34,339 bases of DNA, taken from positions 1-34,339 of the forward strand of contig RFFU01000071.1 in the NCBI GenBank assembly GCA_003697085.1, in the 5' to 3' direction. The notes under the pieces were generated by a model. That model was not told the origin of the DNA. It was given only the letters and a program-made list of their open reading frames with translations, and ran no database searches. Position 1 is the stretch's first letter; each line of letters begins with the position of its first letter. A program made the position numbers and the translations under genes. This document shows, piece after piece, positions 1-34,339 of this stretch. This stretch comes from Candidatus Hydrogenedentota bacterium. GTDB lineage: Bacteria; UBA8481; J006.

Positions 1-26
1 AGGGGGGAGCGAAGCGACACACTGGT

Positions 27-346
27 GTCATCCCGAGTTCTCCGTAAGGCGAACGAGGGATCCCCTCCGCGTGAAATTCTGTGCAGGGGGACGCGCCAAC
101 AGGTAGGGGCGACCGGCCGGTCGCCCCTACGGTCCGCGATCGGATCCATCTGCCTTCTTTTCTCTGCCGTTTTTCGCAGACTGGAGAGTCTGCGCTCCAA
201 ATCTTCTGTTCCCTCCTCCCCTTTTTCCTTTTCCCTTTTGCCTCTTCCCTTTTCCCTTTTTCCTTTTGCCTTTTGACTTTTGCCTTTTCCTTTTTCCGTG
301 CGCTTCGTGTCCTCCGTGGTTTTCTTTCTTCCGTGTGCTCCGTGGT
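27..346 (+). repeat. Composite intergenic repeat, copy 1
   Basis: This gap before pcm has no convincing gene. It is built of ordered modules that recur at 9171-9360 and 10273-10621. They are a GTCATCCCGAG...GAGGGATCC segment (about 27-65), a perfect 28-base palindrome at 103-130 with arms GTAGGGGCGACC/GGTCGCCCCTAC, and a hairpin GCAGACTGGAGAGTCTGC at 176-193 (7-bp stem, GGAG loop) followed by GCTCC. Next come a long C/T-only tract of CCTTTT/TTTGCC units (about 199-297) and several copies of a CCGTG(G/T) motif ending at 345. The right end touches the stop codon of the leftward pcm gene, so on that strand the element would form the 3' untranslated region. Confidence 0.85.
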
Positions 347-976
347 TCACCCCGCCTCCGAAATCAATGGCACAAACCGTACGCCGCATAAGAATTCCCG
401 ATCCCAGGAATTCTCGTCGCTACGGGTGACGCGCAGAAGTTCCTGTGAAAAGCGATCTCCGACCGGGATGATGAGCCTCCCACCGATTTTCAGTTGTCTC
501 AAAAGCGCCGGGGGGATTTTTGGTGTCTGGGCTGCAACGACGATGGCGTCATACGGGGACTCGGCTTCCCATCCAAGACCGCCGTCTCCCAAGAGACACG
601 TGACATTTTCATAACCCTCCAAGCGTTTCCGGGCGCGTTCGTGGAGTTCGGGGATGCGTTCGATCGTCACGACCTTTTCGACCAATTCCGCAAGAATCGC
701 CGCCTGATACCCCGAACCCGTACCGACATCGAGGACCGTCTCCGATCCGCCCAAGCGGCAGGCCTCGGTCATCAAGGCCACGATGTAAGGTTGAGAGATC
801 GTCTGGCCGCAACCGATCGGGAGCGGGAAATCCCCGTAGGCCGCCGCCTCGTCTCCCGCCCGCACGAAACTTTCTCTGGGAACTTTTCGAAAGGCTTCGA
901 TCACCCGCGGATCACGAATCCCCCGACCCTCGAGGTCGAAGCGGATCATTCGTTCTTTTGCTTCGTTTTTCTCCAC
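347..976 (-). CDS. pcm: Protein-L-isoaspartate O-methyltransferase
   Basis: A 209-residue protein of normal family length. Pcm methylates the alpha-carboxyl of L-isoaspartyl residues in aged proteins with S-adenosylmethionine, starting their repair; it is cytosolic. Visible family signatures are the IGCGQTISQPYIVALM segment, the glycine-rich SAM loop VLDVGTGSGYQAAIL, the acidic ribose-binding strand VTIERIPEL, and the YDAIVVAA and LKIGGRLIIPVG strands. I take GTG at 976 as start; AAGG lies 8 bases upstream and the protein then begins MEKNEAKERM, as expected for the short N-terminal helix. It is divergent from the 1142 gene, with a 165-base gap. Its 3' end runs directly into a composite repeat. 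Confidence 0.95.
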   Translation of the reverse strand: MEKNEAKERMIRFDLEGRGIRDPRVIEAFRKVPRESFVRAGDEAAAYGDFPLPIGCGQTISQPYIVALMTEACRLGGSETVLDVGTGSGYQAAILAELVEKVVTIERIPELHERARKRLEGYENVTCLLGDGGLGWEAESPYDAIVVAAQTPKIPPALLRQLKIGGRLIIPVGDRFSQELLRVTRSDENSWDREFLCGVRFVPLISEAG

Positions 977-1001
977 GGCGTTAACCTTACCCGTATGCGT
1001 T

Positions 1002-1030
1002 TTGACTTCTCTTCCCCGGAAGCATATAGT
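1002..1030 (+). promoter_or_regulatory. Sigma70-type promoter for the envelope gene chain
   Basis: TTGACT at 1002-1007 and TATAGT at 1025-1030 are separated by exactly 17 bases, a strong match to the housekeeping consensus. It points toward the 1142-7998 genes. The expected transcription start (about 7 bases after the -10 box) falls on or next to the ATG at 1038. The call rests on consensus matching only. Confidence 0.6.
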
Positions 1031-1037
1031 CGAATCG

Positions 1038-1148
1038 ATGGAAAAGAGAAATGCTTCATTCCTGAAATCTTCCGAGGAGGAAGAGACTTTCTCGCCCCTG
1101 TTCAGGATTCCGGCCGTTGCGGACCGCGGGAGTTTTCGGCCGTGGTAA
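1038..1148 (+). CDS. Possible leaderless leader ORF (36 aa)
   Basis: ATG at 1038 lies 7 bases after the predicted -10 box, the geometry of a leaderless message. The ORF (begins MEKRNASFLK, ends SFRPW) stops at TAA 1146-1148, overlapping the proposed GTG start of the next gene at 1142 by 7 bases. It may be a coupled leader peptide. Alternatively it may be the true cytoplasmic N-terminus of the next protein, separated from it by one frameshift: it would supply charged residues before that protein's hydrophobic helix. No family is recognised. Confidence 0.3.
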   Translation: MEKRNASFLKSSEEEETFSPLFRIPAVADRGSFRPW

Positions 1149-2014
1149 CGGCGTTCGTCTTAATTCTTTTCGGCGCCGGAGCCGATACGACTCCCATCAT
1201 TCTTCCACCGCCGCCTGTTGTGCGCGCCGTCGAGCGCGATGGAATGAGCGACACGGCAAGTCCACTCGAATCCACTCTGCTCGAACCTCCAAGACCCACC
1301 ATTCGCAAGACCCCTTCCGCGAAGCCGACACCTCCTCCTCTCCCGAAACCTTCGCTCGACTCCGCCCTCCCTTCCTCCGAAAACGATACTCCCTCGAACA
1401 TTTCACCGACTCGTTCGATCGATACAAATCCGACATTGCTTCCTCCCGAGTCTCCCTCCGCCGCTCCCTCATCCGAAATACGCGCCACTCATCTCCTTCC
1501 GACGATTCCTGAACGCGTTCCGGTGAATCAGCCCTTCACCGTCACGCTGCAGGCCGTGGATCGTTGGGGCGCCGTTGACACGACATTTCAGGAACGTGTC
1601 TTCTTCGAATGTATTCTCGGCGTCATTCCCGTTGCATCGTCGCGTCTATGGAACGACGGAGTCTTTTCCGATTCCGTCGTGATCCCGAAACCCGGCCGAA
1701 AAATTCTGCTGCGGATCCGAGCCGGCGGCCTGAGCGTTGCTCGACACGTCGATGTCTTTCTTCCGAAGCCCGTCGCTCAAGACTGGGAGCGGAAGGCGGA
1801 ACGGCTGTTGCGGGCCCGAAAGATTCCGGAAGCCATCGCGGCGTTGGAGAAGGCTTCGCGGGCGGCGCGGTATGAGGACGCGGAGATCGAACGGAAGATT
1901 GCGCGACTCTATCTGCGTCTCGAAAAATTTGATCAGGCCCGGATCCACTATGAGAAAGCGCTCGCGATTTCTCTCCGTTCCGCACGTGGCCAGGGAACAA
2001 CGGCGCGGCCGTGA
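1142..2014 (+). CDS. Proline-rich, TPR-containing envelope protein
   Basis: A 290-residue protein of unknown function. From GTG 1142 it starts with a hydrophobic stretch (VVTAFVLILFGAGA) that could be a signal peptide or an uncleaved membrane anchor. A Pro/Ser/Thr-rich linker follows (about residues 20-115), then a beta-rich domain that looks immunoglobulin-like (about 120-215). The C-terminus has one to two TPR-like helical hairpins with typical spacing, such as AERLLRARKIPEAIAALEKA and IARLYLRLEKFDQARIHYEK. The anchor plus proline-rich spacer suggests a periplasm-facing scaffold. The start is uncertain: the frame stays open far upstream, antisense to pcm, but GTG 1142 has GGGAG 9 bases upstream and places the hydrophobic segment first. 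Its stop overlaps the next start (GTGA). Confidence 0.6.
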   Translation: MVTAFVLILFGAGADTTPIILPPPPVVRAVERDGMSDTASPLESTLLEPPRPTIRKTPSAKPTPPPLPKPSLDSALPSSENDTPSNISPTRSIDTNPTLLPPESPSAAPSSEIRATHLLPTIPERVPVNQPFTVTLQAVDRWGAVDTTFQERVFFECILGVIPVASSRLWNDGVFSDSVVIPKPGRKILLRIRAGGLSVARHVDVFLPKPVAQDWERKAERLLRARKIPEAIAALEKASRAARYEDAEIERKIARLYLRLEKFDQARIHYEKALAISLRSARGQGTTARP

Positions 2015-3531
2015 AATTCTCTTTCTTCCAGGCAACCCGTTCCCTTGTCGTTCTTCTCGGCGGTTTTCTTTTGCTCTCCGCCTTCCCCCACCTTGCTTGC
2101 GCCCCCGTGCTCTCTTCCTCCCCTCGCGCTCGCCCGCCGTCCCCCGGCGAAGCCGCCCCGAATGGATTCGATCCGGACGATCCCGTTCAGTTGGCGCAGG
2201 CCTGGCAGGCCTTTCTTGCATCGGAGACGAGGCCACGGATCGGTTTGGCCTTGGGGGGCGGAGGCGCCCGTGGTATGGCTCACATCGGCGTGCTCAAGTC
2301 GCTCGAAGCGGCCGGCATCCCGGTCGATGTCGTTACCGGAACCAGTATCGGATCCTTCATCGGTGCGCTCTACGCCGCCGGCGCTTCGCCCGCGCAGATC
2401 CAGAAGATCGCCGAAACAACAAACTGGTCGAATCTGGTCGAGCAAAAACAATCGCGCATCGGCCTCTTCTCGACGCGCCGCCTCGAGCTCTTCATCGAGG
2501 AAGATATGCGTTCTTTTCTTCGAGAACAGCCTACCGATACCGGTTCCTCCGCGCCCGTCCGCGAAAGCAAAATGGGTCCCGCGCGGGAAGACCGCTTCAT
2601 CACGTTCGACGAACTCAAGCGTCCCTTTCTCTGCACGGCTACTGATCTTTATTCGGGTGAGATCGTCGTATTTGAATCCGGGCCGGTCGCGACCGCCGTC
2701 CGCGCTTCCTGCTCCATTCCGGGCCTCTTCGAGCCGATTTTCGTGGGGGATCGGCTTCTCGTGGATGGAGGCGTTCTTATGAATCTTCCCGTCTCGCTCT
2801 GTTTCCAGAAAGGAGCCGATGTTGTCATAGCCGTCGATGTCGAAAACGACTCACCGGGAAACCTGACCGGCCTTATCGACGTTCTTGGCCAGATCATTCG
2901 CATCCAGGGGCGCGCTTTGACGGCTCCGGAGCGTGAGAAGGCCGATGTCATTCTCACGCCGCACGTCGGCGACATCGGGATGACCGATTTGTCTCGAACG
3001 CGGGAGGCGATCCGCGAGGGAACGATCACCGGCCACCTCGCCGCCTCGGCCATCAAGAAATATCTTCTCGGATTCCAGCAACGCGCTTTCGTTCGGGCGG
3101 CATTGGATTCAGAGGTCGCGGCGATGCGGCGGCGCGTCGAAGAGGTTCCCGTCGAGCAGGCGACGGCGAACACCCGGACGGACCCCCGGAGTCTTCTTTC
3201 GGGGGCCGAGGCGGCGGTCCGCCTCGGGCTCTTCGACGAGGCCTTGAATTTCCTGCGAAGCCTCCCTACCGGATTCAATCCGGCGCGGGTTCGCTTCCTC
3301 AAAACGCTGTCCTTGATTCGTCTAGGACGCGCTCCGGATTCGATACCTATCGAGACGCCGGAAGGAATTCTGGCGCGCGACGAAGTGCGTCTCCTGGCCG
3401 CCGCTGCGCTCGACCAAGGACGCCCGGATCTCTTTCGCTCCCTCCTCCGAGCCCCTTCGCCTCCTCTCCCTGACACCGCACTCTCCTCAAACACCCCCAC
3501 GGCCGTTCTCCGTTCCCGAGACGTTCCGTAA
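2011..3531 (+). CDS. Patatin-like phospholipase
   Basis: A 506-residue serine lipase of the RssA/NTE branch of patatins, predicted to hydrolyse phospholipid acyl esters. The catalytic domain begins near residue 77 with the oxyanion loop GLALGGGGARGMAHIGVL. The nucleophile elbow GTSIG places Ser112. The dyad Asp252 is in LLVDGGVLMNLPV. A hydrophobic N-terminus (RSLVVLLGGFLLLSAFPHLACA) predicts export; Cys30 is an imperfect lipobox candidate, so lipid anchoring is possible but unproven. The C-terminal region from about residue 370 is helical and repeat-like and is not part of the standard patatin domain. It starts with GTG inside the previous stop codon and ends 5 bases before the next gene, so it is probably co-transcribed with both. 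Confidence 0.88.
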   Translation: MKFSFFQATRSLVVLLGGFLLLSAFPHLACAPVLSSSPRARPPSPGEAAPNGFDPDDPVQLAQAWQAFLASETRPRIGLALGGGGARGMAHIGVLKSLEAAGIPVDVVTGTSIGSFIGALYAAGASPAQIQKIAETTNWSNLVEQKQSRIGLFSTRRLELFIEEDMRSFLREQPTDTGSSAPVRESKMGPAREDRFITFDELKRPFLCTATDLYSGEIVVFESGPVATAVRASCSIPGLFEPIFVGDRLLVDGGVLMNLPVSLCFQKGADVVIAVDVENDSPGNLTGLIDVLGQIIRIQGRALTAPEREKADVILTPHVGDIGMTDLSRTREAIREGTITGHLAASAIKKYLLGFQQRAFVRAALDSEVAAMRRRVEEVPVEQATANTRTDPRSLLSGAEAAVRLGLFDEALNFLRSLPTGFNPARVRFLKTLSLIRLGRAPDSIPIETPEGILARDEVRLLAAAALDQGRPDLFRSLLRAPSPPLPDTALSSNTPTAVLRSRDVP

Positions 3532-3536
3532 GCACG

Positions 3537-5792
3537 ATGCGGAGAGGACTCATCTCCTTTCTCCTTCTTTTCTCCATCTCCTTCAATCTTTCTCTCGCAA
3601 CTCCCCCGGAATTCTCTCGGGACTCTCCCGAGAAAACCGCACTTTCTCTTCTTGAAGCCTTGACTCGACGCGATCCGCGGACGGCCCTGCGTCTCGTCAC
3701 GAAGATTTCACCGAGGAGCCCGAGAGAAGAAAGGAAACTGCGGTGGGTTTCCGGCAATCTCCGATTCATAACCGGAGATACCGCGGGGGCATTGGCGGAG
3801 TGGGAGGTGTTGTCGAAGGAACTTACTCCTCTCGGTCTCGCATCAGCACGCCGGATCGCTCAAACCCGTTTCACCACCGGCGCCAGCGCCCTCGCCTCCG
3901 CCGAACCCCTCGAACTCTTCCGCTATTCTCCCGCCTTCGCCTCTCAAGCGCTTCTCGAAATAGGACGGCTCCTCGCCCGGGAAGACGACCGTTACAACGC
4001 TTCCCGTATCTGGCTCGAACTCCTCGAAAAATACCCGGACTCGTCCGAGGCGTATCCCTCCGTCCTTCTTCTGATGAACCTCGGTTCCTCGTCCCCCTTT
4101 CCTACACTGGCTCGGTCCCGCCCCGATCTTCTCCTGCGTGCCGCGCGTATCGCCATGATCAAGGACGATCCCCTTTCGGCCATGGCCCTCCTCGATCTCT
4201 TCGAAGCGGTTCCGCTTGAACCGCGGATGCGCCTCGATGTTTCGACACTTCAAGCCCAAGCCTTCTTCCTGGCGAATCGCTACGAAGACGCGGCGCGTTC
4301 GTTCCGCTCAGCCAGACGCGCCGCACTCGCGCTCCACCGCGACGATGCGTCTTTGCTTCTCGGAGCCGCCCTCGCGGACGCCTATGCTGGAAACGCTGTT
4401 GAGGCGTTGCCGCTCTTTCGAAAGGTTCCTGTCGTAGAATCGCCGGAATTTCTCGACGAGGCTTTCGAGAACCTCGTGGAACGCGCGGCGTTCCACGGAC
4501 AGACCTCCCTCGCCTCCTCCCTCGCCAAGATCGCTCCGCACGGTTCCTACGCTCCTTTCCATTCCGCGCTTCTTGAGGCTCTCTCTCCCACTCGCTCGAC
4601 CGCTGGGCCCCGCGATCCTCTTTCGCGAGGAGTTCTGAAGGCTCTCCTCACCTCCGCCTACCAAATCAAGGAGCCGTTCGACCGTGTTTTGGCCCTCGCC
4701 GCCGTCACCGAACTCTCCTCGACGGTCTCCTCCGCGGACGCGTGGAAAAATCTTCTCTATGAGACGGAGGAACCGGAACTCTTGGCCGCTGTGGCGAAGA
4801 AAATCCGCACCGGTTCCGAACTGTCGGACCTCCTCCCCGTTTCCACTCTTCTCGCTCCATCGGAAACTCTGAAACAAAATCGCGAAGCCAACTACCTCCT
4901 CCGCGCCCTCCAACAAGAATGTCCCCGTCTCGCGCGGAACGACTGTCTCCCACGCGCCCGAGCCCTGGTTCTCGGATATCCCGGAACCCGAACAGCCCAT
5001 GCGGCACGGCGATGGATTCAAGCGGAATGGGAACGGTTCTTCCGGAGTCGTTCTCGTGCCGCAACACTCTTTCCCCCGGAGAAGACCGCATCGGCCGCCG
5101 CCAGGTACCCGTTTCTTTCCCTTCTCTTCCCCTCCGAACCACAGAAGTCACTCTTTCAGTTCCATCGGGCTCTGGCGGAAAAGAAGGTCGGCAAGGCGCT
5201 GGCCTTTCTGCGATCCTCCGCTCTTTCCGTCGGACGACATGCTTGGATACCGGAGGACCTACCTCCGAAGTACAAGGCGCGATTCTTTCCCCTCTTCGAA
5301 GCGGAGGTCGTAAGGAAGTATTGCTCCGCCGCCGAAATCGAAACGCCGCTCGTACACGCTCTCATCTGGAGCGAATCCGGCGGCGACCCCCTCTACCGGA
5401 CGCGGTTCCGCCTGGGAATCGGAGCCGTTGATCAAACCGTCCTTCCCTTCCTCTCCCTCTCCGACGCACAGGAATCCCCGTTTGATCCCTCTCTTCTCTT
5501 TCAACCCACGGCCGGAGTTCGATTCTTGATCGCGAATCTAAAACTTCTCCGGGAGGAGACGGGATTCGATTCGTATCGAATCGCCGCCGTCAAAATCGCC
5601 GGCGTCACAAACTTCCCTCGTCTCTCTCCGCAAAGCCATCCTTTCGCCTTCACAGCCACACTTCCGACGAAAAAAGCCCGAAGGATTTATCTTCGCTTCC
5701 TCTACGCCTATTCCGTCTATTCCGGAAACGGCGATCTCTTGAAGATATCGACTGCACCGGGAAGTTCTTCCGAAGGAGCCTCGAATGACTGA
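3537..5792 (+). CDS. Soluble lytic transglycosylase-like protein
   Basis: A 751-residue exported protein with a signal peptide (MRRGLISFLLLFSISFNLSLA). Most of it is a long alpha-helical, TPR-like array (about residues 30-560), the architecture of Slt70-type murein transglycosylases. The C-terminal SLT-like domain is recognisable: HALIWSESGGDP carries the catalytic Glu613 in the ES motif, GIGAVDQTVLP stands where GLMQIMP is usual, and DPSLLFQPTAGVRFLIANL matches the substrate-groove helix. The family's AYNAG motif is replaced by AAVKIAG, so activity is likely but not certain. The likely role is cleavage of peptidoglycan glycan strands in the periplasm. ATG 3537 follows the patatin stop by 5 bases; the 3' end overlaps the DUF2723 gene by 8 bases. 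Confidence 0.75.
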   Translation: MRRGLISFLLLFSISFNLSLATPPEFSRDSPEKTALSLLEALTRRDPRTALRLVTKISPRSPREERKLRWVSGNLRFITGDTAGALAEWEVLSKELTPLGLASARRIAQTRFTTGASALASAEPLELFRYSPAFASQALLEIGRLLAREDDRYNASRIWLELLEKYPDSSEAYPSVLLLMNLGSSSPFPTLARSRPDLLLRAARIAMIKDDPLSAMALLDLFEAVPLEPRMRLDVSTLQAQAFFLANRYEDAARSFRSARRAALALHRDDASLLLGAALADAYAGNAVEALPLFRKVPVVESPEFLDEAFENLVERAAFHGQTSLASSLAKIAPHGSYAPFHSALLEALSPTRSTAGPRDPLSRGVLKALLTSAYQIKEPFDRVLALAAVTELSSTVSSADAWKNLLYETEEPELLAAVAKKIRTGSELSDLLPVSTLLAPSETLKQNREANYLLRALQQECPRLARNDCLPRARALVLGYPGTRTAHAARRWIQAEWERFFRSRSRAATLFPPEKTASAAARYPFLSLLFPSEPQKSLFQFHRALAEKKVGKALAFLRSSALSVGRHAWIPEDLPPKYKARFFPLFEAEVVRKYCSAAEIETPLVHALIWSESGGDPLYRTRFRLGIGAVDQTVLPFLSLSDAQESPFDPSLLFQPTAGVRFLIANLKLLREETGFDSYRIAAVKIAGVTNFPRLSPQSHPFAFTATLPTKKARRIYLRFLYAYSVYSGNGDLLKISTAPGSSSEGASND

Positions 5793-7998
5793 CGACGCGT
5801 TTTCCGGTCCGTTTCACTCCGAACCCCGTCGCGAAGAAAAGATGTCTCCCTCACGGGAATTTTTTCGGAAACTTCTCGCCGGGGGACTCTTCCTCGCTTT
5901 GCTCGGCCTCTATTTTTTCTCCTCCGTTCCCGGACTTGGAACCGAGGATTCCGCCGAGTTGGCGGCGGGAGCGCGCCTCTTGACGATGGTCCATGCGCCG
6001 GGGTATCCGCTTTACCTTCTTCTCGGAAAACTCTTCTGTCTTCCTGAATCAGACTCGCGGTTTCAGGGACTCTTCCCGGGCCACGGCCTCGTTCTCTTTT
6101 CCGTCCTTACGGGCGCGGCCGCGATCGCGCTTCTCTTCCTCTTCTTGTCCCGCCGGGCTTCAACGACGAGCGCGGCGGCCGGAGCGTTGACGTTGGGGTT
6201 CGCCGTCGGGTTCTGGAAGACCGCGACGGAGATCGAGGTGTACAGCCTCCAGTTTCTCCTCTTCATCGCGCTCCTGGCCGTCGTCCGAGCCGCCGGGGAG
6301 TTTCCTACTCCGTATCGCGTGCGTCTTCTCGGCCTCCTTCTCGGCATCTCGCTCGCCCACCATATCGGTGTCCTCATCCACATCCCCGCTTTGGCGCTCT
6401 ATGTCGCGTGGCATTGGAAGGCGCGGCGCCGTTTTCCGGAGCCGGGAGACGCCGGCGCGGGACTCCTCTATCTCCTCTTCGGTCTGGCCGCGTATTCCAC
6501 GCTTCTCGCTCTCTCCGCCCGTCCCAATCCGCCGTTCATCTCGTGGAAGCCGATCCGATCACTGCCGATGCTTCTTCACGTCGCCACGGGAGCCGGGTTC
6601 AAACGGCTTCTCTTCCATGTGCCGTTCTCCGAGGTGATGCACCGTCTGCTGGTGCTCCCTCTCGGCCTCCTTCTTTCGCTGCCCGTCGCGGGAATCTTTT
6701 TTTCACTCGTGGGAATCCCGGTGACCTTTCGGCGCGATCTTCCTTGGGCGGCGCTTCTGACGGCCGTCGCCGCCGTCTCCATTTTTCACACCGCCAACTA
6801 CGACGTTCTCGACCCGGAACGCTTCGTCCTTCCCGCTCTTCTTCCTCTGGCGATCTTCGCCGGAGAAGGTTTCCGATGGATCGAGCAGCGCTGGTTTCCT
6901 TCGAACGGATCGAGAGGAATCCTGATTCTCATCTTCATCGCCTCCGCGCTCGTTCCCCGTTTTCAGACCGGGTTCTTCTCCCGACCGGCGGAACGGACCT
7001 TCGCCGTGGACGCCGGACGGGCGATCCTTCGGTATCACGAGGAAGCCTTTCGCGACACGGTCTCTGTTCGGGACGAATGGTTCCCCGAACGCAAGGGACC
7101 GCCGGCATCGAGTGTCATTTGGTGCGACTGGCACTTCTATCCCGTTCTGAAGTATTTTCAACTTGTCGAGAAGCGTGGCACGCATGTTTTGATTTTCATG
7201 GACACGGACGTCGCCACGCCGGGACGATACTTTCTTCCGGGCCGAACGTTTACCCTCAATCCCTCCCTCGATCTCGGCGACTCCTTTTTCCTCGCAATGG
7301 ATCATCTTCAGTGGCGCGTGGAGCCGCCGCATGTTCCGGAGCCTGTTCCGGAAGAAAAGGGGCAAGAATTCCCCGATTCGGAAATCCTCGGAACCTCCGA
7401 CGGCATCTCGATCGTCCGAGCGGATTTTTCCGAAACCCTGGTTCCGTCGCGGCCCGTTCCCGTGGATTTGTACCTCCGCCGCTCTTCCAACTCCTCGGAT
7501 ACCGTCATACTCGAGCTGATTTTGAAGCGCGACGGTGTGCCGATTATGGTTACTCCGGGAGCACCATTGGGATGGCATTTCCCACCGAAACGTTGGATCC
7601 CGGAGGCGATCTATCGGGAAAGGACGGAAACGATTCTTCCCTCGGGCGCCGTCCGACACCGCGCCGGTTCCGTCTTTTCCCTTCACGCCCGTCTTCGTAC
7701 CGCGACCGCTGATACGGTTGTTCCTCTGGGAACGATGAAATTACAACGGAAAAAAAGTCCGTCTCCAAATAGACGGCTGTTTCTTGGTTGGAAATTCCAC
7801 ACAAGATCCGGACGGCCGAACGGGAAGACGACGAAGGCGTTTTTTCTGAAAAGACACTTGCCTGCCGGCTGGAAGGTTTGCGCCTCCAGGGAGGCTCGGT
7901 TTTCGGAATTCCCTTCTTCCCATAACCCGTTATGCGGCCCCTACGGGGCGAACGTTGGTTTTCCACAAGCCCGTCCCTTCTGTTCGATACCTCTTTGA
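5785..7998 (+). CDS. DUF2723 multi-spanning membrane protein, possible C-terminal frameshift
   Basis: A 737-residue membrane protein with about ten hydrophobic helices in the first 380 residues. The DUF2723 signature is clear: GTEDSAELAAGARL, then HAPGYPLYLLLGKLF, in the first extracytoplasmic loop. The family is related to GT-C glycosyltransferases (the eukaryotic TMEM260 group O-mannosylates proteins), so sugar transfer from a lipid donor is plausible but unproven here. A soluble, mostly beta region follows the membrane part. ATG 5785 has GGAG 7 bases upstream and overlaps the preceding gene. From about 7750 the reading frame becomes basic and unusual. Another frame, open from 7773 to a TAA at 7923-7925, reads like normal protein, so the authentic end may be 7925. 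Confidence 0.85.
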   Translation: MTDDAFSGPFHSEPRREEKMSPSREFFRKLLAGGLFLALLGLYFFSSVPGLGTEDSAELAAGARLLTMVHAPGYPLYLLLGKLFCLPESDSRFQGLFPGHGLVLFSVLTGAAAIALLFLFLSRRASTTSAAAGALTLGFAVGFWKTATEIEVYSLQFLLFIALLAVVRAAGEFPTPYRVRLLGLLLGISLAHHIGVLIHIPALALYVAWHWKARRRFPEPGDAGAGLLYLLFGLAAYSTLLALSARPNPPFISWKPIRSLPMLLHVATGAGFKRLLFHVPFSEVMHRLLVLPLGLLLSLPVAGIFFSLVGIPVTFRRDLPWAALLTAVAAVSIFHTANYDVLDPERFVLPALLPLAIFAGEGFRWIEQRWFPSNGSRGILILIFIASALVPRFQTGFFSRPAERTFAVDAGRAILRYHEEAFRDTVSVRDEWFPERKGPPASSVIWCDWHFYPVLKYFQLVEKRGTHVLIFMDTDVATPGRYFLPGRTFTLNPSLDLGDSFFLAMDHLQWRVEPPHVPEPVPEEKGQEFPDSEILGTSDGISIVRADFSETLVPSRPVPVDLYLRRSSNSSDTVILELILKRDGVPIMVTPGAPLGWHFPPKRWIPEAIYRERTETILPSGAVRHRAGSVFSLHARLRTATADTVVPLGTMKLQRKKSPSPNRRLFLGWKFHTRSGRPNGKTTKAFFLKRHLPAGWKVCASREARFSEFPSSHNPLCGPYGANVGFPQARPFCSIPL

Positions 7999-8034
7999 AG
8001 TTCCATTGACCCGAGGAAGGGAAAGGAGGATAGT
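7949..8034 (+). promoter_or_regulatory. Candidate recA promoter with a weak LexA-like site
   Basis: TTGACC at 8006-8011 and GATAGT at 8029-8034 are 17 bases apart, a fair sigma70-type match upstream of recA. At 7949-7962 lies CGAAC-N4-GTTTT, one half-site base away from the Gram-positive type LexA box (CGAAC-N4-GTTCG). Caution: GGCGAACGTTGG also occurs in a repeat cluster at 30646-30657, so the site may be a repeat remnant rather than an operator. Confidence 0.3.
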
Positions 8035-8111
8035 TCCCTCTGCTCGATCACCTGTCGAGAGGCACGGCGGTCTCGACATTCTCGAAAATCGCGATGGGAG
8101 TTACAAAAAGC

Positions 8112-9152
8112 ATGGCTTCAAGGAAAGGTTCCGGGGGACGTTCCGCGGAGACAAAGGAACGAAGCAAGGCGTTGGATTTGGCCATCGAGAAGATCACGAA
8201 GGAATTCGGATCCGGTGCGGTGATGCGTCTTGGAAACGGCGCCGCGCTCGATGTGGAAGTCGTTCCAAGCGGATTGTTGGGCCTCGACATTGCGTTGGGA
8301 GTCGGAGGATTGCCTCGGGGTCGGATCATTGAAATCTTCGGTCCGGAAGCCGGAGGAAAGACGACGCTTTCCCTCCACGCCGTCGCCTCGGTTCAGAAGC
8401 ACGGAGGGACCGCGGCGTTCATCGATGCGGAACATGCTCTCGATCCCGCCTACGCTCGAGCGCTGGGAATCGACGTCGATTCGCTGCTCGTCTCCCAGCC
8501 CGGCTCCGGTGAAGAAGCGCTCCAAATCACGGATGCGCTCGTGCGTTCCGGTGCCGTCGATATCATCGTGATCGATTCGGTTGCGGCGCTGGTCCCGCGC
8601 GCGGAGCTCGAGGGAGATATGGGAGATTCCCACGTCGGACGGCAGGCCCGTCTGATGAGCCAGGCTTTGAGGAAACTCACAAGCACCGTCTCCCGTTCGC
8701 GAGCCATTTGCATCTTCATAAATCAGCTGCGCGAGAAGATCGGCGTTCTCTTCGGTAATCCCGAAACGACCCCCGGAGGTCGGGCTCTCAAGTTCTATTC
8801 CTCCCTGAGGATCGAGGTACGAGGAGGAGAAGCGATCAAGAAGGGAAACGAGATGATCGGAAGGCGAATGAAGGTGAAGGTCGTCAAGAACAAGGTGGCT
8901 CCCCCCTTCCGAACGGCACTCTTCGATGTCTATTACGGGCGGGGCATCTCGAACGCTTCCTCCCTCATCGATCTCGGACTGGAACACGGTATTCTCTCCG
9001 CAAAAGGAGCGTGGATTCGCTGGGGCGAAGACAGTATCGGGCAAGGAAGGGACGCCGCTCGGCAGTGGTTGATCGAACATCCCGAGCGATATCGGGAATT
9101 GGAGAAGAGAATCCGAGAAAAGGCCTTCGCTTCCACGGAACCTTCGAAATAA
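8112..9152 (+). CDS. recA: Recombinase RecA
   Basis: A 346-residue RecA, the ATP-dependent strand-exchange filament protein of homologous recombination and SOS induction. The family is unmistakable: [20 protein letters not shown] at the start of the core, Walker [15 protein letters not shown], the [12 protein letters not shown] strand, Walker [18 protein letters not shown], and the L2 region [20 protein letters not shown]. Walker A reads AG where SS is usual. I chose ATG 8112 because GGGAG lies 11 bases upstream; an in-frame ATG at 8094 has no ribosome binding site but would add six residues. The C-terminal tail is short and less acidic than in E. coli. It stands alone, with a composite repeat downstream. 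Confidence 0.97.
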
Positions 9153-9170
9153 TTCCCGCGGGCGCGGAGC

Positions 9171-9360
9171 AGGGGCGAACGGCCGGTCGCCCCTACACCC
9201 CCCGATCGGATCGATCCGCCTCCTTTTCTCCACCGTTTTTCGCAGACTGGAGAGTCTGCGCTCCACATTTCCCTTTTCCTTTTTCCTTTTGCCTTTTTCT
9301 TTTTCCGTGTTTTCCGTGGTTCCTTTCTTTCCGCGTGTTCCGTGTGGTCCGTGGTTTTTT
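9171..9360 (+). repeat. Composite intergenic repeat, copy 2
   Basis: It has the same module order as 27-346: an imperfect palindrome AGGGGCGAAC/GGCCGGTCGCCCCT (9171-9196), a CGATCGGATC-type spacer, the hairpin GCAGACTGGAGAGTCTGC at 9242-9259, a C/T tract (about 9265-9304), and CCGTG/TGGTTCC-type units to about 9358. It lacks the GTCATTCCGAG segment found at the left of copies 1 and 3. It lies between recA and tRNA-Pro, and the next leftward gene ends 102 bases to its right. Confidence 0.85.
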
Positions 9361-9407
9361 ATAGGCATTTTGCCGAGTTCCCGCTATCCTGTCGGTGTTC
9401 CTTTTTT

Positions 9408-9480
9408 CGGGCCGTAGCGCAGTTGGTAGCGCACCTGCTTTGGGAGCAGGGGGTCGGAGGTTCAAGTCCTCCCGGCCCGA
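9408..9480 (+). tRNA. tRNA-Pro (anticodon TGG)
   Basis: A complete cloverleaf can be folded. The acceptor CGGGCCG (9408-9414) pairs with CGGCCCG (9473-9479). The D-arm GCGC/GCGC encloses AGTTGGTA. The anticodon stem CCTGC/GCAGG surrounds TTTGGGA with anticodon TGG at 9441-9443. The T-arm GGAGG/CCTCC encloses TTCAAGT. The discriminator is A (9480), as expected for tRNA-Pro. The 3' CCA is not encoded (CAG follows). The last 19 bases overlap the end of the opposite-strand amidotransferase gene. Confidence 0.97.
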
Positions 9481-10169
9481 CAGAGATTCCCGATAAGAAT
9501 TTCTGCGATACTTCTCCGCTCTTCCTTGCTTCGACGATGCTCTTCTAAGATACGCTCTTCGGGAAGATTCTTCAAATCCGGATCCTCGCGCAACCAACGC
9601 CGGAGCAGTGCCTCCGTAATCTCGACGTGCCCCTGAAATCCGACGGCTCGTTGCCCGACGGCTATCACCTGAACGGGACAAGGATTCCCCGTCCCGATCA
9701 GACGCACCTTTCCGGCCGGCTCGACCATCTCTCCGTGAAGATGAAAAACGGTGAAGGAGAGAGGGAGGTCTTTCAGGAGCGGAGGAACGGCGTCTGGTCG
9801 CAGATTCACGACGAAGGGTGCCCCGTCCGCCCTTTGGAACCCGATCTCCTTCACCGGCGACGACACGACACGGCCACCAAAGGCCTTTCCGAGGATTTGC
9901 ATTCCGAGGCAGACTCCCAAAAGGGGCACGCCGATCTCGACCGCCCGCCGCACGAAGTCCTCTTCCCAACGGATTACGGGATCCGGATCGTTCGCGCTTT
10001 TCGGACCTCCGAGTAATACGATCGCCCGGTAATGGTCAGGGTCCCCAACGGAAGCAGAATCCGCCGCCTCCACGACGCGATAGGGAATTCGTCGCCTCTG
10101 AACGAAATCGAGAAAAACTCCCGGTCCTTCCCGCTCGATATTCTTGATGAAAAGCACTTTCTTCTCCAC
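9462..10169 (-). CDS. Class I glutamine amidotransferase
   Basis: A 235-residue stand-alone class I (triad) amidotransferase related to the glutaminase half of GMP synthase. It would hydrolyse glutamine and pass ammonia to an acceptor; the acceptor is unknown. The triad is intact: Cys87 in GVCLGMQILG, and His181 and Glu183 in GFQGHVEIT. IVLLGGPKSAND is the usual upstream loop. The frame is open well upstream, but GTG 10169 is the likely start because GGGAGG lies 5 bases before it and the protein then begins MEKKVLFIKN, a typical first beta-strand. The final residues (CRAGRT) are encoded by the antisense of the tRNA-Pro 3' half, so this gene and the tRNA overlap convergently by 19 bases. Confidence 0.88.
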   Translation of the reverse strand: MEKKVLFIKNIEREGPGVFLDFVQRRRIPYRVVEAADSASVGDPDHYRAIVLLGGPKSANDPDPVIRWEEDFVRRAVEIGVPLLGVCLGMQILGKAFGGRVVSSPVKEIGFQRADGAPFVVNLRPDAVPPLLKDLPLSFTVFHLHGEMVEPAGKVRLIGTGNPCPVQVIAVGQRAVGFQGHVEITEALLRRWLREDPDLKNLPEERILEEHRRSKEERRSIAEILIGNLCRAGRT

Positions 10170-10272
10170 GCTGTCCTCCCTTGCTTTTTTTTCGGCCAAG
10201 AGGCCTTTCCCCCGGCAGGTATTTTGCGGGCCAGGTGCCTTTGCTTTGCCACGGGGGGACGGCCCGCTCCGT

Positions 10273-10621
10273 GTCATTCCGAGGCGCGTCAGCGCCAAGG
10301 GATCTCCTCCACGTGGTATTCCGCGCTGGGGGCCAATCGGCACCCCGCGGGGATTCCTCGTCGGCGTCGCTTCGCTCCGCCTCGCTCGGATTGGCAATTG
10401 GGGGAGGGCGAACGGCCGGTCGCCCCTACACGCTCTGATCGGATCGATCCGCCCCCTTTTCTCCACCGTTTTTCGCAGACCGGAGAGTCTGCGCCCCACA
10501 TTTCCCTTTTCCTTTTCCCTTTTGCCTTTTGCCTTTTGACTTTTGCCTTTTTCTTTTTCCGTGTCATTCCGTGTCTTCCGTGGTTCCCTTTCCTTTCCGC
10601 GTTTTCCGTGTCTTCCGTGGT
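10273..10621 (+). repeat. Composite intergenic repeat, copy 3
   Basis: This fills most of the 452-base gap 10170-10621. Modules in order are a GTCATTCCGAG...AAGGGATCTC segment (about 10273-10305) with internal hairpin GGCGC-GTCA-GCGCC, an imperfect palindrome GAGGGCGAAC/GGTCGCCCCTAC at 10404-10429, the hairpin GCAGACCGGAGAGTCTGC at 10475-10492 (one stem base changed from copies 1 and 2), a C/T tract (10501-10558), and CCGTGTC(A/T)TTCCGTG units to the right end. It touches the stop codon of the leftward gene at 10622. The rest of the gap (10170-10272) holds nothing I recognise. Confidence 0.85.
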
Positions 10622-11395
10622 TTATTGCCGCCGCCACCCCTCCAGCGCGTTCCAGCGGGAAAGGGTCCACGCCGTTCGATCCTTCTCGACTGTCACGGCC
10701 GCTTGAGGACTCCCCTTGTCGTCGGCGAGAACGAGCCGCGAACCGGCATCGACGATCTGCAAAGCCGCCCTCACCCGACCTCGCCCGTCCACCAAACACA
10801 GCGCCGGTCCGTCCTTCCAGAGCCGAAACTCCAGCGCCGCCAACGGGTATCCCACCGGATCGGTGAATTCATACCGGTCATCGGCGAAACCGGAACGCGT
10901 GTGTTGAGAACGGTACTCCCATTCGCTCCGTTCTCTTCGGGAAAGTGCTTTCGGATCGACGGCAAGCCTTCTCGAGACAAAACCACGAGCCAGACTGAAT
11001 TCAGCCATTGGGCTCTTCCTGCCATCTCGAATAAGAAGGACGGGGCTCTTCTCGTTCGAGCCGGTCGTAAATTCGAGGCGGGGCACGCCTCTGTCGTCCG
11101 TCACCCGAACCTCGACCGCCTCGGCATTTCCCCTCCCGAGCGAACGCATCAGGAGCCTCTGTTTCCCGAAGCGATCCACGACGCTGATACGCCGGCTCTC
11201 GATCGGTTTGATGATGCTCCCGGCCGCCACGGTAAACAGCACCAGCGCGGTTCCGGCCACCAACGCCGTCATCCTTCTCAACCGGCACTCCAATTCCGTC
11301 ACTCTTCTCCCCAGTTCTTCGAGGTGACCGGCGGGAGACGGCCTGTCCAGGCCTCCGGCGTCTCTCCCTTCTTCCTCAATTCCGTTCTCCACCAC
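10622..11395 (-). CDS. Single-pass membrane protein with DxxG-type beta repeats
   Basis: A 257-residue protein of unknown function. It has a short cytoplasmic segment with a coiled-coil-like stretch (HLEELGRRVTELECRLRRM), one transmembrane helix (TALVAGTALVLFTVAAGSII, about residues 38-57), and a C-terminal region built from short repeated units. Each unit has a D-x-x-G or DxRG turn followed by a beta strand: VVDRFGKQRLLM, VTDDRGVPRLEF, LVDGRGRVRAAL, LADDKGSPQAAV. Similar repeats occur in uncharacterised exported bacterial proteins. GTG 11395 is chosen because AGGAGG lies 6 bases upstream; a second GTG follows directly. It is divergent from the signalling cluster across a 541-base gap. Confidence 0.65.
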   Translation of the reverse strand: MVENGIEEEGRDAGGLDRPSPAGHLEELGRRVTELECRLRRMTALVAGTALVLFTVAAGSIIKPIESRRISVVDRFGKQRLLMRSLGRGNAEAVEVRVTDDRGVPRLEFTTGSNEKSPVLLIRDGRKSPMAEFSLARGFVSRRLAVDPKALSRRERSEWEYRSQHTRSGFADDRYEFTDPVGYPLAALEFRLWKDGPALCLVDGRGRVRAALQIVDAGSRLVLADDKGSPQAAVTVEKDRTAWTLSRWNALEGWRRQ

Positions 11396-11784
11396 GAAGC
11401 ACCTCCTTCCTACTCCACGAACGATACCCGTTTTTCCTTTCTCGAGAAAGAGCCTCATGGATTTCTGATGGTCGGGAACGGCCCGGTTGGTCCAGAAAGG
11501 TATTTGACACGGAGAGAAAAGGAACGGCAAAAGGGAAAAGGGGAAAAGGGAAAAGTCAAAAGGAAAAAGGGAGAGGGAAGCGATAAGAAAGCATGGTTTC
11601 ACAAGCGTTCTCCCTCCTCACTCCCGTGCTTCGCACGGGGAGAAAGCAATCGCCTCTCGCTCCACGCATGAGCACAACACTGCCTCGGCCGAAACCACGG
11701 GAAGCGAGGAGAGGCATTCGGGGTCCTGGGCGTGAGGGCACGTGTTCGGAGACCTGGGAACGAGGAAATTCGCTTCGTTATATT
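11396..11784. other. Divergent intergenic region with purine tract and palindromes
   Basis: I see no convincing gene. The region contains a perfect 14-base palindrome CTTTCTCGAGAAAG at 11437-11450. A purine-rich run of AAAAGG/GGCAAAAGG units at about 11511-11580 is the inverted form of the pyrimidine tracts in the composite repeats. A strong hairpin with arms CCCGTGC/GCACGGG and loop TTC lies at 11623-11639. The sequence becomes sharply AT-rich from about 11770, leading into the promoter of the signalling cluster. Confidence 0.6.
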
Positions 11785-11813
11785 TTGATTATTTTTTGTA
11801 TTCTGTTTATATT
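11785..11813 (+). promoter_or_regulatory. Sigma70-type promoter for the signalling cluster
   Basis: TTGATT at 11785-11790 and TATATT at 11808-11813 are spaced by 17 bases inside an AT-rich island that stands out from its surroundings. It lies about 125 bases upstream of the first gene, leaving room for a 5' leader. A second TATAAT (11842-11847) has no partner box at the right distance. Confidence 0.55.
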
Positions 11814-11936
11814 AAACTTGCTGGAACGGGACGAGGAAGGTTATAATTGTATCGAATATCCCGCCGTAATTGTGTGCCGTTGTTCGGCCTCCCTTCGGCT
11901 CGCCGACGGGAAATGCGGGAAAGGAAGGTGAAAACC

Positions 11937-12551
11937 GTGTTGGAAAAGAGCGATCCCATCGAGGAGATTCTCTTCCGGATTGAGGCTCACCGAGGTGGTT
12001 TTCACCGTTCGCCGGACGAGAATTTCGCCGTTCACTTCCAGCAACCCTCTTCCGTCCAGGCGCCGGCGGTCTCCGAGACTCCTCCGTTGGAAAAGGCTCT
12101 CTCGACGCTCTCCCGCATTCCTCTCTTCAGACACGCCTCCCGGGCGAGTCTCGAGCGGATTCTCGCCGCGTCTCGACTGCGTTCCGTAACCCCCGGTGAG
12201 ATTCTTTTCCGGCCGGGAGATCCGGCCGCGCTTTGGATTCTTCTTCGCGGTGAGATTCATCTTTACCATCCCGAACATACTCTTCCCTTCCGGCCGGTCC
12301 GGGCCCCGGATTTTCTCGGTGAAATCGCCCTTCTTCTCGACCACAAACATTCGCTGGAGGCCCGGGTGACGGAGCCCTCCGTCTTGATACGTCTCGACGG
12401 CAAGGCCTTCGCCGAAACGATCCTGAAGGATCCCGAGATCACGCGGGCGATATTGCGGGAGTTGGCGCGGCGTGTCCGCGACACGAACGCCGCCCTTCGA
12501 CTCCTCTCCGACCGCAACACGCTCACCCTCGAAGGAGCCGTCGATGAATGA
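11937..12551 (+). CDS. Cyclic-nucleotide-binding-fold protein
   Basis: A 204-residue protein with a cNMP-binding (CAP_ED) beta-barrel at about residues 60-180: LFRHASRASLERILAASR, GEILFRPGDPAALWILLRGE, then the cassette FLGEIALLLDHKHSLEARV. The phosphate-contacting Arg of the standard cassette (GExALL...RxAT) is not present; the equivalent stretch reads DHKHSLEA. It may therefore bind another ligand or be a structural switch. There is no DNA-binding helix-turn-helix after the barrel, so it is not a CRP-type regulator. GTG 11937 has GGAAGG 8 bases upstream; GTG 11928 and ATG 11913 are in-frame alternatives. The end overlaps the FapA gene start, linking the two. Confidence 0.8.
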   Translation: MLEKSDPIEEILFRIEAHRGGFHRSPDENFAVHFQQPSSVQAPAVSETPPLEKALSTLSRIPLFRHASRASLERILAASRLRSVTPGEILFRPGDPAALWILLRGEIHLYHPEHTLPFRPVRAPDFLGEIALLLDHKHSLEARVTEPSVLIRLDGKAFAETILKDPEITRAILRELARRVRDTNAALRLLSDRNTLTLEGAVDE

Positions 12552-14190
12552 TCCCGAACGAAAAACCGGATCGGCCCGCAATATCATCGAGAGGATCACC
12601 CGGGAGATCGAATCGGTTCGTTCGCTCGTCGATTCCTCGGCTCCCGAAATCACGTCACTCGAAAGCGCGCTTGAACACGCCGGCGAAGATTCCCCGATCG
12701 CGCGGGATCTTACGGAAACCTTCGAGACATTGGCGGCGTTTCCGGGAGGTTCCGCTCCGAGCCGCGATGCCGTTCTCGCGGTCACGATTTCGGAGGATCG
12801 AATGAGCGCGACCGCGCGCCTGCTTCCTCCGATCGGAGCGGGGAGTTTTCCGAAGCCCGAAGAGATGCTCTCCCGCCTCCGCGAAAACCATGGAATCCGT
12901 TATGGACTCGACGAACGCGCCGTTCGCGGTTTGATCAGTCTCGTGGCTTCCGAAAGGAAAGCCGCGGAAGCGATTGTAGCCCGAGGAAAACAACCGCTTC
13001 CCGGCCGAGGGGAACATTACGAGATCGTCGCCGATCTTCCGGCTCCTCCCCAAATCGACGAACACGGGAGGATTGATTATCGCGCCGCCGCCTCCGTCCC
13101 CGCCGTGGAACCGGGGGACCTCCTTGCACGCCGATTCCCCGCCGAGCCGGGAAGCGCGGGGCGGGATGTTCTCGGAAATATCGTTCCTCCGCCGGCAAAG
13201 GAGGAGAAACCTCTGCTTCCCGGGGAAGGCACGGAAGCGCGTCCCGACGGGATTCACGCCGCGGTCGCGGGGGAGTTCGTCCGAGAGGGGCGGATTCTCA
13301 AGGTTCGGCCGGTGCGGATTGTGGAAGGCAACGTCGACTACAGCACGGGCAACATCGAATTCCCCGGCTCCGTGATCATCCGCGGCTCCATCTTGGATCG
13401 CTTCATCGTCCGGTGCCGGGGGCGCTGCGAAGTCTTGGGAACGATCCAAGCGGCGTTTGTCGAGGTCGAGGGGGACCTGTCGGTGGCGGGGGGCATCGTC
13501 GGCCGGGAGATCGGGGTGGTTCGGTGCGGTGGAACGATCCGATGCCACTTCATCGAAAACGCCTCGGTGGAGAGCCGGGGCGACGTCATCGTGGAGAAAG
13601 CGATCCTACACGCTCGAATCGATACCGCGGGGTTTGTACATCTGACGGGGAAACCGGGAACATTGATCGGAGGACGAATTCGAGCGGGCCGGGGCGTGAT
13701 TGCGCAAGCGATCGGTTCGATCACGGAGACGGCGACACGTATTCATTTCGGCGAAGATTACCAGGTGATCCGAAAGCGGGAACGCATCGAGGAGGGGATT
13801 CTTTTTCTCCAAGAGCGCCTTCAGGAAACCCTCGGACTCCTTCGGTCCCTCGATCCGGAGGAGAATCGGGCCGCCGTCGCAGACCTCAAGTCTCTTCAAA
13901 AACAAATCCTTGAAGACATAAGAGCTCTGTTGATCGCCAAGGCCGCCTCGCTCGAGGCATTGGCCGAATTTCCGGACGGATGCGTCGCGGCGTTCGACAG
14001 GATCCATCCCGGAGTCACGCTCGTTTCGAAAGGGGTTGAGAAGTTTGTGGAGGAACCGATGCAAAACGTCGTCGTTCGCCGGCGGGGAGACCGGTTCACG
14101 TTTCTTCCCGCGACGGACGCGGTTCTTCCCGGAAAAGACGATCTTGAAACCCGAAAGGAAGAGAAGAAAGGAGACGGACATGGTGACTGA
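12544..14190 (+). CDS. FapA family protein (DUF342), first copy
   Basis: A 548-residue cytoplasmic protein of the FapA family. It has an N-terminal family domain (about residues 80-255) with LARRFPAEPGSAGRDVLGN, the glycine-rich turn typical of FapA. A right-handed beta-helix of short repeating strands follows (about 255-402; for example GSVIIRGSILDRFIVRCRG and EVLGTIQAAFVEVEGD). A coiled coil (about 407-475) and a short terminal domain complete it. FapA proteins are linked to polar localisation of flagellar and signalling complexes in other bacteria, but no flagellar gene is in this window, so the role here is open. ATG 12544 has GGAG 7 bases upstream and overlaps the previous stop. Confidence 0.88.
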   Translation: MNDPERKTGSARNIIERITREIESVRSLVDSSAPEITSLESALEHAGEDSPIARDLTETFETLAAFPGGSAPSRDAVLAVTISEDRMSATARLLPPIGAGSFPKPEEMLSRLRENHGIRYGLDERAVRGLISLVASERKAAEAIVARGKQPLPGRGEHYEIVADLPAPPQIDEHGRIDYRAAASVPAVEPGDLLARRFPAEPGSAGRDVLGNIVPPPAKEEKPLLPGEGTEARPDGIHAAVAGEFVREGRILKVRPVRIVEGNVDYSTGNIEFPGSVIIRGSILDRFIVRCRGRCEVLGTIQAAFVEVEGDLSVAGGIVGREIGVVRCGGTIRCHFIENASVESRGDVIVEKAILHARIDTAGFVHLTGKPGTLIGGRIRAGRGVIAQAIGSITETATRIHFGEDYQVIRKRERIEEGILFLQERLQETLGLLRSLDPEENRAAVADLKSLQKQILEDIRALLIAKAASLEALAEFPDGCVAAFDRIHPGVTLVSKGVEKFVEEPMQNVVVRRRGDRFTFLPATDAVLPGKDDLETRKEEKKGDGHGD

Positions 14191-14584
14191 GAAAAACGGA
14201 GATTCCGCGCGCAAGGATGAGGCGGCGCGGACACTGTTGGTCGTCGAGGATCAGCCGATCATACGGCGGAGCATTCTCCGGGCGTTACGCGACGGATGGA
14301 GGATTTCGGAAGCGGGAAGTCTGGCGGATGCTCGAAAGACGCTAAAAGAGTTAACCCCCGATATCGTTCTGCTCGACCTGCGCCTTCCCGATGGAGACGG
14401 CGAGGAACTGATCGACGAAATCCGATCACGGGATTGGTCCGTGATGCCGGCGATCATCGTGATCTCGGGACGGCCCGGTGACGTCGGAACGGAAGTCTTG
14501 AGAAAAGGAGCAGCGGGATATTTGAGCAAACCCTTCACGGCCTCCGAACTCCGTTCCACCCTCGAGGAGGCGCTGCGGCCATGA
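14180..14584 (+). CDS. Stand-alone response regulator receiver
   Basis: A 134-residue protein consisting of a single CheY-like receiver without an output domain. The acidic pocket is Glu23/Asp24 in LVVEDQP, the phospho-acceptor is Asp66 in VLLDLRLPD, the switch residue is Ser96 in IVISGRP, and the conserved Lys117 is in YLSKPF. It can be phosphorylated by a histidine kinase and would act by protein contact. The start ATG 14180 has GGAG 6 bases upstream and lies 11 bases inside the FapA gene; the stop overlaps the next start as ATGA. This tight packing argues that it works with the FapA proteins and the kinase-like neighbour. Confidence 0.93.
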   Translation: MVTEKNGDSARKDEAARTLLVVEDQPIIRRSILRALRDGWRISEAGSLADARKTLKELTPDIVLLDLRLPDGDGEELIDEIRSRDWSVMPAIIVISGRPGDVGTEVLRKGAAGYLSKPFTASELRSTLEEALRP

Positions 14585-15465
14585 CACCGAACGAAACCTT
14601 CTCTTCTCTTCCTTCGCCCTTGACCCTCGTTCTGGTATCGCCCGAGGGGCGTATCGAACGCATCCGCGGGAAAGGAGCCGAACTTTTCCATTTGAAGGAG
14701 GGAGATTTCGTTTTGAGCGCACCGGCGGAGTTTCCGGATCCCGAAGCCGGCCTTGTCCTCGCCGAAGGCCTGGGACGGTACGTCTTTGAGCACCAGGGAA
14801 AGACGTTCTACCTTGAGTCGCAACGGCGGGAGGACGGTGGTCTCACAGCATTTCTCGTGGACGTTACCGCGGTTCTAAAGCGGCAGTTCCTGAATTTCGA
14901 TCTCATCGACGCCCTCGCCTCGGAACTTGTCACGCCGCTTTCGGCGCTGACGATGGAACTCTCGCTGGCCGAGGAGACCGGGCTGACAAGGGAGGAAGCC
15001 CGGTCGCTCCGAGCTTTGGCTGTCGAGGCCGGAGTTCGTTCCAACGACCTTCTCTCCGTCCTCGGCGCGCATCTCCGAGCCCTGAAGATCTCAGAGACGA
15101 ATTTTGTCCTCGATGAATTTCTCCGGAATCTGGTAGAGAAGGACTCGCGGTACCAAGATGTCACGGTTGATTGTCCGCCTTTCATCGCCGTCCGCACCGA
15201 CCGGGATCTCCTGGCGGTCGCGGTGCGCGGACTGCTCGACACCGCCAGGGATCTCTCCACCGCGCCGCCAGTTCTTCGCGGAGCGCAACGGTTGGAGGCT
15301 GCGATCGTCGAGGTGAGGATCGACGGCGTCGGATCCGCAGAAGACGGGCGTCGGCACGGCGGCGAAATCTTGGCGCGGCTCATCGCCGATACACTTCGGA
15401 TTCCGTTCTGGTCCACGCAAGTTCCCGGCGGAAGGCTTTTGAGCCTTCGCGTTCCGCTCCTTTGA
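14581..15465 (+). CDS. Histidine-kinase-like protein lacking the phospho-acceptor His
   Basis: A 294-residue protein. Residues about 10-95 resemble a PAS domain ending in FLVDVTAVLKRQF. Residues about 102-165 form a two-helix dimerisation-like hairpin whose core ASELVTPLSAL aligns with the kinase H-box (S/F-H-E-L-R-T-P-L), with Ser114 where the phosphorylated His should be. A reduced ATPase-like region follows: TDRDLLAVAVRGLLDTARDL stands at the N-box but has no Asn, and no DxGxG loop is visible. It ends with GGRLLSLRVPLL, as true kinases do. I infer a pseudokinase or dimeric scaffold for the adjacent receiver. ATG 14581 overlaps the receiver stop and has GAGGAGG upstream. Confidence 0.65.
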   Translation: MTPNETFSSLPSPLTLVLVSPEGRIERIRGKGAELFHLKEGDFVLSAPAEFPDPEAGLVLAEGLGRYVFEHQGKTFYLESQRREDGGLTAFLVDVTAVLKRQFLNFDLIDALASELVTPLSALTMELSLAEETGLTREEARSLRALAVEAGVRSNDLLSVLGAHLRALKISETNFVLDEFLRNLVEKDSRYQDVTVDCPPFIAVRTDRDLLAVAVRGLLDTARDLSTAPPVLRGAQRLEAAIVEVRIDGVGSAEDGRRHGGEILARLIADTLRIPFWSTQVPGGRLLSLRVPLL

Positions 15466-15470
15466 AACCG

Positions 15471-17552
15471 ATGAAGGAAACGTCCCGCTCTTCGCTCGAT
15501 ACCCTCTCCGGCGACCTCGCCGAAGCCGTCTCCCTCGCCGATGAACTCGTCACCACACTTCCCCAGGAAAACGTTCCGGAGAGCGGAGCCGAGATCGACG
15601 AGGAGGCTCTCGACCAGGAACTCGACACGCTCTTCCGCGAACTCGACCGGGAGAAAAGGGTTTCACTTCAACGAGCCCCGACCGCCGTGGTCGCCGCCCC
15701 GCCTCGCCTTCTCGTGCTTCTCCCCGACAGCCGCGCGGAGGCTTTTCTCCACATCGAGGTTCCGGAAGGAACGTCCCTGAAACCCGAAGACCTCCGCGCC
15801 CTGGCTGAAAACGAACTGCGCAATCAAGGAGTCGTCGCGGGATTGATCGAGGAGGAACTGAGCCTCTTGATCCACGAGGCACTCGAGAACGGCATCGCGG
15901 AACGCTGCGTCGCGCGGCAAGTCGAACCCGAGCCCGGGAAGGACGGAAAGATCCAATGGAAGATCCCTCGGAAGACGGACAAGGAACCGATCCTTGTCGC
16001 CGTCGGAAAGATTCTGGCGGAATTGGAACCGGCGGAGCCGGGACGACCGGGAACCACGGTCACCGGAGACACATTGCCCGCACCGCCGGGACGCAATCCC
16101 ACCTTGATCGCCGGGAAAGGAGTTCGTTTCGATCCTCGACGCCGTTCCTGGATCGCCGTCGCCGCCGGCCGCGTCCTCGTCAGTGACAACGTCCTGATGG
16201 TCGTTCCTCACCAGGACGGAACCTTTCATCTCGAAATCTCTTCCGATGGAATGGCCGCGTATCTCTCCGTGACCCCCGCGCAGGGAACGGGCCAGCCGGT
16301 CAGCCTCGAGAGCGTGGCGGCCGAATTGAGGAGTCGGGGCGTGTCCGTTTTTGACGAAGAAGCCGTCCGGACGGCGATTGATCTGGCGGCCGGAGGTCAG
16401 ATGATTACGAGGCGTATTATCGCCGCCGGAAAGCCCGCCGAGCCGGGGCGTGACGGAACCGTCGAGATGCTTGTTGCCCTCCCCGAAACCCGCCGCGGAA
16501 GCCTCGGCCTCGTCTTCGTTCACGAGGGCGAAAGACTGGCGCGGCTTCATCCACCGGTTCCCGGAAAAGGCGGGCGTGATGTCCGCGGGCGCGAAATTCC
16601 CCCTCCCCCCGTTCGCGACGCCGTCGTGAGTTGTGGAGACGGAGTCGAGATTCGCGACGGCGTGCTCGTCGCCACGAAGGGGGGACATCTTCTTCGGCGG
16701 GGGGACCTCTTCGAAATCCGCGACATTCTCGAATATCCGCGGGATCTGAAGGCGACGGAGGAACCGATCGATTTCGACGGCCACGTCGCCGTCCAAGGCA
16801 GTGTCGGCGACAACGTGCGATTGCGGGCACGCGGGACTATCGCCATTAACGGTTCCGTGGGCGCGGCGGAGATTATCGCGGAGGGAGACATCGAGATCGC
16901 CGGGGGCATCGCCGGCCGCGATCGCGCGCGGATCGTCGCCGGAGGAAGCCTGCACGCTCTTTACGCCGAGCGCGCCGATATTCGGGCCGGAAAGAGAATT
17001 CTCCTGGAACGGGCCGCCTTGAACGCCTCTCTTTCCGCCGGCGAAGGAATCGAGATTCGCTCGGAAAAAGGAGCCATCATCGGGGGGCGGACGGTCGCCG
17101 GTCGTTCCGTTACCGCGCGCACCGTCGGAACAACGATGGGAACCCCCACCGTGATCCGCGCGGGGATTCGAGCGGAGGTTAAAGAGCAAGTCCGCGAGAT
17201 CGATGGACGCCTTATCAAGATCCGCAACGTCCTTCGAAAGATTCAAACCGGCCTGAACGAATTGGTTCGCGATCTGAAGGTCGATCCCGACGAAGTGAAG
17301 CGGATGGCCTTCCGCGAGTTAACGCGGCGGAAGATCGGGCTCCTGCATGAAATCAAGGTCTCCCTGGAAAAACGAGCCCTGCTTCTCAAAAAGATCTTTC
17401 CCGCCGAGGAACCGGTGATCGAAATCCTCGACAAGATTCACGCGGGGTGTACCATCGAATTACGCGATCAGGTGATGGAGGTTCACACACCGATCTCCTT
17501 CGCCCGCTTCAAACTCGGCCCCTCCGGCATCGAGGTTCTGCCGTTGAATTGA
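15471..17552 (+). CDS. FapA family protein (DUF342), second copy with doubled N-terminal region
   Basis: A 693-residue FapA-like protein, about 145 residues longer than its neighbour. The C-terminal half shows the beta-helix (about residues 426-565; VAVQGSVGDNVRLRARGTI, IAINGSVGAAEIIAEGD) and a coiled coil (about 570-655). The N-terminal half appears to contain two successive FapA-type segments. Each has the turn AEPGRxGT (AEPGRPGTTVTG and AEPGRDGTVEML), and both are preceded by an RxAxG-like helix-strand unit. An acidic segment (residues 1-65) precedes them. ATG 15471 starts 5 bases after the upstream stop without a clear ribosome binding site, suggesting coupled reinitiation. The frame is open upstream, but that part is antisense-like shadow of the previous gene. 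Confidence 0.85.
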   Translation: MKETSRSSLDTLSGDLAEAVSLADELVTTLPQENVPESGAEIDEEALDQELDTLFRELDREKRVSLQRAPTAVVAAPPRLLVLLPDSRAEAFLHIEVPEGTSLKPEDLRALAENELRNQGVVAGLIEEELSLLIHEALENGIAERCVARQVEPEPGKDGKIQWKIPRKTDKEPILVAVGKILAELEPAEPGRPGTTVTGDTLPAPPGRNPTLIAGKGVRFDPRRRSWIAVAAGRVLVSDNVLMVVPHQDGTFHLEISSDGMAAYLSVTPAQGTGQPVSLESVAAELRSRGVSVFDEEAVRTAIDLAAGGQMITRRIIAAGKPAEPGRDGTVEMLVALPETRRGSLGLVFVHEGERLARLHPPVPGKGGRDVRGREIPPPPVRDAVVSCGDGVEIRDGVLVATKGGHLLRRGDLFEIRDILEYPRDLKATEEPIDFDGHVAVQGSVGDNVRLRARGTIAINGSVGAAEIIAEGDIEIAGGIAGRDRARIVAGGSLHALYAERADIRAGKRILLERAALNASLSAGEGIEIRSEKGAIIGGRTVAGRSVTARTVGTTMGTPTVIRAGIRAEVKEQVREIDGRLIKIRNVLRKIQTGLNELVRDLKVDPDEVKRMAFRELTRRKIGLLHEIKVSLEKRALLLKKIFPAEEPVIEILDKIHAGCTIELRDQVMEVHTPISFARFKLGPSGIEVLPLN

Positions 17553-17698
17553 GAGCCCTTTCGTCCTTTCCTCCCGGCTCTCCGCTCCGACAAAAAACCT
17601 GGCGCCCTCCGTCTAAATCGGTATAATTATAATTATAAGAAGAATTCAGCGCGGTCGTGCGGGGCACGCAGGCGTGCGAAAGAGTATGAGGTTGGTCC
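17551..17698 (+). promoter_or_regulatory. Short intergenic region with an AT palindrome
   Basis: GAGAGCC (17551-17557) can pair with GGCTCTC (17576-17582) across an 18-base loop, a weak hairpin just after the FapA stop. At 17622-17637 the sequence TATAATTATAATTATA is a perfect palindrome containing overlapping -10-like boxes on both strands, in otherwise GC-rich DNA; no good -35 box is visible. A small GCACGC/GCGTGC hairpin lies at about 17664-17677. The gap probably separates two transcription units or holds an internal promoter for the sensor/kinase genes. Confidence 0.35.
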
Positions 17699-19482
<1,784 letters not shown>

Positions 19483-19486
<4 letters not shown>

Positions 19487-20493
19487 ATCGAGACGGCGGA
19501 GGAATACGGAAACGCGAGACGAAGCCGCGCCCCGGGCGCCGCGCCGCCCGTTCACGGCTTCAAGGCAATGATTCCCTGGTTCCGCGGATCATTCTTTCCC
19601 GCCTCCTGGAGTTGCCGATCCAACGTTATCTTCGCTTCATTGAGAAAACGGTTTCGAACAGCCCGGTGTCCGAGTCTTTCTTCCGGGGCGACTTGGTCCG
19701 GAAAGGCGATATCTCGGGCGGCAAGGATCTCTTTTCCAGTAAAGAAGTGTACGGCCGAGTGGTCGTTTTGGACGATCATCTTTCTCTTTTCACGACACGT
19801 CCGTTTCTGGAGTATGAATTTCCCGTGGAATTGGATTGGTCGCCGGGGCTGGCGGCTTCGTTCCGTTGGATCAATACACGAAACCGGCTTTCGCGGCATA
19901 TCGTCCTGGCCCTGTTGAAGTACCAACGAAAATTCTGGACAACCGAGGACGAGACCGACCTCCGGCCGTTGACGCAACAGCAGTTTCTTGCTCTTTATCC
20001 GGCTCCGTTTCTCGATGCATCACGTCTCTCGCGCTTGATCCGCGTTCTTCCCCTACTCACTCCTCGTGGCAACATCATTCCCGCGCGAAGACTCTTCGTC
20101 TCCCGCCGGCGCTTTCTCTCCTACCAGATTCGCCGCATCCTGCACGCCGAGGCGCGATTTTTAACCGATCGAGAGATCCAGGATCGTCTTCGAAAGATCC
20201 CCGCGGCGGCCGGAGTTTACGAAATCAGTTCTTCCCGGCGCGCGCAATATCCGCTCATACCGTCGGACGTCGTCTACCTCGGCTCCTCGCGCTGCCTTCG
20301 CTCGCGCCTGCGGAACTACACTCTGCCCCGGCTGGCCAATCCCCGCCTCGAAGCGCTGCGCCGCTCGCAACAACTCTTCGTTCGGTTCGTATCGACTCGG
20401 AAATTTCAGTTCTTGGAAAAGCAATTACTCGCGGAGTTCCGTCGGATGCACGGACAATTGCCGCTGGGAAACCGGCTCGGAGCGGCGTCGTGA
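19483..20493 (+). CDS. Sigma-54-like domain fused to a GIY-YIG nuclease fold
   Basis: A 336-residue protein. The C-terminus (about 242-332) is a GIY-YIG domain: GVYEI (244-248), VVYLG (263-267), Arg274/Arg276, Glu312 in FLEKQLLAEF and Asn330 near the end. The middle (about 90-238) resembles the second half of sigma-54: RWINTRNRLSRHIVLALLKY and QRKFW match the helix before the DNA-binding domain, RPLTQQQF with SRLSRLI the helix-turn-helix, LLTPRGNIIPARRLF the characteristic TPRG strand, and FLTDREIQDRLRK the LSDxxI helix. The RpoN box expected next is absent and GIY-YIG takes its place; the sigma-54 activator region is also missing. ATG 19483 overlaps the sensor stop and AGAGGA lies 6 bases upstream. 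The sigma-54 relation is my reading of motif order, not a search result. Confidence 0.75.
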
Positions 20494-22118
20494 CCCCGTT
20501 TCGAAGAAAGAGACGCGGCGAGATTCTTCTCGTGCTTCACCGGTTCCGCATCACCCTTGCAGAAGAAGAAGAAGAAGAAGAAGAAGTCGTCATCCTCGAG
20601 GATGTCACCGATCAACGCAGTCTCTTCGAGGAACTGATGCGAAGTCGAGAGAGTTTCACGAACGTGGTGGACCGCGCCGCTGACGGGATCGTTGTTCTTT
20701 CTCCCGAATTCGAGGTGCTTTATTTCAACGACGCCGCGCTCGAATTGCTTGGCGTCGAGCCGCGGGAATGGCCCGCATTCTTCGATCGCGCGGGCTTGAA
20801 GCCGGATTCCACGACCGAATGCGCGCACCTTCACCCGCGACACGGAGAACGATTCCTCGAGTTCGTCTGTGGAAGAACCCAGTGGCAGGAAAAACCGGCC
20901 CTCTTGATGACGATCCGCGATGTCAGCGATCGGAAGGCGCTCGTAGACGAACTGCGCCAGGCGCAGAAGATGGAGTCGATCGGACGTCTGGCCGGCGGTA
21001 TCGCCCATGATTTCAATAATATCCTGACAGTATTGCAGAATGAGGCGGAACTCATCGAAGAGGCGGCACAGGATTCGGATGTTGCGGACCACGCCAGGGA
21101 GATCGGAGAGGTCGCGCGCCGCGCCTCCGATCTGACGCGAAGACTCCTGGCCTTCGGCCGCAGGCAACTGCTCAATCCCGTTCCCGTCGAGATCAACTCC
21201 CTCCTCCACGATCTCTCTCGCCTCATCCGGCGCCTTCTGCCCGAAGGGATCAAGGTGAGGATTGAGTCGGGCCCCGAAGATCTCTGGGTCCGCGCCGATC
21301 CGAACCAGATCGAACATGTTTTCATCAATCTCTCCATAAACGCGCGCGACGCGATGCCGTCCGGCGGACGCCTCACCTTCAGCACGGCCCGCGAGGAACT
21401 CGACACCCCACGACGAGGGCCCGACGGTCCGATCCCCCCGGGCGCTTACGCCTTGATCCGCGTCTCCGATACCGGAATCGGGATGGATCGCGAGACGCTG
21501 GCGAGAATCTTCGAACCGTTCTTCACCACGAAAGCCTCCGGCGAGGGAACCGGACTGGGGCTTTCGATGGTCCATGGCATCATCCACCAGCACAACGGAT
21601 TCATCGAGTGTGAAAGTCGGCCCGGCGAAGGAACGACCTTTACGATCCGGCTTCCGGAAATCCCCGCGCCGGAATCTGCTTCCCCTGAACCCACTCTTTC
21701 CGCGAAAGATCCGGACGCCGTCTCGAAAGCAAGTGTTATCGATAAAAAGACGATTCTCGTTGTCGAAGACGAAGAGGCGGTACGGCGCATCATCGAACGC
21801 ATCCTGACGAACGCGGGGCATGCCGTCCTGCTCGCTTCATCGCTAAAAGAAGCGCGCGAACGCCTCGATGCCGACGCCGGGAGGTTGGATCTCATCTTCT
21901 CCGATATTTCACTTCCGGACGGCGCGGGGACGGAACTGCTGGCGTTTCTGAAGGAACGGGGCTTCGCGATGCCGGTTCTCTTCACGAGCGGTTATACGGA
22001 GCGCGAATTCTTCGAAAGTGTTCGTGAAAGCAAGAACGTCCATTTTCTTCATAAACCTTTTACATCCAAGGCTCTTCTCCAGAAACTGGCCGTGATCGAT
22101 ACGGGGTGTCGAGAATGA
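20490..22118 (+). CDS. Soluble hybrid histidine kinase, C-terminal half of a split receptor
   Basis: A 542-residue protein. It begins with the last strands of a PAS domain (EILLVLHRFRITLA, eight Glu, VVILEDVTDQR), matching what the sensor at 17699 lacks. A full PAS follows (about 55-150). Then the kinase: H-box KMESIGRLAGGIAHDFNNIL, N-box HVFINLSINARDAM, G1 VSDTGIGMD, F-box IFEPFFTT and G2 GTGLGLSMVHGI. A receiver ends the protein (ILVVEDEEAVRR, phospho-acceptor Asp in LIFSDISLPDG, HKPF). All catalytic motifs look intact. GTG 20490 is the first in-frame start after the upstream gene; GGAG lies 7 bases before it and it forms a GTGA overlap with that gene's stop. It probably phosphorylates its own receiver and perhaps the receiver at 14180. 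Confidence 0.93.
   Translation: MTPFRRKRRGEILLVLHRFRITLAEEEEEEEEVVILEDVTDQRSLFEELMRSRESFTNVVDRAADGIVVLSPEFEVLYFNDAALELLGVEPREWPAFFDRAGLKPDSTTECAHLHPRHGERFLEFVCGRTQWQEKPALLMTIRDVSDRKALVDELRQAQKMESIGRLAGGIAHDFNNILTVLQNEAELIEEAAQDSDVADHAREIGEVARRASDLTRRLLAFGRRQLLNPVPVEINSLLHDLSRLIRRLLPEGIKVRIESGPEDLWVRADPNQIEHVFINLSINARDAMPSGGRLTFSTAREELDTPRRGPDGPIPPGAYALIRVSDTGIGMDRETLARIFEPFFTTKASGEGTGLGLSMVHGIIHQHNGFIECESRPGEGTTFTIRLPEIPAPESASPEPTLSAKDPDAVSKASVIDKKTILVVEDEEAVRRIIERILTNAGHAVLLASSLKEARERLDADAGRLDLIFSDISLPDGAGTELLAFLKERGFAMPVLFTSGYTEREFFESVRESKNVHFLHKPFTSKALLQKLAVIDTGCRE
20562..20585 (+). repeat. (GAA)8 in-frame trinucleotide tract
   Basis: Eight GAA codons (Glu25-32 of the kinase half) lie between GCA and GTC, as in the (GAA)13 tract 1939 bases upstream. 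It sits in a loop between two PAS beta strands. Because each tract is in codon phase in its own gene, recombination between them would give an in-frame fusion. Confidence 0.95.
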
Positions 22119-22409
22119 GCGCGAAACGACAACGTCGACCTCGAAACCGCCTCGATCGCACCGCATCGTTTTCGGAATATCGGTACAAGGGCGGTCGCCT
22201 CTCCTTTGCCCTGGTGTCATTCCAGGTGGGCCGAAGGTTGCCGAGAAATTCCCCGAAACCGCCGGCCACCGCCTTATCTTTCCACGCCCCTCCGGAGAAA
22301 GAGTTGGAAAGGCGGGGATTGATATACGAAACGCGATGTCACGACGGCCCTACCTCGGCGGCGGAACCGAGATGGGCGCGAACGAGAATACGATTGCACT
22401 CCCGCGCGT
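22119..22409. other. Convergent intergenic region, nothing recognised
   Basis: This lies between the 3' ends of the hybrid kinase and thrS. An ATG at 22115 overlaps the kinase stop and opens an arginine-rich frame running into the antisense of thrS, but it shows no protein family and no ribosome binding site. No clear terminator hairpin with a U-run is visible. Confidence 0.4.
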
Positions 22410-24377
22410 TCAAACCTCCGCCAGGAAGGACCGGCAAAAATCCTCGAGCGTTTGCGCTCCGAGATCACCTTCGCCGTGCTTGCGCACCGAAACTTCGCTC
22501 TTCTCCCGATCCCGTTCTCCCAAAATCAACATAAAGGGGACCTTCATCGTTTCCGCATTTCGAATCTTCTTCCCGATCTTGTCCGAACCGAAATCCTCTC
22601 CCACGCGAATTCCCTTCTCCCGGAGAATCCGGGCAACCTCGCGGCCGTAATCCACCGTCTTCTCCGTCACAGTCAGAACACGGACCTGTTCCGGAGCGAG
22701 CCACAACGGAAAGGCGCCGGCGAAATGTTCCACGAGACATCCGAAGAAGCGTTCCATCGACCCCAGCAAGGCCCTGTGAATCATATAGGGTCTGCGGGGC
22801 TTCCCGTCCTCCGCGATGTACTCCAACCCGAAGCGCTCCGGAAGATTGAAATCGAACTGAATGGTGGAACACTGCCAGGCCCGCCCGAGGGCGTCCTTGA
22901 TCTTGAGATCGATCTTCGGGCCGTAAAAGGCGCCGCCGCCCTCGTCCACCTCAAACTCCAGCCCTTCCGCCGTCGCGGCTTCCTTCAGCGCTTCCTCCGC
23001 CAATTCCCATTCCTCGGGACGCCCCACGTATTTCTCGTCCGGGCGCGTCGCAATGTAGGACGCGAACTCCTCGAACCCGCACCGCCGCAGGACCTCAAGA
23101 CTGAACCGGATGACCGTCCGTATCTCCTCCTTCACCTGTTCCTCTGTACAATAAATGTGAGCGTCGTCCTGCGTGAACCCGCGCACGCGTAAAAGACCGT
23201 GAAGGACTCCCGAACGTTCGAACCGATACACCGTTCCCAATTCGGCGTATCGCAGGGGCAGATCACGGTAGGAGCGGGTCCGGGCCTTATAGATATGGTT
23301 GTGGAAGGGACAGTTCATCGGTTTGACGAAGTAACTTTGATTCTCCAACTGCATCTCGGGATACATATTCTCCTTGTAAAAATCGAGATGTCCCGAGGTC
23401 TTCCAGAGCGTGGATCGCCCGACATGAGGGGAATAGACGATCTGGTAGCCCCCCCGGTCGTGCGCTTCCCGCCAATAGTCCTCGAGAATACGGCGGACCA
23501 GAGCCCCCCGGGGGTGCCACAGGATCAACCCCGGCCCGATCTCCTCGACGACGGAAAAGAGGTCGAGTTTCCTTCCCAAAACGCGGTGGTCCCGCTTCTT
23601 CGCCTCTTCGAGCCGAGTGAGGTAGGCTTTCAATTCCTCGCGGCTGTGCCAGGCCGTTCCGTAGATTCTCTGGAGCATCTGACGCTTCTCGTCCCCCCGC
23701 CAATACGCTCCAGCGACTTTGAGAAGTTTGAAGGCCTTGATGAAACCGGTGTGCGGAGCGTGCGGACCGCGGCAGAGATCCGTGAAGGTATCCTGAGTGT
23801 AGGTCGTGATCTCGGCGTCTTCCGGAAGGTCCCGAATCAATTCCTGCTTGTAGCGGTCGTCGCGAAAGAATCCGAGCGCTTCCTCCCTATCGAGCCGGCG
23901 GCGCCGAACCGGATGTTTCTCCTTCACGATCCGTTTCATGATCTTTTCGATACGATCGAGGTCTTCCGGTTGAAAGGGGCGGGAGACGTCGATGTCGTAA
24001 TAGAACCCGTCCTCGATGACCGGACCGATCGCCAGCAGCGCCTCTGGAAAAAGTTCCTTGACGGCTTGAGCCATCACGTGGGCGGCGGTGTGGCGCGTGA
24101 GAAAGAGGGCGTCTGGATCCGTGCCTCGAACGGGAACGATCGTTCCCCCTTCCCAAAGGCTCGTCTGAAGATCCACGAGCCGGCCGCCGATGCGCGCACC
24201 CACGATATCCTCTTCACCGGCTGTCCGTGGGTCGTCGGGAACCCCGATCCCCAGCGCTTTCAACGCCTCTCCCGCGGAAATCCCCGCCGCGCATACTACC
24301 TCCCGCCCTTCTTCCGGCTCTTCCCCTTCGAGCCGAAAAACGACTTCCTTCCTTTCAAGAACCTCGGTCACGGTCAT
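22410..24377 (-). CDS. thrS: Threonyl-tRNA synthetase
   Basis: A 655-residue class II synthetase of full length, charging tRNA-Thr. Domains in order: a TGS-like N-terminal domain (about 1-70); the editing domain with HTAAHVMAQAV and DLCRGPH carrying the zinc/editing-site His and Cys residues; the catalytic core with MNCPFHNHI (zinc Cys), motif 2 TVYRFERSGVLHGLLRVRGF and motif 3 GSMERFFGCLVEH; and a C-terminal anticodon-binding domain. I prefer ATG 24377 (begins MTVTEVLERK) with GGAG 4 bases upstream; ATG 24398 is in frame without a ribosome binding site. It lies 63 bases downstream of glgC on the same strand and may be co-transcribed with it. Confidence 0.97.
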   Translation of the reverse strand: MTVTEVLERKEVVFRLEGEEPEEGREVVCAAGISAGEALKALGIGVPDDPRTAGEEDIVGARIGGRLVDLQTSLWEGGTIVPVRGTDPDALFLTRHTAAHVMAQAVKELFPEALLAIGPVIEDGFYYDIDVSRPFQPEDLDRIEKIMKRIVKEKHPVRRRRLDREEALGFFRDDRYKQELIRDLPEDAEITTYTQDTFTDLCRGPHAPHTGFIKAFKLLKVAGAYWRGDEKRQMLQRIYGTAWHSREELKAYLTRLEEAKKRDHRVLGRKLDLFSVVEEIGPGLILWHPRGALVRRILEDYWREAHDRGGYQIVYSPHVGRSTLWKTSGHLDFYKENMYPEMQLENQSYFVKPMNCPFHNHIYKARTRSYRDLPLRYAELGTVYRFERSGVLHGLLRVRGFTQDDAHIYCTEEQVKEEIRTVIRFSLEVLRRCGFEEFASYIATRPDEKYVGRPEEWELAEEALKEAATAEGLEFEVDEGGGAFYGPKIDLKIKDALGRAWQCSTIQFDFNLPERFGLEYIAEDGKPRRPYMIHRALLGSMERFFGCLVEHFAGAFPLWLAPEQVRVLTVTEKTVDYGREVARILREKGIRVGEDFGSDKIGKKIRNAETMKVPFMLILGERDREKSEVSVRKHGEGDLGAQTLEDFCRSFLAEV

Positions 24378-24440
24378 TTCACTCCTTCTTTCCGTCATCA
24401 AAGCGGTGTTTCGCTCGAAGCCGACCCGAAACCTCCCCGC

Positions 24441-25733
24441 TCAAATGACGCTTCCCTCCGGCACGACGGCACGGCGCGGAATGATCGTAATTCCGTCCCG
24501 GATATAAAAGAATTCGCCGTCGAAATCCGAATCCGTTTCGTGATTTTGAATCGTCACTCCCGCTCCGATCCGCGCTCCCTTGTCGATAATTGCCCGCTGA
24601 ATCCTGCAATTCGGTCCCACGCCGATATCCGGCCGCTCCAGCCGCACGTTCTCCTTCCGCTCCTCCCGCCCCTCCATCTCGTCCGCACCCATCATAAAGA
24701 CGTCGCGCAAGACAGAACCGGCCCGCACGACCGAGCGGTTCGCGAGCAGGGAACGATAGATTTCGCATTCCTCGAGGTATCCCCCCTCCGCGACGACGGA
24801 GCGCTCGATGCGGCAGTCGAGAAACTTCGTCGGGGGAAGGAAGCGCGGTCTCGTGAAGATCGGCGCTTCCGGGTCGAAGAACGTGAACGGCGAATGCCGA
24901 TCCAAAAGCATCATATTCGTTTCGTAAAAGGCCTTGATCGTTCCGATGTCCTCCCAAAACCCGGCGAACGGATAGGCGAAGGCTTGGAGCGTTCCCAGAT
25001 TTTCCGGGATGACCTCCTTGCCGAAATCGACGAGGTCGGTTCGTTCCAGCGCGCGGATCAACGCCTCGGACTCGAACACATAGATTCCCATATTCGCCAA
25101 GTACCGTCGTGAGGTCTTCGCCGGAAATCCGAAGGGCTTGAGCGCTTCCGTGGGGACCTTCATCTGATCCAAAATCTTCGGATCCTTCGGCTTCTCCACG
25201 AATCGCGTGATCCGAAATTCGCGGTCGATATGGAGAAGCCCCATCGACTGCGCCGTTTCCCTATTCACCGGCTGGACGGAGATCGTGACATCCGCCTCTC
25301 GCTCTTTGTGGAAACGAATCAGTTCTTGATAATTCATACGGTAAAGTTGATCTCCGGAGAGAATCAGAACGATCTTCGGATCGTTCGACAGGATGTAACG
25401 CATATTCTGCCGCACCGCATCCGCCGTTCCCTGATACCAATCCGATCCCTCATAGGTCTGTTGTGCCGCGTGAATGGCGCAAAAGCCTCCGGAAAAGATG
25501 TCGAACTGGTACGTTCGCTCGATGTGTCGGTGAAGCGAAGCCGTGTTGAACTGGGTCAGAACGTAGATTTGGTTGATCGAAGAATTGACACAGTTCGAGA
25601 TGGGAATATCGATGAGGCGGTAGCGGCCTCCGAGCGGGACAGCCGGTTTGCACCGATCCTTGGTCAGCGGAAAAAGCCGCGTGCCACGACCGCCGCCCAT
25701 AATCACCGCCACCGTTTCCTGTCTTCGAGCCAT
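24441..25733 (-). CDS. glgC: Glucose-1-phosphate adenylyltransferase
   Basis: A 430-residue ADP-glucose pyrophosphorylase making ADP-glucose from glucose-1-phosphate and ATP for glycogen synthesis. Signatures: the nucleotide loop VIMGGGRGTRLFPLTKDRCKP, WYQGTADAVRQN, LILSGDQLYRMNY, the sugar-phosphate site FVEKP, and ANMGIYVFESEAL. The C-terminal third is a left-handed beta-helix (VVAEGGYLEECEIYRSLLAN, IGVGPNCRIQRAIIDKGARI). Its length and motifs such as DFGKEVIP resemble the cyanobacterial/plant type. ATG 25733 has no ribosome binding site, but a promoter-like sequence ends 7 bases upstream, so the message may be leaderless. No other glycogen gene is in the window. Confidence 0.96.
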   Translation of the reverse strand: MARRQETVAVIMGGGRGTRLFPLTKDRCKPAVPLGGRYRLIDIPISNCVNSSINQIYVLTQFNTASLHRHIERTYQFDIFSGGFCAIHAAQQTYEGSDWYQGTADAVRQNMRYILSNDPKIVLILSGDQLYRMNYQELIRFHKEREADVTISVQPVNRETAQSMGLLHIDREFRITRFVEKPKDPKILDQMKVPTEALKPFGFPAKTSRRYLANMGIYVFESEALIRALERTDLVDFGKEVIPENLGTLQAFAYPFAGFWEDIGTIKAFYETNMMLLDRHSPFTFFDPEAPIFTRPRFLPPTKFLDCRIERSVVAEGGYLEECEIYRSLLANRSVVRAGSVLRDVFMMGADEMEGREERKENVRLERPDIGVGPNCRIQRAIIDKGARIGAGVTIQNHETDSDFDGEFFYIRDGITIIPRRAVVPEGSVI

Positions 25734-25740
25734 ACGCGGG

Positions 25741-25769
25741 ACTTTACGTCAGACACGAAGAAAACGCAA
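25741..25769 (-). promoter_or_regulatory. Candidate promoter giving a leaderless glgC message
   Basis: Read on the minus strand, TTGCGT (25769-25764) and TAAAGT (25746-25741) are 17 bases apart. The -10 box ends 7 bases before the ATG at 25733, so transcription would begin at the start codon. The boxes are only moderate matches, but the absence of a ribosome binding site agrees with this. Confidence 0.35.
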
Positions 25770-25780
25770 TCCACGAGCGA

Positions 25781-26082
25781 GGGGGGGGGGCGGAAAATGG
25801 GCTCCTTTCGCTGGATCGTGTCAGTCAATTCCAGCGCCCCCCCGCATAGGATCGGGGCGGTCAACCGCAGACTGGAGAATCTGGGCCCCATAACACGGCG
25901 AAAATGGGCCGCAGGTTCTCCAATCTGCGGAAGAGGGCAGTTACCTGCGGGCGGGATGCCCGCGCTCCCGGGTTCCGCCGCAGACTGGAGAGTCTGCTCT
26001 CCATCCGCACCCGCTCCTTTCCGATTCCTGCCGCAGCGACCGGCGGCTCGCTCACCCCCCACTTCCACCGGCGGGATGCCGG
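25781..26082. repeat. G10 tract and hairpin-repeat cluster
   Basis: The 384-base gap between glgC and the exporter genes holds a run of ten G (25781-25790) and then repeat modules. They are GCAGACTGGAGAATCTG (from 25867), an inverted form CCGCAG...CTGCGG at 25909-25930, a GGCGGGATGCCCGC hairpin (about 25949-25963), a perfect GCAGACTGGAGAGTCTGC (25980-25997) and CCGGCGGGATGCCGG (26068-26082). The phrase CATAACACGGCGAA also occurs in the cluster at 30600-30841. No gene is seen here. Confidence 0.8.
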
Positions 26083-26117
26083 CCCCCTGAACACTAGGGA
26101 TAGGGAACCAACCAGGA

Positions 26118-27320
26118 TCACTCCTCCGCCAAAGCGACGGCGGGGTCGAGGCGCGCGGCGCGGCGCGCGGGCAAGACACCGCTGAGGATTCCGACGGCGA
26201 GACTGACGGCCAAGGCTGCAACCAGATATGCCGGCGCGATCGCCAGCGTCAATCCCGGAAACGTCCAGTGCAGGACGGCGGCGCATCCCAACCCGAAGGC
26301 GGTTCCCCCGAGACCGCCGCCCGCCGAGAGCAAAACAGCCTCGGAAAGAAAGAGCCCGAAGATCTGACCGCTGGTGGCTCCCATCGCCTTCGCCAGTCCG
26401 ATCTCCGCCGTCCGCTCGTTCACCGCGATCCACATCATCGTCAGAATCCCAATCGCGCCGACGAAGATCGAGATGCCACCGATCGCCGCGACGGTGAAAT
26501 TGATGACCGAGAGAATGTCGCCGATGGTTTCGAGCATAGCGGCCTGAGTCGTCACGGTGAAATCCTCCTCCCCGCGATGTCGCTCCTTCAAGACGTCCGT
26601 CACCCGCGCCGCGACGGCTTCCGCCGACCTGTGCTCCGAGAAGAGCACATCGATCTCGAGCAACTCGGCCCTTCGAAAAAGCGCCATTGCGTCCGCCACC
26701 GGCACATAAGCGGCATCGTCGATGTCCATTCCGAGAAAGCGCCCCTTCGGTTCCATGACGCCGATCACGCGAAACCTTCGCCCTCCGATCCGCACGTGTT
26801 CCCCCAGCGGGCTTTCTTTTCCGAAGATTTCCTTCTTCAGACGCGGCCCCAGCACGACCACCGGAGCCCGCCGATGAGGATCCAACGGAGGAAGGAAGCG
26901 TCCCGTTCGGACGTTGAATTTCCAGACGCGAGGTGCGGACGTCGTTACTCCGTAGATGAAGACGCTGCGTCCCCGGCGGGCGGCTTCCACGCGCGCCGTT
27001 CCGAACGCGATCGGCACGACATCGACAACACCGCGGATTCTCTTCAACGCCATCGCGTCGTCGATCGTCAGTTTGTTCACTGTGCCTCCGAGCGCCCCCG
27101 GAAGTCCGGTCGTCTTCGTCGAGCCGGGGGTTACGGCCAGGATCGTCGTTCCAAACTGCGTGAACTGCGAAACGATGTAGCGGCGCAGGCCCTCTCCGAT
27201 CGAGGTCAGCATCACGACCGCGGCGATCCCGATCACGATTCCCAGAACCGTCAGGGAGGAACGCGTTCTGTGAGCGACGAGGGCCGCGCCCGAGAGCCGA
27301 AGTGTGTCGCCGAGTTTCAT
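26118..27320 (-). CDS. MacB-like ABC transporter permease (second of pair)
   Basis: A 400-residue FtsX-type permease: TM1 (LTVLGIVIGIAAVVMLTSI), a large periplasmic domain of the MacB core type (about residues 45-270), then three more helices near the C-terminus. These include IGGISIFVGAIGILTMMWIA followed by the coupling segment ERTAEIGLAKAMGAT, and the usual end SGVLPARRAARLDP. No nucleotide-binding domain is attached, unlike E. coli MacB. Its ATG overlaps the stop of the other permease (27317-27320), so the two are probably made together and pair as a heterodimer. Exported substrate unknown. Confidence 0.93.
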   Translation of the reverse strand: MKLGDTLRLSGAALVAHRTRSSLTVLGIVIGIAAVVMLTSIGEGLRRYIVSQFTQFGTTILAVTPGSTKTTGLPGALGGTVNKLTIDDAMALKRIRGVVDVVPIAFGTARVEAARRGRSVFIYGVTTSAPRVWKFNVRTGRFLPPLDPHRRAPVVVLGPRLKKEIFGKESPLGEHVRIGGRRFRVIGVMEPKGRFLGMDIDDAAYVPVADAMALFRRAELLEIDVLFSEHRSAEAVAARVTDVLKERHRGEEDFTVTTQAAMLETIGDILSVINFTVAAIGGISIFVGAIGILTMMWIAVNERTAEIGLAKAMGATSGQIFGLFLSEAVLLSAGGGLGGTAFGLGCAAVLHWTFPGLTLAIAPAYLVAALAVSLAVGILSGVLPARRAARLDPAVALAEE

Positions 27321-28525
27321 CCGCGACTCCTCAATGCGGCGACAGGATCGAGGCGGGCGGCCTTTCGGGCCGGGTATCCCCCGAAGAAGGCTCCCACCCC
27401 CAGTGCGACGAAGGCCGCCGCAGCGACGGCCCAGAGCGGCGGCGAGACGGGAAAATCAGGATAGATCCGCGTGAAGACCCGGCAGGCCGCTGTTCCAAAA
27501 AGGATTCCCGCCGCTCCGCCGAAACCTCCCAGCAACGCCGCCTCCGTGAGAAAGAGAGCGGTGACCTGATTTCGGGTGGCGCCGAGCGCCTTCATCAGCC
27601 CGATCTCGTTTCGCCGTTCCGAAACCGCGACCAACATCACGTTCATGATCCCGATTCCGGCCACGGCCAGCGATATAGCCGCGATCGCCGAAAGGGCGGC
27701 CGTAACGGCATCGAGAATCTTTCCGAACGTCGCCAGAAGCGCATCCTGCGTGAAGACCGTTATGTCTTCCTCTCCTTCGTGCCGCTCCTTGATCAGCCGA
27801 GCCACATCCCGCCGGACGAAAGGAATCGCCTCTTCGTTCTTCAGCTCAATCAAGAGGCGGAAGAGTCCCCGGCGATTGAAGAGTTTCATCGCCGACCGCG
27901 TCGGAACCTCGATCATCTCATCGAGATCCGCTCCCAACATCATTCCGCGCGGAGCCGTCACGCCGATCACCCGGAATCGAAATCCGCCCACTCTCACGAA
28001 CTGATTCAGCGGGTTCTCCCTTCCAAAGAGTTCCCGGGCGACCGTCGCGCCCAAAACACAGACCGGCTCGTGCTTCCGCGCGACTCTGCGGGGCAGGAAG
28101 ATCCCGCGTGCCACCGTCAACCCGTTCACTTCCCGAAACGTTTCGCTCGTTCCCACGACCGTCACGTTCCGCGCGCGGTTTCGATGGCGGGCACGGGCGG
28201 AACCGAGAACGACCGGCGTCATCCGTTTCACCGAACGAAGATTCCGCTCGAGATACTCCGCGTCCTCCAATGTCAGTTCGTGCGGAACGCCTCCGATGAC
28301 CGGAACCATCCCCGTCGTCTCCGTCTTTCCCGGAAGAACAATCAGAAGGTTTGTGCCCAACGAAAGAAATTCGCGGGTGATGTAATCCCGCGCAGCGCTG
28401 CCGAGACTCGTCAGAACGACAACGGCGGCGATCCCGGCGGAAACACCCAGAACCGAGAGGAGGGTTCGAAGCCTGTGCCCGCGAAAACCCCCATAAGCCA
28501 GCCGCAGCAGGTCGCGCCCTTTCAT
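27317..28525 (-). CDS. MacB-like ABC transporter permease (first of pair)
   Basis: A 402-residue FtsX-type permease with the same plan as its neighbour: TM1 (LLSVLGVSAGIAAVVVLTSL), a periplasmic MacB-like core domain (about 45-275), and a C-terminal three-helix bundle containing AVAGIGIMNVMLVAVSERRN then EIGLMKALGATRNQ, closing with GGYPARKAARLDPVAALRS. It is clearly a paralogue of the 26118 gene. GGGGGAG lies just upstream of ATG 28525, and 9 bases separate it from the ATPase gene. It forms the membrane channel component driven by the separate ATPase. Confidence 0.93.
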   Translation of the reverse strand: MKGRDLLRLAYGGFRGHRLRTLLSVLGVSAGIAAVVVLTSLGSAARDYITREFLSLGTNLLIVLPGKTETTGMVPVIGGVPHELTLEDAEYLERNLRSVKRMTPVVLGSARARHRNRARNVTVVGTSETFREVNGLTVARGIFLPRRVARKHEPVCVLGATVARELFGRENPLNQFVRVGGFRFRVIGVTAPRGMMLGADLDEMIEVPTRSAMKLFNRRGLFRLLIELKNEEAIPFVRRDVARLIKERHEGEEDITVFTQDALLATFGKILDAVTAALSAIAAISLAVAGIGIMNVMLVAVSERRNEIGLMKALGATRNQVTALFLTEAALLGGFGGAAGILFGTAACRVFTRIYPDFPVSPPLWAVAAAAFVALGVGAFFGGYPARKAARLDPVAALRSRG

Positions 28526-28534
28526 TCTCCCCCT

Positions 28535-29278
28535 CTAATCGGCCACATTTTCGTCGGCTCTTTCCCCTGCGCGGTTAATCGATCTTTTCGCCGTCACCGC
28601 TCCTTTCGGAAATACGTCCTCGATCACCCGGCCGTCGGAAAGCCGGATGAGGTGCGGGGCCCGGCTCCCCAGTTTCGGATCGTGCGTGACGATAACCAGC
28701 GTCATTCCGGACGTGTTGAGTTTTTCGAGCAATGCGATGACTTCGAGACCGGTGCGCGAGTCGAGATTGCCGGTCGGTTCGTCCGCGAGCAGTATCGCCG
28801 GCTTCATCACGATCGAGCGGGCGATCGCGACACGTTGTCGTTCGCCGCCGGAGAGTTGATTCGGTCGGTGTTCCGCTCGATCCGCCAATCCGACGGTCTC
28901 CAAGGCCTTCTGGGCCGCCCGTCGCCGCGCCCCGCGCTCCGCTCCCGCAAAGACCATCGGCAACTCGACATTCTCCAGCGCCGTCAGCCGCGGAACGAGA
29001 TGAAAGGCTTGGAAGACGAAACCGATCTTATGGCCGCGCACCGCGGCCAGTTCCTCATCCTTCATCCCCCCCACTTCCCGGCCGTCGAGAAAGTATCGCC
29101 CCGCGTTCGGCCGATCGAGACATCCCAGGATGTTCAAGAGCGTTGATTTTCCGGAGCCGGACGCCCCCATAATCGTGACATACTCTCCCTCTGCGATCGA
29201 GAAAGAGACCTTCCGCAAAGCGTGAACGGGACGACCCCCGACGAAGAAGGTCCGCGAGATATTCTCGAGTCGGATCAC
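28535..29278 (-). CDS. MacB/LolD-type ABC transporter ATPase
   Basis: A 247-residue ATPase powering the adjacent permeases. All ABC motifs are present: Walker A GASGSGKSTLLNILG, Q-loop FVFQAFHLVPRLTALENVEL, signature LSGGERQRVAIARSI, Walker B ILLADEPTGNLDS and the H-loop VIVTHDP. The short C-terminal extension after residue 220 is basic, then acidic, and is not conserved in the family. ATG 29278 overlaps the stop of the membrane-fusion gene (ATGA), indicating translational coupling. Confidence 0.96.
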   Translation of the reverse strand: MIRLENISRTFFVGGRPVHALRKVSFSIAEGEYVTIMGASGSGKSTLLNILGCLDRPNAGRYFLDGREVGGMKDEELAAVRGHKIGFVFQAFHLVPRLTALENVELPMVFAGAERGARRRAAQKALETVGLADRAEHRPNQLSGGERQRVAIARSIVMKPAILLADEPTGNLDSRTGLEVIALLEKLNTSGMTLVIVTHDPKLGSRAPHLIRLSDGRVIEDVFPKGAVTAKRSINRAGERADENVAD

Positions 29279-30417
29279 TCCTCGTATTCCACGGCCCGCG
29301 CCCGCCGCCCCGCTTTCACCTCCGCATCGTCCAGATTGGTGACAACAACCTCCCCTTCGCTTATTCCCTCCCGCACCTCGACGAACTCCCAGTTCCGTTT
29401 TCCGACCGTAACTTTATGTTCCACGAGCCGCCCGTTTTCGAGCACAAGGACGGTATTCTGCTCCGTCACGGCGGATGCCGGAAGACGCAGGACGTCTTTG
29501 CTCTTTCCCACTATGATCTCGACGTCGGCCGTCGATCCGGTTACTTCCGCCGGCAACGCCGTCTCGAATTCGATCTCCACTTCGAAGGTTCTGTTTTGTT
29601 CCTCTCGATCCTCGATGTAGGGAGCAACACGCGCGACCGTACCGTGAAACCGGTGCCCTTGGAGCGCATCGAACGTTACGCGGGCCGGAAGCCCGACTCG
29701 GACGCGATCTCGATCCGCTTCATCCAGGGGAGCCGAGACGTAGAGCGCCTCCGGATCGAAGAGATCGATTACGGGGGGAATCAAGAGTCCGGGCGGACTC
29801 GGCGAAATATACTCCCCTCGTTCCGTCTCGATCTCCGCAACGACGGCATCGAACGGAGCGCGAAGGCTTGTCTTCTCCAGCCGTATTCTCGCCGCGCGCA
29901 AGGCGGCCTCCGCTTTCTTCACGGAGCGTTCGGCTGCGGCCAGCGCCGCCTCCGCCTCCGCCCGCGCCGTCTCCGCCTTCTCGAGTCTCTCCACGGGAAG
30001 AACACCCTCGTTGACCAGACGGCGGGTGCGCGTCTCGTCCCGAACGGCCTGTTCGAATCCCGCTTGGAAACGGTTCCGGTCGGCAACGGCGCGTTCTCTT
30101 TCCGCCTCGCGGAGCCGAAGTTCCTGGCGGAGTTCGGTATCGTCGAGGCTCAACAAGAGCTGTCCGGCGCGCACGCGATCCCCCTCCTTCACGGAAACCT
30201 CCACGACGCGACCGCCGTACTCGGGGCTCAGCGAGGCGCGACGGCGGGATTTCACCGTCCCCGCGCGCGAATTCACCACGATCTCCTCCACATCGCCGCG
30301 CTCCGCCCGCGCGACACGAACCTCGATCTCCTTCTCCCCAAGAAGAAACTTCCCGACGACAAGCGCCGCTGCAAAGAAAAGCAGAATCAGGAGGAAAATT
30401 TTCGTGGCGCGCTTCAT
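29275..30417 (-). CDS. Periplasmic adaptor (membrane fusion protein) of the exporter
   Basis: A 380-residue HlyD/MacA-type adaptor. It has an N-terminal membrane anchor (ATKIFLLILLFFAAALVVGK), a lipoyl/barrel-sandwich half (GGRVVEVSVKEGDRVRAGQ), a long alpha-helical hairpin (about residues 95-170, rich in Ala, Glu and Arg), the second lipoyl half (LRAPFDAVVAEIETERGEYI) and beta-barrel and membrane-proximal domains. It would bridge the inner-membrane permeases to an outer-membrane channel; no TolC-like gene is in the window. ATG 30417 is preferred because it begins MKRATK just before the anchor, although the purine-rich GAGGAGG lies further upstream than usual. Confidence 0.93.
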   Translation of the reverse strand: MKRATKIFLLILLFFAAALVVGKFLLGEKEIEVRVARAERGDVEEIVVNSRAGTVKSRRRASLSPEYGGRVVEVSVKEGDRVRAGQLLLSLDDTELRQELRLREAERERAVADRNRFQAGFEQAVRDETRTRRLVNEGVLPVERLEKAETARAEAEAALAAAERSVKKAEAALRAARIRLEKTSLRAPFDAVVAEIETERGEYISPSPPGLLIPPVIDLFDPEALYVSAPLDEADRDRVRVGLPARVTFDALQGHRFHGTVARVAPYIEDREEQNRTFEVEIEFETALPAEVTGSTADVEIIVGKSKDVLRLPASAVTEQNTVLVLENGRLVEHKVTVGKRNWEFVEVREGISEGEVVVTNLDDAEVKAGRRARAVEYEE

Positions 30418-30599
30418 CTTGAAGAAACCATACCCTTCCCTCCTCAAAGTTCCAACAAGCAAGATAGGAAGATTTTCGATTCATCGGTGCTCTGCTTTTT
30501 TTGGAAGGCAGGCCGTGTCGGATGCCACCGACCGGAAAATACGCATTCCGGAAAGACGCAATGCTCTTTTTCCTCGTCATTCCGCGCGGCTCTGGAACA

Positions 30600-30841
30600 C
30601 CGGCCCGTTCTTTCGCAGACCGGAGTCTCCACGCTCCATAACACGGCGAACGTTGGGCGCATGCTCTCCCTGGGAACGCCGGTATCTTGACGGCAGATAT
30701 CGGCCGCAGCTTCTCCAACCTGCGGGGCGAATCGGCAATTCGCAGACAAGAGTGTCTGCGCTCCACATCTCCTTTTCACTTTTGCCTTTTGACTTTTGCT
30801 TTTTCTTTTTTCCTTCTTCCTTTTGCCTTCTTGATCTCTCC
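30600..30841. repeat. Hairpin-repeat cluster and pyrimidine tract
   Basis: This is in the 426-base gap between the adaptor gene and cofH. It contains a GCAGACCGGAGTCTCC variant (from 30615), CATAACACGGCGAACGTTGG shared in part with the 25781-26082 cluster, CCGCAGCTTCTCCAACCTGCGG-type inverted arms (30704-30725) and GCAGACAAGAGTGTCTGC (30742-30759). In the last of these both stem arms changed together (compensatory) relative to other copies. A C/T tract (about 30765-30841) then runs up to the cofH stop codon. 30418-30599 holds nothing recognisable. Confidence 0.8.
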
Positions 30842-30843
30842 TC

Positions 30844-32061
30844 TCAGTGGACCGGCGCCAAGGGCTGCTCCCACTCTGAGGGAGGATCCGTGGTTTCGTA
30901 CCTCGCGACAATCTCATAAACCGTGTTCCTTTGCGCGGGGATTCTTCCGATCTCGCGGATGTACCGGCAAAATTCCGCCGGTGATATTTCCTCGCCGAAC
31001 CGAGCGCCCGCAGAACGGGAGATCGATTCGTTCATCAGGGTTCCCCCGAAATCATTCGCCCCGCGTTGCAGAATATATTGCGCCATCCGCGGGCCCAACT
31101 TCACCCAAGAGACCTGGATGTTGTCGATCCACCCCTGGAAAAAGAGCCTCGCGACGGCATGAACCTTGAAATTTTCCTCGCGGGTCGGTCCCGGCCGCGC
31201 CACCCCGTCCAGATAAATCGGCGCGTCGTAATGAACAAAGCCCAGCGGAACGAACTCGGTGAATCCTCCCGTCTCCTTCTGTATTTCGCGCAACGTTTCG
31301 AAATGAGCAACCCATTCCGCGGGACCGTCCACGTGTCCGTACATCATCGTGCTCGAAGAGCGGATTCCCAATCGATGCGCCGTCTTCACGATCTCGACCC
31401 ATTCCCGAGCCGAAAGTTTATCCTTGGTGAGCGTCTTTCGGATCCGGGTGTCGAGGATCTCCGCCGCCGTTCCGGGAATCGTTCCCAAACCTTCTTCTTT
31501 CAAACGGAGGAGAAATTCCTCGACGCTGATCCGGCTCCGTCCCGCTCCATACTTGATCTCGAACGGCGAAAAAGCGTGAACATGAATCTCCGGAACCGCT
31601 TCCTTCACGGCGCGAACGATCGCGCAATAATCCTCCGCCTTCATCCGCGGATGAAGGCCTCCTTGCATACAGACTTCGGTCGCCCCACGCGCCGCCGCCT
31701 CCTTTGTTCTCCGTGCAATCTCTTCCAACGAAAGAAACTCCGCCTCCGGATCTCCCTCCCGCTTCGCAAAGCCGCAGAAACGGCACCCGGTGTAACAGAT
31801 GTTCGTGAAATTGATGTTCCGCACAACGACGAAGGTGACCGTCTCTCCCACGCGCCGGCGCCGGACGGCGTCAGCCGTCTCGAGCAAAGCCTGGAGATCC
31901 TCCGCGCGCGTCTCGAACAACGCGCGCGCATCGGAAGCCCCCAGTTCCTTCCCCTCCAGACTCGCCTCGAGAACTTTTCGGATCGGCCTCGAAGCGGAAG
32001 CGAGGCGTTTTTCCAAACGATGCGGCTCCGTTTCTGCTTCTCTTCCGAATGTCCTCAACAC
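30844..32061 (-). CDS. cofH: FO synthase subunit 2 (CofH), radical SAM enzyme
   Basis: A 405-residue radical SAM protein. CofH joins a tyrosine-derived fragment to 5-amino-6-ribitylaminouracil, the first of two steps to the deazaflavin FO of coenzyme F420. The cluster motif is CYTGCRFC (Cys89, Cys93, Cys96), followed by GFAKREGDPEAEFLSLEEI. EVCMQGGLHPRM, HVHAFSPFEI and LGTIPGTAAEILD are typical of the CofH/MqnC/MqnE group. The adjacent cofG separates it from the menaquinone enzymes MqnE and MqnC. The frame is open upstream, but GTG 32061 overlaps the cofG stop and gives a normal N-terminal length. Confidence 0.92.
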   Translation of the reverse strand: MLRTFGREAETEPHRLEKRLASASRPIRKVLEASLEGKELGASDARALFETRAEDLQALLETADAVRRRRVGETVTFVVVRNINFTNICYTGCRFCGFAKREGDPEAEFLSLEEIARRTKEAAARGATEVCMQGGLHPRMKAEDYCAIVRAVKEAVPEIHVHAFSPFEIKYGAGRSRISVEEFLLRLKEEGLGTIPGTAAEILDTRIRKTLTKDKLSAREWVEIVKTAHRLGIRSSSTMMYGHVDGPAEWVAHFETLREIQKETGGFTEFVPLGFVHYDAPIYLDGVARPGPTREENFKVHAVARLFFQGWIDNIQVSWVKLGPRMAQYILQRGANDFGGTLMNESISRSAGARFGEEISPAEFCRYIREIGRIPAQRNTVYEIVARYETTDPPSEWEQPLAPVH

Positions 32062-33194
32062 CGTCCGCTTCTCTTCTCTCCGTGTCTCATCCCGCTTTCG
32101 CTTCCCAAACCGTATCCCGGCATTTCGTAAGCCAGCGAAAGACACTTTTCTCGAATCTCCGGCGCCAACCATCGCTCGGGCTCCGCCGTGAATTTCGGGT
32201 AGAGCGTCAATCGTTCCTTCAACTCCATTCCATGCCGTCGTGTTTCCTCCGCGAGTTCCTCGATCTTCGGCCACGCGGCCTCGGGATTGATGTGATCGCG
32301 TGTGATCGGGGACACCCCCCCCCAATCGTTGATTCCCGCATCGAGAAAACGGCCGTACCGGCCCGGGGTCAGATTCGGAGGAGCCTGAAGACCGACGTCC
32401 TCCGGAAGAATCACCCGCGCCAGAGCGATCGTTTCCAACATATCCGCAAGCGACGGGGCGCGGCCGTGAGCCATCGGCGTTCCCGGTTTCGGAAGAAAGT
32501 TCTGTATGATGACTTCCTGAATGTGGCCGTACTCGTTCTGGATTTCCACTATGGCCTCCAGCGACGCCACGCGCTCTTCCCGTGTCTCCCCGATCCCGAT
32601 CAGGATTCCCGTCGTGAACGGGATGTTGAGTCTTCCGGCGGCCCGCAATGTTTCGAGACGAACCGCGGGGACCTTGTCCGGACAGCGAAAATGCGCCCCT
32701 CCGCGGGCATGAAGCCGATCCGAAACGGATTCAAGCATCATCCCCATACTGGCCGTAACGGGGCGCAACATCGTCAATTCCTCGCGGGTCATCCGGCCGG
32801 GATTTGCGTGAGGAAGCAAACCGGTTTCGTCCCGAACGAGCCGACACATATCCACGAGATACTCAATCGTGGTCTCATATCCGAGCCGCCGCAATGCTTT
32901 CCGCGCTTGCGGAAAACGTTTCTCTGGCCGTTCTCCGAGCGAAAAGAGGGCTTCCTTACATCCGGCGGCTTCCCCGCGCCGTGCGATCGCGAGAACCTCG
33001 TCCGGAGTGAGATAGCCCGCTCCGTCCTCTTCCGGCGGGCGCGCGAAGACGCAATACCCACATTCGTCCCGGCAAAGATTCGTCAGCGGAATGAAGACCT
33101 TCCTTGAATACGTCGCCGTCCGTCCCCAGGCGGCGTCGCGAATCGCGACGGCTCGTTCGAAAAGGGAGCCGTTCGCTAGACCTGCCCCGTGCAT
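32055..33194 (-). CDS. cofG: FO synthase subunit 1 (CofG), radical SAM enzyme
   Basis: A 379-residue radical SAM enzyme that closes the deazaflavin ring of FO using the CofH product. Motifs: VFIPLTNLCRDECGYCVFAR with Cys41, Cys45 and Cys48; ALFSLGERPEKRFP; LLPHANPGRMTREEL; GILIGIGETREERV; IIQNFLPKPGTPM; and INDWGGVSPITRDHINPEA, all typical of CofG. The start is uncertain. ATG 33194 gives a normal N-terminus, but its AGGAGG is only one base away; GTG 33215 and TTG 33260 are in-frame alternatives. It lies 76 bases after the oxidoreductase gene and overlaps cofH by 7 bases. Separate cofG and cofH genes differ from the fused FbiC of actinobacteria. Confidence 0.93.
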   Translation of the reverse strand: MHGAGLANGSLFERAVAIRDAAWGRTATYSRKVFIPLTNLCRDECGYCVFARPPEEDGAGYLTPDEVLAIARRGEAAGCKEALFSLGERPEKRFPQARKALRRLGYETTIEYLVDMCRLVRDETGLLPHANPGRMTREELTMLRPVTASMGMMLESVSDRLHARGGAHFRCPDKVPAVRLETLRAAGRLNIPFTTGILIGIGETREERVASLEAIVEIQNEYGHIQEVIIQNFLPKPGTPMAHGRAPSLADMLETIALARVILPEDVGLQAPPNLTPGRYGRFLDAGINDWGGVSPITRDHINPEAAWPKIEELAEETRRHGMELKERLTLYPKFTAEPERWLAPEIREKCLSLAYEMPGYGLGSESGMRHGEKRSGRC

Positions 33195-33270
33195 CCCTCC
33201 TACCGTTGCCCGCACGCCTCCCCCATCGCCACGGTTCCTGGCTGGAAGAACCTCGATCAAAGCCGGAACG

Positions 33271-34278
33271 TCACCACTTGTTGACTTCGGGCAGGATCTC
33301 CGTGCAATAGATCTCGAGGTTCCGTTCTTCTTCGTCGGACATAAGGTAAATGACGAATTGGTCTACGCCCGCTTCCTTGAGCGTCTTAAGTTTCGCGATG
33401 TGCGCCTCGACGTCCCCCACGATCGCAAAGCGGTCGATGATCTCGTCCGGGATGAAATCGAGGTGTTCGGAATCCTTGTCCGCATGTTGGCGATAATCGT
33501 ATCCCTTCCGTCCCTCGATATACTTGATGAAATCCTGGGGGATCTCGTCGAGGTTGGCGTGCTTCTCGACGATGTCCGCGACGTGATTGCCCACCATCGC
33601 CGGGAACCACCGTACATGCCGGCGGCATTCCGCGACATCGTCGTGAACGAAGACCGGCGCCGCGGACATAATCTTGATCTCCTTCGGATCGCGCCCGGCG
33701 GCCTTGGCCCCCTCGTGCACCTTGCTGATAAACCACGGGATCAACTCGGGGTCCGCGATCTGAAGAACGATTCCGTCGGCATGGGCCCCGGCGGCGGTCA
33801 AAACCTTCGGACCGTATCCCGCAATCCATATCGGCAGTTTGTAGTCCGGGTTCGCCCACGAGAGCCACTGCTTCTGTCCCAGATATTCGATCTCTTTCCC
33901 TTCCGCTAGCGCCCGAATCTGCTCCACCGCTTCCATCATTCGAGCCACCGTCGTCGGTTTCTTTCCTAGAACCCGCCGGGAGGAATCCCCACGTCCGATC
34001 GCGCAAACCGCTCGCCCTCCCGTGATTACGTTCAGTCCCGCGTAAACGCTTGCCGTGACCGTGATGTCCCGCACCGCCGGATTGGTGACGAGCGGCCCGA
34101 GCCGGACGGTCGAGGTATGGGCGGCCAGATAACCCAGCATCACCGTGCAATCCCTCCAGAGAACGTGCGAGTCGAAGGTCCAGACGTACGTGAATCCCCC
34201 CTCTTCGGCGCGCCGGGCCAGTTTCACCGTCCTTCCCGGTGCCATATCTCCCTTGAAACAAATCCCGAAATTCAACAT
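33271..34278 (-). CDS. LLM class (probably F420-dependent) oxidoreductase
   Basis: A 335-residue luciferase-like TIM-barrel protein. The N-terminal FGICFKGDMAPGRTVKLARR, the TYVWTFDSHVLWRD segment, RLGPLVTNPAVRD and VCAIGRGDSSRRVLGKKP resemble the LLM subgroup that I recall as the CPS_4043 family, usually annotated F420-dependent; Mer-type reductases share the fold. Position upstream of cofG and cofH supports use of F420 rather than FMN. The substrate is unknown. ATG 34278 has GGGAGGAG 6 bases upstream, and the protein is of normal length. It is the first visible gene of this leftward unit. Confidence 0.9.
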   Translation of the reverse strand: MLNFGICFKGDMAPGRTVKLARRAEEGGFTYVWTFDSHVLWRDCTVMLGYLAAHTSTVRLGPLVTNPAVRDITVTASVYAGLNVITGGRAVCAIGRGDSSRRVLGKKPTTVARMMEAVEQIRALAEGKEIEYLGQKQWLSWANPDYKLPIWIAGYGPKVLTAAGAHADGIVLQIADPELIPWFISKVHEGAKAAGRDPKEIKIMSAAPVFVHDDVAECRRHVRWFPAMVGNHVADIVEKHANLDEIPQDFIKYIEGRKGYDYRQHADKDSEHLDFIPDEIIDRFAIVGDVEAHIAKLKTLKEAGVDQFVIYLMSDEEERNLEIYCTEILPEVNKW

Positions 34279-34339
34279 GACCGGCTCCTCCCATATAATT
34301 AAGATTTTCTCGATGAGATTTTGTCCGCCCGCCCCAACC

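Follow-up and report, generated by a model that had tools for sequence, protein, structure and literature searches.

In GIY-YIG nucleases, the GIY-YIG domain is joined to a separate DNA-binding module, and among free-standing phage homing endonucleases the overlap with the upstream open reading frame (ORF) suggests translational coupling (PMC2988022). Here, we focus on a bacterial gene family that shares fold and catalytic residues with the UvrC N-domain, I-TevI, the T4 seg enzymes and T4 EndoII, but whose DNA-binding module is derived from the transcription factor sigma-54; we found no described GIY-YIG enzyme with such a module. In Aeh1, the host gene nrdA has been left in pieces by mobE. 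The family resembles T4 seg/mob and Aeh1 mobE in that the insertion consists of an ORF only and the host gene lies in pieces, but differs from phage homing endonucleases in its residence in bacterial chromosomes and plasmids, in its association with sensor-kinase and chemoreceptor genes, and in its link to a GAA microsatellite.

The second point of comparison is RpoN itself (PF04963/PF04552, TIGR02395). Profile, predicted fold and motif order are alike, and most members of the family keep the RpoN box. In contrast to RpoN, the fusion has a much shorter core-binding region, a divergent N-terminus and an appended nuclease, and the copy analysed here has lost the box; its genome (G000) has a separate full-length rpoN. 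Papers treating GIY-YIG together with sigma-54, RpoN or PAS were sought in the open-access literature and none was relevant. As far as could be found there, the fusion is undescribed, as the preliminary description of this DNA had supposed.

Domain Architecture of the Fusion Protein

The window, i.e., the whole stretch of 34,339 nucleotides of a Candidatus Hydrogenedentota bacterium that was analysed, carries the fusion gene, which is present once in the genome (3.2 Mb, 145 contigs). Its parts are as follows.

19483-20493, + strand: sigma-54-derived/GIY-YIG fusion gene, ATG start, 336 aa
19573-19686, + strand: N-terminal helical hairpin, region-I-like by structure only (AlphaFold2 helices 32-42, 46-58 and 63-68; VIA)
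19840-20190, + strand: C-terminal part of the sigma-54 core-binding region plus helix-turn-helix (residues ~120-236), no RpoN box (alignment, PDB profile, VIA)
20203-20472, + strand: GIY-YIG nuclease domain with Y246, Y265, R275, E312 and N330 (alignment, VIA)

A Pfam search with the window protein returned zero domain matches. Direct HMM searches gave two sub-threshold matches, to NCBIfam rpoN_sigma (E = 0.038, residues 130-208) and to the GIY-YIG protein UvrC (E = 0.02, residues 229-286). These weak but well-placed matches flagged the ORF, which would have been missed by Pfam alone. At the level of the family the assignment is clear: Sigma54_DBD is matched in Pfam by 12/16 members (best 1.2e-12), GIY-YIG likewise by 12/16 (best 1.4e-6), and a profile of the family matches the sigma-54 chain 5ui5_I in the PDB with E = 2e-16. 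The residues Y246, Y265, R275, E312 and N330 are identical in 18/18 aligned family members.

Structure predictions agree with this assignment. The AlphaFold2 model of the window protein (pLDDT 71.6, pTM 0.57) superimposes on sigma-54 chain 7qwp_M with Z = 14.4 over 167 residues at 3.6 Å, spanning model residues 31-222, and on the UvrC GIY-YIG domain with Z = 6.0 (both VIA). For the relative L056, model residues 107-252 align with residues 281-474 of sigma-54, RpoN box included (Z = 9.5), and its nuclease part aligns with UvrC GIY-YIG at Z = 9.4; both structures are predicted models of middling confidence. The preliminary description had proposed a sigma-54-type middle part followed by a GIY-YIG domain with its key positions kept. 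The direct sequence match to the former is weak, and it is the family profile and the VIA superposition that decide in its favour; the latter is borne out by the invariant residues and the UvrC fold.

Two further statements of that description need to be narrowed. It reported the RpoN box as missing, which is true of the window copy, where no box lies between the motifs DREIQDRL and KIPAAAGVYE. As a natural trait of the family the absence does not hold: full-length relatives show the order N-terminal hairpin, shortened core-binding part, helix-turn-helix, RpoN box, linker and GIY-YIG domain, and the alignment shows the box kept in most relatives, as in L053 (SRRTVSVCRQELRIPSS). Judged from this alignment, the loss is peculiar to the window copy. 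Since the box is absent, the window protein is not classed as a sigma-54 factor. The description also called the activator-interacting region absent. A helical hairpin near the N-terminus (residues 32-58) is, however, conserved in the family, and structural superposition places the model, from residue 28-31 onward, on sigma-54 from residue 12-15 onward, which is region I. A sequence-profile comparison of the N-terminal part with region I was not significant, so that the likeness is one of structure. As a separate observation, three loci (L057, L062, and L064) have in-frame inserts resembling repetitive palindromic sequence inside the core-binding region.

A Sensor-Kinase Gene Split Within a PAS Domain

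The fusion gene lies between two ORFs that encode parts of a sensor kinase.

17699-19486, + strand: upstream sensor ORF with HAMP and two PAS domains, breaking off inside a third PAS after its N-terminal half (Pfam, junction sequence)
19223-19486, + strand: N-terminal half of the split PAS domain (joined-halves test)
20490-22118, + strand: downstream ORF with the PAS C-terminal half, a further PAS, HisKA, HATPase and receiver (Pfam, sequence)

The upstream stop codon and the nuclease start codon share bases (ATGA at 19483), and the GTG start of the downstream ORF likewise overlaps the nuclease stop (GTGA at 20490). Both halves of a PAS domain split at one position occur at 12 loci, namely the window and 11 others (L056, L057, L058, L059, L060, L062, L064, L137, L138, L139, and L165), a count that leaves aside further copies reaching a contig end. 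An upstream ORF ending in the same half-PAS is found at L056-L060, L062-L064, L137-L139, and L165. The joined halves of L064 match PAS_7 as one complete domain (profile positions 4-114 of 115, E = 6e-4), and each half alone has no PAS match; the joined halves of the window match PAS_7 weakly (E = 0.064).

An uninterrupted ("empty") PAS allele, L085, is held by genome G250. Aligned at the DNA level with the occupied allele L137, it is conserved on both sides of the insertion point, and the insert of ~1.2 kb comprises little beyond the ORF. A PAS tree pairs L085 and L137 as sisters (support 100/100), which implies either repeated invasion of the site or one precise loss of the insert. This evidence for insertion comes from relatives outside the window's own species. 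Group I and group II introns were considered and rejected, since no Rfam match to an intron RNA was found in six loci (matches in the window are at chance level) and the insert contains hardly any sequence besides the ORF. In G250, two tract-bearing PAS sensor genes, L140 (G250:C197) and L085 (G250:C226), are without the nuclease gene, which lies on another contig of that genome.

Linkage to TTGCA(GAA)n Tracts

The sensor gene carries two copies of a pure GAA repeat that follows TTGCA.

18618-18661, + strand: first tract, TTGCA(GAA)13, in a PAS of the upstream ORF (poly-Glu), with AG-N10-GC register upstream
20557-20585, + strand: second tract, TTGCA(GAA)8, 69 bp past the nuclease gene in the part encoding the C-terminal PAS half

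The position of the second tract is common to the window and 13 other loci. Outside Arcobacteraceae, nearly every copy of the gene is accompanied by a pure (GAA)6-13 after TTGCA, usually within 0.1-1 kb, and the poly-Glu runs of the flanking PAS domains use GAA without interruption for 6 to 13 codons. Copies of the gene located outside a PAS (L053, L054, L080, and L081) are accompanied by the tract as well.

Genome-wide, GAA tracts were found almost only beside the fusion gene in a search of 17 genomes, which showed no tract in three genomes with nuclease-free relatives nor in two genomes whose copies have no neighbouring tract (L055 and L061); a tandem-repeat search near L061, L082, and L055 likewise showed no GAA-type tract. 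The one exception in the window's genome is L096 (G000:C9:15868), a (GAA)10 without TTGCA that lies antisense to poly-Leu in an unrelated protein. A blind search for the tract in 344 genomes around G250 detected it in 10. In the seven newly found, the gene lies 60-110 bp upstream of the tract in four, one tract is at a contig end and two are unrelated sequence. The reciprocal search for the gene identified 9 carriers among the 344 genomes, four further matches being ordinary RpoN. The tract is present in 7/9 carriers versus 3/335 non-carriers (Fisher p = 4e-11, indicative only, as related genomes among the 344 are not independent); an eighth carrier, L165, has the interrupted tract GAAGCA(GAA)4.

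TTGCA is the sigma-54 -12 consensus. At codons -1 and -2 before the tract, pairs with the same residue are identical at synonymous sites in 127/127 cases, versus 715/1478 elsewhere in the same genes, and at the second tract position in the PAS the synonymous sites are identical in 20/20. Furthermore, most sites have AG or GG ten bases upstream although the encoded amino acid varies (Arg, Ser, Gly), which is sigma-54 spacing. The site of L054 reads TTGGCAC-TATTT-TTGAA. For L053, L054, L080, L081, L136, and L137, the best -24/-12 site scores rank among the highest 0.2-1% of windows; the commonest type scores unremarkably. Hence, the idea of a nuclease guided to -24/-12-type sites gains from a conserved TTGCA(GAA)n with a -24/-12-like register beside the gene, but the -24 resemblance is only suggestive.

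The tract occurs in both occupied and empty alleles (L137 and L085). Insertion does not destroy the site, unlike a classic homing site. The PAS domain of L133 (G580:C164, 180-320) has an upstream-type context (GRSVVAIFA) on one side of (GAA)8 and the downstream-type AIIVSLKDITER on the other, the pattern that would arise if recombination between two tracts had removed an intervening copy of the gene; no fusion gene was detected in G580.

Distribution and Mobility

Bacteria of at least six phyla carry the same fusion, at >30 homologous loci in all. A search of other genomes with the window protein yielded a homologue in G094 (E = 1e-30) and weaker ones elsewhere. Single-protein scans of genome contigs and viral contigs gave zero matches, and an alignment query succeeded. 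In 84,980 species genomes the alignment scan, which used one pattern so that its count is a lower bound, recovered at least 12 loci, in Aquificota, Chloroflexota, Desantisbacteria, Bacteroidota, Stahlbacteria, Desulfobacterota, Campylobacterota and further lineages. Taxon names are those of the titles of metagenome-assembled genomes (MAGs), which provide the bulk of the evidence, and mis-binning may affect single assignments; the contigs of L059 and L138 exceed 200 kb. Three plasmids carry the gene, annotated merely as "GIY-YIG nuclease family protein." A phage origin was rejected, as zero of 50,697 phage genomes match the fusion gene. The sole contig from a viral collection is L143 (IMG/VR), which holds the C-terminal end of a fusion gene beside a tract-bearing PAS.

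The gene tree mixes phyla, and copies from Stahlbacteria and Desulfobacterota MAGs are 71-75% identical. Among five close pairs, two show clearly lower synonymous divergence in the gene than in its flanks: 0.28 versus 0.47 for L136/L137, with 0.06-0.13 in the first 120 codons, and 0.25 versus 0.48 for L058/L063. The plasmid pair L080/L081 shows a tendency in this direction, and three other pairs show no effect. Mobility of the fusion gene is well supported, and the suggestion in the preliminary description that it might be a homing-type element is strengthened by the precise insertion site with its empty allele and by the patchy distribution across phyla and plasmids. Guidance to RNA polymerase, which it also offered as an option, gained no support. 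Overall, that description's interpretation of the ORF is partly supported.

The gene is under purifying selection (dN/dS 0.15-0.33). Frameshifts in L060, L062, L063, L064, and L139 all lie at A8-A9 runs, and the GIY domain past the frameshift is constrained (L062/L139: 0.22, 95% 0.12-0.42). The low dN/dS and this constraint where it was tested led us to reject the family as pseudogenes. The A8-A9 frameshifts point to nuclease expression that is limited by slippage, possibly programmed. Three of the frameshifts lie at the same junction between the DNA-binding and nuclease domains.

In Arcobacteraceae the setting is different. The copies show no GAA tract and no convincing -24/-12 site nearby and lie at varied loci, with a chemoreceptor (MCP) gene beside 11/13 of them (10 by motif plus a truncated MCP beside L061). 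At L181-L191, L061, and L082, the adjoining methyl-accepting chemotaxis genes are mostly in divergent orientation. The gene occurs in 12/150 genomes around Aliarcobacter vitoriensis, and at a ligase neighbourhood it is absent in seven relatives of G841.

Proposed Mechanism and Alternative Explanations

The fusion, its insertion at one PAS position, its linkage to tracts and its constraint are established. To account for them, we favour a free-standing, gene-splitting endonuclease of the homing type whose sigma-54-derived DNA reader is aimed at sensor genes via TTGCA(GAA)n, a reading to which we assign a probability of roughly 0.55. The fusion protein would bind the TTGCA(GAA)n site through its sigma-54 part, with the helix-turn-helix reading the -12 element and, in most relatives, the RpoN box reading -24. 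The GIY-YIG part might then nick or cut at or near the tract in sensor genes, and recombinational repair would then copy the gene across. The GAA microsatellite could serve as the target, be a footprint of the process, or both. The two pieces of the split kinase gene are translationally coupled, and their products may still cooperate as two polypeptides. Uninterrupted PAS alleles of this type are rare, so much of the distribution may be due to transfer of the split cassette as a unit.

If this is true, the promoter-reading module of a transcription factor became the targeting part of a mobile nuclease, and sensor kinases across phyla would provide a chromosomal case of "genes in pieces." It would also mean that a nuclease gene is very tightly linked to a trinucleotide microsatellite, that the maintenance of a pure GAA repeat in bacterial coding DNA becomes directly testable, and that a naturally modular site-reader exists for a GIY-YIG cutter.

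The main oddity for classical homing is that the tract survives in occupied alleles, and this keeps alive a reading that we hold to be tentative and rather unlikely, in which a sigma-54-guided nuclease diversifies sensor genes by repeat-length change and recombination and spreads by homing. Such a domesticated diversity system would nick TTGCA(GAA)n to drive expansion or contraction of the repeat or recombination between tracts, thereby tuning poly-Glu loops or shuffling PAS modules. It would accommodate tracts that are pure GAA even in GC-rich plasmids, that occur at two PAS positions and that are also found in nuclease-free PAS genes of a genome with the gene elsewhere, as well as flanking sensor modules that vary greatly among loci. 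L133 is the PAS chimera expected from recombination between upstream and downstream tracts, and the A8-A9 runs may limit expression of a nuclease whose GIY domain is still constrained downstream. However, members in Arcobacteraceae lack tracts, and insertion into an empty site is better explained by homing.

Could the gene be a stationary component of transcription or signalling, i.e., a sigma-54-like DNA binder with a regulatory GIY-YIG domain in a three-gene split-kinase system? The invariance of the catalytic residues, the patchiness even among close Arcobacteraceae, the absence from one chromosomal neighbourhood in seven relatives and the existence of an uninterrupted PAS allele all speak against this, and we consider it improbable even though the nuclease gene is consistently placed between sensor half and kinase half, with translational coupling, and the neighbours are signalling genes, including MCP in Arcobacteraceae and GGDEF/EAL on the plasmids. 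Finally, a GIY-YIG nuclease with a chance helix-turn-helix, in a cassette that was transferred often and whose GAA runs are under protein selection, is very improbable: many loci do share one type, as a single insertion followed by transfer would give, and codon tests for pure GAA are weak in AT-rich genes, but the sigma-54 homology is significant, tracts also lie beside the non-PAS copies (L053, L054, L080, and L081), and the frozen synonymous sites before the tract are unexplained by protein-level selection.

Nuclease-Free Relatives

Divergent sigma-54-like proteins without a nuclease are encoded in G028, G116 (two copies) and G182 (L006, L005, L013, and L028). They have the same unusual N-terminal hairpin, core-binding and DNA-binding parts as the fusion family and differ from it in the missing GIY-YIG domain; the three genomes also show no GAA tract. 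These proteins, which match TIGR02395 with up to E = 1.8e-28, are probably relatives of the ancestor of the fusion family.
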